Shown here: positions 1 to 51,896 of the stretch, piece after piece | Layout: each line of letters opens with the position of its first letter | Position numbering within the stretch: the first letter of the stretch is position 1 | Source of the DNA: Eubacterium sp. | GTDB taxonomy: Bacteria > Bacillota > Clostridia > Eubacteriales > Eubacteriaceae | Direction of reading: 5' to 3' | Length of the DNA: 51,896 nt | NCBI GenBank assembly: GCA_030524435.1 | Contig: JAUNGS010000007.1 | Span: 1-51,896, forward strand | Notes under the pieces: generated by a model | Databases searched by the model: none | What the model was told of the DNA's origin: nothing | The model's input: only the letters and a program-made list of their open reading frames with translations | Program-made: the position numbers and the translations under genes

Positions 1-58
1 GGTTAAAAAACCTTGAATTTTCAATAAAAAACACTTGATTATATGAGGAGGAAAAGTA

Positions 59-1408
59 ATGAAGTTTTATTTCGCACTCTGGTATGCGAAGGCGATTAAT
101 TTTCTGATCAATCTCGTGAGCAAGGGCAGGGGATCCAACCTGTCCGGTGAAAAGGCTTTGAAGATCGATCCGAGGATGGTAGAACATTTCAAGGGGATTG
201 ACTACGCAAAGGTGATTTTCATCACCGGAACCAACGGCAAATCCTCGACCACCAACCTGGTCACCCATATTTTAAGAAAGAACGGCAAGCGGGTTGTCTC
301 CAATCTGGAGGGCGCCAACCTTCTGGCCGGTATCGCCACCATTTTGGCCAAGGAGGCCAATATGCTCGGCAAGCTGGACACAGACTTCTTCGTCTTTGAG
401 ACGGATGAGCGCTACCTGCCCATTATCTACGATCAGCTGCCGGCGGAAAACCTGCTGATCACCAACCTTCAGAAGGACCAGGTCCAGCGCAACGGCGATC
501 CGGATTTTATCTACAGAAAGCTGGCTTCCTTTATGAATCCCAAGATGCACCTCTATCTGAACAACGAGGAGCCCCGGGCAAAATCCTTCGAGCGCTTTAC
601 GGACCACGTGATCTACTACGGTGTGGAAAAGCACGCCGAATCCTTTGTGAAGGACGAAACCTATCCCACCTCGGCCTGTCCCAAGTGCTATCACAAGGTG
701 GATTTTGAGTACTACAACACCGACAGCGTCGGCCCCTTTGTCTGTGACAACTGCGGCTATTCCAGCGAAACCAAGCCCCACTACCTGGTGGAGGCCGTGG
801 ACTTTGACAACCGCAGCTTCGAGATGGACGACGTGAAATTCAATATGCCCTACGATCTGCCCTTTATGTTCTACAATTACAGCGGCGCCCTGGCGGTGTG
901 CGACGATTTTGCCGACGTCTCCGTGTCCGACGCAGCGGCGGCCTTCGATTCCTTTAAGAACATCGGCGGACGCTTCGAGGTTTTAAAGTACAAAGACAAA
1001 ACCATCAAGTACATGCGCATTAAGCAGGAAAATCCGGATACCCTCCAGAGCACCCTGAACATCATGGCCTCGGACAGTGAAGCTAAGATGGTCTGCTTTG
1101 GTCTGTATCAGGTGGCGGATTTTATTCCCTTCTACACCAACACCTTCTACGCCTTTGACTGTGACTTCAAGCCCTTAACCGAGTCCAACGTCGAGCGCTA
1201 TTTCTGCTTCTCGCCCCATGTGTGCTACGATACGGCCAACCGGCTGATCTACGAGGGCGTGGATCCGTCGATGATCACCACCCTGGAAACCGAGGACATC
1301 GCCACGATTTTTGCGGAAATCGAAAAAGCGGACACCGACAATATCTACCTGATCACCTGGCTTGAAACCTTTAATAAAATGAAGAAATACATCGAGGAGG
1401 GAAAATAG
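59..1408 (+). CDS. murT: MurT-like Mur ligase family protein (lipid II-modifying type)
   Basis: 449 residues, close to the usual MurT length of about 440. The Mur-ligase P-loop ITGTNGKSSTTN lies near residues 54-65. A MurT-type Cys4 zinc ribbon (CPKC about 70 bp before CDNCGY) lies near residues 205-235, and the C-terminal Mur domain ends with a YDTANRLIYEG motif. MurT normally uses ATP to activate the D-Glu alpha-carboxyl of lipid II, and GatD supplies ammonia to give D-isoglutamine. Here several blocks differ from MurT as I remember it: LNNEEP replaces the LNxDDP type, and the NDxxADGxDxSWxWD stretch is not recognisable around residues 345-375. The start is ATG after GAGGAGG. The gatD-like gene begins 1 nt after the stop, so the two are certainly co-expressed. 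The family call is firm; the exact acceptor amine is open because the partner has lost its glutaminase site. Confidence 0.85.
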   Translation: MKFYFALWYAKAINFLINLVSKGRGSNLSGEKALKIDPRMVEHFKGIDYAKVIFITGTNGKSSTTNLVTHILRKNGKRVVSNLEGANLLAGIATILAKEANMLGKLDTDFFVFETDERYLPIIYDQLPAENLLITNLQKDQVQRNGDPDFIYRKLASFMNPKMHLYLNNEEPRAKSFERFTDHVIYYGVEKHAESFVKDETYPTSACPKCYHKVDFEYYNTDSVGPFVCDNCGYSSETKPHYLVEAVDFDNRSFEMDDVKFNMPYDLPFMFYNYSGALAVCDDFADVSVSDAAAAFDSFKNIGGRFEVLKYKDKTIKYMRIKQENPDTLQSTLNIMASDSEAKMVCFGLYQVADFIPFYTNTFYAFDCDFKPLTESNVERYFCFSPHVCYDTANRLIYEGVDPSMITTLETEDIATIFAEIEKADTDNIYLITWLETFNKMKKYIEEGK

Positions 1409-1409
1409 C

Positions 1410-2171
1410 ATGGAACTTAAAATTGGCTGGTTATTTCCAGATTCTCTCTATCTCCACGGCGACCGCGGCAATATTCTGGCCCTGAGACGCATGGCCGAGG
1501 GGCTGGGCTGCAGTGTCACCGTGGAAAAGATCGACTTTACCACCGAGGATTTCACCCCCATGGACTACGATTTTCTGTTCTGCTCTCCGGGGGAAATAGC
1601 GACCTTCACCTCCATTGTAGACTTTTTAAAGCCCTACACCCTGGCGCTAAAGGCCTACATCAAGGCGGGCAGACCCCTTCTGGTCACCGGCACCAGCATT
1701 GGCCTCTGGGGAACGGAGATTATACGTCAGGACGGCAGCGTCCTCAAGGGACTTGAGATCCTCGAGGTCACCACCAGAGAAAACGAGGCGGTCTACGGCG
1801 ACGACCTTTACTACCGCTGCAGCTTAGGCGGTGAGACCATGGAAATCATTGGCAATCAGATTCAGATGGCCGACTTTGAAAGCGCCGAGGAGGAAAGCTT
1901 TGGGGAGCTCATCTACGGCTACGGCAACAGCGGCAAGGACAGAAAAGAGGGCTTCGTGATGGACAATGCGGTGTTCACCAACACCCTGGGGCCTGTGCTG
2001 GTTCAGAACCCCTGGCTGACCAAGGCTTTTCTGAGAATCATTGCCGAAAATCAGGAGACAGCCCTGGAGCTCAGCGCAGTGGACACCTTCCTGGAGGAAA
2101 AATCCTTTGCCACCAAAAAGGACTTTATCCTGCACAAAACCACCTATCTCACAAATTGCAAGCATGACTAA
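1410..2171 (+). CDS. GatD-like class-I glutamine amidotransferase homologue lacking catalytic Cys and His
   Basis: 253 residues, about the length of GatD. It keeps family landmarks: HGDRGNILALRRMAEGLG near residues 16-33 and YGYGNSGKDRKEGF near 169-182. In Staphylococcus aureus GatD, recalled from memory, the nucleophile lies in LTICGGYQFLG and the histidine in TYLHGPILPKN. The equivalent stretches here read LVTGTSIGLWG (residues 91-101) and TNTLGPVLVQN (190-200), so Cys is Gly94 (Ser96 nearby) and His is Leu193. The NHGGRTY substrate region is also replaced. The protein should not hydrolyse glutamine. It probably serves as a structural or regulatory subunit of the adjacent MurT-like ligase. 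The start ATG lies 1 nt after murT; the 3' end overlaps mnmA by 8 nt. There is no frameshift, so this is a maintained gene rather than a decayed one. Confidence 0.8.
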   Translation: MELKIGWLFPDSLYLHGDRGNILALRRMAEGLGCSVTVEKIDFTTEDFTPMDYDFLFCSPGEIATFTSIVDFLKPYTLALKAYIKAGRPLLVTGTSIGLWGTEIIRQDGSVLKGLEILEVTTRENEAVYGDDLYYRCSLGGETMEIIGNQIQMADFESAEEESFGELIYGYGNSGKDRKEGFVMDNAVFTNTLGPVLVQNPWLTKAFLRIIAENQETALELSAVDTFLEEKSFATKKDFILHKTTYLTNCKHD

Positions 2172-3186
2172 GAAAATTGTTTTAGGCTTCAGCGGCGGTG
2201 CGGACAGCACGGCCGCTGCTTTGCTGTTACGGGAAAATCATTATGTGGTGACGGCGGTTACCCTGGATTTTACCGGTGATGCTGAGCTTTTAGACATGGC
2301 GGCGCGGAAGGCAGAGTGCCTGGGCATCGCCCATCGGGTGGTGGACGTCCGCCGTTCTTTTGAGGACAGGGTGGTGACGCCCTTTATCGAGGCCTACCGC
2401 CGGGGAGAGACCCCCAACCCCTGCCTTGTCTGTGACACCCAGGTGAAGCTTGTGGCCCTGGCCGAGGCGGCGGATGCCCTGGGCATCGACAGAATCGCCA
2501 CAGGACACTATCTGAGAGTGGAAAAGGGAGAGGAGGGAATCCGAGTCCTAAAAAGCCCGGCGGTAAGGAAGGATCAGAGCTATTATTTTTACCGGATGCC
2601 CCAGGCCATCCTCAGGCGGCTGGTCGTCCCCCTGGCAGATTTTGAGGATAAGGCGGCGGTGCTGGCTTTTTTAGAAGAGGCGGGCCATCCCTTTGTGAAG
2701 GGTGAGGAGAGCCAGGGAATCTGCTTTGTCAATGGCGACCGGGGTGCCTTTTTAAGGGCGCGCCTCGATCTGCCCCAGGGAGTTTTTGTGGACACCGCAG
2801 GCAGGATTTTGGGCAGTCACGACGGCTTTTACCATTTTACATTGGGGCAGTTTCGGGGAATCAACCTGGATCAGAAATATTATGTAGTAGGTCTGGATCC
2901 TGTGGGCAACCGGGTTATTCTGGGACAGGAGGCCGAGCTTTATAAAAAGCGTATTTCATTGCGGGAGGTGTCCTTTTTAGACGGCGGCATCCCCCAAGGC
3001 CCTCTGCCCGTCACCTTTAGGATCTGCCGCTGGGGCTACGAGCTCAGGGGGATCTACCTGCCCCTTTCCAAGGATTCTGGCTATATCGAGGCCGAGGCGG
3101 CGGTTAGAGCGCCCACGCCGGGACAGGCGGCGGTGTTTTACCGGGGAGATGAGCTTCTGGGCGGCGGCACCATCTGCGGGGCGTGA
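2164..3186 (+). CDS. mnmA: tRNA-specific 2-thiouridylase MnmA
   Basis: 340 residues from the ATG at 2164, slightly shorter than typical MnmA (about 360). It activates U34 of Lys/Glu/Gln tRNAs with ATP and replaces O2 by sulfur from a persulfide relay. The N-terminal PP-loop is GFSGGADSTAA (canonical GxSGGVDSS). The first catalytic Cys is in ETPNPCLVCD near residue 80, the KDQSYYFYRMPQ motif is in the middle, the second Cys is in SQGICFV, and the C-terminal barrel has PGQAAVFY. Its start codon overlaps the end of the gatD-like gene by 8 nt, suggesting translational coupling. The PP-loop changes and shortened body make it a divergent member, and a second mnmA elsewhere would not surprise. The AT-rich cassette begins just after its stop. 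Confidence 0.88.
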   Translation: MTKKIVLGFSGGADSTAAALLLRENHYVVTAVTLDFTGDAELLDMAARKAECLGIAHRVVDVRRSFEDRVVTPFIEAYRRGETPNPCLVCDTQVKLVALAEAADALGIDRIATGHYLRVEKGEEGIRVLKSPAVRKDQSYYFYRMPQAILRRLVVPLADFEDKAAVLAFLEEAGHPFVKGEESQGICFVNGDRGAFLRARLDLPQGVFVDTAGRILGSHDGFYHFTLGQFRGINLDQKYYVVGLDPVGNRVILGQEAELYKKRISLREVSFLDGGIPQGPLPVTFRICRWGYELRGIYLPLSKDSGYIEAEAAVRAPTPGQAAVFYRGDELLGGGTICGA

Positions 3187-3281
3187 TGGGAAAATACATA
3201 TAGAAATCCAGTGAGTATTGTAAAAAGTATAAGAAAAGGCCCCCAAGATTTCTGAACAGAGTGCTTTTTACTATAGAATTT

Positions 3282-4616
3282 TCATAAGAAAAGTAGCCCG
3301 TAAATGCCGACAATAAAAATTGTTAAAGTGACCCGTATAAACCATAGTATAACTAGTTCGTGTAGTTTAATTGGAATTTCGGTAGAAAGAATACAAGGAA
3401 TAAAACCAGAAAAGAATACAATCATAGAAATAGGTAGTATGGCCAAAAAATAGCGCGTAGTCATTGCCAGGGGAAGTCCTTCTTGAAGCGCATTGGCACC
3501 CACTGAAGTTGTTAACATAGAGTCGAGAATTGAAATGCCGCATGCATCAATAGCTATAGACATATCTGGAATTCTTACAATTGATAAAAATGGCCAAAAA
3601 AGACAACCAATCCATGTGAAAATATTGGTGTGATCTTTAATAATCAGTGCACCAGCCATAAAAAACATACCACTTGTGAATAATCCACCAAGTACAAAAA
3701 GGGTTTCATTGAACTGAAGTATAATATTTTTTAGTAAGGGAGGTGCTGTTTCGGCAGATTTGATACCTTCACAAAATGTATTTTTTAAAATGTTTGTTTT
3801 ATATTCTGGTTCAGGATTAGGTTGTATGTCAGGATAATAAGTGTTTTTTATATTGCTCAAAGGATAAATTCGACATGTTATCGCAGTAATACCAAAAGTG
3901 GAGATTACTGTTAAAATAAAATATTGATTCCATTGATCCATAATGTCTACCATATTAGCAAAGACCATGAAAGTAACGATAGAAGCAGTTGCAAAACCAG
4001 TCCCTACGATTGCTGATTCTTTACCTGTGCATTGTCCTTGTTTATACATTTTTTCAATGCCAATATGTCCGAGAGCAAAATTTCCGAAAAAGGCTGTTAT
4101 TGCAACAATTGCTGTTCTCCCTGGAATTTTAAAAATAGGGCGCATAATTGGCCTTAGAAGTACGCCTAGTGCATCAGCAAGCCCATATTCAAGCAGGAGA
4201 GGTAAGAATAATGAACCAACTAAAATTGTGATACCAACAGGGCCTCCAAGCAAATCAACGGTGTATGGTCCGATTTCAGGTTTGATTAAAAAGGATGGTC
4301 CGATTTTTAAGACGGACATAACGATCATCAAAAATCCGACAGCTTTACAGATAGCCATTATAATGGCAGTTTTGCTTTCTTTGAAATTTTTTTTGATAAA
4401 AAAGACATCGATCATCCCTAAAAATCCAATTAACAGCACAAAATAAGGTAAATAATCATTGAAAGTACGCCTAATAATCGTAATAAAAATATCAATTGGA
4501 ATTTTTTTTCCTTCCGAAAAGGGAATTTGAATAAAAAAAAGGAAAATACCAATTAGACTAAAACAAATAAATCGAGCAACTCCTTTTTTCTTGTTTAAAA
4601 ACTTTTTCGTTATCAT
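3282..4616 (-). CDS. YjiH-family (nucleoside-recognition Gate domain) membrane protein
   Basis: 444 residues, very hydrophobic, with about ten predicted membrane segments beginning near residues 15-33. The Gate-like features are an FFGNFALGHIGIEKMY segment near residue 175 and repeated GTGFATASIVTFMVF-type helices. The substrate of this family is not established; transport of small organic solutes is likely. It is the last gene of the leftward AT-rich operon, separated from the GPH transporter by 126 bp that contain a strong hairpin. The ATG at 4616 follows GGAG at a good distance. Base composition is much lower in GC than the genes to the left of 3186. No clear terminator is visible between its stop and mnmA. 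Confidence 0.75.
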   Translation of the reverse strand: MITKKFLNKKKGVARFICFSLIGIFLFFIQIPFSEGKKIPIDIFITIIRRTFNDYLPYFVLLIGFLGMIDVFFIKKNFKESKTAIIMAICKAVGFLMIVMSVLKIGPSFLIKPEIGPYTVDLLGGPVGITILVGSLFLPLLLEYGLADALGVLLRPIMRPIFKIPGRTAIVAITAFFGNFALGHIGIEKMYKQGQCTGKESAIVGTGFATASIVTFMVFANMVDIMDQWNQYFILTVISTFGITAITCRIYPLSNIKNTYYPDIQPNPEPEYKTNILKNTFCEGIKSAETAPPLLKNIILQFNETLFVLGGLFTSGMFFMAGALIIKDHTNIFTWIGCLFWPFLSIVRIPDMSIAIDACGISILDSMLTTSVGANALQEGLPLAMTTRYFLAILPISMIVFFSGFIPCILSTEIPIKLHELVILWFIRVTLTIFIVGIYGLLFL

Positions 4617-4631
4617 TATATATCTCCATGG

Positions 4632-4675
4632 TAGTATCCCGGGTAGTTGCTAATGTACACGCACCCAGGATACTA
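4632..4675 (-). other. Intercistronic RNA hairpin upstream of the YjiH-family gene
   Basis: A 13-bp inverted repeat (4632-4644 with 4663-4675) and an 18-nt loop lie between the transporter stop and the YjiH-family start. On the minus-strand RNA all 13 positions pair, one as G-U; on the plus strand the same position would be a C-A mismatch. This favours function in the leftward transcript. There is no U-run directly after it on that strand, so RNA processing, stabilisation or partial attenuation fits better than plain termination. Confidence 0.55.
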
Positions 4676-4742
4676 GCTTTTATTATACAGAAAAAGTACT
4701 TGATTAAAATTTAATGCTAAATAGGTGATTTTATAAATTGAA

Positions 4743-6137
4743 TTAGTTTAATCTACGGGATTCGATATCTTTTGACATTTCCTCAATTTGTTGTTTTGTA
4801 AGTTTAAAACCGAACAAAATAATAACTCCACCGATAAGGACTGCAACTCCAGGTATTAGTAAAAAAATATTAGATATTCCTACCTTAAGCGTTGTTGAAA
4901 CTTGTCCTGTTTCTGTAGCAGAAAAACCAATAATAGCAAAAATACCATTGATTATCAGTCCACGTAATACCAGAGCTATTTTCAAAGGAACGTTACCTAG
5001 ACCCATGATCCATGCGGAGCTGTCTTCTCCAGTTTTCCATTCGGCAAGTATAGCTGTATCAGCAAACATGGCCGGGGATGTTGAATAAATACATCCAAAA
5101 CCAAATTGAGCAATGGCCATCAAAATAATTACAATCCAAGGCATATTATAAAATAACCTTGCAATAGATAACATGCCGCCCATAAGTATAAAACTTGAGA
5201 AGAAGAGGAATTTAGAAGACATCTTTTTTGCAAAATACTTACTAGCAAAGGCTCCAATCATGCAGAAGATATTTGCAATTAATAAATAAGTTGTAAGCAT
5301 ACTAGAGTCACCAGCGACGTATTGAAAATAGTATATTGCACAACCAAGAATAACAAAATTGGCAACCCAACGAGTCATCTCTGCTACAATTAACGATAAG
5401 AGAGGGCCATTTTGAAATAGTCCTTTAAGCATGCTTTTGCCGCTAGTTCTAGTTTTCTTTTTGGATGAAGGTACGCTAGAGGGAGTATCATCATAAAGAG
5501 GTTCTTCATATCCTTCGGTCAGTTTAAAATGAATAAAATACCCAATAACCATCAGGATACCCAAAACAAATGCAAGTGCACCAAATTTATATGACTCACC
5601 TACAAAATTTGACAGAAAATCGGCTAGAGGGAGTCCCATATATGAGAATAGAATACTGGAAGCTCTAGAATAAACAGCTCTAGTTGAAGATAGCTGCATA
5701 CGTGCAGAAGGAGTTTTACCAACAACTGGAATAATGCTCATGTTGGCAACATAGGGAAAATTCCAGATAAAACTGCTGATAATGCCTGCGGCAATAATAA
5801 TTATAATTGGTAAGATCCCTTCCCCAACTTTGATGAATTTAAAAGTGTATATAAAGGGAACAATCCAAGTGAAGACTACAAGCCAAGAACGGTATCGTCC
5901 CCAGCGCATAGGTTTAGTACCGTTAATTATGGCTCCATAAATCCAAGAAAAAGCGGCATCTACAACTGTTGTAATAGTTGTGATTAATGTAGTAGTTCCT
6001 AAACTAAAAAGTGCGATATTAGTTAGAAAGAAATTAAAGAAAACATCCTGAACTTGTGACATTAATGTAAAACATAGATCGCCAATTCCATAAAACCTTT
6101 TTAGTCCTTTTGATAATTCCTTTTTCATTTTATTCAC
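4743..6137 (-). CDS. MFS transporter, GPH (glycoside-pentoside-hexuronide:cation) family
   Basis: 464 residues with about twelve membrane segments. The N-terminal GIGDLCFTLMSQ segment and the loop INGTKPMRWGRYRSWLVV match the GPH/MFS_2 pattern (usually D.T.S..GR.RPW). A charged, low-complexity central loop (residues about 215-235, SSVPSSKKK) separates two six-helix halves. It is likely to import the substrate used by the UROD-fold protein of the same operon, in symport with a cation; substrate unknown. The start could be GTG at 6137, one base after the preceding 40-residue gene, or the in-frame ATG at 6128, which sits better relative to the weak AAGGT site. AT-rich like the rest of the cassette. 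Confidence 0.82.
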   Translation of the reverse strand: MNKMKKELSKGLKRFYGIGDLCFTLMSQVQDVFFNFFLTNIALFSLGTTTLITTITTVVDAAFSWIYGAIINGTKPMRWGRYRSWLVVFTWIVPFIYTFKFIKVGEGILPIIIIIAAGIISSFIWNFPYVANMSIIPVVGKTPSARMQLSSTRAVYSRASSILFSYMGLPLADFLSNFVGESYKFGALAFVLGILMVIGYFIHFKLTEGYEEPLYDDTPSSVPSSKKKTRTSGKSMLKGLFQNGPLLSLIVAEMTRWVANFVILGCAIYYFQYVAGDSSMLTTYLLIANIFCMIGAFASKYFAKKMSSKFLFFSSFILMGGMLSIARLFYNMPWIVIILMAIAQFGFGCIYSTSPAMFADTAILAEWKTGEDSSAWIMGLGNVPLKIALVLRGLIINGIFAIIGFSATETGQVSTTLKVGISNIFLLIPGVAVLIGGVIILFGFKLTKQQIEEMSKDIESRRLN

Positions 6138-6138
6138 T

Positions 6139-6261
6139 TTACCTTGTAATAAGTAAATAGACCAATTTACGAATCAGAGCATCTGCAACTTCATTTGGAA
6201 GATCAGATAGGTGTTCTTCTTTTATACTTTCCAGTACATCAGTTATTTTATTATTTTCCAT
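6139..6261 (-). CDS. Conserved-context small protein of 40 residues, function unknown
   Basis: MENNKITDVLESIKEEHLSD opens a 40-residue product that ends LVYLLITR. AGGAGG overlaps the UROD stop codon and lies 5-10 nt upstream of this ATG, so translation is well supported. It starts 10 nt after the UROD gene and stops 1 nt before the transporter start. The first half is acidic and helical, the second half (VADALIRKLVYLLI) is amphipathic to hydrophobic, too short for a clear membrane anchor. It is not recognised. It might be an accessory subunit or partner of the transporter or methyltransferase-like protein. The tight spacing and good ribosome site argue against chance. Confidence 0.6.
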   Translation of the reverse strand: MENNKITDVLESIKEEHLSDLPNEVADALIRKLVYLLITR

Positions 6262-6271
6262 GATTTTCCTC

Positions 6272-7438
6272 CTAATATTTTCCATTTTCATGTATATAAT
6301 CAAATGTAGCGATAATATTTTCGGCTTTTGCATCTTCCGTATCCATTAGAACCATATCTACAGAAAAAATATAATTTCCATCTGGTGCATAATCATCTAA
6401 ACACTGTTTTGCTTTATCTAAGCATTGTTCTTTAGTGCCTGTTTTTAACAAGTTTAAGGGCATACCACCCATAATAACCATTTTAGAACCAAGATATTTT
6501 TTATAAGTTTTTAAATCTCCATGTTCAAATAATCCGATTACTTTTGCATTTGAAGGCAAGTCTTGTAAAATACTAAGATACGGAGTCCAGTCATTTTCCA
6601 TAAAGAATAAAATGGTATACCCACGTTTTATACTTACTTCTTCAATATATTGTTTCATAAATGGAAAATAGAACTTTTCAAAATCTTTTGGTTTCAAAAA
6701 AGTTGGCAAGTGTAAGGGAGAAAAGACTACAAAACCATTTTCAGGTATAGGATAAGATTCATATAAAAGTTCCTGTACGTATTTATGAATTCCAGTGCAA
6801 GCTGATAGAAATTCATCAGGATGTCTTCTTAAATCTTTACTAACTCCTACAAAATCTCGCAAATAGTCAAGCATAATATCCGGAGCTACATAACAAGAAC
6901 CTTTGGTTAAAAGGGGAAGACCAACTTCCTCTTTAATTCGTTGATTCATTTCTGCATTATAGGCACCAAAATCTTTCATTCTTTCTATTGCATGGATCAT
7001 TAGGGATTTATTTTTTTCAAAAGATTGATTTAGAATTGGATATTTTCTGCGTATAATCTCATTTGTCAAAAAATGTTCAACGTTTTTATTGAACTCAGGA
7101 TAATCTTCGGGTTTTAAAACCATTCCATGGCTTCCTTTTATCTGAAGTCCTTTTTCCGTAATTGTATAAATACCTTCACCAAATAAATCCATTACTTTAA
7201 ATGGGATGATATTACTATTTCCTAAAATAGCATCTACATAAATGTCTGTTGTTGTTTTTTTAAAAGCATTTACAGCTAGGTTAACATCATTGGTTAAAGC
7301 TTCTTTGAGGTTAACGTTTGCATATCGATAAACATAAGTTTCCATATTTGGTACTACTGGCACTCTATCAGGTTTTTGTTTGAGCATGACCGATTTCACA
7401 CGATTGAATTTTTCAGAGTACATTTTTTCTGTTTCCAT
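6272..7438 (-). CDS. Uroporphyrinogen decarboxylase (URO-D) fold protein, probable methyltransferase-like enzyme
   Basis: 388 residues from ATG at 7438 after AGGAGG. It has the URO-D/MtaA family layout: the N-terminal RVKSVMLKQKPDRVPVVPN start motif, a central FVVFSPLHLPTFLKPKDFEKFYFPFMKQ segment and late barrel strands ILFFMENDW, KVIGLFEHGD and KMVIMGGMP. Relatives in acetogens move methyl groups between corrinoid proteins, O- or N-methyl substrates and tetrahydrofolate. The HxC...C zinc ligands of MtaA/MtbA are not evident: the expected place reads EHGD. Thus the reaction may differ, and no corrinoid protein lies in the operon. First gene of a TetR-flanked leftward operon with a GPH importer. 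True heme-pathway HemE is unlikely given sequence and context. Confidence 0.75.
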   Translation of the reverse strand: METEKMYSEKFNRVKSVMLKQKPDRVPVVPNMETYVYRYANVNLKEALTNDVNLAVNAFKKTTTDIYVDAILGNSNIIPFKVMDLFGEGIYTITEKGLQIKGSHGMVLKPEDYPEFNKNVEHFLTNEIIRRKYPILNQSFEKNKSLMIHAIERMKDFGAYNAEMNQRIKEEVGLPLLTKGSCYVAPDIMLDYLRDFVGVSKDLRRHPDEFLSACTGIHKYVQELLYESYPIPENGFVVFSPLHLPTFLKPKDFEKFYFPFMKQYIEEVSIKRGYTILFFMENDWTPYLSILQDLPSNAKVIGLFEHGDLKTYKKYLGSKMVIMGGMPLNLLKTGTKEQCLDKAKQCLDDYAPDGNYIFSVDMVLMDTEDAKAENIIATFDYIHENGKY

Positions 7439-7466
7439 AGTAATTCCTCCTGTGTACTGAATTTAA

Positions 7467-7500
7467 ATTAGATATGAAACGAATTCGATATACATCTAAT
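7467..7500. promoter_or_regulatory. 34-bp palindrome, candidate TetR operator
   Basis: An inverted repeat centred on CGAATTCG (7480-7487) with outer arms ATTAGAT (7467-7473) and ATCTAAT (7494-7500). It lies just downstream of the leftward -10 box, covering the expected transcription start of the UROD operon, and about 90 bp from the divergent tetR promoter. Location and symmetry fit repression by the adjacent TetR-family protein. Confidence 0.65.
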
Positions 7501-7509
7501 TTATTGAAA

Positions 7510-7538
7510 ATTATATACGTATTGAAAAGATTTGTCAA
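7510..7538 (-). promoter_or_regulatory. Consensus sigma-A promoter of the UROD/transporter operon
   Basis: On the minus strand TTGACA (7533-7538) and TATAAT (7510-7515) are separated by exactly 17 bp. Both hexamers match consensus perfectly. A promoter this strong normally needs a repressor, which agrees with the adjacent palindrome. Confidence 0.85.
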
Positions 7539-7585
7539 GAGAAAATTGTAAAATATTATTATTTTTTGGTTTAATTAATTTGACA

Positions 7586-7614
7586 TTGTTGAAAAGCTAA
7601 CCGTGTGCTATACT
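7586..7614 (+). promoter_or_regulatory. Promoter of the tetR-family gene
   Basis: TTGTTG (7586-7591), 17 bp, TATACT (7609-7614). The start codon at 7638 follows 24 bp later with GAGGTG as ribosome site. Confidence 0.6.
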
Positions 7615-7637
7615 AAATGAAATAACGAGGTGAATCT

Positions 7638-8318
7638 ATGAAAACATATCCTGCTGGCGATTTAACCAAAGAAAAAATATATCAAGCGTCAAAAGAAATT
7701 TTTTTTCATGATGGTTATAAAAAAGCTTCTATGAAAGAGGTTTCAGAAAAAGCTGGTATAAAACAATCTGTATTTTATTATCATTATAAAAACAAAGCTG
7801 CTTTAGCTAAAAAACTTTATTCAGAATTTGGAACGGCACATGCAACAGCTATCACAGAATGGATTATACAAAATAAATATAGTAATGACATCATTATCTC
7901 GAACTGTGTTTGTTCGGCTTTACTAATAATTAATTCAGTTACTATACCAAATATTGGTCGCTTTTGGGCTGAAATGTATACGGATAATCTAACAGCGGAT
8001 ATTTCATTTCACCGCCATTTTCATAAATTAATATTTAAAAAAAGATTTTCAAATTTTACAGAAATGGAGTTTGAGGTTTTTTTAATTGAAGCAGCCGCAA
8101 TAAATTGCGCACTGATTCTTTCTTATTTAGATGGGCGACTCCATGTTAAACCGGAAGAACTTGCGAGATTTAAAATTCAAAATACATTAAAAGCATTAGC
8201 ATTTACTAAAGAGGAAAGGGATAAAATGATAAATGAAATAATCAAAATAGCATCTAAAATTCCGATTAAATGCGGGAATAATTTTGAAATTTGTATAGAC
8301 CATAAATTGGTATTTTAA
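7638..8318 (+). CDS. TetR/AcrR family transcriptional regulator
   Basis: 226 residues. The N-terminal three-helix DNA-binding domain runs from about residue 10 to 60 with the family pattern IYQASKEIFFHDGYKKASMKE followed by KAGIKQSVFYYHYKNKAALAKKL. The C-terminal ligand-binding part is helical and unlike any subgroup I can name. It is divergent from the UROD operon and shares a 199-bp control region holding a 34-bp palindrome, so it most likely represses that operon and responds to its substrate. Strongly AT-rich and Lys/Ile-rich, like the cassette and unlike glmM immediately downstream; the right cassette edge is therefore between 8318 and 8463. Confidence 0.88.
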   Translation: MKTYPAGDLTKEKIYQASKEIFFHDGYKKASMKEVSEKAGIKQSVFYYHYKNKAALAKKLYSEFGTAHATAITEWIIQNKYSNDIIISNCVCSALLIINSVTIPNIGRFWAEMYTDNLTADISFHRHFHKLIFKKRFSNFTEMEFEVFLIEAAAINCALILSYLDGRLHVKPEELARFKIQNTLKALAFTKEERDKMINEIIKIASKIPIKCGNNFEICIDHKLVF

Positions 8319-8347
8319 TAATTTTAGATTTTGTTTTGCTTTTATTG

Positions 8348-8462
8348 TGATATAATTATAAAGAAAATTACAGCTATTGAGTATTTCGAGTGTATTGATA
8401 CAGCATACACCACTGGGGACATTCGCCCCGCTGAATTATAAAGAAAACGAGGTAACATAGAG
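8348..8462 (+). promoter_or_regulatory. Extended -10 promoter and structured leader of glmM
   Basis: TGATATAAT (8348-8356) fits an extended -10 element; no good -35 is seen. The leader of about 95 nt can form GTGTAT/ATACAC and GGGG/CCCC hairpins ahead of the glmM ribosome site. No known riboswitch class is recognised and there is no terminator. Confidence 0.4.
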
Positions 8463-9800
8463 ATGGGAAAATTATTTGGAACTGACGGCGTTCGCGGCGT
8501 GTACGGCGAGGAGCTGACCCGGGAGCTGGCCTACGAGCTGGGCCGCTACGGCACCCACGTGCTGTCCGAGGGTAACCACAACCCGAAAATCGTCATCGGC
8601 AAGGACACCCGCATCTCCGGGGATCCTTTGGAGGAGGCCTTAACCGAGGGGATTGTTTCCGTCGGCGGTGAGGTGATTTCCGTCGGCGTGATTCCGACAC
8701 CGGCGGTGGCTGTCATCGCCCGGGAGCTGAGGGCCGACGCGGGGATTGTCATCTCTGCCTCCCACAATCCCTACCAATTCAACGGCATCAAGTTCTTTAA
8801 CGGTGAGGGTTATAAGCTGCCCGACGCCCTGGAGGAAGAAATTGAAAATCACATTTTTGCCAAGACGCCCCTGGACGACCGCACCGACGGCAAGGTTCGG
8901 GTGCTTGAGGCGCCGGGAAAAATTTACACCGATCACATTCTAAAGGGCTTTGACCAGGTATCCTTAGCGGGCATGAAGGTGGTTATGGACTGTGCCAACG
9001 GCGCCTCCTACGCCATTGCACCGGACTTTTTCAGAGGTCTGGGGGCCGAGGTGCTGGTCATGGGCAACACCCCCGACGGCGAGAATATCAATCGGGGCTG
9101 CGGCTCCACCTGTCTGGAGGGCCTCTGTGAGACCGTGGTCAAAGAAAAGGCCGACGTGGGCATTGCCTTTGACGGCGACGCCGACCGCTGCCTGGCGGTG
9201 GACTGCCAGGGGAAGATCATCGACGGCGATTGTATTTTAAATCTCATCGGCAGGGACATGAAGCGCCGGGGCGTCCTTAAAAAGGATACGGTGGTGGCCA
9301 CGGTCATGAGCAACATCGGTCTGGACATGGCCCTGAACGAGGTGGGCTGCAAGACGGTTAAAACCGCCGTGGGGGACCGCTACGTCCTAGAGGAAATGCT
9401 CAAGTCAGGCTACAACATCGGCGGCGAGCAGTCCGGCCATTTGATTTTATTGGATCACAACACCACTGGCGACGGCATGCTCACAGCCCTGGCCCTGCTG
9501 TCCTTTATCAAAAGAGACGGCAGAACCACGGCGGAGCTGTCGGCTTTGATGACCTCCTATCCTCAGATTCTGGTCAACGCTAAAGTCAGCAACGATAAGA
9601 AAAACGCATATCTGGACGACCCGGTGATTCAAAAGGAAATTGCCGCCGTGGAGGATCACTTCCAGGGTCAGGGCCGGGTGCTGATTCGCCCCTCGGGCAC
9701 GGAGCCCCTGGTGCGGGTGATGATCGAGGGCAAGGATCAGGCGGAGCTTGAAAAAATTGCTAAGGATCTGGCGGATCTCATTGAAAAACGTCTGGGTTAG
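8463..9800 (+). CDS. glmM: Phosphoglucosamine mutase
   Basis: 445 residues, the usual GlmM length. It interconverts glucosamine-6-phosphate and glucosamine-1-phosphate on the route to UDP-GlcNAc in the cytoplasm. Visible are the N-terminal GTDGVRG, the phosphoserine loop GIVISASHNPYQFNG near residue 100, the metal-binding DGDADR near residue 240, the sugar-binding GGEQSGH near 325 and the phosphate-binding RPSGTEPLVRVM near 410. The ATG follows GAGG. GC-rich, ancestral-type composition, in sharp contrast to the cassette on its left. The promoter for the next operon starts 3 bp after its stop codon. Confidence 0.97.
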   Translation: MGKLFGTDGVRGVYGEELTRELAYELGRYGTHVLSEGNHNPKIVIGKDTRISGDPLEEALTEGIVSVGGEVISVGVIPTPAVAVIARELRADAGIVISASHNPYQFNGIKFFNGEGYKLPDALEEEIENHIFAKTPLDDRTDGKVRVLEAPGKIYTDHILKGFDQVSLAGMKVVMDCANGASYAIAPDFFRGLGAEVLVMGNTPDGENINRGCGSTCLEGLCETVVKEKADVGIAFDGDADRCLAVDCQGKIIDGDCILNLIGRDMKRRGVLKKDTVVATVMSNIGLDMALNEVGCKTVKTAVGDRYVLEEMLKSGYNIGGEQSGHLILLDHNTTGDGMLTALALLSFIKRDGRTTAELSALMTSYPQILVNAKVSNDKKNAYLDDPVIQKEIAAVEDHFQGQGRVLIRPSGTEPLVRVMIEGKDQAELEKIAKDLADLIEKRLG

Positions 9801-9803
9801 GCC

Positions 9804-9832
9804 TTGCTTTTTTTCGGACACTGTGATATAGT
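9804..9832 (+). promoter_or_regulatory. Promoter of the queuosine-salvage operon
   Basis: TTGCTT (9804-9809), 17 bp, TATAGT (9827-9832). It begins just after the glmM stop and produces a leader of about 290 nt carrying the preQ1-I aptamer. Confidence 0.65.
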
Positions 9833-9885
9833 TTCTAAACGAACAGAAAATTTATAGTTCAATTTAAATCCGCAGGCTTCTGCGG

Positions 9886-9923
9886 TAGAGGTTCGTAACC
9901 ATCCCTCTATAAAAAACTAAGGA
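9886..9923 (+). ncRNA. PreQ1-I riboswitch aptamer
   Basis: TAGAGG (9886-9891), a 12-nt loop, CCTCTA (9904-9909), then an A-rich tail TAAAAAACTAAGG. This matches the class-I preQ1 aptamer: a five-pair stem with the AGAGG start, followed by the AAAAAACTAA tail that makes the H-type pseudoknot. It is preceded by a perfect CCGCAG/CTGCGG hairpin and followed by two more hairpins (9932-9950 and 9959-9983). Outer strands 9859-9868 and 9986-9995 can close the whole domain. An intrinsic terminator follows at 10002. PreQ1 is the precursor of queuosine, which fits the downstream genes. Confidence 0.88.
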
Positions 9924-10001
9924 AATGAGAAGGCCGGAGATCTTCTGGCCGCCAATACAGGGCTTGGATTTTGTCCGTGGCCCGCTTTATATTGATTTCT
10001 C

Positions 10002-10030
10002 AGGACGCAGGTTACACTGCGTCCTTTTTT
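10002..10030 (+). terminator. Riboswitch-controlled intrinsic terminator
   Basis: Perfect 9-bp stem AGGACGCAG/CTGCGTCCT with a 6-nt loop, followed by TTTTTT. It lies about 80 nt after the preQ1-I aptamer and about 100 nt before the nucleoside hydrolase, so binding of preQ1 probably favours termination. Confidence 0.88.
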
Positions 10031-10127
10031 AGATATGTCTTTTTTTCCTTTTATTTTTATAGAGTTTTCGCCGAACCTGCAACAATCAGAGAGGAGATGG
10101 GCGAAAATTATTTTCACCCGCAATAGC

Positions 10128-11111
10128 ATGACAAAAAGAAATGTGATCATCGACTGCGATCCCGGCATCGACGACGCCTTGGCGCTGATGCTGGCCTGCG
10201 CCTCTGAGGAGCTCAATATTTTGGGCATCACCATCGTCTCCGGGAATATCCGGGGTGAGCAGTGTGCAGAAAATGCCCTCCAGGTGCTCAAGCTTATGGG
10301 GCGGCTGGATATCCCGGTTTATCTCGGGGAGACAAGGCCCTTGAGGCGGGATATTGTGGCGGCGGAGGAGACCCACGGCGACGACGGTCTGGGGGGCGTC
10401 ACCCTGCCGCCGGTGGAAGAGGTCCGCTATCAAAAGGACGCCATCGAATTTTTAAGAACCTCCCTGACCGAAAATGAGGACGTGACGGTGCTGGCCATCG
10501 GGCCTTTAACCAACATCGCCGTGCTCTTGGAGAAGTACCCCGAGGCGGCCAGGAGAATGCGGGAGCTCATCTTTATGGGGGGCGCCTTCAAAAGCCACGG
10601 CAATTGCTCGCCGGTGGCGGAATTCAATTTCTGGGCGGATCCCGATGCGGCGGGCTATGTCTTAAACCATCTGGGACGTCCCACAACCATGGTGGGCCTG
10701 GATGTCACCCGGGAGGTGGTGCTGACCCCCAACTACAGGGAGCTTTTGCATCAGCTGAAGGAGGCACAGGCGGATTTCATCGTGGCCATCACCCGCTTTT
10801 ACACCGACTTTCACTGGGCCCAGGAGCGCACCCTGGGCTGCGTCATCAACGATCCCCTGGCGGTGGCCTACCTGCTGGATCCTTCCATCTGCGGGGGAGA
10901 GGACTACTACGTGGACGTGGTCACCGAGGGCAAGGCCATCGGCATGAGCATGGTGGATGTGGGCGGTATTACGGGGAAGGCGCCCAACTGCCGGGTGCTG
11001 ACCCAGGTGGATGCCAAGGCCTTTATGGTCCTGTTTTTGAACCGTCTTTTTCCGGCGCACCGCCGGGATATCGACGCAGTGCTCGACACCGAGCGTTATG
11101 GAAAGCTCTAG
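10128..11111 (+). CDS. Nucleoside hydrolase family protein, probable queuosine hydrolase (QueK-like)
   Basis: 327 residues. The inosine-uridine nucleoside hydrolase signature DCDPGIDDALALMLA stands at residues 8-22, with FMGGAFKSHGNCSPVAEFNFWADPDAA near residues 150-175 and a late NDPLAVAYLLDP calcium-site motif near 240. Members of this family cleave the N-glycosidic bond of ribonucleosides. Clostridioides difficile uses one (QueK) to release queuine from queuosine, next to an ECF transporter QrtT. Here the gene stands between a preQ1-I riboswitch and an ECF S-component, so the same role is likely. The start is uncertain: the ATG at 10128 has no close ribosome site, while GAGGAG at 10091 directly precedes a nine-codon ORF (10097-10126) ending 1 nt before it. 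A general purine or pyrimidine nucleosidase is the alternative. Confidence 0.82.
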   Translation: MTKRNVIIDCDPGIDDALALMLACASEELNILGITIVSGNIRGEQCAENALQVLKLMGRLDIPVYLGETRPLRRDIVAAEETHGDDGLGGVTLPPVEEVRYQKDAIEFLRTSLTENEDVTVLAIGPLTNIAVLLEKYPEAARRMRELIFMGGAFKSHGNCSPVAEFNFWADPDAAGYVLNHLGRPTTMVGLDVTREVVLTPNYRELLHQLKEAQADFIVAITRFYTDFHWAQERTLGCVINDPLAVAYLLDPSICGGEDYYVDVVTEGKAIGMSMVDVGGITGKAPNCRVLTQVDAKAFMVLFLNRLFPAHRRDIDAVLDTERYGKL

Positions 11112-11123
11112 GAGGTATTACAG

Positions 11124-11678
11124 ATGAAGCTCACTTCTACAAAAGCATTGATTTTTATGGCCCTGTCCGTCGTCATCAACTTTATCGGCTGCTTTTTAGC
11201 CCTGGTTATCCGGGTGCCCATCTACCTGGACTCCATCGGCACGGTGCTGGCGGCCACCGCCCTGGGCCCCCTGGGGGGCGCCGTCGTTGGGGCCCTGACC
11301 TCGCTGATCAACGGCATCACCACGGACCCGGTGTCTCTGTACTTCATGCCCACCCAGGTGGTTCTCGGCATTATGGCCGGTATCTTTTTCGGAAAGCTGG
11401 AGCTTAAGGGCGCCAAGGCTGCTGCCGCTGTATTTTTCATGGGGGTGGTGGTCTCCATCCTCTCATCCTTTATTGTGGCCCTGGTTTTCGGCGGCGTCAC
11501 CTCGTCGTCCTCCAGTCTCATTGTGGCCTTTTTGAAGAATATGGGGGTAGATCTCTGGCTGGCGGTCTTTGTGACCCAGATTGTCACCGACGTCATCGAT
11601 AAGTACGTCTGTGTGGGGCTGGCCTTTGCCATCGCCAGGGCCCTGCCGATGACCCTGAGACAAAAATTTTCCCTTTAA
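11124..11678 (+). CDS. ECF transporter S component, probable queuosine/queuine precursor transporter (QrtT-like)
   Basis: 184 residues with about five to six membrane segments, the size of a vitamin ECF S-component. The LDSIGTVLAATALGPLGGAVVG segment near residues 33-54 and a later FMPTQVVLGIMAGIF segment resemble the S-component fold. It starts 12 nt after the nucleoside hydrolase with AGGAGG, in the same preQ1-I-controlled transcript. Substrate binding proteins of this kind need the shared ATPase/T module encoded elsewhere. Import of queuosine, queuine or a related deazapurine is inferred from the riboswitch and neighbour. No QueL-type radical SAM gene is present in this window. Confidence 0.8.
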   Translation: MKLTSTKALIFMALSVVINFIGCFLALVIRVPIYLDSIGTVLAATALGPLGGAVVGALTSLINGITTDPVSLYFMPTQVVLGIMAGIFFGKLELKGAKAAAAVFFMGVVVSILSSFIVALVFGGVTSSSSSLIVAFLKNMGVDLWLAVFVTQIVTDVIDKYVCVGLAFAIARALPMTLRQKFSL

Positions 11679-11795
11679 GCCCCAAGCTGAAAAGGGAATT
11701 ATATGCAATTTTTTACGGTAATAGTAGCTTGACAATCCTTTATATTAGGCGTTAAACTTGACAGGAAGAAATTATTAGTGAAGGAGCTCCTGGAC

Positions 11796-12287
11796 ATGAA
11801 TACTATTATCAGTCAACTGGTCGGTGAAATGATCGATTACCAGGCGGGTGATCCCAAGCGGATCGGCCACCTTTTAAAGGTATACGGCTTCGCCAGCGCC
11901 ATTGGGAAAAAGGAGAAGGTAGATGAAAGCCTGCAGAAAACCATAGAGATCGCGGCGGTACTCCACGATGTGGGGATCAAGCTCAGCGAGGAAAAGTATC
12001 ACTCCTCTGCCGGCAATTATCAGGAAATTGAAGGGCCGCCGGTGGCCAAGATGATGATGCAGCGTCATAACCTGCCCGAGGCTTTGATAGAGCGGGTTTG
12101 TTTTCTGATTGCCAATCATCACACCTACGGCAGCATTGTAGCCCTCGATTATCAGATTCTCATCGAGGCCGATTTTCTGGTCAATATCTATGAGGGCAGC
12201 TATAATAAAAAGCAAATAGAGAGTATCTATAAAAAATACTTTAAAACAGAAACAGGCAGGCATTTTTTAGAGACCATGTATCTCTAG
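11796..12287 (+). CDS. HD-domain phosphohydrolase family protein
   Basis: 163 residues from the ATG at 11796, which has AAGGAG 9 nt upstream; an in-frame GTG at 11778 has no such site. Metal ligands of the HD superfamily are visible: an early H in RIGHLLKVYGFA, the HD pair in AAVLHDVGIKLS near residue 50, later paired His in NHHTYGS, and the terminal Asp in EADFLVN. Such proteins hydrolyse nucleotides or cyclic nucleotides; the substrate is unknown. It lies about 120 nt after the S-component and TTGACA at 11729 with a poor -10 box may give it its own promoter, so membership of the queuosine operon is possible but unproved. Confidence 0.7.
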   Translation: MNTIISQLVGEMIDYQAGDPKRIGHLLKVYGFASAIGKKEKVDESLQKTIEIAAVLHDVGIKLSEEKYHSSAGNYQEIEGPPVAKMMMQRHNLPEALIERVCFLIANHHTYGSIVALDYQILIEADFLVNIYEGSYNKKQIESIYKKYFKTETGRHFLETMYL

Positions 12288-12294
12288 GGCACAT

Positions 12295-12340
12295 AAAAAC
12301 ACCGACCAAACGTCATTTCTGACGCTCGGCCGGTGTTTTT
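12295..12340. terminator. Bidirectional terminator between convergent genes
   Basis: AAAAACACCG (12295 onward) pairs with CGGTGTTTTT, with an inner ACGTCA/TGACG stem. T-runs follow on both strands, serving the HD gene and the leftward ACT gene. Confidence 0.8.
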
Positions 12341-12368
12341 AATTTTTATGGCTGTTTTTACAGAAGGC

Positions 12369-12803
12369 CTAAAGCTGATAGACATCCTCCTTGGGAAGGA
12401 CGATGACGCCGGAGCTTTTTAAGACCTCGATGGCGGCCTCCTGGTCGTTGGTTTTCATGATGACCAGGGGCATGGCGCTCTGGTTTCTCATGACGAAGGA
12501 GTAGACGTACTCCACGTTGATGCTGTTTTGGGAGAGCACCGTGAAAATCTTGTTCATGGCGCCGATTTCGTCCTCGGGCTCCACGGCCAGAACGTCGGTC
12601 ATCTTGGCCACGTGGCCGGCCTCCTTGAGACATTCTGCAGCTCTGTAGGGCTCGTTGACCACCAGGCGGAGGATGCCGAACTCGGAGCTGTCAAAGACGG
12701 AGATGGCCCGGATGTCAATGCCGGCGTCGCAGATCACCTTGGTGATGCTGGCCAGATGGCCCTCCTTGTTTTCGATAAAGACGGAAAGCTGTTTAATTAA
12801 CAT
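12369..12803 (-). CDS. Tandem ACT-domain protein
   Basis: 144 residues made of two ACT domains: residues about 4-65 (LSVFIENKEGHLASITKVI) and about 72-140 (VEPEDEIGAMNKIFTVLSQN). There is no catalytic domain. ACT pairs bind amino acids and act as sensors. The gene follows a PaaK-type ligase by 10 nt, an arrangement seen next to indolepyruvate/aryl-acid metabolism genes, where it may sense an aromatic amino acid. The start ATG is preceded by GGAGG. Confidence 0.82.
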   Translation of the reverse strand: MLIKQLSVFIENKEGHLASITKVICDAGIDIRAISVFDSSEFGILRLVVNEPYRAAECLKEAGHVAKMTDVLAVEPEDEIGAMNKIFTVLSQNSINVEYVYSFVMRNQSAMPLVIMKTNDQEAAIEVLKSSGVIVLPKEDVYQL

Positions 12804-12813
12804 GGGAACCTCC

Positions 12814-14115
12814 TTATTTTTCGTTTCTCAAATCCAGAACGCGCTGGGCCTTGCCCTCGGAGCGCTTTAAGCTCTTGGGCTCAACCAGGTGAATGGCCGG
12901 GTGGATGCCCAGGATGGTGTGGAGCTTGGCTGCGATTTCCTTGTATAGGGCGTCGAGCTTGGTGACGGAATCCAGCAGGTTGTGGTCCACAACCTCCACG
13001 TCGATTTCGATTTTGTCCAGGTAGCCCTTCTTGGTCACCTTGATGAGGTAGTTGGAGCCGATGCCGTCGATGCCCAGAAGCACTTCCTCAATCTGGGAGG
13101 GGAAGACGTTGACGCCGCTGATGATGAGCATGTCGTCGGTGCGGCCTTCGATCTTGGCCATCCGGGCGGTGGTGCGGCCGCAGCTGCAGGGGCTGAAGTC
13201 CAGCCGGGTGATGTCCTTGGTGCGGTAGCGCAGAAGGGGCAGGGCCTGCTTGCTGATGGGGGTGATGACCAGCTCGCCGGTTTCTCCCTCGGGGAGGACC
13301 TCCTCGGTGACGGGGTCGATGATCTCGGCGATAAAGTGATCCTCGTTGATGTGCATGCCCCTTAAAGCCTGGCACTCGCCGGCCACACCGGGGCCGATGA
13401 GCTCGCTCATGCCGTAGTTTTCCGTGGCAAAGATGCCAAAGGCTTCGTTGAGCTTGGCCCGCATGGCCTCGGTGGAGCCTTCGCCGCCGAAAAGGCCAAC
13501 CCTGAGGTTGAGATCATGGGCGGGATCCAGGCCCATCTCCTGGGCGACCTCCGCCAGGTGCAGGGCGTAGGAGGGGGTGCCGATGAGGGCGGTGGCTTCA
13601 AAATCCTTCATGATTTTAATCTGCTTCTTGGTGTTGCCGCTGGACATAGGGACCACGCCGGCGCCCACCTTTTCCAGCCCCTGGTGCAGCCCGAAAGCGC
13701 CGGTGAAAAGGCCGTAGCCAAAGGAGATATGGGCCGTGTCGTACTTGTTGACGCCGCCCATGGTCACCAGCCGGGCGATGCACTCGGCCCAGACCTTGAG
13801 GTCTTTTTTGGTGTAGCCCACCACCGTGGGGTTGCCGGTGGTGCCGGAGGAGGCGTGGTAGCGGACGATTTTATCCTTGGGCACAGCAAAGAGGCCGAAG
13901 GGGTAGTTCTGGCGCAGATCCTCCTTGGTGGTCAGGGGCAGATGCTGCAGATCCTTTAGGGAGCGAATGCTGTCGGGCTTGATGCCCCGCTCCTTCATGA
14001 GCTTGTGGTAGTGGGGGACGTTTTTGTAGACGTGCTTCACCGTCTTTTTCAGACGCTTCAGCTGGATTTCTTGAATTTCCTCCCGGGAGAGGGTTTCCTT
14101 TAATGACCAGATCAT
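12814..14115 (-). CDS. paaK: Phenylacetate-CoA ligase family protein (AMP-forming)
   Basis: 433 residues, the usual PaaK length. It forms an aryl-adenylate and then an aryl-CoA. The AMP-binding P-loop YHASSGTTGNPTVVGY is near residues 87-102. Further blocks are FGYGLFTGAFGLHQGLEKVG, the A5-like ATENYGMSELIGPG and the hinge motif GRTDDMLIISGVNVFPSQIEE near 315-335. In anaerobes these enzymes often handle aryl acetates from aromatic amino acid breakdown. The ACT protein lies 10 nt downstream; glnS ends 10 nt upstream, so all three may be one leftward transcript. The exact acid is not known. Confidence 0.88.
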   Translation of the reverse strand: MIWSLKETLSREEIQEIQLKRLKKTVKHVYKNVPHYHKLMKERGIKPDSIRSLKDLQHLPLTTKEDLRQNYPFGLFAVPKDKIVRYHASSGTTGNPTVVGYTKKDLKVWAECIARLVTMGGVNKYDTAHISFGYGLFTGAFGLHQGLEKVGAGVVPMSSGNTKKQIKIMKDFEATALIGTPSYALHLAEVAQEMGLDPAHDLNLRVGLFGGEGSTEAMRAKLNEAFGIFATENYGMSELIGPGVAGECQALRGMHINEDHFIAEIIDPVTEEVLPEGETGELVITPISKQALPLLRYRTKDITRLDFSPCSCGRTTARMAKIEGRTDDMLIISGVNVFPSQIEEVLLGIDGIGSNYLIKVTKKGYLDKIEIDVEVVDHNLLDSVTKLDALYKEIAAKLHTILGIHPAIHLVEPKSLKRSEGKAQRVLDLRNEK

Positions 14116-14125
14116 GGTATGCCTC

Positions 14126-15799
14126 CTATTTTTTTTCGGGCCGCCAGGAGCTCTTCAGCGGTACGATCTGATTGAATACGGGCTGGCCGGGTTTGGAGTA
14201 TTTGGTGTCGGCGCAGAAATAGCCCTGACGCACAAACTGGAATTTGTCACCGGCCATGGCTTCCATGACCCGGGGTTCAACCCAGGCGGTAAGCTTTCTT
14301 AAGGAATTGGGGTTGATGGTGTCCAGGAAGGTGTCGGCGCTGAAGCTTTCCTCGGTGTCCACAAGGGGCTCTAACATATGCACCTCGGCCTGTTTGCCTT
14401 CGGTAGCAGAAACCCAGTGAATGGTGCCCTTGACCTTGCGGCCAGTGAAGCCGGAGCCGGATTTGGTTTCGGGATCGTAGGTGCATTTTAATTCCACAAC
14501 CTCGCCCTTTTCGTCTTTAATGACCTCGTTGCAGGTGATGAAATAGGCCCCCCGGAGTCTGACCTCGTTGCCGGGGAAGAGGCGGAAGTACTTTTTGACA
14601 GGAACCTCCATGAAGTCGGATTTTTCCACGTAGATCTCCCGGGTAAAGGGCATTTTGTGGGTGCCCATTTCGGGAACGTCCAGGTTGGTCTCGATGTCCA
14701 GCCATTCCACCTCGCCCTCGGGGAAGTTGGTGATGGTGACCTTCAAGGGCTCTAAAACAGCGTTTAAGCGCGGGGCCTTGAGCTTTAAGTCATCGCGGAC
14801 AAAGTGCTCCAGCATGGCGATATCCACGGTGGAATTGGCCTTGGCCACGCCGATTTCATCGCAGAAAGCCTGGATAGCCTCGGGGGTGTAGCCTCGGCGG
14901 CGGATACCCGAGATGGTGGCCAGCCGCGGATCGTCCCAGCCGTCCACAACGCCTTCGTCGACCATCTGCTTTAAGTAGCGCTTGCCGACGATGGTCTTGG
15001 ATAAAAAGAGCTTGGCAAACTCGATCTGGCGGGGATGCTCGTCTTTGTAGTCGTCCAGGTTTTCTAAAACCCAGTTGTAGAAGGGGCGATGGTCCTCGAA
15101 TTCCAGGGTACACAGGGAGTGGGTAATGCCCTCGATGGCGTCCTCCACGGGGTGGGCGAAGTCGTACATGGGGTAGATGAACCACTCTTCATCGGTATTG
15201 GGGTGGGAGGTGTGGAGAATGCGGTAGATCACCGGATCTCGCATGTTCATGTTGGGGCTGGCCATATCGATTTTGGCCCGCAGCACCTTGGAGCCCTCCT
15301 CAAATTCACCGTTTTTCATTTTTCTAAACAGCTCGAGATTTTCCTCGACGCTGCGGTTTCTGTAGGGGCTCTCCTTGCCGGGCTGGGTCAAGGTGCCGCG
15401 GTATTCCCGCATTTCCTCGGCGGTGAGCTCATCTACAAAGGCCAGACCCTTCTGGATTAGCTCCTCGGCGTAGGTCACCATCTTGTCAAAATAAGAGGAG
15501 GCAAAAAACAGGCGATCCTCCCACTCGATGCCAAGCCAGGCCAGATCCTCCTTGATGGCTTCGACGTAGGCAGCGTCCTCCTTGATGGGGTTGGTGTCAT
15601 CCAGGCGCAGGTTGAATTTGCCGTTGTACTTTTTGGCAATGCGGTAGTTTAAGAGGGCAGCCTTGGCGTGGCCGATATGTAAATAGCCATTGGGTTCCGG
15701 TGGAAAACGGGTGTGGACCCGGTCGTCGGTGTAGACGTGGTTTTTCCGATCCTCCTCAATGGCGTTGATGATAAAATTTGTTTTTTCAGTTGTTTCCAT
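14126..15799 (-). CDS. glnS: Glutamine--tRNA ligase
   Basis: 557 residues, the length of bacterial GlnRS. HIGH motif: [15 protein letters not shown] at residues 33-47. The two anticodon-binding beta-barrels are present, with conserved [23 protein letters not shown] and, late, [13 protein letters not shown]. The usual KMSKS-type signature (TVMSKRKL in Escherichia coli) is replaced by [10 protein letters not shown], where Gly stands at the Ser position but the Lys-Arg pair is kept. Presence of GlnRS suggests direct charging of tRNA-Gln, in addition to or instead of GatCAB. ATG after AGGAG. Confidence 0.96.
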
Positions 15800-15994
15800 C
15801 GGTATTCTCCTAAAAATTTATAGCTTGTATATCTTAAAATCATACCATAAAACGGCGGTTATGTATAGAAAAACCATGGCGCCAGGGCTTAAAAAAGCGA
15901 TAAATGTGTTTTTTCGCCCGGGGGAAATCAGGCGGGATTTATGTTATAATGTAAAGGTAAATAAAACTGTGCAAAAAATAAAGGAGGAATGCTT

Positions 15995-16234
15995 GTGAGC
16001 TGTGAAAACTGTGCGCCGGCGGCCCAGGAGAGGATCTGCCGGAAGGATAAAAACGAGAAGGGCTGCACCTGCACTGAGTTTGGCTGTAAGCAGCACGGCT
16101 ATTGCTGTGAGTGCATCGCCAAGCACCGGGGCCGGGGTCAGCTGCCGGGGTGTCTGTTTACCGAAATCGGTGAAGCCTGGCACGACAGAAGTCTGGAGGC
16201 CTTTTTAAGAGACGTTCAGGAAAATAGACAATAG
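15995..16234 (+). CDS. Small cysteine-rich protein (DUF6485-like)
   Basis: 79 residues starting at GTG 15995, which lies 7 nt after AGGAGG; the in-frame ATG at 15989 is only 1 nt away and less likely. Ten cysteines are arranged as CENC, RIC, GCTC, FGC, YCCEC and PGC in the first 55 residues, followed by a helical tail. This probably binds zinc or an iron-sulfur cluster. An extended -10 box TGTTATAAT (15942-15950) drives it, and the strong terminator at 16241 ends it, so it is monocistronic. The family is recognised only by pattern; function unknown. Confidence 0.7.
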   Translation: MSCENCAPAAQERICRKDKNEKGCTCTEFGCKQHGYCCECIAKHRGRGQLPGCLFTEIGEAWHDRSLEAFLRDVQENRQ

Positions 16235-16240
16235 CATGAA

Positions 16241-16275
16241 AAATCCCGCTGAAATCAAATCAGCGGGATTTTTTT
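16241..16275. terminator. Bidirectional terminator
   Basis: AAATCCCGCTGA (16241-16252) pairs with TCAGCGGGATTT (16260-16271), followed by a T-run; the A-run on the left gives the mirror terminator for the leftward UPF0210 gene. Confidence 0.88.
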
Positions 16276-16278
16276 GCT

Positions 16279-17637
16279 CTAATTTTTGAAGCTGTGGATG
16301 GGGGCGGGGATTTTGCCGCCGCGGTTGACGAAAATCGAGCAGTCGTTCGGGTTGACGCCCATGATGGGGGCCATGCCCAGAAGGCCGCCGAACTCGGCGC
16401 TCTCGCCGATGCCCTTGCCGTAGACGGGAATCAGGCGGACGGCGGTGGTTTTGCTGTTGACCATGCCGATGGCAGCCTCGTCGGCGATGATGCCGGAGAT
16501 GGTTGTGGCCGGGGTATCGCCGGGGATGGCGATCATGTCCAGGCCCACGGAGCAGACACAGGTCATGGCCTCCAGCTTATCCAGAGACAAGGCGCCGATG
16601 GAGGCGGCTTGGATCATCCCTTCGTCCTCGCTGACGGGGATAAAGGCACCGCTGAGCCCCCCCACCGAGGTGGAGGCCATGATGCCGCCTTTTTTGACGG
16701 CGTCGTTGAGCATGGCCAGGGCTGCGGTGGTGCCGTGGGCGCCGGTGTGCTCCAGACCCATTTCCTCGAGGATGCGGGCCACGGAATCACCGATTTCCGG
16801 GGTGGGAGCCAGGGAGAGGTCTAAAATGCCGAAGGGAACGTTGAGGCGGGAGGCCACTTCGGTGCCCACCAGCTGACCGGCTCGGGTGATTTTAAAGGCG
16901 GTTTTCTTGATGATCTCTGCCATTTCGTCGAAGCTGGCGCCGGAGCATTTTTCCAAGGCGCGCTTGACGACGCCGGGGCCGCTGACGCCGACGTGAAGCA
17001 CCGTGTCCGGTTGTCCTACGCCGTGGTAGGCGCCGGCCATAAAGGGATTATCCTCCACGGCGTTGCAGAAGATGACCAGCTTGGCACAGCCGATGGAGTC
17101 GGCGTCTCTGGTCAGGTAGGCCGTCTGCTTGACGATGTCGCCCATGATCTTTACGGCGTCCATATTGATGCCGGTTTTGGTGGAGCCCAAATTTACCGAG
17201 GAGCAGACGTGCTCCGTGGCGGCCAGGGCCTCGGGGATGGAGTGAATCAGGGTAAGATCTCCCTTGGTGAAGCCCTTGGGCACCAGGGCGGAGAAGCCGC
17301 CGATGAAGTTGACCCCCACAGCCCTGGCGGCGTTGTCCAGGGTTTCGGCGAAGGCCACGTAGTCGCTGTCGCTGGTGGCTCCGGCAATCAGTGAGATGGG
17401 GGTGACGGAGATGCGCTTGTTGACGATGGGAATGCCGAATTCCGTGGCGACGCGGTCGGCCTGGGTGACGAGATTTTCGGCCAGGCGGGTGATTTTGTCG
17501 TAGATTTTTTTTCGGCAGCGCTCGCCGTCGGAATCGATGCAGTCCATCAGGGAGATGCCCATGGTGGTGGTGCGGATGTCCAGATTTTCCTTTTCGATCA
17601 TGCGGACCGTTTCGATGACGTCTTTAAATAATGCCAT
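16279..17637 (-). CDS. UPF0210 / PFL-like (DUF711) family protein
   Basis: 452 residues, the full family length. Conserved segments include [17 protein letters not shown] near residues 20-36, [18 protein letters not shown] near 150 and the C-terminal [22 protein letters not shown]. The family is structurally related to glycyl-radical enzymes but has no known catalysis; no glycyl radical loop is apparent. It is encoded 12 nt after a single-ACT protein of the UPF0237 group, the pairing found across Bacillota and other bacteria. Amino-acid-linked regulation is plausible. Confidence 0.9.
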
Positions 17638-17649
17638 GGCAGTATCCCC

Positions 17650-17919
17650 TTAAATGGTGTGCATTGCGTTGAAAATGTCCTCGTGCTGGAGGCGGATGGA
17701 CATGCCGATGGTTTTGCTCAGGGCGTCGAAGGCCTCCTTGAGCTGGGCGAAATCACAGCTCATTTTAGAGACGTCCACCAGCATGATCATGGTGAAGAAA
17801 TCCTGCATGACGGTTTGGCTGATGTCCTCGATGTTGACGCCGTTCTCCGACAAAATTTTAGATACGTTGTAGATGATGCCGGTGCGGTCTTTGCCGATTA
17901 CGGTTACTACTGCTCTCAT
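17650..17919 (-). CDS. ACT-domain protein, UPF0237 type
   Basis: 89 residues from the ATG at 17919, preceded by AAGGAG. The ACT fold begins MRAVVTVIGKDRTGIIYNVS and includes NGVNIEDISQTV. It is the partner of the UPF0210 protein, probably a small-molecule sensing subunit. An upstream in-frame start would add eight residues but lacks a ribosome site. Confidence 0.9.
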   Translation of the reverse strand: MRAVVTVIGKDRTGIIYNVSKILSENGVNIEDISQTVMQDFFTMIMLVDVSKMSCDFAQLKEAFDALSKTIGMSIRLQHEDIFNAMHTI

Positions 17920-18108
17920 GGTATAACTCTCCTTTGGATACAAACTTATTTATTTCCTATTATACTATGTAAATGACATAGTGACAAACGTTAAATATAG
18001 TGCTGAGGTCAAGGGGCTCTTTGACCTCGGTATCTTAATATTAAACTAAAATGCAGCCTTTCACAAGGGGAAAGGGAAATTTAGTTCATTAAAGTATCCT
18101 TGATTTTC

Positions 18109-18164
18109 AAAAAAATAAAAAGTCCCGGAGACAGACGCTGTGAAATAAAGGCGTGTCTTCGGGG
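18109..18164 (-). terminator. Terminator of the leftward XRE gene
   Basis: On the minus strand CCCCGAAGACACGC pairs with GCGTCTGTCTCCGGG around a 12-nt loop, followed by ACTTTTTATTTTTTT. A further GAGGTCAA/TTTGACCTC hairpin lies at 18003-18030 in the otherwise empty 257-bp gap. Confidence 0.8.
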
Positions 18165-18176
18165 CGCTGCGGGCAG

Positions 18177-18533
18177 CTATTTTTCATCCTTGGACGGAGA
18201 GTGGTGTGCATCGTACTGGGCGATAAATTCGCAGATATAGGACAGCTGGTTTTTATCGAGATGGCTCAGCTCCTCGTGGATCTTGTACATGAGCTCGTTG
18301 ACGCTCCAGTCTGGCTGCGGTTGCTCCATGGGGCCCTTGCCGTCTTTGAGCCAGGCGATGTTGATTTGGAGGGTACGGCAGATACTGTCGAGGAAGGACG
18401 ACTGGGGCTTTGACGTTTTGTTGTATTCGATATTGGTGATAACTGTGCGGGATGTGCCGATGGCATCCGCCAGTTTTTGCTGGGAATAGCCGCGCAGATC
18501 CCGGGCCTGCTTTAAACGTTCTCCGATGGTCAA
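18177..18533 (-). CDS. XRE-family helix-turn-helix regulator
   Basis: 118 residues. The HTH_3 domain covers residues 3-58 (ERLKQARDLRGYSQQKLADAIG, then SRTVITNIEYNK). The C-terminal 60 residues are acidic and helical, with no enzymatic domain. The start is TTG at 18533, 8 nt after a GGGGGAGG site. An overlapping three-codon ORF (ATG at 18541, MEP-stop) shares that site. It is divergent from a 47-residue ORF and a second XRE gene, sharing a 196-bp control region with back-to-back promoters. Not obviously phage-borne. Confidence 0.85.
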   Translation of the reverse strand: MTIGERLKQARDLRGYSQQKLADAIGTSRTVITNIEYNKTSKPQSSFLDSICRTLQINIAWLKDGKGPMEQPQPDWSVNELMYKIHEELSHLDKNQLSYICEFIAQYDAHHSPSKDEK

Positions 18534-18565
18534 GGCTCCATACCTCCCCCTGAATTTTTTATTTT

Positions 18566-18666
18566 AATTTATCACACTTAATCCACCCTGTCAAATGTAA
18601 GATGTACTATAAAAACTATAAATATGGAAACGAAATATTGACAGTCCTTAAAATTTAATATAGAAT
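18566..18666. promoter_or_regulatory. Divergent promoter pair between XRE genes
   Basis: Leftward: TTGACA (18589-18594, minus) 17 bp TAAATT (18566-18571). Rightward: TTGACA (18638-18643) 17 bp TAGAAT (18661-18666). The 43 bp between the -35 boxes is AT-rich and is the likely site for repressor binding. Confidence 0.7.
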
Positions 18667-18729
18667 GACTTTACAAGACTATTATAGTATTTTAAAGACT
18701 GATTTCGTAAATTTACAGGAGGGAAATTC

Positions 18730-18873
18730 ATGGCCACGGAGAAGGACATCATCAACCAAATTATGAATGATTTGAAGGATAAGCCCGTTGAATTTCAGCG
18801 GGAGGTGCTGTCCCTCCTCGAGGATATGAACACAGAAGGGTCTGCAGAGCAAAAGGAGGCAGCCGATGAATGA
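18730..18873 (+). CDS. Small 47-residue protein upstream of XRE gene
   Basis: MATEKDIINQIMNDLKDKPV opens a 47-residue acidic, mostly helical product ending in AADE. GGAGGGAAATTC precedes the ATG, and a consensus-type promoter lies 64 bp upstream. The stop codon overlaps the start of the second XRE gene by 8 nt, so the two are translationally coupled. No known family is recognised. It could be an antagonist or co-factor of one of the two regulators. Confidence 0.6.
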   Translation: MATEKDIINQIMNDLKDKPVEFQREVLSLLEDMNTEGSAEQKEAADE

Positions 18874-19198
18874 CTTTGACTACAGGGCCATTGGCTTGAG
18901 AATCAGAAAGCGCCGGGAGTTTCTGGGAATCAGACGCCAGAGCTTTGCGAAAATGCTCGGTATCACCCCAACCTTTCTGGCGGATATTGAGCTGGGCAAC
19001 AAGGGCTTTTCCTTAAAAAGACTGAACCAGATCTGTCAGCTTCTGAGAATGTCCTCCGAGGCGCTGCTCTACGGTGACAGTCATCCGGGCAAGGCCTATG
19101 CGTCTATCTGGGAAATGCTGGAGCAATGTCCCGAGGACAAAAGGCGCTACGCGGTGGAAATGCTGGCCATGTTTCTGATGAGCCACGACGAAGCCTAA
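18866..19198 (+). CDS. XRE-family helix-turn-helix regulator
   Basis: 110 residues. The DNA-binding domain is near residues 8-62: LRIRKRREFLGIRRQSFAKMLG, then TPTFLADIELGNKGFSLKRL. The C-terminal 45 residues include a short amphipathic helix (AVEMLAMFLMS). AGGAGG stands 8 nt before the ATG inside the preceding 47-residue ORF. Paired with a divergent XRE gene at 18177-18533, suggesting a small cross-regulating switch whose targets are unknown. Confidence 0.85.
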   Translation: MNDFDYRAIGLRIRKRREFLGIRRQSFAKMLGITPTFLADIELGNKGFSLKRLNQICQLLRMSSEALLYGDSHPGKAYASIWEMLEQCPEDKRRYAVEMLAMFLMSHDEA

Positions 19199-19223
19199 AA
19201 AGCAATAAAAATACTGAAAAGAC

Positions 19224-19273
19224 AAGGATGTCTCTGCCGCTGGGTCAATCGGCGGGGACGTCCTTATTTTTTT
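19224..19273 (+). terminator. Terminator after the XRE gene
   Basis: AAGGATGTCTCTGCCG (19224-19239) pairs with CGGCGGGGACGTCCTT (19250-19265), three pairs being G-U, then TATTTTTTT. Confidence 0.85.
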
Positions 19274-19362
19274 GAAGCTTCGGCTTGTTCCTGTTATGGA
19301 TATTGTATTCACGATAGGAATGTGATAAAATAGAAAAAATGAAACGAATACAGGAGGAGATT

Positions 19363-20766
19363 ATGAGTTTTGAAGCGATACTGTCTGCGGTCAACGATTT
19401 CGTTTGGGGCCCCATCATGCTGGTCTTTCTTGTGGGCACAGGGATTTTTTTGACGATTCGGCTTAAATTTCTGCCCTGGCGGAATCTGGGCCACGCCCTG
19501 AAATCCGTCTTCACAAGGCAGAAAAAGAATGGGGCGGGGGAAGACAGCGGCGATATCTCGCCCTTCCAGTCGCTGATGACGGCCCTGGCGGCCACCATCG
19601 GCACGGGGAATATCGTCGGTGTTGCCACGGCCATGGTTTTGGGTGGTCCCGGCGCCCTGTTCTGGATGTGGATCAGCGCCCTTTTTGGCCTGTCCACCAA
19701 GTACGCCGAGAGTGTGCTGGCGGTTAAATACCGCGAAAAGAACAGCAAGGGCGAGATGGCCGGCGGCCCGATGTACGCCATGAAAAACGGCTTTAAGGTC
19801 AAGTGGATCGGCGCTGTGCTGGCGGTATTGTTTTCAATCTTTGCCGTGGCGGCCTCCTTCGGCATCGGCAACATGACCCAGGCCAACTCCATCTCCGACG
19901 CCCTGATGAATACCTTTGGCGTGCCTACCTGGATCACCGGCATCGTTTTGGTTGTCTTGTCCCTCATCGTGCTTTTGGGCGGCATCAAGAGCATCGGCCG
20001 GGTCTGCGGCGTCATCGTGCCGGTAATGGCAGTCTTCTATTTTGTGGCGGGGATCATCGTCATCATCGTCAACATTCAGAATCTGCCGGCGGGTCTGGCG
20101 GATATTTTCAGAATGGCCTTCTCTGTAGAGGCGGCGGCCGGCGGCGTAGGCGGCACCATCATCGCCTCCATGCTCTCAGCCATGCGCTGGGGTGTGGCCA
20201 GAGGCGTGTTCTCCAACGAGGCTGGTCTGGGCTCGGCGCCCATCGCAGCGGCGGCGGCAAAGACGGATCATCCTTCCCGCCAGGGCTATATCAATATGAC
20301 CGGTACCTTCTTCGATACCCTGGTGGTCTGTACAGTGACGGGTCTGGCCATTGCCTCCTCGGGGATTCTCGGCACCCTGGATGCCGCCGGGGAGCCCATC
20401 ATCGGTGCCACCTTAACCATTGCAGCCTTCCAGAGTGCCATCGGTCCCCTGGGCTCCTACATCGTCACCATCGGCATCACCCTTTTTGCCTACTCCACCA
20501 TTCTGGGCTGGGAGTACTACGGCGAAAAATCACTGGAATACCTGTTTAAATCGCCGGCGGTGGTGACGGCCTACCGCTTTGTCTTCTGTCTGGTAACCTT
20601 CCTGGGAGCCACCACCACCCTCCAGGTGGTCTGGGATTTCTCGGATACCATGAACGGCCTCATGGCCATTCCCAATCTGATCTCCCTGCTGGTGCTGAAC
20701 AAGGTCATCGCCACGGAGTGCTTCGATTATCAAAAAACGGTTTTAAAATCCGATAAAAAGAATTAA
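19363..20766 (+). CDS. AGCS-family sodium:alanine/glycine symporter
   Basis: 467 residues from the ATG at 19363 after AGGAGGAG; about eleven membrane segments. The family signature region AATIGTGNIVGVATAM is near residues 80-95, with GGPGALFWMWISALFG and GGPMYAMK following. It imports Ala or Gly with Na+. Promoter: TTGTAT (19303-19308), 17 bp, TAAAAT (19326-19331). Monocistronic, ending at a strong terminator. Substrate within the family cannot be assigned from sequence by eye. Confidence 0.93.
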   Translation: MSFEAILSAVNDFVWGPIMLVFLVGTGIFLTIRLKFLPWRNLGHALKSVFTRQKKNGAGEDSGDISPFQSLMTALAATIGTGNIVGVATAMVLGGPGALFWMWISALFGLSTKYAESVLAVKYREKNSKGEMAGGPMYAMKNGFKVKWIGAVLAVLFSIFAVAASFGIGNMTQANSISDALMNTFGVPTWITGIVLVVLSLIVLLGGIKSIGRVCGVIVPVMAVFYFVAGIIVIIVNIQNLPAGLADIFRMAFSVEAAAGGVGGTIIASMLSAMRWGVARGVFSNEAGLGSAPIAAAAAKTDHPSRQGYINMTGTFFDTLVVCTVTGLAIASSGILGTLDAAGEPIIGATLTIAAFQSAIGPLGSYIVTIGITLFAYSTILGWEYYGEKSLEYLFKSPAVVTAYRFVFCLVTFLGATTTLQVVWDFSDTMNGLMAIPNLISLLVLNKVIATECFDYQKTVLKSDKKN

Positions 20767-20793
20767 TAAAAAGAAAAGAATTGCATAAGACGC

Positions 20794-20848
20794 AAAAAAT
20801 CGGCCCTCGGGTGTTAGACAGTGATCTAAACCGGACGGTCGATTTTTT
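20794..20848. terminator. Bidirectional terminator
   Basis: AAAAAATCGGCC (20794-20805) pairs with GGTCGATTTTTT (20837-20848), with an inner TTAGA/TCTAA stem. It serves the symporter gene and the leftward nrdG. Confidence 0.85.
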
Positions 20849-20869
20849 AATGGGCCTAGGGTTTTATGG

Positions 20870-21364
20870 CTAAGCCTCCGGCGGCAGAAGCCCCTGCATG
20901 GCTTCGGACAGGGGGATCAGCCGCTGGTTGGCGCTGCCCCGGTAGGCCAGGGTGGTGTTTCTTTCCTCAAGCAAAAAGGGGCCGTCTACCAAAAGGTCGG
21001 TGACGGACAAGAGGGCGTCGATTTCAGGATTACCCTTGGCCCTTAAGGCCTCCAGGGTGAAGCCAGTGTAGGTGACCACGTCCAGGCCCAGGGCGTGGAT
21101 TTTCTGTCCCAGCTCAGTCAGGGCGGCGGGCTGCATAAAGGGCTCGCCGCCGCTGAAGGTGACGCCCTGGAGCAGCGGGTTTTCTTCGATGGCCGAGGCG
21201 ATGGCATCGATATCTATCAGCTGGCCCGCTTTGGGATCGTGGGTCTGGGGATTATGACAGCCCGGGCAGTGGTGGGGGCAGCCCTGGGTAAAGACGACGA
21301 AGCGCAGCCCCGGGCCGTCGACGATGGACTCTTCCAGAAGGGCGTTAATTCTCAGGGATGCCAT
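20870..21364 (-). CDS. nrdG: Anaerobic ribonucleoside-triphosphate reductase activating protein
   Basis: 164 residues. The radical-SAM cluster motif is in TQGCPHHCPGCHNPQT (CxxxCxxC) near residues 28-43, followed by GVTFSGGEPFMQ. It generates the glycyl radical of NrdD using S-adenosylmethionine and a 4Fe-4S cluster. The start overlaps the end of nrdD by 20 nt, so the two are translated as a unit. Confidence 0.95.
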   Translation of the reverse strand: MASLRINALLEESIVDGPGLRFVVFTQGCPHHCPGCHNPQTHDPKAGQLIDIDAIASAIEENPLLQGVTFSGGEPFMQPAALTELGQKIHALGLDVVTYTGFTLEALRAKGNPEIDALLSVTDLLVDGPFLLEERNTTLAYRGSANQRLIPLSEAMQGLLPPEA

Positions 21365-23666
21365 GCTTGACCCTGGCCCTTTCTTCGGCGCGCTTGGCGT
21401 TGTTCCAGCGGTCGATGGTGCCCACCAGGTAGCCAGTGATGCGGCGGATGCGCTCGAAGTCTGGATTGCCGTCGCCTTCGCGGCGGTGACAATGGGGACA
21501 TTCGTCGCCGATGATGCCGTTGTAGCCGCAGACAGGATCTCGATCCACGGGATGATTGATGGAGCCGTAGCCGATGCCCGCCTCCTTCATGCAGCGCACG
21601 ATTTTTTCAAAGGCCGGCAGGTTGGCGCTGGCGTTGCCGTCCAGCTCCACGTAGCTGATGTGGCCGGCGTTGGTCAAGGCGTGGTAGGGGGCCTCCAGCT
21701 GGATTTTCTTAAAGGCTGGCAGGGTGTAGTACACCGGAACGTGGAAGGAGTTGGTGTAGAACTCCCGGTCGGTGATGCCCGGAAGGACACCGTATTTTTC
21801 CCGGTCGATGGCGACGAAGCGGCCGCTGAGCCCCTCGGCGGGGGTGGCAAGCAGGGTGAAGTTGAGGCCGGTCTTCTCGGAAGCCTGATCCATGGCCCGG
21901 CGCATGTAGGTGATGATTTCAAGGCCAAGCCTTTGGCTTTCTTCGCTTTCACCGTGGTGACGGCCGGTTAAGGCCACCAGGGTTTCCGCCAGACCGATGA
22001 AGCCGACGCTTAGGGTGCCGTGCTTTAAAATTTCCTCAACCCTGTCGTCGCGGCCCAGCTTTTCGGAGCCGATCCAGACGCCCTGACCCATGAGGAAGGG
22101 GTAGTTGCGGCCCAGTTTGTTGGCCTGGATCTTAAAGCGGTGGAGGAGCTGGCGGCAGACCAAATCCATCCTTTGATCCAGCGCTGCGTAAAAGGCCTTT
22201 AAATCGCCCCTGGAGGCGATGGCAATTCTGGGCAGGTTGATGGAGGTAAAGCTGAGATTTCCCCGCCCGGAGGTCACCTGGTTATTTTGATCGTAGTGAT
22301 TGCCCATGACCCGGGTTCTGCAGCCCATGTAGGCCACCTCGGTGTTGTAGTCCCTGGGCTTGTAGTATTCCAGGTTAAAGGGGGCGTCCAAAAAGCTGAA
22401 ATTGGGGAAGAGACGCTTGGAGGAGGTCTCGATGGCCAGCTTGAAGAGGTCGTAGTTGGGATCCTCGCAATTGTAGTTGACGCCCTCCTTGACCTTGAAG
22501 ATCTGAACCGGGAAGATGGGGGTCTCGCCGTTGCCCAGACCGGCCTTGGTGGCGGCCAGCAGATTTTTTATGGCCATGCGCCCCTCGGGGGAGGTGTCGG
22601 TGCCGTAGTTGATGGAGGAGAAGGGCACCTGGGCGCCGGCTCTGGAGTTCATGGTATTCAGGTTGTGAATCAGGGCTTCCATGGCCTGGTAGGTGGCCTT
22701 GTCGGTGTCCTTTAGGGCCAGGCGGCAGGCCTTGGCGTGGGCAGAGCGAAGCGCCTTTTCCGTGAGGCCGAGGCCTTCAGCAAAGGGCACAAGCTTTTCG
22801 CCACAGGCCTCGGCGGTGGCCAGGGTGATGTCCTCGCCGATGGCCCCGAGGGTGGCTTTGATCTTTTCTTCGATGGCCTCCGGGGAAGAATCCGTTAAAA
22901 TCTCTAAGACGGTGGCCAGGGATTTGGCGTAGAGCTTTTTAAAGGTTTTGGCGACCCCCGGGGCCATGGCGTAATCGAAGTTGGGCACGCTCTGGCCGCC
23001 GTGCATCTCGTTCTGGTTGGCCTGGATGGCGATGCAGGCTAGGGCGGAATAGCTGCGGATATCGTTGGGCTCCCTTAAAAAGCCGTGGCCCGTGGAAAAG
23101 CCGCCGTCGAAGAGCTTGAGCAAATCGATTTGACAGCAGGTTTCCGTGAGCATGTAGAAATCCTTGTCGTGGATGTGGATGTCCCCGGAGATATGGGCCT
23201 GGGCAATCTCCCTGGGCAGAATGTGGTGATCGATGAAATACTTGGAGCCCTCGGAGCCGTACTTGAGCATGGTGCCCATGGCGGTGTCCGAGTCGATGTT
23301 GGCATTTTCCCGTTTGATATCCGCATCCTCGGCGTGGCGGAAGGTCAGGTCCTTGTAGATGGTCATGAGACCGTCGGCGCTGTCCCGGAGCTTGGCGTGC
23401 TCCGCCCGGTACAGGATGTAGGCCTTGGCGGTCTTGGCGTAATCCTCCTTAATCAGGGTTTCCTCCACCAAATCCTGAATCTGCTCCACCGTGGGACGGC
23501 CCAGGGGTGCGGCGAGGCTTACGATCTCGTCGGTCAGGGCGTTTAAATGACTGGTGTTCATGGCCTCGTCGGTGACGTTGATATTGGCTCTATAAATCGC
23601 GCTGCTGATCTTGCGGGGATCGAAGTCAACAACGCTGCCGTTGCGTTTGACAATATTGGTAATCAT
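21345..23666 (-). CDS. nrdD: Anaerobic ribonucleoside-triphosphate reductase
   Basis: 773 residues from the ATG at 23666, preceded by GGAGGC; an upstream in-frame extension to 23846 lacks support. The N-terminal ATP-cone starts ITNIVKRNGSVVDFDPRKI. The catalytic barrel follows. Near the C-terminus are zinc-ribbon cysteines (DPVCGYNG and DECPHCH) and the glycyl-radical loop RRITGYLVG. It reduces NTPs to dNTPs under anoxia with formate or thioredoxin-type electrons. An NrdR-like box sits in its promoter, indicating dNTP-responsive control. Operon with nrdG. Confidence 0.95.
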   Translation of the reverse strand: MITNIVKRNGSVVDFDPRKISSAIYRANINVTDEAMNTSHLNALTDEIVSLAAPLGRPTVEQIQDLVEETLIKEDYAKTAKAYILYRAEHAKLRDSADGLMTIYKDLTFRHAEDADIKRENANIDSDTAMGTMLKYGSEGSKYFIDHHILPREIAQAHISGDIHIHDKDFYMLTETCCQIDLLKLFDGGFSTGHGFLREPNDIRSYSALACIAIQANQNEMHGGQSVPNFDYAMAPGVAKTFKKLYAKSLATVLEILTDSSPEAIEEKIKATLGAIGEDITLATAEACGEKLVPFAEGLGLTEKALRSAHAKACRLALKDTDKATYQAMEALIHNLNTMNSRAGAQVPFSSINYGTDTSPEGRMAIKNLLAATKAGLGNGETPIFPVQIFKVKEGVNYNCEDPNYDLFKLAIETSSKRLFPNFSFLDAPFNLEYYKPRDYNTEVAYMGCRTRVMGNHYDQNNQVTSGRGNLSFTSINLPRIAIASRGDLKAFYAALDQRMDLVCRQLLHRFKIQANKLGRNYPFLMGQGVWIGSEKLGRDDRVEEILKHGTLSVGFIGLAETLVALTGRHHGESEESQRLGLEIITYMRRAMDQASEKTGLNFTLLATPAEGLSGRFVAIDREKYGVLPGITDREFYTNSFHVPVYYTLPAFKKIQLEAPYHALTNAGHISYVELDGNASANLPAFEKIVRCMKEAGIGYGSINHPVDRDPVCGYNGIIGDECPHCHRREGDGNPDFERIRRITGYLVGTIDRWNNAKRAEERARVKHGIPEN

Positions 23667-23698
23667 GGCTGCCTCCAAAAATATAATGCGCTGCAATG

Positions 23699-23714
23699 AT
23701 ACTATATATTGTGT
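23699..23714. promoter_or_regulatory. NrdR-box-like site upstream of nrdD
   Basis: ATACTATATATTGTGT differs at one position from the NrdR consensus ACACWATATATWGTGT. It lies 33 bp before the nrdD start, next to TTGACA (23720-23725, minus strand). The usual second box about 31 bp away is not recognisable. The remaining gap (23715-23954) holds a GCGCCC hairpin near 23920 and nothing else. Confidence 0.6.
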
Positions 23715-23954
23715 AGCTGTGTCAAATGAAAGCCAAAATGTTGTTATCCTTGGCGGGATAAGGGATTGAGGGTTTTTTGAGAAAAAAGGAGACAAATTTT
23801 TCCAGGTAAAATCAAAATTTTTATGGTAAGGGTTTGCGAAAAGCACTGTGCAGCCGTTGAAATATTGCCTGCATTACGGGAAAGTGAAAAATGATATGCA
23901 GCCTTTAGAGGGCAGATCTGCGCCCTGACTTAAGGGCGCAGGCGCCTTAAAAAA

Positions 23955-24641
23955 CTACAAAATATCCAAAAGGGCCTTCAGGGTGTTGATGGTGTAGGTG
24001 GGCTGGATATTGCCCGAAAGGGGCAGGCCCTGGGGATTGTACCAGCAGGTGTCGATACCCGCCCGACTGCCGCCGGCGATGTCAGAGCTCAGGGAGTCGC
24101 CGATGATCAGGGCGCTGTCTTTGGAAAAATTCGGGATGCGCCCAAAGACCTGATCGAAATAGGCCCTCTGGGGCTTTTGGCTGCCCAGATCCTCGGAGAC
24201 GAAAATCCCCTTGACGATGGCGTCCAGGCCTGTAGCAGACAGACGGCTGTACTGGGTGGCGGAGACGCCGTTGGTCACAATGTAGAGGTCGAAGGCTTCG
24301 GCCAGCCTTTCGCAGAGGGCCTTGGCGCCGGGGATTAAAAAGGCGCCTGCGCCTAAAGCCGGCTGGTAATAAGCCTCGAAGGCATGGCTGTTTACGTCGA
24401 GACCCAGCTCTGTAAACAGCAGGTGAAAGCGGGTGGTGACCACGGTGTCCTTGTCGATGAGGCCGTCCTCAAAGTCCTGCCACAGGCCGTGGTTGATCTC
24501 GTCGTAGAGGGCTTTGATCTCCGGGGTTAAGTGAAGGCCGAAATGCTTGAAGGCGAGCTTCAGGGCGTGGGCCTCGGTTTTTTTAAAATCCAGCAGGGTG
24601 TTGTCGGCGTCGAAGAGCAGATTTTTATAGCGTTGTGTCAT
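23955..24641 (-). CDS. HAD-superfamily nucleotidase, YjjG type
   Basis: 228 residues from the ATG at 24641, which follows AAAGGA. HAD motif I LLFDADNTLLDFK is at residues 7-19, motif II VTNGVS near 125, motif III around SQKPQRAYF and motif IV GDSLSSDIAGG near 180. YjjG-type enzymes dephosphorylate nucleoside 5'-monophosphates including non-canonical ones. Likely cytoplasmic housekeeping. It follows the MBL hydrolase gene by 42 nt on the same strand. Confidence 0.88.
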   Translation of the reverse strand: MTQRYKNLLFDADNTLLDFKKTEAHALKLAFKHFGLHLTPEIKALYDEINHGLWQDFEDGLIDKDTVVTTRFHLLFTELGLDVNSHAFEAYYQPALGAGAFLIPGAKALCERLAEAFDLYIVTNGVSATQYSRLSATGLDAIVKGIFVSEDLGSQKPQRAYFDQVFGRIPNFSKDSALIIGDSLSSDIAGGSRAGIDTCWYNPQGLPLSGNIQPTYTINTLKALLDIL

Positions 24642-24683
24642 GTCAATTCCTTTCAAATAGCTGCGCTGGGCAGCTTTGGCGTC

Positions 24684-25484
24684 TCACCACCGGATCACCG
24701 TGCCCACGCCCAGTTCGAATTTCACGGGGAAACGGCTGTGGAACAGGGCCCTGGCCTGAAAGCCGGTGCAGTGACAGGGGTAGAGGGCTTCGATGTGGTT
24801 GGCCTCGAAGTAGGCCAGGGTTTTCTCGGCTCGATCATCGGCCTTGAACAGATGAAAGCCGCCGACGATCCCCAGCACCCGGTTGTCGCCGGAGACCGCC
24901 TTGGCCGCCTCCACAATATTGCAGATGCCTGCGTGGGAGCAGCCGGTGATGACGTAGATTCCCCGGTGGGTGGTGTAAACCAGGGCGGAGTCGTCGGGGA
25001 TGGTATCGGCGCCGGCTTCGGTGCGGCCCAGGGGCCTGCGGGGCTCAAAGTCGTTGTAGGTGCCAATTTCTCCTAAAAAGGTGATATTGGGACTTATCCT
25101 GCAGGGCGACTTTGTGGCGATGATTTCAGCCCGTTGGGACAGCGCCTCCAGGCTGAGGGGACAGCCGAAATTTTCTCCGGCATCGTCGTATTTCGGCGCC
25201 AGGGCCCCGGGGTGGGCGATGATCTTAAGTCCGGGATTGTGGTAGTCCTTAAAATATCTGGGCAGCCCGCCGGTGTGGTCCGAGTGGCCGTGGGAGAGGA
25301 CGATGGCGTCGATGCCCTCAAGGTCGATGCCCAATTTGCGGGCGTTGTCAGAAAAAATACCGGAATAGCCGGTGTCCCAGAGCAGACGGGTGTCTTCGTC
25401 TTCAATATAATAGGAAAGTCCGGGTTCGCCGAGGTAGTATTCCCCGGTGCGGGTGTGGTTGTCCACTAAAATGGTCAGCTCCAT
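24684..25484 (-). CDS. MBL-fold metallo-hydrolase, MptA-related (COG1237 type)
   Basis: 266 residues. The metal-binding motif is LSHGHSDHTGGLP near residues 62-74, with a later His in VITGCSHAGI near 190 and another in FHLFK and CHCTGF. The N-terminus (LTILVDNHT...LSYYIEDEDTRLLWDTGYSG) resembles the family named for 7,8-dihydropterin-6-methyl-4-(beta-D-ribofuranosyl)-aminobenzene-5'-phosphate synthase. In bacteria its substrate is unknown. Member of a leftward cluster with the HAD, membrane and threonine aldolase genes. Confidence 0.85.
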   Translation of the reverse strand: MELTILVDNHTRTGEYYLGEPGLSYYIEDEDTRLLWDTGYSGIFSDNARKLGIDLEGIDAIVLSHGHSDHTGGLPRYFKDYHNPGLKIIAHPGALAPKYDDAGENFGCPLSLEALSQRAEIIATKSPCRISPNITFLGEIGTYNDFEPRRPLGRTEAGADTIPDDSALVYTTHRGIYVITGCSHAGICNIVEAAKAVSGDNRVLGIVGGFHLFKADDRAEKTLAYFEANHIEALYPCHCTGFQARALFHSRFPVKFELGVGTVIRW

Positions 25485-25498
25485 GGCAGGGCCTCCTT

Positions 25499-26209
25499 TT
25501 AAAAAATATCGTCCCGGGTGTGGCGTGTAAAGAAATGGTCGTTTCTGTCGAAGATGTCAATCTGGGTGGTGGTGTCCACCTTCGTCGAATAGGTCACGGG
25601 GACGCTGGTGGCCTTGGGGGCAAAGGTGTAATCCTTGGGCTTTAAATTGAAGGCGGGGGCGCCGGTGTGCCGTTTCCGCCTTTTTTTAGGCGTCTGGGGG
25701 ATGGCGGAGGCCGTCTTTTTCTTGGCATTCTTAGAAGTCTTTTCGGGTCTTAAGAACAGCAGCGCCCAGAAGCCCAGGGCGACACTGAGATTCATGGCGT
25801 AGTACAGCAGGGTAAAGGAGAGGGATACGGTGAAAAAATCCTCTCCAAAATAGCCAAAGCTCATGAAAAATTCCGAATTGTAGCCCGTGGAAGTATCGTA
25901 GACGTAGCTGGAGTCAAAATAGCCTGCGAGGCTGGATAGGGCCAGAATCAGAATCAGCAGGGAGCTGTACTGGTAAAACCTGTAGGATTTAGGAGATTTA
26001 GGCGATTTATATTTCTTGAGGCAGGCGGCGTTAATAAAACAGCTCACACAGAGTACCAGGTAAAGGAAATAGGCCATCTCGGAAAAGTCGTAGGATGCGT
26101 CCAATCCGAGAAGATAGCTTCCGATCATCCATCTGATGAAGAGGACAAAAGCGCCCGTGGTGATTAAAAGTACACGCAGGCTTGTGATGGCAAAATTTTT
26201 TTCATTCAT
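25499..26209 (-). CDS. Four-helix membrane protein, function unknown
   Basis: 236 residues. Four predicted membrane segments lie at about residues 9-30, 43-62, 82-98 and 128-152. A long cytoplasmic-type tail follows, rich in Lys/Arg (KKRRKRH) and Thr/Pro, with no domain I recognise. The start codon overlaps the end of the upstream threonine aldolase gene by 8 nt, so they are coupled. It is most likely a lineage-specific envelope protein. Confidence 0.65.
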   Translation of the reverse strand: MNEKNFAITSLRVLLITTGAFVLFIRWMIGSYLLGLDASYDFSEMAYFLYLVLCVSCFINAACLKKYKSPKSPKSYRFYQYSSLLILILALSSLAGYFDSSYVYDTSTGYNSEFFMSFGYFGEDFFTVSLSFTLLYYAMNLSVALGFWALLFLRPEKTSKNAKKKTASAIPQTPKKRRKRHTGAPAFNLKPKDYTFAPKATSVPVTYSTKVDTTTQIDIFDRNDHFFTRHTRDDIF

Positions 26210-27233
26210 GACAAAATCTCCTTAAATCGTCGATCAGGGTATCGACCATCACATCGGTGGTGGCCCAGGAGGTCACAAAGCGCACGGCGGTGTGGTCGGC
26301 ATCAATCATCTCCCAATCTCTGAAGCTGTAGCTTTCTCGAAGCTTTGAAATCAAGGCATTGGGCAGAATGGGGAAGATCTGATTGGTGGGGGAGTCCACC
26401 AAAAAGGAAAAGCCGAGGTCCTCAAAGGCTGACTTTAGCCTCTGGCAGAAGACGTTGGCCTGGGCCGCCAGCTTAAGGTAGAGGTCGTCCTCCAAAAGCG
26501 CGCTGAACTGGAGGCCCAAAAGTCGGCCCTTGGCCAAGAGGCCGCCCCGCTGCTTGAGGCTGTAGTTGAAATCTTTGGCAATGTCGGGATTGACGATGAC
26601 CAAAGCCTCACCGAAGAGGGCGCCGCCCTTGGTGCCCCCCAGATAAAAGGCGTCGCAGTATTTGGGGAAATCCTCGAGGACAAGGTCATTGCCCCGGGCG
26701 GTCAGGGCTGCGGCCAGCCGGGCGCCGTCTATATAGAGATAAAGGTTGTTGGCGCGGCAGCATTCGTGCAGAGCTGTCAGCTCGGTCTTGGTGTAGATGG
26801 TGCCGATTTCCGTGGCGTTGGAGATATAGACCATTTTAGGCACCACGGAATGGTGGTCTCGGTGGAGGACCAGGGCAGATTCGATGTGGGCCGGCGTCAG
26901 CTTGCCCTCTGGGGCGGGGCAGGTAAAGACCTTGTGGCCTGTGGCCTCGATGGCGCCGGTTTCGTGGGTGGCAATGTGGCCGGAATCCGCAGCTAAAACC
27001 GCCTGCCAGGGCCTGAGGGCGTGGGCGATGAAGGTCAGATTCGTCTGGGTCCCGCCGGTTAAAAAGTGGACGGCGCAGTCCGGGCAGCCGATTTTCTGGC
27101 GGATGAGTTCCCTGGCGGCGCCGCAGAAGGGATCTTCGCCGTAGCCCTCGGTCTGATCAAGGTTCGTTTCCAAAAGGCGTTCTAAAATTTTGGGGTGGGC
27201 CCCCTCAAGGTAGTCGCAGCTAAAGCTTATCAT
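26202..27233 (-). CDS. ltaE: Low-specificity L-threonine aldolase / beta-eliminating lyase family
   Basis: 343 residues. PLP fold type I features are visible: an early NYxEGAHP-like CDYLEGAHPKILERL, the YGEDPFCGAARELI stretch, aspartate in YLYIDGARLAAA near residue 165 and the PLP lysine in FYLGGTKGGALFGE near 200. The enzyme cleaves threonine or related beta-hydroxy amino acids to glycine and an aldehyde. The end overlaps the membrane-protein gene by 8 nt; dxr ends 16 nt upstream. Confidence 0.88.
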   Translation of the reverse strand: MISFSCDYLEGAHPKILERLLETNLDQTEGYGEDPFCGAARELIRQKIGCPDCAVHFLTGGTQTNLTFIAHALRPWQAVLAADSGHIATHETGAIEATGHKVFTCPAPEGKLTPAHIESALVLHRDHHSVVPKMVYISNATEIGTIYTKTELTALHECCRANNLYLYIDGARLAAALTARGNDLVLEDFPKYCDAFYLGGTKGGALFGEALVIVNPDIAKDFNYSLKQRGGLLAKGRLLGLQFSALLEDDLYLKLAAQANVFCQRLKSAFEDLGFSFLVDSPTNQIFPILPNALISKLRESYSFRDWEMIDADHTAVRFVTSWATTDVMVDTLIDDLRRFCHE

Positions 27234-27249
27234 GGCTGATCCTTTCCGC

Positions 27250-28401
27250 CTAATTCAGGCCCTTGGCGATATCCCTGGCCCAGGCATCCACGGCCAGCAC
27301 GTCCTCCAGGGAGGCATTTTGGATATTTTCGTGGCGGTTCATGACGGCCTCGTTGATTTTGGGAATATCCAAGAAGCCGATTTCCCGGTTTAAAAACCGG
27401 GCCACGGAGATTTCGTTGGCGGCGTTTAGGGCAGCGGCCATGGTGCCGCCGGCGGCCAGGGCCTCGTAGGCCAAAGTAAGGCAGCGGAAGGTCTCTTTGT
27501 CAGGCTTTTCAAAGGTCAGGGTGCCGATTTCCGAAAGCTCCAGGGACGGCTTGGTGTTTTCCACCCGGATAGGGTGGAAGAAGGCGATCTGGATGGGCAG
27601 GGCCATGTCCGGCAGCCCCAGCTGGGCGATGACGGCCCGGTCCTTGTACTCGACCATGGAGTGGATGATGCTCTGGGGGTGGACCACCACGTCGATCTGA
27701 TCCTGCTTTAGATCAAAGAGCCACTTGGCCTCGATGACCTCCAGTCCCTTGTTCATCAGGGTGGCGGAGTCGATGGTGATTTTTTTGCCCATGGACCAGC
27801 TGGGGTGCTTGAGGGCCTGCTCCAGGGTGACGTCTTTTAAATCCGCCAGCTTTTTCCCCCGGAAGGGGCCGCCGGAGGCGGTGATGATCACCCGCTTGAG
27901 GGCGTCGTGGTCGTTGCCGAAAAGACACTGGAAGATGGCGGAGTGCTCGCTGTCCACGGGAACTAAGGAGACGCCCTTCTTGGCCACGGCGTCCATGACG
28001 ATGGCCCCGCCGGTGACCAAGGTTTCCTTGTTGGCCAGGGCGATGTCGATGCCGCAGTCGATGGCGGCCAGGGTGGGGCGCAGGCCCACCATGCCGGAGA
28101 CCGCCGTCAAGAGCATATCGGTGCCGGGGCAGGTGGCGGCGGCCAAAAGCCCCTCCATGCCCGGGATAATTTCCATATTGGGGTATTTTGTGCCAATGCG
28201 TTCCTTTAATTGCTGGGCAGCCTCGGGATCCATGACACAGACCACCTGGGGCCGGTATTTTTCGATCTGGGGCGCCAGGGTGTCGATGTCGGCAAAGCAG
28301 CTCAGGGCTGTGATGTTAAAGCTGTTGGGGAATTCATCCACCACCGACAGGGCCTGGGTGCCGATGGAGCCGGTGGCGCCGAGAATACTGATATTTTTCA
28401 T
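27250..28401 (-). CDS. dxr: 1-deoxy-D-xylulose 5-phosphate reductoisomerase
   Basis: 383 residues from ATG 28401, with GAGGTG 6 nt upstream; a GTG at 28410 would add three residues. The N-terminal NADPH motif ILGATGSIGTQ, the catalytic NKETLV near residue 125, PVDSEHSAIFQCL near 150 and the SGGPFRGKK loop near 185 define Dxr. It is the first committed step of the MEP isoprenoid pathway. The first gene of the leftward run, and the next gene to the right is divergent. Confidence 0.96.
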   Translation of the reverse strand: MKNISILGATGSIGTQALSVVDEFPNSFNITALSCFADIDTLAPQIEKYRPQVVCVMDPEAAQQLKERIGTKYPNMEIIPGMEGLLAAATCPGTDMLLTAVSGMVGLRPTLAAIDCGIDIALANKETLVTGGAIVMDAVAKKGVSLVPVDSEHSAIFQCLFGNDHDALKRVIITASGGPFRGKKLADLKDVTLEQALKHPSWSMGKKITIDSATLMNKGLEVIEAKWLFDLKQDQIDVVVHPQSIIHSMVEYKDRAVIAQLGLPDMALPIQIAFFHPIRVENTKPSLELSEIGTLTFEKPDKETFRCLTLAYEALAAGGTMAAALNAANEISVARFLNREIGFLDIPKINEAVMNRHENIQNASLEDVLAVDAWARDIAKGLN

Positions 28402-28542
28402 GAAATTCACCTCGAATGTATTTTTGAATGCTTTTATCTTTATTATACCACAGCTGTGCCGCCGCCGCCAATTTCACCAAAGCGTTGTCTTTTGCTTCTC
28501 TTAAGTCTACGGATGAAAGCAGTGGTTTTCCCTATAAAATTC

Positions 28543-28570
28543 TTGACGACGATTAAACTTTAGGTATAAT
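28543..28570 (+). promoter_or_regulatory. Promoter of the DUF234-type ATPase gene
   Basis: TTGACG (28543-28548), 16 bp, TATAAT (28565-28570). The start codon is 48 nt further on. Confidence 0.7.
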
Positions 28571-28617
28571 TAAAATAGCGCAATTTGTGATTAATTTTTA
28601 TTCAGGGAGGCTAATCC

Positions 28618-30042
28618 ATGAAACCCTTTGTTGGAAGAAAACAGGAGCTTCAAACCCTTGAAAATGCATATAATAAACGGGACGCCTTTGTGCTCGTCAC
28701 GGGCCGCCGGGGCGTTGGAAAAACGGAGCTGATCCGCGGCTTTACAAACAGCCGCTGCTGCCTCTATTTTACCGCCAAGTCTGAGACAGACAGCCTGGCG
28801 CGCCGGAGGATGATGAAGGCTATTTTCGAATTCAGCGGCGAGGGCGGCGGCACCGCCACCAAGCTCATGAAATGGAAGGAAATTTTTGAAAGGTTTGCGG
28901 CGGTCCAAAAACCAGAGCGCAAAGTTCTGGTCATCGACGATTTGCAATACCTTTTGGCAGAAAATCCTGGCTTTGAAAGGCAGCTGAGCTATGCCATCAA
29001 GAACTTTTTTGCCCCGGCTTCGATCATGGTGATTTTGATCATGCCCCTGGGCAAAATTTGCTCTGACTTTTTGGACAACCGACGGGGCTTGGCCAAGGTC
29101 CTCAGCCACCGTATCAGCCTGAAGCCCGTCTCCTTTGTGGAGATGATTCAGGAGTACCCTCACCGGGATTTCAATCAGCTGGCCCTGCTTTACGCCATCG
29201 CCGGGGGCATGCCGGCCTATTGGGAGTACTTTAAGGACTGCGAGACCAGCGATGATTATATGGGGGCCGTCAGAGCCAGGCTTTTGGACCGCCACGCCTT
29301 TCTGTTTGATGAGCCGGGCAGGCTCTTGGAGGCGGATATCTGGGAGCCGGCGCTGTACTACGGCATCCTGCGGGGGATCGCCGCGGGGTACAGGCAGCTT
29401 TCGGAGCTGGCAAGATTTCTCGATGAAAAGCCGGCGAAGATCCTTAAAGCCCTGGACATTCTTAAGTTTATGGGGTACGTGGATGCCCGGGGCAGTGTTC
29501 TCGACAAAAAAATGCCTGTGCCGAAGAAACGAACCTATATTTTTGCTGATCCCATGATGGATCTCTGGTTCTCCTTCGTCTATCCCTACCGCGAGGTGCT
29601 GGAAATGGGCAAGGATCTGGCGGTTTTTGAGGGGCTCAAGCGGGATTTTCCGGAATACATGAAATTCTGGTACCAGGAAATCTGTATGGAAATCTTCAGG
29701 GCGGCCTGCAGGCAGCAGAGCTTCCCCTTTAAGCTGGACAGGCTGGGCTGCCTCAGGACCAAGGATGGGGAGACCATCGACCTTGTGGCTGTGGACGAGG
29801 TGAACCGCCGGGTCTTCATGGCGGAGTGCGTCTACGGCGGGAGACCCTACACCATGGACGCCTTTGAGGCCTTCAAGGAGCACTGCGGCGATATCAGAGC
29901 GCTTCGGGCCTTCAAGGATTACACCAAGGTCTACGGCGTTTTCACCTCCGAGGGCTTTGACGCAGACCTCATGGACTATTGTATGATCACGCCGGGCATT
30001 ATGCTCTTTGGCGGCATCACCCTGTACTCAGCAAACCAGTAA
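28618..30042 (+). CDS. Archaeal-type AAA ATPase with DUF234-like C-terminus
   Basis: 474 residues. The N-terminus FVGRKQELQTLENAY leads into the Walker A motif VTGRRGVGKTELI at residues 27-39. Walker B is VLVIDDLQYLL near 105. A winged-helix stretch (residues about 260-300) and the DUF234 region with YIFADPMMDLWFSFVYPYR follow; the last 120 residues look like a degenerate PD-(D/E)xK-type fold. These ATPases are common in anaerobes and are often orphan, with role unknown; some sit in mobile or defence-like settings. Here it is monocistronic with its own promoter. Confidence 0.85.
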   Translation: MKPFVGRKQELQTLENAYNKRDAFVLVTGRRGVGKTELIRGFTNSRCCLYFTAKSETDSLARRRMMKAIFEFSGEGGGTATKLMKWKEIFERFAAVQKPERKVLVIDDLQYLLAENPGFERQLSYAIKNFFAPASIMVILIMPLGKICSDFLDNRRGLAKVLSHRISLKPVSFVEMIQEYPHRDFNQLALLYAIAGGMPAYWEYFKDCETSDDYMGAVRARLLDRHAFLFDEPGRLLEADIWEPALYYGILRGIAAGYRQLSELARFLDEKPAKILKALDILKFMGYVDARGSVLDKKMPVPKKRTYIFADPMMDLWFSFVYPYREVLEMGKDLAVFEGLKRDFPEYMKFWYQEICMEIFRAACRQQSFPFKLDRLGCLRTKDGETIDLVAVDEVNRRVFMAECVYGGRPYTMDAFEAFKEHCGDIRALRAFKDYTKVYGVFTSEGFDADLMDYCMITPGIMLFGGITLYSANQ

Positions 30043-30082
30043 AAAAGCACCCCGGGAGAGATAAATGCTCCTCGGGGTGCTT
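30041..30082. terminator. Terminator shared by convergent genes
   Basis: AGCACCCCGGGAG (30046-30058) pairs with CTCCTCGGGGTGCT (30068-30081). On the minus strand it is followed by TTTTTT, ending the 32-residue gene; on the plus strand the T-run is weaker. Confidence 0.75.
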
Positions 30083-30100
30083 CTGTATTCTGGGCAGCGA

Positions 30101-30199
30101 TCAGTTTTTGGACTTGGCCAGGGCGACGCTGCTGAAGACGAGACCGGCGGTGCCGGCGGCAATGGCGACAACGCTGAGAACGAATCCGGCGATTTTCAT
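30101..30199 (-). CDS. 32-residue single-span membrane peptide
   Basis: MKIAGFVLSVVAIAAGTAGL continues to a Lys-Ser-Lys-Asn end; the whole of residues 3-28 is a hydrophobic helix with small residues and the C-terminus is positive. GGAGG stands 7 nt before the ATG, and an efficient minus-strand terminator lies 20 nt after the stop. It has a compact gene structure of its own and is not part of the ATPase gene. It resembles short stress or modulator membrane peptides but no named family is recognised; a type I toxin is possible though there is no visible antisense antitoxin. Confidence 0.6.
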   Translation of the reverse strand: MKIAGFVLSVVAIAAGTAGLVFSSVALAKSKN

Positions 30200-30285
30200 G
30201 GCAGACCTCCATTGTTCATGTGATGCTATGAGTATATCACAAAAGGATCCCGTTGAAAAAACATATTAAAGAAAGGATGGACGGT

Positions 30286-30813
30286 ATGAAGACAGCAAAG
30301 CTCTTAATGGTCGGCGACAGCCTGATGGAGTATGGCCCCTGGGAGAAATGGTTTGGCGATGGGGTGGTCAACCGGGGGATCGGCGGCTTGACCACCGAGG
30401 GGGTGTATTTGCACCTCAACCGGGTGTTGAAAAACCCCTACGATCAAATTGGCCTCATGGCTGGCAACAACGATCTTCTGGCGGGGGTGCCCTCGGCGGA
30501 GATTTTGGAGAATTACGAAAAAATTCTTAAAAAAATAAAGGGCCAGCAGCCCGAGGACCAAATTTATGTCCATAGGCCGCTGCCCTGTAATACCACAAAG
30601 CTATATCTGCCCTTGGATAACGCAGCGGTTTACAGGCTGGGCCAGGGCCTCAAAACCCTGGCTGAAACCCACCAGGCCCGGTGGGTGGATCTCTGGGATG
30701 TGCTGACTAAAGACGGAGAGCTTAAGGCTGAGTATACCATCGACGGCATCCACCTCACCGAGGCCGCCTACGACCTCTGGGGAGAACGGCTGGCGGCCTT
30801 GCTTGCAGACTGA
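30286..30813 (+). CDS. SGNH/GDSL-family esterase
   Basis: 175 residues from the ATG at 30286 (AAAGGA 8 nt upstream). SGNH blocks: nucleophile MVGDSLMEYG near residue 8, oxyanion Gly in VNRGIGGLTTEG, Asn in LMAGNNDLL near 65 and the Asp-His pair in IDGIHLTEAAY near 152. No signal peptide, so cytoplasmic acyl esterase or lipase-like activity; substrate unknown. The last 46 bp overlap the end of the convergent PAP2 gene. Confidence 0.88.
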   Translation: MKTAKLLMVGDSLMEYGPWEKWFGDGVVNRGIGGLTTEGVYLHLNRVLKNPYDQIGLMAGNNDLLAGVPSAEILENYEKILKKIKGQQPEDQIYVHRPLPCNTTKLYLPLDNAAVYRLGQGLKTLAETHQARWVDLWDVLTKDGELKAEYTIDGIHLTEAAYDLWGERLAALLAD

Positions 30814-31340
30814 AGCTTTTTGTCGCAGACATCCACGGCGGTGCCGATAGCCACGCCGATGGCTGCCCCGCCGATAATATCCGAGGGGTAGTGGACGTTT
30901 AAATACATCCTGGACAGGCTGATGAGGGTGGCCAGGGGCAGCGCCCCCAGGGCGTAGCTTTTTTTGTAGCGCATCAGCAGGGTCGCCGCCGTGAAGGAGG
31001 ACAGGGCGTGGCCCGAGGGAAAGGAGTCGCCAAAGGGCCTTGAGATCAGGGCCGGGGCGTCCTTGTCCACGTCGCAGGGCCTGGGGCGCTTGGAGATGTT
31101 TTTTAAAATAAGATTATTGAGGCAGCCAGCCATGCCCACCGTCGTTCCGAGGACAAAGCCCCGGCGGCGGTGTTTCTTTGTGAGAAAAAGCAGGCCCGCA
31201 ATGCCGGCCCAAACCAGACCGATGTTTCCGGATTTGGTGATGATCACCATGGCCTTGTCGTATTTTTTTTTGCAGACGCGTTTCTGAAATTTTTTCAGGA
31301 GTCGGGTGTCGACGTCGGTGATTTTTTCTTGCAGCTTCAT
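30768..31340 (-). CDS. PAP2-family membrane phosphatase
   Basis: 190 residues. The three phosphatase motifs are present: KNISKRPRPCD near residue 79, PSGHALSSF near 107 and SRMYLNVHYPSD near 145. Four to five membrane segments surround them. It probably dephosphorylates a lipid such as undecaprenyl pyrophosphate or phosphatidate at the membrane. The start lies 10 nt after the DUF445 gene; the 3' end overlaps the convergent esterase gene by 46 bp. Confidence 0.88.
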   Translation of the reverse strand: MKLQEKITDVDTRLLKKFQKRVCKKKYDKAMVIITKSGNIGLVWAGIAGLLFLTKKHRRRGFVLGTTVGMAGCLNNLILKNISKRPRPCDVDKDAPALISRPFGDSFPSGHALSSFTAATLLMRYKKSYALGALPLATLISLSRMYLNVHYPSDIIGGAAIGVAIGTAVDVCDKKLQSASKAASRSPQRS

Positions 31341-31349
31341 GGCATCTCC

Positions 31350-32243
31350 TTAAAACAGATTCATAATACAGCCCATGACGACGCCCAGCAGTCCGCCCAA
31401 GAGCACGATGGCGTTGAGCTCCTTTTTCATCAGGGACAGCAGGATTTTCTCCATCTCCAGTACGTCAAAGCCGTTGATCTCATCCTCCACCAGCCCGGCG
31501 ATGTCCAGGGCCGAGAGGACCCGGGCCAGGTTGTTTTCGATGAGCGCATGGTAGCCCTTGAGCAGGGCCTGGTCAAATTTTTCTTCGCTGCCCGCAAATT
31601 TGTTCAGCAGGTCGGCGGTGGTTGTGGTCAAAAGCCCCAGGGTCTCCTCCTCGACGACGTCGGCGATGAGGGCGTGGCCGTGGTCGGCGATCATCTGGTT
31701 GACGGTTTCCCGGAATTTTTCCTTGAGTCCCTCCAAAGTTTCTGCGTTGATTAAAAAGGAAAAGGAGGCAAAGAGGGGATGCTTCTGGATTTCGGCCATG
31801 GCCGTCTCAGCGACGACGGCGCCCAGATCCATGGCGCAGACCCTGTGGTATACCGTGTCTGTGGCCTTGCACTTAAAGGCCTCTGCGGCTTCAGCCAGCC
31901 TTTCCTCGGAGAGATATCCCGTCAGCAGGCGGTGCAGTGGCTCAGGGTGCTCAAGCCACTGGCTGCGCCTCTGGCCGATGTAGGCCAAGAACCGGGCGTC
32001 GGCCTCGGGGGAGAGCAGGCGTTTGGCCAGGGCCCGCTCGTTGATGAGGCTGTCAGCCACAACCTCCCCGACGGATTTGGCGATTCTGCTTTTTTCCTTG
32101 GGAATGAGTCCGGGGGTAAAGGGCAAGGCTTTTCCGAAAATTGTGATGGGCTTTAGGGGACGAAACAGCATTCTGACGGCGATACCGTTGGTGATCAGAC
32201 CGATGATGCCGCCGACCAGGGGGCCGGTGAGAAAACTTAGCAT
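31350..32243 (-). CDS. DUF445-family membrane protein
   Basis: 297 residues. The N-terminal membrane segment contains GGIIGLITNGIAVRMLFRPLKP and FGKALPFTPGLIPKEKSRIAKSVGEVV, the hallmark of DUF445 (YheB-like). The long middle is helical and the C-terminus ends in one membrane helix (LGGLLGVVMGCIMNLF). Cell-envelope role unknown. In an operon with the PAP2 gene. Confidence 0.85.
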   Translation of the reverse strand: MLSFLTGPLVGGIIGLITNGIAVRMLFRPLKPITIFGKALPFTPGLIPKEKSRIAKSVGEVVADSLINERALAKRLLSPEADARFLAYIGQRRSQWLEHPEPLHRLLTGYLSEERLAEAAEAFKCKATDTVYHRVCAMDLGAVVAETAMAEIQKHPLFASFSFLINAETLEGLKEKFRETVNQMIADHGHALIADVVEEETLGLLTTTTADLLNKFAGSEEKFDQALLKGYHALIENNLARVLSALDIAGLVEDEINGFDVLEMEKILLSLMKKELNAIVLLGGLLGVVMGCIMNLF

Positions 32244-32411
32244 GGTCAGCTCCTTATCGTTTTAGTGTCGGCTGCCGAAGCCGGGAGGGCTTTGGCGGTT
32301 TTTTATATGATAGTGTTAAATGCCGGGGGTGTCAATGCCTTCCTTTGAAAACAACGCAGGTTTATGAAGCGTTTCAAGAAAAATTACAGCTGAATATTTA
32401 GGCCCAGGCAG

Positions 32412-32440
32412 TTGAAAAAAATCGCTAAAGGTAATATAAT
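32412..32440 (+). promoter_or_regulatory. Promoter of the ABC exporter operon
   Basis: TTGAAA (32412-32417), 17 bp, TATAAT (32435-32440), 66 nt before the ATPase start. No other element is seen in the 262-bp gap. Confidence 0.75.
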
Positions 32441-32505
32441 GTAGTTGTTAGATAAAACTAATAAATTATTTTTGCCATTTTGATTACAGAAAGGATAGAG
32501 GGCCT

Positions 32506-33222
32506 ATGTTGGAGCGTGAAAAGCATTTTTTGGAGATCGTTGGACTAAAAAAGGGGTTTGGCAGCGGTGAAACCCGCCAGGAGGTGCTCCAGGGGGTGGA
32601 TTTTTCCGTGGCCAAGGGGGAGTTCTGCGTGCTTCTGGGGCCCTCGGGCTCGGGCAAATCCACCCTGCTCAACATCATCGGCGGTATCGACCATGCGGAC
32701 TCGGGCTACATCGCCATCGACGGCGACCGCCTGGCGTCTTTGGGGGAGAAGGGGCTGACCCAGTATCGAAGAAAACATCTGGGTTACGTCTTTCAGAGCT
32801 ACAATCTGATCGGCAACCTGAATGTCCAGGAAAACATCGAGGCCGGCGCCTACCTCTCGGACAATCCCCTGGAGGTGGAGGAAATCCTCAGGGTCCTGGG
32901 GCTTTCTGAGCACAGGTACAAGCTGCCCAATCAGCTCTCCGGGGGGCAGCAGCAGCGCGCCGCCATCGGCCGGGCCATCGTCAAAAACCCCGATATTCTG
33001 CTCTGCGACGAGCCCACCGGGGCCTTGGACTACAAAACCTCCAAGGAGATTTTAAGGCTCATCGAGGCCGTCAATCAGCGCTACCGGAGCACGGTGATCA
33101 TGGTGACTCACAATGCGGCCATCCGCCACATGGCCGACCACGTGATCAAGCTCAGGGACGGCAAAATTCGCCGGGATCTTGTCAATGCCAACAAAATTTC
33201 GGCGGAAGCCCTGGAATGGTAG
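32506..33222 (+). CDS. ABC transporter ATP-binding protein (MacB/LolD type)
   Basis: 238 residues. Walker [10 protein letters not shown] is near residue 45, the signature [15 protein letters not shown] near 145, Walker [13 protein letters not shown] near 165 and the H-loop VTHN near 200. The close match to the MacB/LolD subclass and the following FtsX-type permease point to an extruder of peptides, lipids or envelope components rather than nutrient uptake. The permease begins 9 nt after its stop. Confidence 0.95.
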
Positions 33223-33231
33223 GATCAGCGC

Positions 33232-36093
33232 ATGAAAGGGAGAAGTGTAAAAAATCCCCTGGGAAAACGGATCTTCAGGGAGCTCGCCGGCGACTGGAAA
33301 AAGTATCTGCTGGTGAGTCTGTTTTTGATTGCCACCATCGGCTTCGTATCTGGCATGTACGTTGCCGGCAGCAGTATGATGGCCGCCCTGGACGACGGCG
33401 CCGAAGCCTACAGGCAGGAGGATGGTCATTTTGAGCTGGCCCAGGCGGCGGATGCCGATTTTCTGAAGGCGGCGTCCTCGGGGGAGCGGGCGGACGTCAA
33501 GCAGTACTATTTAGACAAGGCGCGAAGGGAGCTGGATGCGCGCTTTGCCGCAGAGTTTAAGCCGAAATTTGACGAAGAATTTAATGTCGAGTTCAAGCAG
33601 GAATTCGACGGGCAATTTGATACAGCCTTTAAAGCTGAATTTGACGCGAGCTTCGACGCAGAATTCAAACGGGAATTTGACCCAACCTTTAACGCAGCCT
33701 TTACCGAGAATTTTAACCAAGGCTTTGAGGCCCAACTGTTAAATAGCCTTCTGGCCCAGGGCCTGGATGAAGCCTCGGCTGAGGCCATGCTTCCCGCAGC
33801 CCTGGCCGAGGCCCAGGCCACCGGCGCCTACAAGGCGGCCTATGATGCTGCCTACAGCCCAGCCTACAACGAGGCCTACGCCCAGGCCTACGACGAAGCC
33901 TACAATACGGCCTACAGCCAGGCCTACGCCGAGGCCTGGAATGAGGTGGAGACCCAGGTGGATGAGAGCTACGCCGAGGCTGTGGAAAAATACGATCTGG
34001 AGAATCCAGATTTTCAGGCAGAAGCCGTGACCCTGTACGAGAACTTTTTTAAAAATGCCGAGGAGGATCAAAATGGCGACGGGGTGGCCGAGGGAGATAT
34101 TCGCGTGTATAAAAAAAGCGAGGACATCAACCTGGCCAGCATCCTTGAGGGACGTCTGCCGGAGAGTGCCCAGGAAATCGCCATCGACCGGATGCACGCC
34201 GACAATGTGGGGCTGAAAATCGGCGACAGCCTGAGGGTGGGGGATCAGGACTACGAAATTGTCGGGCTGATCTCCTATGTGAACTACTACACCCTCCACG
34301 AATCCCCCACGGATTTCATGTTCGACGCCCTGAAGTTCGACGTGGCCATGGTGACGGCCGAGGGCTTCGACCGTCTCTCGGAGACGGTTCATTACAATTA
34401 CGCCTGGCAGTACGCCCAGGCGCCTTCGGATGACGGCCAGGAAAAAACGGCCTCGGACAATTTCCTTGCGGCCCTGGTAACCCAGACCGTGGCGGCGGAC
34501 AACACCCTGGAGGATTACGTCCCGGCCTACGCCAATCCCGCCATCTATTTTGCCCCGGAGGACATGGGCTCGGATCAGACCATGTGCGGCGTGATGCTGG
34601 ATATTCTCATTGTCATCATCGCCTTTATCTTTGGGGTGACCATCACCAACACCATCACCCGGGAGGCCAAGACCGTGGGAACCCTGAGGGCCTCGGGCTA
34701 TACCAGAGGTGAGCTCACAAGGCATTATCTGGCGGCGCCGGTGATCATCACCCTGTTCTCGGCGGTGGCGGGCAATGTCCTGGGCTACACCCTGTTTAAA
34801 AGCATCGTCGTTTCCATGTACTACAACAGCTACAGTCTGCCGGCCTACGAGACTTTGTGGAACGCCGACGCCTTCCTCAAAACAACCCTGGTGCCCGTGG
34901 CGCTGATGCTTTTAGTCAATCTGGGAATCATCGTGCGGATGCTCAGGCACACGCCGCTGCAGTTCATCAGACGGGATCTGAAAAAGCAGCGCAAGCGGGG
35001 GGCAGTGCGCCTGCCCGGCTGGCGGTTTTTAAATCGCTTCCGCCTGCGGATCGTCCTTCAAAATCTGCCGAACTACGCCATCCTCTTTGTGGGTATCCTC
35101 TTTGTCTCGGTGCTCTTAACCCTGGCTGTGGGGATGAGCGACAGCCTGAAATACTACAAGGCCAACGCCGCCGACATGATGTTCTCAGAATATCAGTACA
35201 TCCTCAAGGATCACGAGGACGATCAGGGCAAAACCATCGAAACGGCCAATGCCCAGGCCGAGGCCTTCTCGGTGACCACCCTGGAAATTTCTGGCGAGGC
35301 CTTTGACGAGGAGATCTCGGTTTACGGCGTCCAGGAGGACAGCGCCTACGTGGATATTCCAGAGCTCACAGCCTTAGATAAAGGGGAGGTGTATATCTCC
35401 GAGCCCTTTGCCGAAAAATACAGACTTAAGCTGGGGGATAGCTTTACCCTGAAGGAGCGCTACGAAAAGGGCAGCTACCAATTTGCTGTGGCGGGGATCT
35501 ATGATCACTGCCAGAGCCTTGCAGTCTTCATGTCCGCCGAGGGTTACCGGGAGGTCTTCGGTCAGGAGGAGGGCGCCTTTGACGGCTATTTCACCAATTC
35601 TGAAATCACCGATATCGACGCAGCCCACATCGCCACGGTGATCACCTCCGAGGATATCACAAAGATGTGCGATCAGCTGGATCATTCCATGGGCAGCTAC
35701 ATGGCCTACTTCCAGGTGCTCTGTATCCTTTTGGCAGCGGTGCTGATCTACCTGCTGACGAAGATCATCATCGAAAAGAACGAGAAGGCCATCTCCATGG
35801 TCAAGATTCTGGGCTATGAAAACCGTGAGCTGGCCGGGATCTATCTAGTCTCCACCACGGTGGTGGTCATCCTCGCCGACGCAGTCTGTATGCTTTTGGG
35901 CGAGGTGATCATCAGTCAGGTGTGGCGGGCCATGATGTCAGAGTACAGCGGCTGGTTTGGCTTCATGATGAGACCCACAAGCTACGCCAAGGTCTTCGGC
36001 TTTATTCTTCTGGGCTACCTGGCGGTAATGGCCCTGGATTTCAGGCGGATTAAACGCATTCCCCTGGAGACGGCCCTCAAGGACATGGATTAA
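33232..36093 (+). CDS. FtsX/MacB-type ABC permease with tetrad aromatic repeats
   Basis: 953 residues. Membrane helix one is at about residues 25-47 (YLLVSLFLIATIGFVSGMY). Two FtsX domains follow: near residues 460-590 and 820-950, each with about three helices. Between helix one and the first FtsX domain lies a large extracellular region with 16 Phe spaced every four residues (105-165) and 9 Tyr plus Trp spaced every four residues (200-236). A typical single FtsX permease is 400-800 residues. Partner of the adjacent ATPase, acting as mechanotransmission exporter; substrate unknown. Translation is coupled by the 9-nt gap. Confidence 0.9.
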   Translation: MKGRSVKNPLGKRIFRELAGDWKKYLLVSLFLIATIGFVSGMYVAGSSMMAALDDGAEAYRQEDGHFELAQAADADFLKAASSGERADVKQYYLDKARRELDARFAAEFKPKFDEEFNVEFKQEFDGQFDTAFKAEFDASFDAEFKREFDPTFNAAFTENFNQGFEAQLLNSLLAQGLDEASAEAMLPAALAEAQATGAYKAAYDAAYSPAYNEAYAQAYDEAYNTAYSQAYAEAWNEVETQVDESYAEAVEKYDLENPDFQAEAVTLYENFFKNAEEDQNGDGVAEGDIRVYKKSEDINLASILEGRLPESAQEIAIDRMHADNVGLKIGDSLRVGDQDYEIVGLISYVNYYTLHESPTDFMFDALKFDVAMVTAEGFDRLSETVHYNYAWQYAQAPSDDGQEKTASDNFLAALVTQTVAADNTLEDYVPAYANPAIYFAPEDMGSDQTMCGVMLDILIVIIAFIFGVTITNTITREAKTVGTLRASGYTRGELTRHYLAAPVIITLFSAVAGNVLGYTLFKSIVVSMYYNSYSLPAYETLWNADAFLKTTLVPVALMLLVNLGIIVRMLRHTPLQFIRRDLKKQRKRGAVRLPGWRFLNRFRLRIVLQNLPNYAILFVGILFVSVLLTLAVGMSDSLKYYKANAADMMFSEYQYILKDHEDDQGKTIETANAQAEAFSVTTLEISGEAFDEEISVYGVQEDSAYVDIPELTALDKGEVYISEPFAEKYRLKLGDSFTLKERYEKGSYQFAVAGIYDHCQSLAVFMSAEGYREVFGQEEGAFDGYFTNSEITDIDAAHIATVITSEDITKMCDQLDHSMGSYMAYFQVLCILLAAVLIYLLTKIIIEKNEKAISMVKILGYENRELAGIYLVSTTVVVILADAVCMLLGEVIISQVWRAMMSEYSGWFGFMMRPTSYAKVFGFILLGYLAVMALDFRRIKRIPLETALKDMD
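33544..33726 (+). repeat. Degenerate 12-bp repeat encoding F-x-x-x tetrads
   Basis: Sixteen Phe codons stand exactly 12 bp apart (residues 105-165), separated by triplets rich in Asp, Glu, Lys, Asn and Ala. The DNA is not identical between units, so it is under protein-level selection. Right-hand neighbour of a short linker before the Tyr series. Confidence 0.85.
33829..33939 (+). repeat. Degenerate 12-bp repeat encoding Y-x-x-A tetrads
   Basis: Nine Tyr codons and a final Trp stand 12 bp apart (residues 200-236), with Ala preceding most of them. The unit gcctacnnngag/ncc is partly conserved at DNA level. Confidence 0.85.
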
Positions 36094-36133
36094 TGGACCT
36101 GAATTTCTTTTTGAAAATAAATTTCAAAAGCCC

Positions 36134-36162
36134 TTGCCACCGGAGGGATTAAGGGTTATAAT
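36134..36162 (+). promoter_or_regulatory. thrS promoter
   Basis: TTGCCA (36134-36139), 17 bp, TATAAT (36157-36162). Confidence 0.75.
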
Positions 36163-36168
36163 AGCGGC

Positions 36169-36405
36169 ATACGAAAAAGATGTTGACCGGGAAGAGTACA
36201 ATAAAGGCGGCCACCAGAGATCGGACAACCTGGCTGAAATTGTCCGTTGGCTTATTTATTCGGAAGACCACCTCGCGAGTCGGCTGTCCAATGCAGCACG
36301 GAGCCTGTCCGTTATCAGGAATGAAGCGGGCACAATCGTGTCAAATTGGGTGGAACCGCGTTTACAACGTCCCTTTATCGTCACATGACGGTAAAGGGCT
36401 TTTTT
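36169..36405 (+). ncRNA. T-box riboswitch, threonine specific
   Basis: The leader carries a stem I region with GAAGAGTA and CAGAGA elements. The specifier triplet is ACC (36267-36269, followed by A), a Thr codon. The T-box sequence TTGGGTGGAACCGCG is at 36346-36360, and a 13-bp terminator hairpin CCCTTTATCGTCA/TGACGGTAAAGGG with T6 (36371-36405) follows. Uncharged tRNA-Thr should favour the antiterminator and so thrS expression. Confidence 0.93.
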
Positions 36406-36435
36406 AGTTTAAATTTTAATGAAGGAGAACAGACA

Positions 36436-38346
36436 ATGAAAATCACATTGAAGGACGGCAGCGTCAGAGAGTACGCTTCAGATATGACGGTTTACGATAT
36501 CGCCAAGGATATCAGTGAAGGCCTTGCCAGAAATACCCTGGCCGCAGAGGTTGACGGGGAGCTTGTGGATATCAGAAAGGTCATCGACAAGGACTGCACC
36601 CTCAATCTTTTAACCTTCGATTCCGAGGGCGGCAAGCACGCCTTCTGGCATTCCGCCTCACACCTGATGGCCCAGGCCATCAAGCGCATCTGGCCTGAGG
36701 CCCAGCTGACCATCGGTCCGGCGGTGGACAACGGCTTCTATTACGATATCGACCTAGACCACACCATCACCCCCGAGGATCTTGAAAAAATCGAAAAGGA
36801 AATGAAGAAGATCGTCAAGGAGGGCTATCCCATCGAGTACTATACCAAGTCCAGAGAGGAAGCCCTGAAGTGGGCCGAGGAAGAGGGCGAGGGCTACAAA
36901 ACCGAGCTCATCAACAACCTCCCCGAGGACGCGGTGATTTCCTTCTACGGCCAGGGCGAATGGGCGGACCTCTGTGCCGGCCCCCACATCAGAAACGTTT
37001 CCCAGATCAAGGCCTTTAAGCTCTTGAGTCTTGCCGGGGCCTACTGGCACGGCGACGCCAACAACAAGATGCTCCAGCGTGTCTACGGCGTGGCCTTCCC
37101 GAAGAAATCCGAGCTGGACGAATACTTAAATCGCTTGGAAGAAGCTAAAAAGCGCGACCACAGAAAGCTGGGCAAGGAATTGGATCTCTTCTCCATGCAC
37201 GAGGAGGGACCGGGCTTCCCCTTCTTCCACCCCAAGGGAATGATCATCCGCAACGAGCTGGAAAACTTCTGGCGTCAGGAGCACGCCAAAAATGGCTACC
37301 AGGAAATCAAGACCCCGATTATGCTCAACTCCGACCTCTGGCACCGTTCCGGACACTGGGACAACTACAAGGAAAACATGTATTTCACGGAAATTGACGG
37401 TCAGGAATACGCCGTCAAGCCCATGAACTGCCCCGGCGGCATGCTGGTTTATAAAACCCGTCAGCACAGCTACCGCGAGCTGCCCCTGCGTATGGGCGAG
37501 CTGGGTCAGGTTCACCGCCACGAGCTCCACGGCGCCCTCCACGGCCTCATGCGCGTTCGCACCTTTACCCAGGACGACGCCCACATTTTCCTGACCATGG
37601 AGCAGGTTAAGGATGAGGTCATCGGCATCATCGATTTGGCCAACGCCTTCTACGACGTCTTTGGCTTTAAGTACAAGGTTGAGCTGTCCACAAAGCCCGA
37701 AAAGGCCATCGGCAGCGACGAGGACTGGGAGGTTGCCACCGAGGCCTTAAGGGAAGCCTTGGAGGCCAAGGGAATGGATTACCAGCTAAACCCCGGCGAC
37801 GGCGCCTTCTACGGCCCCAAGATCGACTTCCACCTGGAGGACAGCATCGGCAGAACCTGGCAGTGCGGCACCATCCAGCTGGACATGCAGATGCCCGAGC
37901 GCTTTGAATTGACCTACGTGGGCAGCGACGGGGAAAAGCACCAGCCCGTTATCCTGCACCGCACCATCTTCGGCAGCATCGAGCGCTTCATGGGGATCCT
38001 CATCGAGCACTTTGCCGGCAAGTTCCCGCTGTGGCTGGCACCGGTACAGGTACAGCTGATTCCCGTGTCCGACAGCCATCTGGCCTACGCCCAGGAAATT
38101 GAGGCGGCCCTGAAGGCGGCTGGTGTCCGCGTCAATGTGGATGCCCGGGATGAAAAAATCGGCTACCGCATCCGCGAGGCCCAGCTCCAGAAAATTCCCT
38201 ATATGTTAGTCATCGGCGACAAGGAAATGGAAAGCAAGCGCCTGAGCATCAGAAATCGTGACACCGGGGAACAGGAAACCCTGACCATCGACGAGTTCAA
38301 ATACCGCCTGAACAAAAAGATTGCAGAAAAATCCAGGGAGCTCTAA
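36436..38346 (+). CDS. thrS: Threonine--tRNA ligase
   Basis: 636 residues from the ATG at 36436 after AAGGAG. The TGS domain is at residues 1-60, the editing (SAD) domain near 110-225 with HSASHLMAQA and CAGPHI, and the class II core from 240 to 530 (MNCPGGMLVYKT, RELPLRMGELGQVHRHE, DGAFYGPKIDFH). The anticodon domain is at the C-terminus. Translation of the T-box-controlled message; complete and typical. Confidence 0.98.
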   Translation: MKITLKDGSVREYASDMTVYDIAKDISEGLARNTLAAEVDGELVDIRKVIDKDCTLNLLTFDSEGGKHAFWHSASHLMAQAIKRIWPEAQLTIGPAVDNGFYYDIDLDHTITPEDLEKIEKEMKKIVKEGYPIEYYTKSREEALKWAEEEGEGYKTELINNLPEDAVISFYGQGEWADLCAGPHIRNVSQIKAFKLLSLAGAYWHGDANNKMLQRVYGVAFPKKSELDEYLNRLEEAKKRDHRKLGKELDLFSMHEEGPGFPFFHPKGMIIRNELENFWRQEHAKNGYQEIKTPIMLNSDLWHRSGHWDNYKENMYFTEIDGQEYAVKPMNCPGGMLVYKTRQHSYRELPLRMGELGQVHRHELHGALHGLMRVRTFTQDDAHIFLTMEQVKDEVIGIIDLANAFYDVFGFKYKVELSTKPEKAIGSDEDWEVATEALREALEAKGMDYQLNPGDGAFYGPKIDFHLEDSIGRTWQCGTIQLDMQMPERFELTYVGSDGEKHQPVILHRTIFGSIERFMGILIEHFAGKFPLWLAPVQVQLIPVSDSHLAYAQEIEAALKAAGVRVNVDARDEKIGYRIREAQLQKIPYMLVIGDKEMESKRLSIRNRDTGEQETLTIDEFKYRLNKKIAEKSREL

Positions 38347-38363
38347 AAAAATAAATAAAATGC

Positions 38364-38392
38364 TTGACACAGATGCCTCTGTAGGCTATACT
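38364..38392 (+). promoter_or_regulatory. Promoter of the infC-rpmI-rplT operon
   Basis: TTGACA (38364-38369), 17 bp, TATACT (38387-38392), just downstream of the thrS stop. Confidence 0.85.
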
Positions 38393-38397
38393 TACTC

Positions 38398-38509
38398 AGG
38401 TAAGCAAAGCAGAGGTATCCACTTCTCACCTAGGTTTTATACAGAGCCGGGTTTATAGCATTGAACACAGATTATTCATGCAGGTGGATCACGTCTACCT
38501 GCATTTTTT
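38398..38509 (+). ncRNA. L20-type leader with terminator before infC
   Basis: About 110 nt of non-coding leader ends in TGCAGGTGGA/TCTACCTGCA (38479-38503) followed by TTTTTT. The position before infC-rpmI-rplT matches the leader where ribosomal protein L20 controls readthrough in Bacillota. Also the segment GCAGAGGTATCC near 38410 is a plausible L20-site half. Assigned by position, not by full structure. Confidence 0.65.
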
Positions 38510-38539
38510 ATTACAAATAACCATTGGAGGTGTATTGTT

Positions 38540-39064
38540 ATAGCTAAAGACATTCAGCACGAGATTAATGAAGAAATCCGTGACCGCGAGGTACGTGTTA
38601 TCGGTGCCGACGGTGAGATGCTCGGTATTATGTCATCCAGAGAAGCTCAGCGCATCGCAGATGAAAAGAATTTGGATCTCGTTAAAGTTTCTCCCAACGC
38701 GAAACCGCCGGTTTGTAAAATTCTCGATTATGGCAAGTTCCGTTATGAGGAGATGCGCCGTGTCAAAGAAGCTAAGAAAAACCAGAAGGCGGTTGTCATC
38801 AAGGAAATCCGTATGTCGGTTCGTGTAGAAGAGCACGACATCATGGTCAAGGTGAAAAACTGTATCAAGTTCCTGGAACAGGGGAACCGCGTCAAGGTGT
38901 CCATCCGTTTCAGAGGCCGTGAAATGGCCTACACAGAACAGGGCAAGGGTGTCCTGCTGAACTTTGCAGAACGCGTCGCCGACTACGGCAATGTGGAAAA
39001 ACAGCCTAAAATGGAAGGCCGCAGCATGGTTATGTTCTTATCCCCCAACAAGAAGGATAAGTAA
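38540..39064 (+). CDS. infC: Translation initiation factor IF-3
   Basis: 174 residues. The N-terminal IF3 domain begins (M)AKDIQHEINEEIRDREVRVIG and includes SSREAQRIADEKNLDLVKVSP; the C-terminal domain has IKEIRMSVRVEEHDIMVK and FRGREMAYTEQG. There is no ATG, GTG or TTG start at the family's usual position. AUA at 38540 lies 8-9 nt after GGAGG and aligns with Bacillus subtilis M-S-K-D; AUU at 38534 is in frame but only 3 nt from the site. Rare start codons let IF-3 repress its own synthesis. An internal ATG at 38618 would delete the N-domain start. Confidence 0.93.
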   Translation: MAKDIQHEINEEIRDREVRVIGADGEMLGIMSSREAQRIADEKNLDLVKVSPNAKPPVCKILDYGKFRYEEMRRVKEAKKNQKAVVIKEIRMSVRVEEHDIMVKVKNCIKFLEQGNRVKVSIRFRGREMAYTEQGKGVLLNFAERVADYGNVEKQPKMEGRSMVMFLSPNKKDK

Positions 39065-39149
39065 GCAGTCTATAATGGTATAAGCTTTTATACTTCATTA
39101 TAAATAAAAAACAAAAATAATACGACAAAGATAGGGAGGAGGATTCACT

Positions 39150-39350
39150 ATGCCAAAGATGAAATCCCATCGTGGAGCCGCAAAGCGTTTCACAGTTAAA
39201 AAATCCGGTGTTGTTAAACGCGCCAAAGCGTACAAGAGTCACTTACTGAACACAAACAGCAAGAGCCAGAAGAGAAAGAGAAATCTTAGAAAAGCTGGTT
39301 ATCTGGCTGCCAGCGACGCTAAAGTCGTAAAGAAAATGTTATTAAAATAA
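39150..39350 (+). CDS. rpmI: Large ribosomal subunit protein bL35
   Basis: 66 residues, highly basic. [20 protein letters not shown] is the L35 start. AGGAGG precedes the ATG. Second gene of the IF3 operon; lies about 86 bp after infC. Full length and ordinary. Confidence 0.97.
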
Positions 39351-39374
39351 TAGTGAGCAAGGAGGAAAATTTTA

Positions 39375-39728
39375 ATGGCTAGAATTAAAAAAGGCGTTAA
39401 CGCCAAGAAAAAGCATAAAAAAGTATTGAAACTTGCTAAAGGCTATTATGGTGCAAAGAGCAAGTTATACAGACCGGCGAACGAAGCGGTTATGCGCGCC
39501 CTGCGCTCTGCCTACAGAGGTCGTAAAGAAAAGAAGAGAAACTTCAGAAGACTGTGGATCACCAGAATCAATGCCGGTGCCCGCATCCACGGCTTAAGCT
39601 ACAGCAAATTCATGCACGGCTTAAAGGTTGCCAACGTCGAAATCGACCGCAAGATCTTAGCGGATCTGGCGATGAACGATGCAGCTGCCTTCGCTAAACT
39701 GGCTGAAGTTGCAAAGCAGAACCAGTAG
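39375..39728 (+). CDS. rplT: Large ribosomal subunit protein bL20
   Basis: 117 residues. [20 protein letters not shown] start and the [21 protein letters not shown] segment identify L20, which binds 23S rRNA early in assembly and represses this operon. AAGGAGG lies before the ATG, 24 bp after rpmI. Operon ends in the terminator that follows. Confidence 0.97.
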
Positions 39729-39746
39729 CAATATAAGAAATTGATC

Positions 39747-39775
39747 AAAGCTCTCCTTAAGGGAGGGCTTTTTTT
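39747..39775 (+). terminator. Terminator of the infC operon
   Basis: AAAGCTCTCC (39747-39756), TTAA loop, GGGAGGGCTT, then a T-run to 39775. Confidence 0.85.
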
Positions 39776-39820
39776 AAAATGACAGCAGGGCTTAAGGGCT
39801 TTGCAGAGATAGGAAATAGA

Positions 39821-40327
39821 ATGAAAGTTTTATTTAAAAACACCACGGTGTACACCAAAAAGCTTTACCTTGAGGCCCAGGAGAAATGGTACCGCAAAAC
39901 CAGCCGGAAAAGGCGCTGGTATTTTCTGCTGATGGCGCTGTTCTGCGTCATCTGCGCCCTTTACTATATCTCCAAAGTCACCTGGGCCGCCGGCGGTGTC
40001 TTCATCGCCGGGGCGGCGGTGCTGATTTTGGCCTATTTTAAGGGCTACCGCTTTTCAGCCGAGAAGGTCTACAACAGCCAGCGGGAAATCTTCCCAGAAA
40101 AAGGCTTTCACTGGGTTGTCACCAAGGACAAGCTGCACTGGAAAACCGAGGCCGCCGAGAGGGATGTCTATTTTAAACAGATCTCGGCCATCTACGAGAC
40201 GAAGCACAGCTTTGTGCTGGTGGCTTTGGGAAAGCTCTACATCCTCGACAAGGCGGGCTTTACCGCAGGCGACAGCCTTGAGTTCAAGCGCTTTATGATG
40301 AACAAATGTCCCCGGGCCTTCAGATAG
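39821..40327 (+). CDS. YcxB-like membrane protein
   Basis: 168 residues from the ATG at 39821. Two adjacent membrane helices at about residues 33-50 and 55-72 (WYFLLMALFCVICALYYI) are followed by a soluble beta-rich domain (residues 80-165) with YFKQISAIYETKHSFVLVALGKLYIL, the YcxB C-terminal pattern. Function unknown. An in-frame start at 39779 overlaps the preceding terminator and is unlikely. Confidence 0.7.
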   Translation: MKVLFKNTTVYTKKLYLEAQEKWYRKTSRKRRWYFLLMALFCVICALYYISKVTWAAGGVFIAGAAVLILAYFKGYRFSAEKVYNSQREIFPEKGFHWVVTKDKLHWKTEAAERDVYFKQISAIYETKHSFVLVALGKLYILDKAGFTAGDSLEFKRFMMNKCPRAFR

Positions 40328-40374
40328 TCGGTTGACATTTTTGGTATAATAGAAAGAAAAAAAGGAGAAAGCAA

Positions 40375-40938
40375 ATGGACAGTGTTCAGATGATCAACAA
40401 CCCCACCATCACGAGTATTTTAAATCGCCGGAGCATCCGGGCCTACAAGCGGGAAGCCCTGGGCACAGACGTGCTGGCGACCCTGATGGAGACAGCCCTC
40501 CAGGCCCCCACGGGAAGAAATATGCAGTCCTGCGACGTCATCGTGGTGACGGATGAAAAAATCCTCAAGGCTTTGGATCAGGGCTTTGCCGCCTATATTC
40601 AGAAAAACGGCAGCCCCATGGCGCTTCCGGAAAACTATTCCGTGCTCTACAACGCGCCGGCCTTTGCCTTTATCGTCGGGGATCCCAAAAATCGCTGGTA
40701 CCATGTGGACGCCGGCATCATCGTGGAAAACATGGCTGTAGCGGCGGAATCCCTGGGCGCCGGCTCCTGCATCATCGGCATGGTCAAGGACTACATGAAC
40801 AGTGCGGAGGGGGCAGAGCTCATGCAGGCCATCGGCGCCCCCGAGGGCTATGAGTTTGTCATCGGTCTGGCCCTGGGCGTGCCCGACGAAGCGCCGGAGG
40901 CCAAGCCCAGAGATGGCTCCAAGGTCAGATTTCTGTAA
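40375..40938 (+). CDS. Nitroreductase-family flavoprotein
   Basis: 187 residues. The FMN-binding N-terminus RRSIRAYKREAL (residues 20-31), APTGRNMQSCDVIVV and the C-terminal GSCIIGMVKD/EGYEFVIGLALGVP are typical of small NfsA/NfnB relatives. It reduces nitro or quinone-type substrates with NAD(P)H. Promoter: extended -10 TGGTATAAT at 40342-40350. Monocistronic, ended by a strong bidirectional terminator. Confidence 0.9.
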   Translation: MDSVQMINNPTITSILNRRSIRAYKREALGTDVLATLMETALQAPTGRNMQSCDVIVVTDEKILKALDQGFAAYIQKNGSPMALPENYSVLYNAPAFAFIVGDPKNRWYHVDAGIIVENMAVAAESLGAGSCIIGMVKDYMNSAEGAELMQAIGAPEGYEFVIGLALGVPDEAPEAKPRDGSKVRFL

Positions 40939-40951
40939 ACCGTGAGCAAAT

Positions 40952-41032
40952 AAAAAAGCGTACCCTCCAGAGGCGGCGCCGCCCGAAGTGAAATCGGGCG
41001 GGCCCTTGTCCCTGGAGAATACGCTTTTTTTA
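40952..41032. terminator. Large bidirectional terminator
   Basis: AAAAAAGCGTA (40952-40962) pairs with TACGCTTTTTT, enclosing CTCCAG/CTGGAG and an inner GCCGCCCG/CGGGCGGGC hairpin. It separates the nitroreductase and leftward YbaK genes. Confidence 0.85.
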
Positions 41033-41524
41033 ATTTTTTGTGATTTCCGCCGTGGTGCCCGCCACAAAGCCGATGAGGTCGGCGGGGGCCAGCTCCACCT
41101 GGTGGCCGATTTTTCCGGCGGAGACGATGATGGTGGGGACGGATAGGGCCGTGCTGTCAAAAACCGTTTTAAAGGGCTTTTTCATGCCGATGGGGGAACA
41201 GCCGCCGCGGATGTAGCCCGTGGTTTTATTGATGTCCTTGACGTGGATCATCTCCACGGATTTTTCGCCGGCGGCCCTGGCGGCCTTTTTTAAGTCCAGC
41301 TCCTTGGCCACGGGGATGACGAAAACGGCGTGATCCCCGGAATGGCCCTTGCACACCAGGGTTTTAAAGACCTGGTCGGGGTTTTGCCCCAGCCTTTCGG
41401 CCACGGTGACGCCGTCCACAGCGTCGTCGCCGTGGTCGTACTCGTGGGCGGTGTAGGCGATGTGGGCCTGCTCCAAAAGCCGCATGACGTTGGTTTTGTT
41501 TTTATCTTTCTTTTGTTTTCCCAT
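41030..41524 (-). CDS. ybaK: Cys-tRNA(Pro)/Cys-tRNA(Cys) deacylase, YbaK/EbsC family
   Basis: 164 residues from the ATG at 41524 after GAGGAA. The family fold is visible: NKTNVMRLLEQAHIAYTAHEYDHG, VFKTLVCKG with the active-site Lys near 62, and the C-terminal GGCSPIGMKKPFKTVFD. It hydrolyses mischarged Cys-tRNA-Pro as trans editing. No coupling with the next gene, gpsA, which is also leftward but has its own terminator. Confidence 0.92.
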   Translation of the reverse strand: MGKQKKDKNKTNVMRLLEQAHIAYTAHEYDHGDDAVDGVTVAERLGQNPDQVFKTLVCKGHSGDHAVFVIPVAKELDLKKAARAAGEKSVEMIHVKDINKTTGYIRGGCSPIGMKKPFKTVFDSTALSVPTIIVSAGKIGHQVELAPADLIGFVAGTTAEITKN

Positions 41525-41604
41525 GAAATTTCCTCTTTGCTTGGTATTCGTCTTATATGATAGCACAGCGCCGAGGCTTTGGCGCAAGGTTTTTTTCAAA
41601 ATAC

Positions 41605-41632
41605 AAAAAAGGTCTCTGGCGAACCAGAGACC
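41605..41632 (-). terminator. Terminator of gpsA
   Basis: Perfect GGTCTCTGG/CCAGAGACC hairpin with a 4-nt loop (41611-41632) followed on the minus strand by TTTTTT. Confidence 0.9.
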
Positions 41633-41653
41633 CTAGGGGGTTAGCTTTCTGTT

Positions 41654-42694
41654 CTAGAATTTTTCGGTTTCAAAGGCCTTCCAGGGGATGTTGACGGACT
41701 CACCCTTGTTGATCAGGGCGTCGACGTGCATCAGCAGGGGGAAGTCGGCCAGATCTACCTTGCCGTTTTCGGCCAGTCTGCGGACGGCGTTGGCGGTTCT
41801 GGTGGCGATGACGATGGATTCCAGGGTGACGCCGGCCAGCTCCTTCATGGCGTCGTCGAAGGCCATGCCGCGGCCCAGCAGGGTACCGATTTTACGGGTT
41901 CTGCCGCCGAAGATGGTGACGTAGAGGTCGCCGGCACCGTAGATGATGTTTTCCTCGCCGCCGCCCACAAGCTCAAGCAGCTGCTTCATTTCCTTGACGC
42001 TCTGGCCAAAGAGGGCCGCCTGGGAATTGTAGTGCTGCACCCCGATGCCTTCTCTGGCTTCGGCGATACCGACGGCCAGGGAAACCCCCAGGGCGTAGGC
42101 GTTCTTTAAGGCGACGGCACATTCGACGCCCACGACGTCGGTCGAGAGGCTGACGTGGTAGTAGGGGGCCGTGAAGATGGATTTTAAGTAGCGCAGGGTT
42201 TCGATGTCTCTGCCGCAGAAGGCCACGGCGGAGTCGTCGTGGTCAGCCAGCTCGTAGCTGGTGCAGGGGCCGCCGATGGCGTTGATGCTCAGCTTCTTGC
42301 CGGCGGGAAGCTTGCTTTCCCAGTAGGCGGGGTAGGTGATCATGGAGCCGTCGGGCTGGTCGATCATGCCCTTGGTGACGGCGATCATGGGGACGTCCTC
42401 GGGGATGATGGGCAGGATATTTTCGGCAAACCAGTCGACCCCAAAGCTGGAGACGCCGCAGAGCACGACATCGGTGCCCTTCAGGGCTTCCTCAACCTCT
42501 TCGATCTGATAGTATTTTAAGCCCTCGGGGAGGGTGCGCTTTAAATTGATGTGAAAGCGGGACTTTCTCAGCTCGTCGATGATTTCGTGGTCCAGGGGGC
42601 TGCCCACCAGGCGAACCTCGTGACCGTTTTCTTTGACGGGGAAGGTTAAGGCCGAGGCCATCTGGCCGGAACCGATGAAGGTAACAATGCTCAT
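41654..42694 (-). CDS. gpsA: NAD(P)H-dependent glycerol-3-phosphate dehydrogenase
   Basis: 346 residues from the ATG at 42694 preceded by AAGGAG. The N-terminal dinucleotide fold starts VTFIGSGQMASALTFPV (GxGxxA-type). A later block is CAVALKNAYALGVSLAVGI with the catalytic Lys, and GAGDLYVTIFGGRTRKIGTLLGRGM. It makes sn-glycerol-3-phosphate for phospholipid synthesis. The usual GxGxWG start is changed to GSGQMAS, and the family-typical RNxxxG region is less standard, so a related dehydrogenase of the GpsA subgroup remains possible. Own promoter at 42735-42764. Confidence 0.85.
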   Translation of the reverse strand: MSIVTFIGSGQMASALTFPVKENGHEVRLVGSPLDHEIIDELRKSRFHINLKRTLPEGLKYYQIEEVEEALKGTDVVLCGVSSFGVDWFAENILPIIPEDVPMIAVTKGMIDQPDGSMITYPAYWESKLPAGKKLSINAIGGPCTSYELADHDDSAVAFCGRDIETLRYLKSIFTAPYYHVSLSTDVVGVECAVALKNAYALGVSLAVGIAEAREGIGVQHYNSQAALFGQSVKEMKQLLELVGGGEENIIYGAGDLYVTIFGGRTRKIGTLLGRGMAFDDAMKELAGVTLESIVIATRTANAVRRLAENGKVDLADFPLLMHVDALINKGESVNIPWKAFETEKF

Positions 42695-42734
42695 TTTTCG
42701 TACTCCTTTGTGTGTTTGCGTTTTATTTGCCCCC

Positions 42735-42764
42735 ATTGTACATCCGTTTGTCTCCGGTTGTCAA
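42735..42764 (-). promoter_or_regulatory. gpsA promoter
   Basis: On the minus strand TTGACA (42759-42764), 18 bp, TACAAT (42735-42740). Confidence 0.75.
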
Positions 42765-42981
42765 GAAAAATTTCACAATATGAAAATAAATTCAATCAAG
42801 AGGAGGAATTGGAACTTTCCGGCGAAGGCAGGATCTTAAAATCCTGAATTGGCAGAAAACAGACCGGTATTCAACGGCAAATTAAGGAAATCAATGCCTT
42901 TAAGGGGAAGAATTGGCCGTACAGGGAGAAAAGAAGGTTTTTGGGAGAATTTGCAATTAATTTTCAAACTTGAAAAAAATC

Positions 42982-43010
42982 TTGACTTGAGGGTGATTAG
43001 CGATTACAAT
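42982..43010 (+). promoter_or_regulatory. Promoter of the SorC-type regulator and kinase
   Basis: TTGACT (42982-42987), 17 bp, TACAAT (43005-43010). The 42765-42981 region upstream holds a 12-codon TTG-start ORF after GAGGAGG at 42801 and an AGGAT/ATCCT hairpin, whose meaning is unclear. Confidence 0.7.
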
Positions 43011-43061
43011 GAAATAAATTTTGAACCAGAAAAATTATTTCACGAAGGAAGGGAGGGCCCT

Positions 43062-44024
43062 GTGGATCAGAACAAGGAAAATCTTATTCTTCGCGTGGCG
43101 AAGATGTACTACGAGATGAAGATGGGCCAGCAGGAGATTGGCGAGAAGGAAAACATCTCCAAGTCGACGGTGAGCCGACTTTTGAAAATTGCCATGGACG
43201 AGGGCTACGTGGAGGTTCGGGTGAAGCCGCCGGTGTTCTCTGCGGCGGATCTGGAATCGGAGCTGTCCTCGCGGTTTGCTTTAAGAAAGACTGTGGTGAT
43301 CCCCGACATGATCGGCGACGCCGGGGTGCTGCTCCGGGATGTGGCGGTGGCCATGGCCGAGGACCTGCCCAAGTACATCGGCGATCACTCGGTTTTGGGG
43401 GTGGCCTGGGGGAGAACCCTCAACAGCCTGGTGCAGTTTTTGCCGAAAATGCGCCGGGAAAACGTCATCGTCATCCAGCTCAACGGCGGCTCCTCCAGGG
43501 CCCTCTACGAATCCGGGGCCACGGAGATCGTCCGGGCCTTTAAAAATGCCGTGGAGGGCGACGGCTACCTTCTGCCGGCGCCGGCCATCGTCGATGAGCC
43601 CAGAATCGCCCAGGTGATCATGGAGGATTCCCAGATCGCCTCGGTGCTGGAGCTGGCCAAGCGCTGCGAGACGGCGGTGTTCTCCGTGGGGCACATCGCC
43701 CAGGAGTCGGTGCTCTACGAGCTGGGCTGCTTTACGCCCCTGGAGTACCAGGCCATTGCCCGAAGGGCCGTGGGGGACGTTTGCTCCCATTTTATCGATC
43801 TGGAGGGCAATATCGTCGATCCGGTGCTGGACGCCCGGGTGGTGGGCACCCCCCTGGAGCAGATTAAAAAAATCAAAAACAAGCTGATGATTGCCGTCGG
43901 CGCACAAAAAGAGCGGGCGGTGCTGGGGGCTCTGCGCGGGGGCTTTGCCGATGTGCTCTACATCGATGAGCCCCTGGCCAAGGCTGTGCTGGCCCTGGAT
44001 GAAAAAACCGCAGCCTCAGCGTAA
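43062..44024 (+). CDS. SorC/DeoR-type sugar-binding transcriptional regulator
   Basis: 320 residues from GTG 43062, 5 nt after GGGAGG; the longer reading frame upstream crosses the promoter. HTH: MYYEMKMGQQEIGEKENISKS-type helix pair at residues 11-45 with STVSRLLKIAMDEGYVEV. The C-terminal sugar-phosphate-binding (SIS-like) domain covers residues 60-315, with LGVAWGRTL and QLNGGSSR. It should sense a phosphorylated sugar or polyol made by the kinase encoded 48 nt downstream. Confidence 0.88.
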   Translation: MDQNKENLILRVAKMYYEMKMGQQEIGEKENISKSTVSRLLKIAMDEGYVEVRVKPPVFSAADLESELSSRFALRKTVVIPDMIGDAGVLLRDVAVAMAEDLPKYIGDHSVLGVAWGRTLNSLVQFLPKMRRENVIVIQLNGGSSRALYESGATEIVRAFKNAVEGDGYLLPAPAIVDEPRIAQVIMEDSQIASVLELAKRCETAVFSVGHIAQESVLYELGCFTPLEYQAIARRAVGDVCSHFIDLEGNIVDPVLDARVVGTPLEQIKKIKNKLMIAVGAQKERAVLGALRGGFADVLYIDEPLAKAVLALDEKTAASA

Positions 44025-44072
44025 AATTCAAGCTATAAAAAGTATAAGCATGATGGACAAGGAGTATAAACA

Positions 44073-45575
44073 ATGAAAGAATCAAAGTATTTTATGGGAA
44101 TTGACCTGGGAACCCAGAGCGTGCGGGTGGTCATTGCGGACATTTCAGGCAATGTGCTGAATTCGGATGAGCAGGCCTACGAAACCCTCTATCCCCAGGC
44201 TGGCTGGGCCGAGCAGCGGCCGTCGGACTGGTGGCAGTGCCTCAATGCCGCCATGGCCAACGTGCTTAAGAACACCTCCATGGGCCTGCGCTACAGCATC
44301 TGCGCCGTCAGCGTCTGCGCCACCTCGCCCACCATTCTCCCGGTGGATGAAAACTGCGAGGCCCTAACCAACGCCATCATGTGGATGGACAACCGGGCCA
44401 CCGAGGAGACGGCGGCGGTCAACGCCACCAGACATCACGTTCTGGAATACTGCGGCGGGGAAGATTCGGTGGAGTGGACCATTCCCAAAATGCTCTGGAT
44501 CAAAAACCATCAGCCTGAGATCTACCAAAGGGCCTACAAGATCATCGAGCAGGAAGACTACATCAACTACCGCCTCTGTAAAAAATTCACCGGCGCCCTG
44601 TGCCAGGCGGCCTGCAAGGCTCACTATGTGGGCTGTGAGGGCGGCTGGAGCGAGGATTTCTTCAATCAGGTGGGCCTCTCGGATTATCGGGACAAAATGG
44701 TGCTGGACGTCACCAGAGTCGGCGAGGTTCTGGGGACCATCGACCGGGAATTTGCTGAGAAATATGATCTCAACCCTGAAATGCTGGTGGTTCAGGGCGG
44801 CATCGACGCCCACATCGGCATGCTGGGCCTGGGGGTAGATCGGGCCGGCAAAATGGCCATGATCATGGGCACCAGCTTTGTGCAGCTCTGCCTGTCGGAG
44901 CAGAAGCTTCACCTGGACGGCCTCTGGGGTCCCTACGACGAGCCGGTGGTGGAAAAGGCCTGGCTTTTGGAGGGGGGCCAGAGCTCTGCGGGCTCCATCG
45001 TCAAATGGTACATGCGGGAGTTTGGCATCGCAGAGATGGACAATCCCTACGCCTATATGAATGAACAGGTCGAAAAAATTGCGCCGGGGGCGGAGGGGCT
45101 CATCGCCCTGGACTTCTTCCAGGGCAACCGAACCCCCTACAAAGATCCCAACGCCAAGGGCATGATCTACGGGCTGACCCTAAGCCACACCAAGGCCCAC
45201 ATCTACAGAGCCCTCCTGGAGGCCGTGGCCTTCGGCACCAAAAACATCATCGACAGCTTTGAGAAAAACGGCAGCACAGTGGACACCATCGTTGGCTGCG
45301 GCGGCGTCACCAAGGACAAGGTCTGGATGCAGATCATCTCCGACGTCACCGGCAAGCCGATCATCGTCACCGAGGATGCCGGGGCCAGCGCCCTGGGCTG
45401 CGCCATCGTCGCGGCGGTGGGGGCCAAGGTCTACAGCAATTTTGAGGAAGCCACCCGGGGCATGGTCAAGGAGGCCTACGTGGTGGAACCCCGGCCGGAG
45501 ATCACGGCGGTCTACAGCAAAATTTTTGAAAAATACGTGGCTCTGTACCAGGCGGTCAAAAGCGTCATGGATTAA
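44073..45575 (+). CDS. FGGY-family carbohydrate kinase
   Basis: 500 residues. N-terminal ATPase signature YFMGIDLGTQSVRVVIADISG, the GWAEQRPSDWWQCL motif, the middle MWMDNRATEE and the C-terminal GCGGVTKDKVWMQIISDVTGKPI. Similar in layout to ribulokinases and polyol kinases, but substrate unknown. No transporter or dehydrogenase is adjacent, so import must come from elsewhere. Regulated together with the SorC-type gene. Confidence 0.9.
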   Translation: MKESKYFMGIDLGTQSVRVVIADISGNVLNSDEQAYETLYPQAGWAEQRPSDWWQCLNAAMANVLKNTSMGLRYSICAVSVCATSPTILPVDENCEALTNAIMWMDNRATEETAAVNATRHHVLEYCGGEDSVEWTIPKMLWIKNHQPEIYQRAYKIIEQEDYINYRLCKKFTGALCQAACKAHYVGCEGGWSEDFFNQVGLSDYRDKMVLDVTRVGEVLGTIDREFAEKYDLNPEMLVVQGGIDAHIGMLGLGVDRAGKMAMIMGTSFVQLCLSEQKLHLDGLWGPYDEPVVEKAWLLEGGQSSAGSIVKWYMREFGIAEMDNPYAYMNEQVEKIAPGAEGLIALDFFQGNRTPYKDPNAKGMIYGLTLSHTKAHIYRALLEAVAFGTKNIIDSFEKNGSTVDTIVGCGGVTKDKVWMQIISDVTGKPIIVTEDAGASALGCAIVAAVGAKVYSNFEEATRGMVKEAYVVEPRPEITAVYSKIFEKYVALYQAVKSVMD

Positions 45576-45586
45576 AAGCTCAAAAA

Positions 45587-45602
45587 TGTTCCACGTGGAA
45601 TA
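45587..45602. promoter_or_regulatory. parS-like palindrome
   Basis: TGTTCCACGTGGAATA contains a perfect 14-bp ATTCCACGTGGAAT-type symmetry (one end base apart) and matches the ParB-binding parS consensus TGTTNCACGTGAAACA at 14 of 16 positions. It lies in the gap after the kinase gene. The following T-run is not fed by a looped stem, so it is not a terminator. No parAB genes are in the window. Confidence 0.45.
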
Positions 45603-45624
45603 TTTTTTGAAGGAGCACTTCACA

Positions 45625-45655
45625 AAGCATCGGCAGGCGCTGCCGGTGCTTTTGC
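45625..45655 (+). terminator. Terminator of the kinase operon
   Basis: AAGCATCGGCAG/CTGCCGGTGCTT with a 3-nt loop, then TTGCTTTAT. Confidence 0.75.
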
Positions 45656-45669
45656 TTTATCCTGTAGAA

Positions 45670-45698
45670 TTGTCTCCCGGGGAGGGGACAGGTATAAT
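45670..45698 (+). promoter_or_regulatory. Promoter of the Nif11-like gene
   Basis: TTGTCT (45670-45675), 17 bp, TATAAT (45693-45698). Confidence 0.7.
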
Positions 45699-45731
45699 GG
45701 AGGCAAGACGCAAATTTTAGGAGGAAACACA

Positions 45732-45941
45732 ATGACAGAGGAACGTTTCAAGGAAATTTTAGACGCCTTTTTAGGCGATGCAGATTTGATGGTGGCCGTC
45801 AACGGCGCGGCGACCTTTGAGGCGGGCTACGAACTGGTGGCAGAAAAGATGCCCGGCCTGACCCTGGAGGAATTCAAGGAAGCCATGGATATTTTAAGAC
45901 AGGTAGCCATGGCCGGGGCGGGGAGCACCCCGGTGTGCTAG
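45732..45941 (+). CDS. Nif11-like leader/precursor peptide candidate
   Basis: 69 residues after AGGAGG. The first 56 residues fit the Nif11 leader pattern: FKEILDAFLGDADL, ATFEAGYELVAEK and LTLEEFKEAMDILR. The short end AMAGAGSTPVC has a small-residue cleavage-like stretch and a terminal Cys. Nif11 leaders guide peptide-modifying enzymes; none is nearby, and the core would be only about 10 residues. Own promoter; YitT gene 46 nt downstream. An unrelated small acidic helical protein remains possible. Confidence 0.5.
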   Translation: MTEERFKEILDAFLGDADLMVAVNGAATFEAGYELVAEKMPGLTLEEFKEAMDILRQVAMAGAGSTPVC

Positions 45942-45987
45942 GGCCTTCCTTAGCTGACCTTTAAGGCATTACCCAAGGAGACATACC

Positions 45988-46899
45988 ATGGCAGAGCAAA
46001 AAAATGGCAGCGCGCTGACGCGCTGCACCCTAAAGGACTTTGGCTACCTGGTGATCGGAACCTTTCTTCTGTCCCTGGGGGTCAGCTGGTTTGCTGATCC
46101 TGCGGGGCTGGTGGTCGGCGGCATCAGCGGCCTGGCCATCGTCATCAAGGAGATTTCGGCGGAAATCGTCGGCTTTTCGATTCCCCTGGCGGTGACGAAT
46201 CTGGTGCTGAATATTCCCCTCTATCTCATCAACCTGAAGCAGCGGGGCTTTTATTTTGTCCAAAAATCGATCTATGCGGTGATTTTGATGACCCTTTTTT
46301 TGTGGCTGGTGGAATACATCCCCAACGTGTTTCATTTTGAGGACGATCTGCTTTTGGCGGGGCTGGCCTGCGGTGTTTTGTCCGGGGCGGGCATCGGCCT
46401 GGTGATGCGGGTCAACGGCACCACCGGCGGCACCGAGCTTCTGGCGGCCATCATCAAATACATCAAGCCCCATTTTCCCATTGCCAAGCTGATTTTCATC
46501 ATCGACGCGGTGATCATCGCCGTGGGCTTTTTCATCTTTGGACCCGAGCGGACCATGTACGCCGTCATCAGCGTTTACGTCTGCTCCAAGATCATCGACG
46601 GCATTTTGGAGGGGGTTCATTTTGCCAAGGAGGCCCTGATCATCAGCGATAAAACCACCGAGATCTCCGAGGCGATTTTTAAATATCTGGACCGCGGCAA
46701 CACCAAAATTGCGGTTCAGGGGATGTATACCCAAAAGCATCGGGAGATGCTGATGGTCATCGTGTCGAAAAAGGAAATAGCCACCCTGCGGCAAATCGTC
46801 ACGGCCATCGACCCCAAGGCCTTCTTTACCATCGCTGACGTCCACGAGGTGGTGGGCGAGGGATTCAACGAAAACTTCGACGAGCTGAGTCTGGGGTAA
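45988..46899 (+). CDS. YitT-family membrane protein (DUF161/DUF2179)
   Basis: 303 residues. Five to six membrane helices lie in residues 15-190, with repeated GGISGLAIVIKE and NGTTGGTELLAAIIKYI motifs typical of the family. The C-terminal DUF2179 domain (residues 215-295) has RGNTKIAVQGMYTQKHREML and DPKAFFTIADVHEVVGEGF. The substrate is unknown. It starts after AAGGAG and is followed 6 nt later by apbE. Confidence 0.9.
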   Translation: MAEQKNGSALTRCTLKDFGYLVIGTFLLSLGVSWFADPAGLVVGGISGLAIVIKEISAEIVGFSIPLAVTNLVLNIPLYLINLKQRGFYFVQKSIYAVILMTLFLWLVEYIPNVFHFEDDLLLAGLACGVLSGAGIGLVMRVNGTTGGTELLAAIIKYIKPHFPIAKLIFIIDAVIIAVGFFIFGPERTMYAVISVYVCSKIIDGILEGVHFAKEALIISDKTTEISEAIFKYLDRGNTKIAVQGMYTQKHREMLMVIVSKKEIATLRQIVTAIDPKAFFTIADVHEVVGEGFNENFDELSLG

Positions 46900-46905
46900 T
46901 CTGAG

Positions 46906-47931
46906 ATGGGTGCGAAAAGATTAATTCTAGGCCTGGCGGCGCTGTGTCTTCTTTGGCTGACCGGCTGCAGCCGGGGGGAGACGGTGACCCGGACGGATTT
47001 TGCCCTGGACACGGTGGTGACCATCACCCTCTACGATCAGGAGGACAGCACGGCCTTAAACGAGGCCTTCGAAGAGCTTAGGCGGCTGGATGGGATGCTG
47101 TCGGCCTACGACGAGGGCAGCGAGATCTCAGCGGTCAACAGGGCCGCCGGTCAGACGCCGGTGGCGGTTTCTGCGGAGACCCTGGCGGTGGTACAGCAGG
47201 GGCTGGCCTACGGCGAAAAAACAGGCGGCGCCTTTGACATCACCATCGGCCCCCTGGCGGACCTCTGGAATATTGGTGAAAACACCACCGTGCCCGAGGC
47301 CCCGGCTATCGAGGCGGCCAGGGCCCTGGTGGATTACAGACAGGTGACAGTGGATGCAGAAAACAGCACGATTTATCTAAAGACACCGGGGATGAAGCTG
47401 AATCTCGGCGCCGTGGCCAAGGGCTACATCGGCCAGAAGCTCAAGGATTTCCTCGTGGAACGGGGGGTGCAGCACGGCATCATCAACCTGGGGGGCAACG
47501 TGGTGCTCATCGGTGACAAGACGGATGGCCAGCCCTTTAACGTCGGGGTGGAGGATCCCGACGACACCCAGAGCACCGTGGGGGTTTTGGGCCTTTCGGA
47601 CTGTGCCGCCGTAACCTCCGGGGATTACCAGCGGTATTTCATCGGCGAGGACGGCAGGCGCTACCACCATATTTTAGATCCCAGGACGGGCTATCCCGCA
47701 GCGTCGGGGCTCAGGCAGGTGACCATCGTCGCCCAGGACTCCACCGAGGCGGATATCCTGTCCACGGCCTGCTTTATTTTAGGTCTGGAGGAGGGGCAGA
47801 GGCTTTTGGAGAGCACTTCGGCCTCAGAAGCCGTCTTTGTGACCACAGAACACGAGATTTACGACACCCGGGAGGCGGGGGCCTTCCGCTTTAACCAGGA
47901 GAATACGGCGTATCGCATGGGAGGACAGTAA
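46906..47931 (+). CDS. apbE: FAD:protein FMN transferase, lipoprotein ApbE
   Basis: 341 residues. The signal peptide ends in the lipobox LTGC (Cys near residue 21), so the protein is anchored outside the membrane. Conserved blocks: DFALDTVVTITLYDQ, GAFDITIGPL, LNLGAVAKGYIGQK, INLGGNVVLIG and the metal/FAD-site YHHILDPRTGYPAAS. It attaches FMN to Thr residues of extracytoplasmic proteins such as Rnf or Nqr subunits. Coupled to the YitT gene by a 6-nt gap. No Rnf operon in the window. Confidence 0.95.
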   Translation: MGAKRLILGLAALCLLWLTGCSRGETVTRTDFALDTVVTITLYDQEDSTALNEAFEELRRLDGMLSAYDEGSEISAVNRAAGQTPVAVSAETLAVVQQGLAYGEKTGGAFDITIGPLADLWNIGENTTVPEAPAIEAARALVDYRQVTVDAENSTIYLKTPGMKLNLGAVAKGYIGQKLKDFLVERGVQHGIINLGGNVVLIGDKTDGQPFNVGVEDPDDTQSTVGVLGLSDCAAVTSGDYQRYFIGEDGRRYHHILDPRTGYPAASGLRQVTIVAQDSTEADILSTACFILGLEEGQRLLESTSASEAVFVTTEHEIYDTREAGAFRFNQENTAYRMGGQ

Positions 47932-47967
47932 AGTCTGAGACCCGGGGAAGCATTAAGAAAAATACGT

Positions 47968-48013
47968 AAAAAAGGCATCGTGAAAATACCGCTATTTTCA
48001 CGATGCCTTTTTT
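47968..48013. terminator. Bidirectional terminator
   Basis: Perfect 21-bp inverted repeat (47968-47988 with 47993-48013), bounded by AAAAAA and TTTTTT, between apbE and the convergent S24-type gene. Confidence 0.93.
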
Positions 48014-48069
48014 CAAGGGTTTGATGGGCGCCTGCCCTTTAAAACGGGGAACCCATCGGGATGCCCTAA

Positions 48070-48663
48070 TTAGAGATTCCGTCTGACCTGTCTTACGACA
48101 CCGAGAATACGGGCCTTTTCCTTGCTGGTGTTGGCGTAGAAATTGCCGCGCTTGTTGGGGACAACGGGCTGGACCAGAACGCCGTTGGGCTGCATGAAGA
48201 CATGCTTGATTTCGGCGTCGTAGCCGCTGACCTGGACGAGGGCGTAGTCGCCGTCCTCACAATTGTCCCTGACCTCGATGATCAAAATATCGCCGCGCAT
48301 GAAAACCGGGGCCATGTCGTCGTTTGAAATTTTGTAGCCGACGTAGGTTTTTCCGTTTTCAAGCATTTTTGTGCCGAGTTCCTCGTAACCATCGCGGTCG
48401 CTGATGTTGGCCCATTCGATGCCGGCGGGGACACGTGTGTAGACAACGATTTCGTTGTCCTTCTTGAGTCTGCTGGAATCGACGCCGAGCAGATAGTCGG
48501 TGGTTACGGAATAAATTTCGGCAAGCTCTTTGATTGTGTTGATGTCAGGATAGTTTTTGTCAGTTTCCCATTGGCTGACGGCGGTTTGGGATACCCCAAG
48601 ACGTTCAGCCAAATTTGCCTGGGACAAATTTCTTTCTTTTCTAAGTTGTCTGTACTTGTTCAT
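48070..48663 (-). CDS. XRE-S24 repressor without catalytic serine
   Basis: 197 residues. HTH_3 domain at residues 5-58 (LRKERNLSQANLAERLG, SQTAVSQWETDK). The C-terminal S24/LexA-like domain (residues 80-190) carries YKISNDDMAPVFMRGDILIIE; LexA-type repressors have a Ser-Met at this place (GDSMxP) whereas here it is Asp-Asp-Met. A lysine remains in AEIKHV, so cleavage with the normal Ser-Lys dyad is not expected. It may control the ASCH gene to the right or itself. Typical of SOS- or phage-related regulators that work by other signals. Confidence 0.82.
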   Translation of the reverse strand: MNKYRQLRKERNLSQANLAERLGVSQTAVSQWETDKNYPDINTIKELAEIYSVTTDYLLGVDSSRLKKDNEIVVYTRVPAGIEWANISDRDGYEELGTKMLENGKTYVGYKISNDDMAPVFMRGDILIIEVRDNCEDGDYALVQVSGYDAEIKHVFMQPNGVLVQPVVPNKRGNFYANTSKEKARILGVVRQVRRNL

Positions 48664-48733
48664 TCTTCCAATCTCTCTCTCAATTCTTAATTTGGACTCA
48701 TTGATTAGGGCTCCAGTTAATCGATGATGGTAT

Positions 48734-48840
48734 TATCTTATAACTTAAAACTTAAAAAGTAAAGGTTAATCTGAAAAAAACAAGAAAATAAGTTTGCATA
48801 AAAGTAATTTAATTCAACAAATAATCCTGTAAAGGTTGAT
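48734..48840 (-). promoter_or_regulatory. Promoter of S24-type gene with direct repeats
   Basis: On the minus strand TTTACT (48757-48762), 17 bp, TAAGAT (48734-48739). The direct repeat GTAAAGGTTAAT (48758-48769) and GTAAAGGTTGAT (48829-48840) has 11 of 12 bases alike, and the first copy overlaps the -35 box. The rest of the 308-bp AT-rich gap shows no gene. Confidence 0.5.
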
Positions 48841-48971
48841 TAATGGCGATAAAGACAATAAAACTTAAGATATTGTGAGCTTAACAAGAAGCTAGAAGGT
48901 TGAAAAAATGAATGAAATGGTACATAATAAGAGATAGCGAATAGTAAAAAGGAATGGTACAAAATGACGTT

Positions 48972-49361
48972 ATGAAGGCAATCAGCATTCATCAGCCCTG
49001 GGCCAGCTGGGTGGTTCAGGGAAAAAAGCAATATGAGACAAGACCCAGGAAAACGAATATTCGGGGCGTTGTGGCGATTCATGCTGCAAAGAAGAAAACA
49101 GCCCTCTGGCTGCCAGAAATGCCCCTGGGGGCCATTGTAGGCGTGGTGGAGATCGTGGACTGCTTTCCGGTGGAAATGATTCGAGGGCAACTTTCCGCCG
49201 AGGAGTTGTCCCGGGGAGACTTTTCCGACGGACGCTACGCCTGGCGCCTTGAAAATCCCAGGGTCCTGAAACACCCGCTGCCCCTCAGGGGCTATCAGGG
49301 CTTTTGGAATCTGGAGGAAAGCCTGGCCCAGGACATTGAAAATTGTCTGCGCTCATGGTAA
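48972..49361 (+). CDS. ASCH-domain protein
   Basis: 129 residues starting MKAISIHQPWASWVVQGKKQ, the ASCH start; the RNA/nucleotide-binding-type beta-barrel includes YETRPRKTNIRGVVAIHAAK and GAIVGVVEIVDC. ASCH domains bind RNA or coactivator-like partners; bacterial function is unclear. An ATG at 48954 with AAGGA directly before it would add six residues; family alignment favours 48972. Neighbour of a divergent S24-type repressor. Confidence 0.8.
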   Translation: MKAISIHQPWASWVVQGKKQYETRPRKTNIRGVVAIHAAKKKTALWLPEMPLGAIVGVVEIVDCFPVEMIRGQLSAEELSRGDFSDGRYAWRLENPRVLKHPLPLRGYQGFWNLEESLAQDIENCLRSW

Positions 49362-49435
49362 AATGTATAAAATTATTTTTAAAATGTCAAAAAAGGCATT
49401 TTGGAGGTAAAAATACAATTTGAGGTTTCAAAAAA

Positions 49436-49981
49436 ATGATTTTATCAGATAAAAGCATTCGTGCTTATATGGAGCGCGGTGAGCTGGTCATCGATCCCCT
49501 GGAGCCGGACCAGATTCAGCCGGCGTCGGTGGATATCCGGCTGGGACGCCATTTTTTAAAGCTGGATGAAAATAAGTTTGAGGCCATGTCCATGACGGAC
49601 GAGATGCACTACGTTGAGTTGGAGAGCGATGCCATCATCATTCCCTCCAATTCTTTTCTTTTGGCCACAACGGTGGAGTACATCCGTCTGCCCGAGGACC
49701 TAACGGCCTTCGTGGAGGGGCGCAGCTCCATCGGGCGCATGGGCCTTTTTATCCAGAACGCCGGCTGGGTGGACCCGGGCTTTGAGGGAGAGATTACCCT
49801 GGAGCTCTACAACGCCAACCGTCTGCCCATTAAGCTGGAGGCCGGAAGGCGGATCTGCCAGCTGGTCTTTGCCAAGATGGACGCCCCGGCGAAAAATCCC
49901 TACCGGGGAAAATACCAGGGACAGAGACGGGCCACTGGCAGCAGGATCTTTATGGATCAGGAGCTTACAAAAAGAAAGTAA
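49436..49981 (+). CDS. dcd: dCTP deaminase
   Basis: 181 residues. Trimeric dUTPase-like fold: MILSDKSIRAYMERGELVID, QIQPASVDIRLG, the catalytic GRSSIGRMGLFIQNAGWVDPGF with Arg-Ser-Ser near residue 103 and glutamate in GEITLEL. It converts dCTP to dUTP (some relatives to dUMP). GAGGT is 10 nt before the ATG. The cysteine desulfurase gene begins 12 nt after the stop. Confidence 0.94.
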   Translation: MILSDKSIRAYMERGELVIDPLEPDQIQPASVDIRLGRHFLKLDENKFEAMSMTDEMHYVELESDAIIIPSNSFLLATTVEYIRLPEDLTAFVEGRSSIGRMGLFIQNAGWVDPGFEGEITLELYNANRLPIKLEAGRRICQLVFAKMDAPAKNPYRGKYQGQRRATGSRIFMDQELTKRK

Positions 49982-49993
49982 CGGGAGATAAAA

Positions 49994-51151
49994 ATGAGCG
50001 ATATTTATCTAGACAACGCGGCGACGACGGCGCCCCATCCCGAGGTGATCAAGGCGATGGTGCAGTACCTCAGTGAGGATTACGGCAACCCCTCATCCCT
50101 CTACGACAAGGGCATCAAAACCGAGAAGGCCATCCGGGAGGTCAGGCGGCTGATCGCCAAGGCCATAAACGCCCCGGAGGACAGCGTCTACTTCACCTCC
50201 GGCGGCACCGAGGGCAACAACACCCTGATCAAGGGCATCGTGGAAAACCAGCGCATCGATAAAATGCGGATTATCACCACCGCCATCGAGCACCCTTCGG
50301 TGATGGAGGTTTTTCATTTCTACGAGGCCCACGGCATCGATGTGGTCTACGTTCCCGTGGACGGCCAGGGGAAAATCGATTTGGACTTTCTCGCAGGGGC
50401 CATCGACGACCACACGGTGCTGGTCAGTGTCATGGGGGTCAACAACGAGCTGGGGACCATCCAGGATCTGGCGCGCATCGGGGCCCTGATCAAGGAAAAA
50501 AATGAAAAATGTCTGTTCCACACCGATTTTGTCCAGGGCTTTATGAAGGTGCCCGTGGATGTGGCGGCCTGTAAAATCGACGCTTTAACCCTCTGCGGCC
50601 ACAAGATCTGCGGTCCCAAGGGCATCGGCGCTATCTATCTGAGAAAGGGCGTGCGCATTAAGCCTTTGATCATCGGCGGGGGACAGGAGAAAAACCTGCG
50701 CTCCGGCACCGAAAACGTCCCGGGGATTGCCGGGCTCGGCAGGGCCGTGGAAATTCAGCAGGAGCTGGGACCCCAGCGGATCCAGCGGGCACAGCAGATC
50801 AAGGAAGCCCTGATCGCCGCCCTGGCTGACGTGCCGGATATGCGCGTCAACAGCCCCGAGGACGCCTCGCCCTTTGTGACGAGCCTTTCCTTCAAGGGGG
50901 TTCGGGGCGAGGTGCTGCTCCACAGCCTGGAGGGCGAGGGCATCTACGTGTCCACGGGCTCGGCCTGCTCATCCCACAAAAAAGAAAAGCAATACGTGCT
51001 GTCGGCTATCCATCTGCCCGAGGAGTACAAGGAGGGCACCATTCGGGTCAGCTTCTCCATCAAAACCACCGAGGCGGAGGTGCTTCTGGCGGCGGAGGCC
51101 ATTAAGAAATCGGTGGCGCAGCTGAGAATGCTGCTGCGCTATAAACATTAG
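49994..51151 (+). CDS. Cysteine desulfurase (NifS/IscS-like), partner of ThiI
   Basis: 385 residues. PLP features: YLDNAATTAPHPEVI start, His in IEHPSVM, LTLCGHKICGPKG with the PLP lysine near residue 200 and the catalytic loop STGSACSSHKK with the active Cys near residue 325. It makes a protein persulfide from cysteine. The close fit to thiI (16 nt) mirrors the nifZ-thiI pair of Bacillus subtilis, so sulfur transfer for 4-thiouridine and possibly thiazole is likely. The ATG follows GGGAGA. Confidence 0.93.
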   Translation: MSDIYLDNAATTAPHPEVIKAMVQYLSEDYGNPSSLYDKGIKTEKAIREVRRLIAKAINAPEDSVYFTSGGTEGNNTLIKGIVENQRIDKMRIITTAIEHPSVMEVFHFYEAHGIDVVYVPVDGQGKIDLDFLAGAIDDHTVLVSVMGVNNELGTIQDLARIGALIKEKNEKCLFHTDFVQGFMKVPVDVAACKIDALTLCGHKICGPKGIGAIYLRKGVRIKPLIIGGGQEKNLRSGTENVPGIAGLGRAVEIQQELGPQRIQRAQQIKEALIAALADVPDMRVNSPEDASPFVTSLSFKGVRGEVLLHSLEGEGIYVSTGSACSSHKKEKQYVLSAIHLPEEYKEGTIRVSFSIKTTEAEVLLAAEAIKKSVAQLRMLLRYKH

Positions 51152-51167
51152 GAGGAAGAGTAAAAGT

Positions 51168-51896
51168 ATGAAACACGTCATTTTGGTCAGATACGGAGAG
51201 ATCAGCCTCAAGGGCCTGAACCGCAACTATTTCATCGACCTGCTGGTTAAAAATATCAGAAACACCTTAAAGCGCTTTGAGAGCGTCAAGGTTCAGAAAA
51301 TCCAGGGGAGAATCATCGTCCACATCTCCGAGGAGGAGCTCGACGAGGGGCTTGAGGCCGTCACCAAGGTCTTTGGCATCGTCTCCGTGAGCCCGGCGGT
51401 GGTGGTTGAGAGCAAGATTGAGACCATCGAAGAGGAAACCCTGGCCCAGGCCAAGCAGGCCGATTTTAAAACCTTCAGGGTGACGGCCAAGCGCGGGGAC
51501 AAGCGCTTCCCCATTCAGTCGCCGGAGCTGGGACGCCGCCTGGGGGCCGTGATTCTAAAAAATATCGAGGGCCTGAAGGTGGATATGCACAATCCGGAAT
51601 TCAACCTCTGGGTGGAGGTCCGGGAGGAAACCTATATCTACCACAAATTTATTCCCTGCAACGGCGGGCTGCCCGTGGGCTGCAGCGGCAAGACGGCCCT
51701 GCTTCTGTCCGGCGGCATCGACAGCCCCGTGGCGGGCTACATGATGGCCAAGCGCGGGATAGAGCTCATCGGCGTCTATTTCCACAGCTTCCCCTTCACC
51801 AGCGACCGCGCCAAGGAGAAGGTGGTGGATCTGGCCAAAATCGTGGCTCAGTACTGCGGCCGGGTGACCCTCTACGTGGTGCCCTTCACCGAAATC
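51168..51896 (+). CDS. thiI: tRNA 4-thiouridine synthase ThiI, 5' part
   Basis: 243 codons to the window edge without a stop; the full protein is about 390 residues. MKHVILVRYGEISLKGLNR and the following residues form the N-terminal ferredoxin-like domain, the THUMP domain covers about 60-165, and the PP-loop LLLSGGIDSPVAGYMMAKRG is at about 183-202. The rhodanese-type Cys, if any, would be beyond the edge. AGGAGGAAGAG precedes the ATG. Its sulfur donor is the adjacent cysteine desulfurase. Confidence 0.95.
   Translation, partial: MKHVILVRYGEISLKGLNRNYFIDLLVKNIRNTLKRFESVKVQKIQGRIIVHISEEELDEGLEAVTKVFGIVSVSPAVVVESKIETIEEETLAQAKQADFKTFRVTAKRGDKRFPIQSPELGRRLGAVILKNIEGLKVDMHNPEFNLWVEVREETYIYHKFIPCNGGLPVGCSGKTALLLSGGIDSPVAGYMMAKRGIELIGVYFHSFPFTSDRAKEKVVDLAKIVAQYCGRVTLYVVPFTEI

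What the first reader, a model, noticed from the sequence alone, without database searches (positions are those of the whole stretch)
59..2171. MurT paired with a GatD homologue that has lost its glutaminase site
Seen: the GatD-like protein has Gly94 in place of the nucleophile Cys and Leu193 in place of the catalytic His; the Asn-His-Gly-Gly-Arg region is also lost. The gene is intact and translationally tied to a MurT-like ligase that is itself changed in several blocks. Known: MurT/GatD amidates the D-Glu alpha-carboxyl of lipid II using glutamine-derived ammonia. Group-B peptidoglycans, reported for Eubacterium limosum and Acetobacterium, instead join a diamino acid to that same carboxyl. 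Inference: this pair may be a ligase adding an amino acid or free ammonia to the D-Glu carboxyl, a possible route for the unexplained group-B cross-bridge.
Basis: partly seen in the sequence, partly recalled or inferred. Interest (0 to 1): 0.85.

Follow-up and report, generated by a model that had tools for sequence, protein, structure and literature searches.

The report
Glutaminase-dead MurT/GatD beside D-ornithine supply
A cell-wall enzyme pair that normally adds ammonia to a wall building block has lost its ammonia-making site in Eubacterium, Acetobacterium and relatives, and goes along with genes that make D-ornithine, so it probably attaches that amino acid instead, which would supply the missing enzyme for the unusual 'group B' bacterial walls.

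Summary
GatD (1410-2171) has Gly for the nucleophile Cys94 and Leu for His189. The partner MurT (59-1408) has Asn for the third triad residue, Asp349. C94G and D349N are exactly the laboratory mutations that abolish or severely reduce S. aureus amidation. This is not decay: all 85 relatives examined lack Cys94 and His189, they form one clade (support 100), dN/dS is about 0.05, and both folds are intact. The variant is the only MurT/GatD pair in Eubacterium callanderi, E. barkeri and Acetobacterium, and Eubacterium walls are reported as group B (B2alpha). The new evidence concerns its partners. In 19 of 80 loci the next gene is an ornithine racemase, and in six an arginase lies beside the pair. 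An ornithine racemase occurs in 28 of 29 variant Eubacteriaceae genomes and in 0 of 7 canonical ones; most variant genomes checked lack the ornithine-fermentation mutase that would otherwise explain it. MurE switches in step, from the DAP-type to the Lys/Orn-type motif. Best explanation: MurT*/GatD* is an ATP-dependent ligase joining a D-diamino acid, probably D-ornithine or D-lysine, to the D-Glu alpha-carboxyl. The activity itself is inferred, not shown.

The parts
59..1408 (+). murT* : Mur-ligase (MurT-like) subunit, 449 aa, predicted ATP-dependent D-Glu alpha-carboxyl ligase
   Evidence: AlphaFold2 model pLDDT 89.8, closest solved fold MurT (Z 35, rmsd 2.7 over 386 residues)
224..241 (+). 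TGTNGK nucleotide-binding motif of MurT*, kept
   Evidence: invariant or nearly so in 56 relatives; matches the GTNGKT motif that binds AMPPNP in S. aureus (PMC6113224)
464..505 (+). NLQKDQVQRNGDPD, replacing canonical N(I/V)FRDQLDRYGE, the loop reported to line the ammonia channel
   Evidence: channel role of MurT loop 135-143 from PMC6085368
677..754 (+). Cys4 zinc-ribbon insertion, kept (C207, C210, C229, C232)
   Evidence: invariant in 56 relatives
1022..1048 (+). KQENPDTLQ, replacing canonical KNPAGxNQ at the start of the C-terminal domain; resembles MurE DYAHTPDALE
   Evidence: functional meaning is inference
1139..1141 (+). codon of Asn361, in place of MurT Asp349 (third member of the glutaminase triad)
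   Evidence: D349N severely reduces S. aureus amidation in vitro (PMC6113224)
1410..2171 (+). gatD* : GatD-like subunit without glutaminase residues, 253 aa
   Evidence: AlphaFold2 pLDDT 94.6, closest solved fold S. aureus GatD (Z 31.9, rmsd 2.1 over 243 residues)
1689..1691 (+). codon of Gly94, in place of the nucleophile Cys94
   Evidence: C94G abolishes S. aureus amidation (PMC6113224)
1797..1805 (+). codons of G130-D131-D132, conserved only in the variant family
   Evidence: D132 invariant in 58 relatives
1857..1868 (+). codons of QIQM (150-153), replacing ENHGGR
1986..1988 (+). codon of Leu193, in place of the catalytic His189
2164..3186 (+). mnmA-type tRNA thiolase gene overlapping the end of gatD* by 8 bases; probably co-transcribed, no evident functional link
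   Evidence: the same gene follows gatD* in Acetobacterium and E. callanderi, named by NCBIfam MnmA

Best explanation
MurT*/GatD* is a neofunctionalised relative of lipid II isoglutaminyl synthase. MurT* activates the alpha-carboxyl of the D-Glu residue with ATP as an acyl phosphate (fold and ATP site kept: shown by sequence and model; chemistry inferred from Mur ligases). GatD* no longer hydrolyses glutamine (all three triad residues lost: shown). The nucleophile is instead an amino acid, most likely D-ornithine or D-lysine, made by the ornithine racemase that travels with the pair from L-ornithine that can come from arginase (genomic association shown; use as substrate inferred). The product would be the D-diamino acid branch on D-Glu that carries the 2-4 cross-link of group-B (B2) peptidoglycan. 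GatD* probably stays as a structural or substrate-positioning subunit.
For: Triad G/L/N equals laboratory-killed mutants (PMC6113224). One clade of variants, purifying selection, intact folds. Racemase directly next to gatD* in 19/80 loci, in both orientations; arginase beside the pair in 6 (NCBIfam racem_Orr E 3e-130 and arginase E 7e-61; an Anaerofustis copy passes the curated cut-off). Racemase present in 28/29 variant vs 0/7 canonical Eubacteriaceae (Fisher 1e-6), in 14/15 variant vs 12/176 other GatD-positive genomes of the class (2e-13), in 22/24 named variant genomes. The ornithine-fermentation mutase is absent from 17 of 22 variant genomes, including the window genome (81% complete), E. 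callanderi, E. barkeri and Acetobacterium. MurE is DNPA (Lys/Orn-like) in the variant genomes whose motif was read, except the divergent MurEs of genera g3 and g4, and DNSR (DAP-like) in all canonical ones. Murein type B2alpha is reported for Eubacterium (PMC11382707). One variant locus is murE-murT*-gatD*-orr.
Against: No enzyme activity or wall analysis was available. Genome counts are not phylogenetically independent. In Eubacterium and Acetobacterium the racemase lies elsewhere in the genome, next to leuS. In Anaerovoracaceae the extra racemase copy lies next to AMP-binding ligases and lysS, another possible consumer of a D-amino acid. G036 carries a variant pair, a canonical pair, a DAP-type MurE and no racemase. 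Two of 24 named variant genomes lack the racemase.
Confidence: 0.75

Rival explanations
1. MurT*/GatD* still makes D-isoglutamine, but from free ammonia (or ammonia from another enzyme), with GatD* as a structural partner.
For: S. aureus MurT can use ammonia directly at pH 8.5 provided GatD is present (PMC6085368). The fold of both subunits is kept.
Against: Does not explain the racemase/arginase link, the rewritten MurT ammonia-channel loop and C-terminal motifs, the switch of MurE type, or the reported group-B wall of Eubacterium.
Confidence: 0.1
2. It adds a different amino acid (glycine, L-Ser, L-Lys or D-Asp) to the D-Glu alpha-carboxyl, and the racemase serves another step.
For: Group-B1 walls begin with such residues (own knowledge). 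Other Cys-less GatD types in Actinomycetes and Bacilli come without the racemase, so the family may take several nucleophiles.
Against: Adjacency and co-occurrence with the ornithine racemase in the clade that holds the window.
Confidence: 0.1
3. The pair has left peptidoglycan altogether and is a ligase for another D-amino-acid conjugate or a regulator.
For: G036 and Mogibacterium hold extra, divergent variant pairs beside another pair; the racemase also sits by AMP-binding ligases in Anaerovoracaceae.
Against: The variant is the only MurT/GatD pair in most genomes, MurE type changes with it, and variant loci include murE and penicillin-binding-protein neighbours (L152, L154).
Confidence: 0.05

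Closest known systems
Lipid II isoglutaminyl synthase MurT/GatD (S. aureus, S. pneumoniae, S. pyogenes; PDB 6gs2, 6h5e, 6fqb, 9sq9)
   Same: Two-gene operon, Mur-ligase fold with ATP motif and Cys4 zinc ribbon, GatD fold
   Different: GatD Cys94 and His189 and MurT Asp349 all lost; ammonia-channel loop and C-terminal domain motifs rewritten; linked to an ornithine racemase
MurE, UDP-MurNAc-tripeptide synthetase
   Same: ATP-dependent addition of a diamino acid to a D-Glu carboxyl in wall precursors; MurT* ENPDTLQ resembles MurE HTPDALE at the corresponding place in sequence
   Different: MurE acts on the gamma-carboxyl (own knowledge) of a soluble precursor and has no GatD partner; significant sequence similarity is confined to the ATP motif
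Archaeal pseudomurein ligases (pMurC and others) and MurT-like proteins without GatD
   Same: Nearest Mur-ligase structures after MurT (6vr7, Z 24.9); archaea with only MurT-like proteins have no GatD, so MurT relatives can exist without a glutaminase partner (PMC11915815)
   Different: Archaeal, no GatD-like partner, different polymer
Ornithine racemase Orr of ornithine fermenters (NF040742)
   Same: The neighbour gene matches this family over its full length
   Different: Most variant genomes examined lack the D-ornithine aminomutase that Orr feeds in fermenters

Membership tests
MurT/GatD lipid II isoglutaminyl synthase | Mur-ligase fold with GTNGKT ATP site and Cys4 zinc ribbon in MurT | tested here: met
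MurT/GatD lipid II isoglutaminyl synthase | GatD class I glutaminase fold | tested here: met
   Z 31.9 to S. aureus GatD
MurT/GatD lipid II isoglutaminyl synthase | Catalytic triad GatD Cys94, GatD His189, MurT Asp349 | tested here: not met
   Gly, Leu and Asn in the window; Cys and His lost in all 85 variant GatDs
MurT/GatD lipid II isoglutaminyl synthase | Passes the curated NCBIfam models for MurT and GatD | tested here: not met
   148.8 bits against a cut-off of 800 and 80.5 against 400
MurT/GatD lipid II isoglutaminyl synthase | Glutamine-dependent amidation of lipid II | not testable with these tools
   needs an enzyme assay
Enzyme of the group-B (B2) peptidoglycan cross-bridge | Occurs in organisms with a reported group-B wall | tested here: met
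   E. callanderi, E. barkeri and E. aggregans carry only the variant; B2alpha reported for Eubacterium (PMC11382707). Walls of Acetobacterium and E. barkeri as group B: own knowledge
Enzyme of the group-B (B2) peptidoglycan cross-bridge | Absent or replaced in close relatives with other wall types | tested here: inconclusive
   canonical Eubacteriaceae have DAP-type MurE and no racemase, but their names and wall types are not known here; Anaerovoracaceae carriers have no wall data known to me
Enzyme of the group-B (B2) peptidoglycan cross-bridge | Source of a D-diamino acid encoded | tested here: met
   ornithine racemase in 28/29 and 22/24 variant genomes, window genome included
Enzyme of the group-B (B2) peptidoglycan cross-bridge | Joins a D-diamino acid to the D-Glu alpha-carboxyl of a wall precursor | not testable with these tools
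   needs assay or muropeptide analysis

The most novel reading that the evidence does not exclude
MurT/GatD is a general platform for modifying the D-Glu alpha-carboxyl. Loss of the glutaminase, at least twice independently (a large Bacillota clade, and an actinobacterial clade next to rpoD, parE and alr), turned it into a family of amino-acid ligases with different nucleophiles that together make the group-B cross-bridges; GatD* became an amino-acid-handling subunit.
Probability: 0.35. Interest if true: 0.93.

Novelty: new variant of a known kind. Interest (0 to 1): 0.83.

Why it matters
Group-B walls, cross-linked through a diamino acid on D-Glu instead of through residue 3, were described in the 1960s-70s; I know of no identified enzyme that attaches the bridge, and the open library searched named none. 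This pair gives a concrete candidate with a predicted substrate, a substrate-supply gene and a genetically tractable host (CRISPR interference exists for E. callanderi, PMC13340025). It also warns that annotation pipelines can label such genes 'glutamine amidotransferase' or isoglutaminyl synthase when they cannot do that chemistry.

Tried and rejected
Decay or sequencing error: rejected (one clade, dN/dS 0.05, 85 relatives). Hidden second canonical pair: not found in the window genome or in complete relatives; exceptions are G036 and possibly L131 and L154, whose second copies were not examined further. Ornithine fermentation as the sole reason for the racemase: rejected for most variant genomes (17 of 22 lack the mutase), and four of the five genomes that have it carry a racemase near it plus another elsewhere. 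MnmA neighbour: treated as an operon hitch-hiker. Attempts to name the actinobacterial Cys-less genomes through plasmid collections failed; the one Microbacteriaceae hit, a Leifsonia plasmid, has a canonical GatD beside a VanY-like gene, so I do not claim that Microbacteriaceae show the loss. Paper searches for group-B walls with Eubacterium limosum and D-ornithine returned nothing in the open library; only the B2alpha entry was found. Fold search did not bring up a non-MurT amino-acid ligase nearer than MurT itself.

Full report
Observation. The window opens with murT (59-1408) and gatD (1410-2171), one base apart, gatD preceded by its own ribosome-binding site. The nearest solved proteins are the MurT and GatD subunits of lipid II isoglutaminyl synthase. 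Two further facts were missed. The third member of the glutaminase triad lies in MurT (Asp349; PMC6113224) and is Asn361 here. Several MurT motifs are rewritten: the loop reported to line the ammonia channel (FRDQLDRYGE to QKDQVQRNGD; PMC6085368) and KNPAGxNQ to ENPDTLQ. The laboratory mutants C94G and D349N abolish or severely reduce S. aureus amidation; nature carries the same two changes, plus the loss of the histidine.

Not decay. A profile search of 391 genomes of the class gives two separate score groups, variant at 220 bits or more and canonical at 136 or less. A scan of named genomes returned 80 loci; all 85 variant GatDs in them lack the Cys and the His. New residues are conserved instead: G94, D132, Q150-I151 and L193. 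dN/dS within the genus is 0.05. In a tree of MurT plus GatD with the motif columns removed, the 37 variant pairs form one clade with support 100. AlphaFold models are confident (89.8 and 94.6) and match MurT (Z 35) and GatD (Z 31.9). The ATP site and the Cys4 zinc ribbon are kept.

It replaces the canonical pair. One MurT only is found in the window genome (81% complete), in complete congeners, and in the named genomes of Eubacterium callanderi, E. barkeri, E. aggregans, Acetobacterium, Emergencia, Hornefia, Aminicella, E. minutum, E. pyruvativorans and Anaerofustis. Eubacteriaceae genera g6 and g7, and the genome G037 of g8, hold only canonical pairs. G036 holds both kinds. Contig lengths identify genus g1 with E. 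callanderi, g4 with E. barkeri and E. aggregans, and g2 with Acetobacterium.

Partners. In 19 of the 80 loci the gene next to gatD* is a racemase whose best and only NCBIfam match is ornithine racemase Orr (E 3e-130); in six loci an arginase lies beside the pair, and L119, L120, L129, L131 and L143 read murT*-gatD*-orr-arginase. The racemase lies downstream in the same direction in most and convergent in three (L137, L150, L153), so the neighbourhood is not one frozen block. One locus is murE-murT*-gatD*-orr (L152) and one, in a Propionibacteriaceae assembly (L154), has a penicillin-binding-protein fragment upstream (both named by eye from the sequence). Genome-wide, Orr is present in 28 of 29 variant Eubacteriaceae genomes and 0 of 7 canonical ones; in 14 of 15 variant against 12 of 176 other GatD-positive genomes in the class sample; and in 22 of 24 named variant genomes (Fisher 1e-6 and 2e-13). 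These counts are not corrected for relatedness, though the variants of the class sample come from five families. The window genome has its Orr at contig 50. Orr is known from ornithine fermentation, but the D-ornithine aminomutase is absent from 17 of 22 variant genomes, among them the window genome, E. callanderi, E. barkeri and Acetobacterium. Of the five genomes that have the mutase, four carry an Orr within about 15 kb of it on the same contig and at least one more elsewhere.

Wall type. The MurE motif that selects residue 3 is DNPA in the variant Eubacteriaceae that could be read (the D(D,N)P(N,A) consensus quoted for Lys recognition by MurE in PMC6113224) and DNSR, with the arginine of DAP-type enzymes, in the canonical ones and in G036. 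The MurE of genera g3 and g4 is too divergent for this reading. Eubacterium is listed with murein B2alpha (PMC11382707). That Acetobacterium and E. barkeri also have group-B walls, and that the E. limosum bridge is D-Lys/D-Orn, is my own knowledge and was not checked.

Mechanism. Shown: loss of the whole triad, intact ligase and GatD folds, replacement of the canonical pair, tie to D-ornithine supply. Inferred: MurT* activates the D-Glu alpha-carboxyl with ATP like other Mur ligases and GatD* no longer feeds ammonia; a D-diamino acid attacks instead. MurT Asp349 sits in the loop near which MurE holds its amino acid, and ENPDTLQ resembles HTPDALE of MurE at the corresponding place; both fit a change of nucleophile but prove nothing. 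GatD* is likely retained because S. aureus MurT needs GatD even when ammonia is supplied (PMC6085368).

Beyond this clade. Two more Cys-less kinds exist: a sister group in Bacilli and Clostridia (TGNSxELFG, His to Ile/Leu) and an independent actinobacterial group (AVGxGWELL or AVGGSAELLG) inside the canonical actinobacterial branch. Orr was not found in the genomes of these two kinds that were searched, so they may use other amino acids. I could not name these genomes and do not claim a wall type for them.

Verdict. Confidence that the pair is not a glutaminase-driven amidase is about 0.97 (inference from known mutants); that it joins a D-diamino acid to D-Glu, 0.75. The reaction, the acceptor and the wall product remain to be measured.

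Noticed in passing
L113:8598-13074, L114, L116, L117, L118 (Mogibacterium and related assemblies): Two variant MurT/GatD pairs in tandem; the second GatD has Ser/Val at the Cys/His positions and is followed by an ATP-grasp ligase. The second pair groups with the extra pair of G036.
   Followed up: partly
L036:7163-9370 and L035 (genome G036): A Eubacteriaceae genome with both a canonical and a variant pair, DAP-type MurE and no ornithine racemase: a case the main explanation does not cover.
   Followed up: partly
L178, L181, L183, L184, L190 and L177, L186 (unnamed Actinomycetes genomes, GC 64-72%): Independent loss of GatD Cys94 (His kept, or replaced by Gln) with an altered MurT Asp349 loop, beside rpoD, parE or alr. 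Could be group-B Microbacteriaceae; not identified.
   Followed up: partly
L060, L062, L226, L230, L231, L233-L237, L242, L243, L252: A third Cys-less GatD kind (TGNSxELFG ... TYLIGP) in Clostridia and small-genome Bacilli, without ornithine racemase where checked; function unknown.
   Followed up: partly
L296:4765-9437, L299, L300, L301, L302 (Anaerovoracaceae): A second ornithine-racemase homologue sits next to AMP-binding ligases (some double, 1080-1194 aa), and in four of these loci also beside greA and lysS: possibly another D-amino-acid pathway.
   Followed up: partly
L154:1159-4501 (Propionibacteriaceae assembly): murT*-gatD*-orr in an actinobacterial assembly, nested in the Bacillota clade: likely horizontal transfer, unless the contig is a contaminant.
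   Followed up: partly
L293 (G013) and L257 (G001), Acetobacterium: Second MurE homologues with other residue-3 motifs (DNPG, DNCR); role unknown.
   Followed up: no
L225:4727-7676 (Leifsonia shinshuensis plasmid): A canonical murT-gatD pair with an M15 (VanY-like) peptidase on a metal-resistance plasmid.
   Followed up: no

Follow-up and report, generated by a model that had tools for sequence, protein, structure and literature searches.

The window, a 51,896-nucleotide stretch of Eubacterium sp. DNA, carries a preQ1-I riboswitch followed by genes for a nucleoside hydrolase and an ECF transporter S component. Judged by sequence comparison, these genes very probably constitute the uptake and nucleoside-cleavage arm of an indirect queuine salvage pathway, which is controlled by a preQ1-I OFF switch and whose lyase gene, queL, lies outside the operon. 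The control of iunH genes by preQ1 riboswitches is already known, as is the queK-qrtT-queL operon (CD1682-CD1684) of Clostridioides difficile under a preQ1-I riboswitch (PMC11477304), and QueK, QueL and QrtT have been characterised (PMC11477304, PMC11570991). PreQ1 riboswitches before iunH were described for many Firmicutes in 2013, with a suggested role in biosynthesis or salvage (PMC3766115); that paper names the gene iunH only, and the terms 'nucleoside hydrolase' and 'QueT' are absent from its text. The window shares with these loci the riboswitch family in front of an iunH-family gene. With the C. difficile operon it has in common the aptamer before a hydrolase and an ECF S component, the lack of detected preQ1 synthesis genes and a QueL in the genome, but queL is here carried by another contig, away from the riboswitch. 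The C. difficile system was compared by its description, with Peptostreptococcaceae operons as a proxy on the sequence level. What sets the present case apart is that queL of Eubacteriaceae stands outside the regulon.

The riboswitch leader

An earlier note on this DNA had claimed a clear preQ1-I aptamer and a terminator ahead of a nucleoside hydrolase and an ECF S component, which it read as a queuosine salvage pair. The Rfam search that it proposed placed the aptamer at 9882-9926 on the plus strand, with 58.3 bits for RF00522 (cut-off 39), full-length coverage of the model (1-45 of 45) and an E value of 2.2e-9 in the search of the window. It is the sole preQ1 aptamer that the RF00522 search detected in the 2.16 Mb assembly. 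Directly 5' of it, folding yielded a short G+C-rich hairpin on the same strand (9870-9885, CCGCAG-GCTT-CTGCGG), which shares the first four positions of the Rfam match. The terminator was recovered at 10002-10030 (plus strand) as an intrinsic terminator with a 9-bp stem, a 6-nt loop and a T run; its stability of -17.2 kcal/mol corresponds to a z-score of -6.1 and was equalled by none of 200 shuffled sequences, and it is the likely expression platform.

In constrained folds of the leader, the terminator survived when the aptamer tail was sequestered, and the tail paired with the U run of the terminator once the 5' arm of the latter was blocked. These model structures are compatible with a switch without proving one, and transcription attenuation is the most likely mechanism. 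An antiterminator formed by GUAACC of the aptamer and GGUUAC of the terminator loop was rejected: the pairing comprises here 6 nt only and is not above chance. A pairing of this type extends over 10 nt in the leaders of E. aggregans and E. barkeri. A Shine-Dalgarno-like AGAGGAG is located 31 nt ahead of the hydrolase ATG (window 10089-10130), a spacing that is shorter in E. callanderi. The interval contains a 9-codon reading frame (10097-10126) and a small hairpin GGGCGAAAA/TTTTCACCC, whose stability does not stand out from that of shuffled sequences (z -1.3).

The nucleoside hydrolase

The gene at 10128-11111 on the plus strand, with its refined start ATG at 10128 and the stop codon at 11109-11111, encodes a QueK-type nucleoside hydrolase of 327 amino acids (PF01156, IU_nuc_hydro, 324 bits). 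With RihA, RihB, RihC and UriH it shares the fold family PF01156 and the N-terminal Asp cluster DxDPGxDD. It differs from them in its position in a separate clade, in an Asn-Asp instead of a His-Asp and in NCBIfam scores below every cut-off for RihA, RihC, UriH and ribosylpyrimidine nucleosidase. The best PDB matches are RihA-type enzymes with about 200 bits. A maximum-likelihood tree was calculated for 97 hydrolases, including 11 other nucleoside hydrolases, RihA/RihC-type enzymes among them. The window enzyme fell inside an 86-row clade (97/96) that takes in the QueL-linked homologues and none of the 11 others. The Eubacteriaceae hydrolases, that of the window included, are positioned at the edge of this clade; thus the enzyme is close to the QueL-adjacent ones, not nested among them. 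Identity as RihA or RihC was ruled out by the NCBIfam cut-offs together with the tree.

The alignment placed the Asn-Asp (10848-10853) where His-Asp is usual. His-Asp was present in nine of the 11 other hydrolases; all 49 QueL-linked rows had Asn-Asp, as did 83 of the 85 clade homologues besides the window enzyme. The two exceptions, L106 and L141, are also without ECF and QueL neighbours. In this family the His of the pair acts near the leaving base, and a 7-deazaguanine as leaving group could be in keeping with the loss of this His. The Asn-Asp is a possible sequence signature for the separation of QueK from generic nucleoside hydrolases. The assignment of the window enzyme to the QueK type, with queuosine as predicted substrate, is supported by these comparisons.

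The ECF S component and the downstream gene

A QrtT-like ECF transporter S component of 184 amino acids is encoded at 11124-11678 on the plus strand (PF12822, 45.9 bits). The protein reaches none of the NCBIfam cut-offs; its top match is NF045596, the CD3073 family, with 97.7 bits versus a cut-off of 180, and folate S families are also among the sub-cut-off matches. Since no NCBIfam family is reached at cut-off, the predicted substrate rests on the context. An ecfA-ecfA'-ecfT module is present in the same genome on contig C55, beside a truA-like gene. The third gene of the riboswitch operon is not queL, an HD-domain gene following downstream (window 11778-12287). This gene is syntenic in four Eubacterium genomes; the surroundings of the operon in E. 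aggregans and E. barkeri yielded no such gene.

Conservation of the riboswitch unit

RF00522 was detected in 10 of 67 genomes of the order, nine times above cut-off, including Eubacterium callanderi, E. aggregans and E. barkeri. The hydrolase-ECF pair followed the aptamer in all ten, the hydrolase being in pieces in one assembly (G057). In G060, from another family, a short radical-SAM gene is the third gene of the operon. A scan of GTDB species genomes provided 80 related loci, mostly from Clostridia and lactobacilli. An ECF gene adjoined the hydrolase in 75 of these, and a QueL gene was located directly downstream in 48. RF00522 reached the cut-off before at least 60 of the loci, three of them from Eubacterium, a lower bound as some loci are cut short upstream. 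The unit spans Clostridia, Lactobacillaceae and Enterococcus. With the neighbourhood and the QueK-type clade, the queuosine salvage of the earlier note is well supported, and the two observations that would have counted against it were not made: the aptamer passed the Rfam model and the hydrolase stood apart from the RihA/RihC-type enzymes tested.

QueL and other queuosine genes in the genome

The radical-SAM protein of the G060 operon has a homologue with 43 % identity in the genome of the window, encoded by queL on contig C68 (C68:10079-10777). The only PDB match of this protein is 6P78, 'Queuine lyase' (E 1.3e-45); the two are alike over nearly the full length including the CX4CX2C motif, and differ in genomic position. 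The absence of a QueL lyase, as claimed before, thus holds for the window and its operon, but not for the organism. The one radical-SAM match within the window was dismissed as a QueL candidate, being nrdG-like and beside an nrdD-like gene. An adjacent queA-tgt pair was found upstream of yajC on contig C73, and queG is present on contig C10. Hence tgt/queA, queL and queG all lie on contigs other than that of the window, in agreement with the statement that no queuosine synthesis gene was in view. The genome search suggested for tgt, queL and queG/queH was successful for tgt, queL and queG, and in addition for queA; queH was not found in the genome.

Neither was queF, and for queC the genome gave weak matches only, the best with 25.8 bits versus 185-200 bits for true QueC elsewhere. 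In relatives, one weak QueC match fell in an mnmA-like gene. De novo synthesis of preQ1 was ruled out by the weak-only QueC matches and the lack of QueF. The assembly (2.16 Mb) is 81 % complete, which makes absences from it weaker evidence; complete relatives agree on the lack of queH and of a true queC (for queC: G042-G045). The parts of the salvage pathway are all present in the genome. The pocket motif of the TGT is GGLSVG. Queuine-inserting TGTs have GG[LS][AS]G, and in the E. coli-type motif GGLAVG the Val is predicted to block queuine (PMC11570991). By this motif, the TGT of the genome would be of the preQ1 type.

Within the order, QueL was present in 14 genomes, all ten riboswitch genomes among them, and the QueK-type hydrolase in 13, each of which also had QueL (13/13; related genomes each counted). 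Both proteins thus occurred together in 13 of the 14 genomes having either. The queL genes of Eubacteriaceae (L057 6706-7781; L058-L067) have a conserved neighbourhood, usually after an ArsC/Spx-like, HAD-type or phosphatase-like gene. Seven queL loci were searched with RF00522, and none gave a match that reached the cut-off. With queL apart from queK-qrtT and from riboswitch control in Eubacteriaceae, a queuine lyase can be overlooked if only the operon is read.

The proposed salvage pathway and alternatives

In the proposed pathway, the S component together with the shared EcfA-EcfA'-EcfT module would import queuosine, queuine or preQ1. The QueK-type hydrolase would cleave queuosine to queuine, and QueL, encoded on another contig without riboswitch control, would convert queuine to preQ1. 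The preQ1-type TGT would insert preQ1 into tRNA, where QueA and QueG would rebuild queuosine. Binding of preQ1 would stabilise the aptamer, the downstream terminator would form, and the operon would be off when preQ1 is plentiful. The substrates, the OFF polarity and the order of the steps are what we infer for this organism. With QueL elsewhere in the same genome, the pathway appears ordinary and complete. Eubacterium would join the predicted queuosine scavengers of the indirect type, as in C. difficile.

It is improbable that the hydrolase serves a route independent of QueL, freeing queuine for direct insertion by the TGT or releasing preQ1 or preQ0 from their ribonucleosides. Such a route would agree with a queL outside the riboswitch operon and without a preQ1 riboswitch of its own, and with the several lactobacilli and enterococci that possess the unit without an adjacent queL, but QueL is encoded here as well as in all riboswitch genomes of the order, and the Val in the TGT pocket is that of preQ1-type enzymes rather than of the queuine-inserting ones. 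The TGT pocket and the finding of QueL, QueA and QueG in the genome speak against direct queuine insertion, which would also leave queA and queG without a role. The chance is similarly slim that the hydrolase and the S component of Eubacterium are tuned to another 7-deazaguanine nucleoside, e.g., preQ1 riboside, with QueL acting independently, a specialisation that would explain the position of queL outside the regulon.

A generic RihA/RihC-like hydrolase with a purine or pyrimidine S component, placed by chance behind a preQ1 riboswitch, is very unlikely. The RihA-type enzymes among the best PDB matches point in this direction, as does NCBIfam, where the only families matched, none of them at cut-off, are Rih/UriH, CD3073 and folate S. 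A chance arrangement is made unlikely by the conservation of the unit with its aptamer over Clostridia, Lactobacillaceae and Enterococcus, by the frequent QueL gene in these loci and by the co-occurrence of the QueK-type hydrolase with QueL in the order; the tree position and the Asn-Asp signature argue against a generic enzyme. Indirect queuine salvage by way of QueL is thus the reading we prefer.

Riboswitch-hydrolase-ECF units without an adjacent queL were observed in Lactobacillaceae and Enterococcus (L080, L104, L107, L124, L127, L131, L140, L143, L144 and L147), and these are a better place to seek a QueL-free route. A further unit, L183 (NZ_CP050502.1, 24842-31792; RF00522 45.5 bits), is flanked on either side by an IS5 transposase gene and carried by a conjugative Lacticaseibacillus paracasei plasmid, thus the riboswitch unit may move horizontally.
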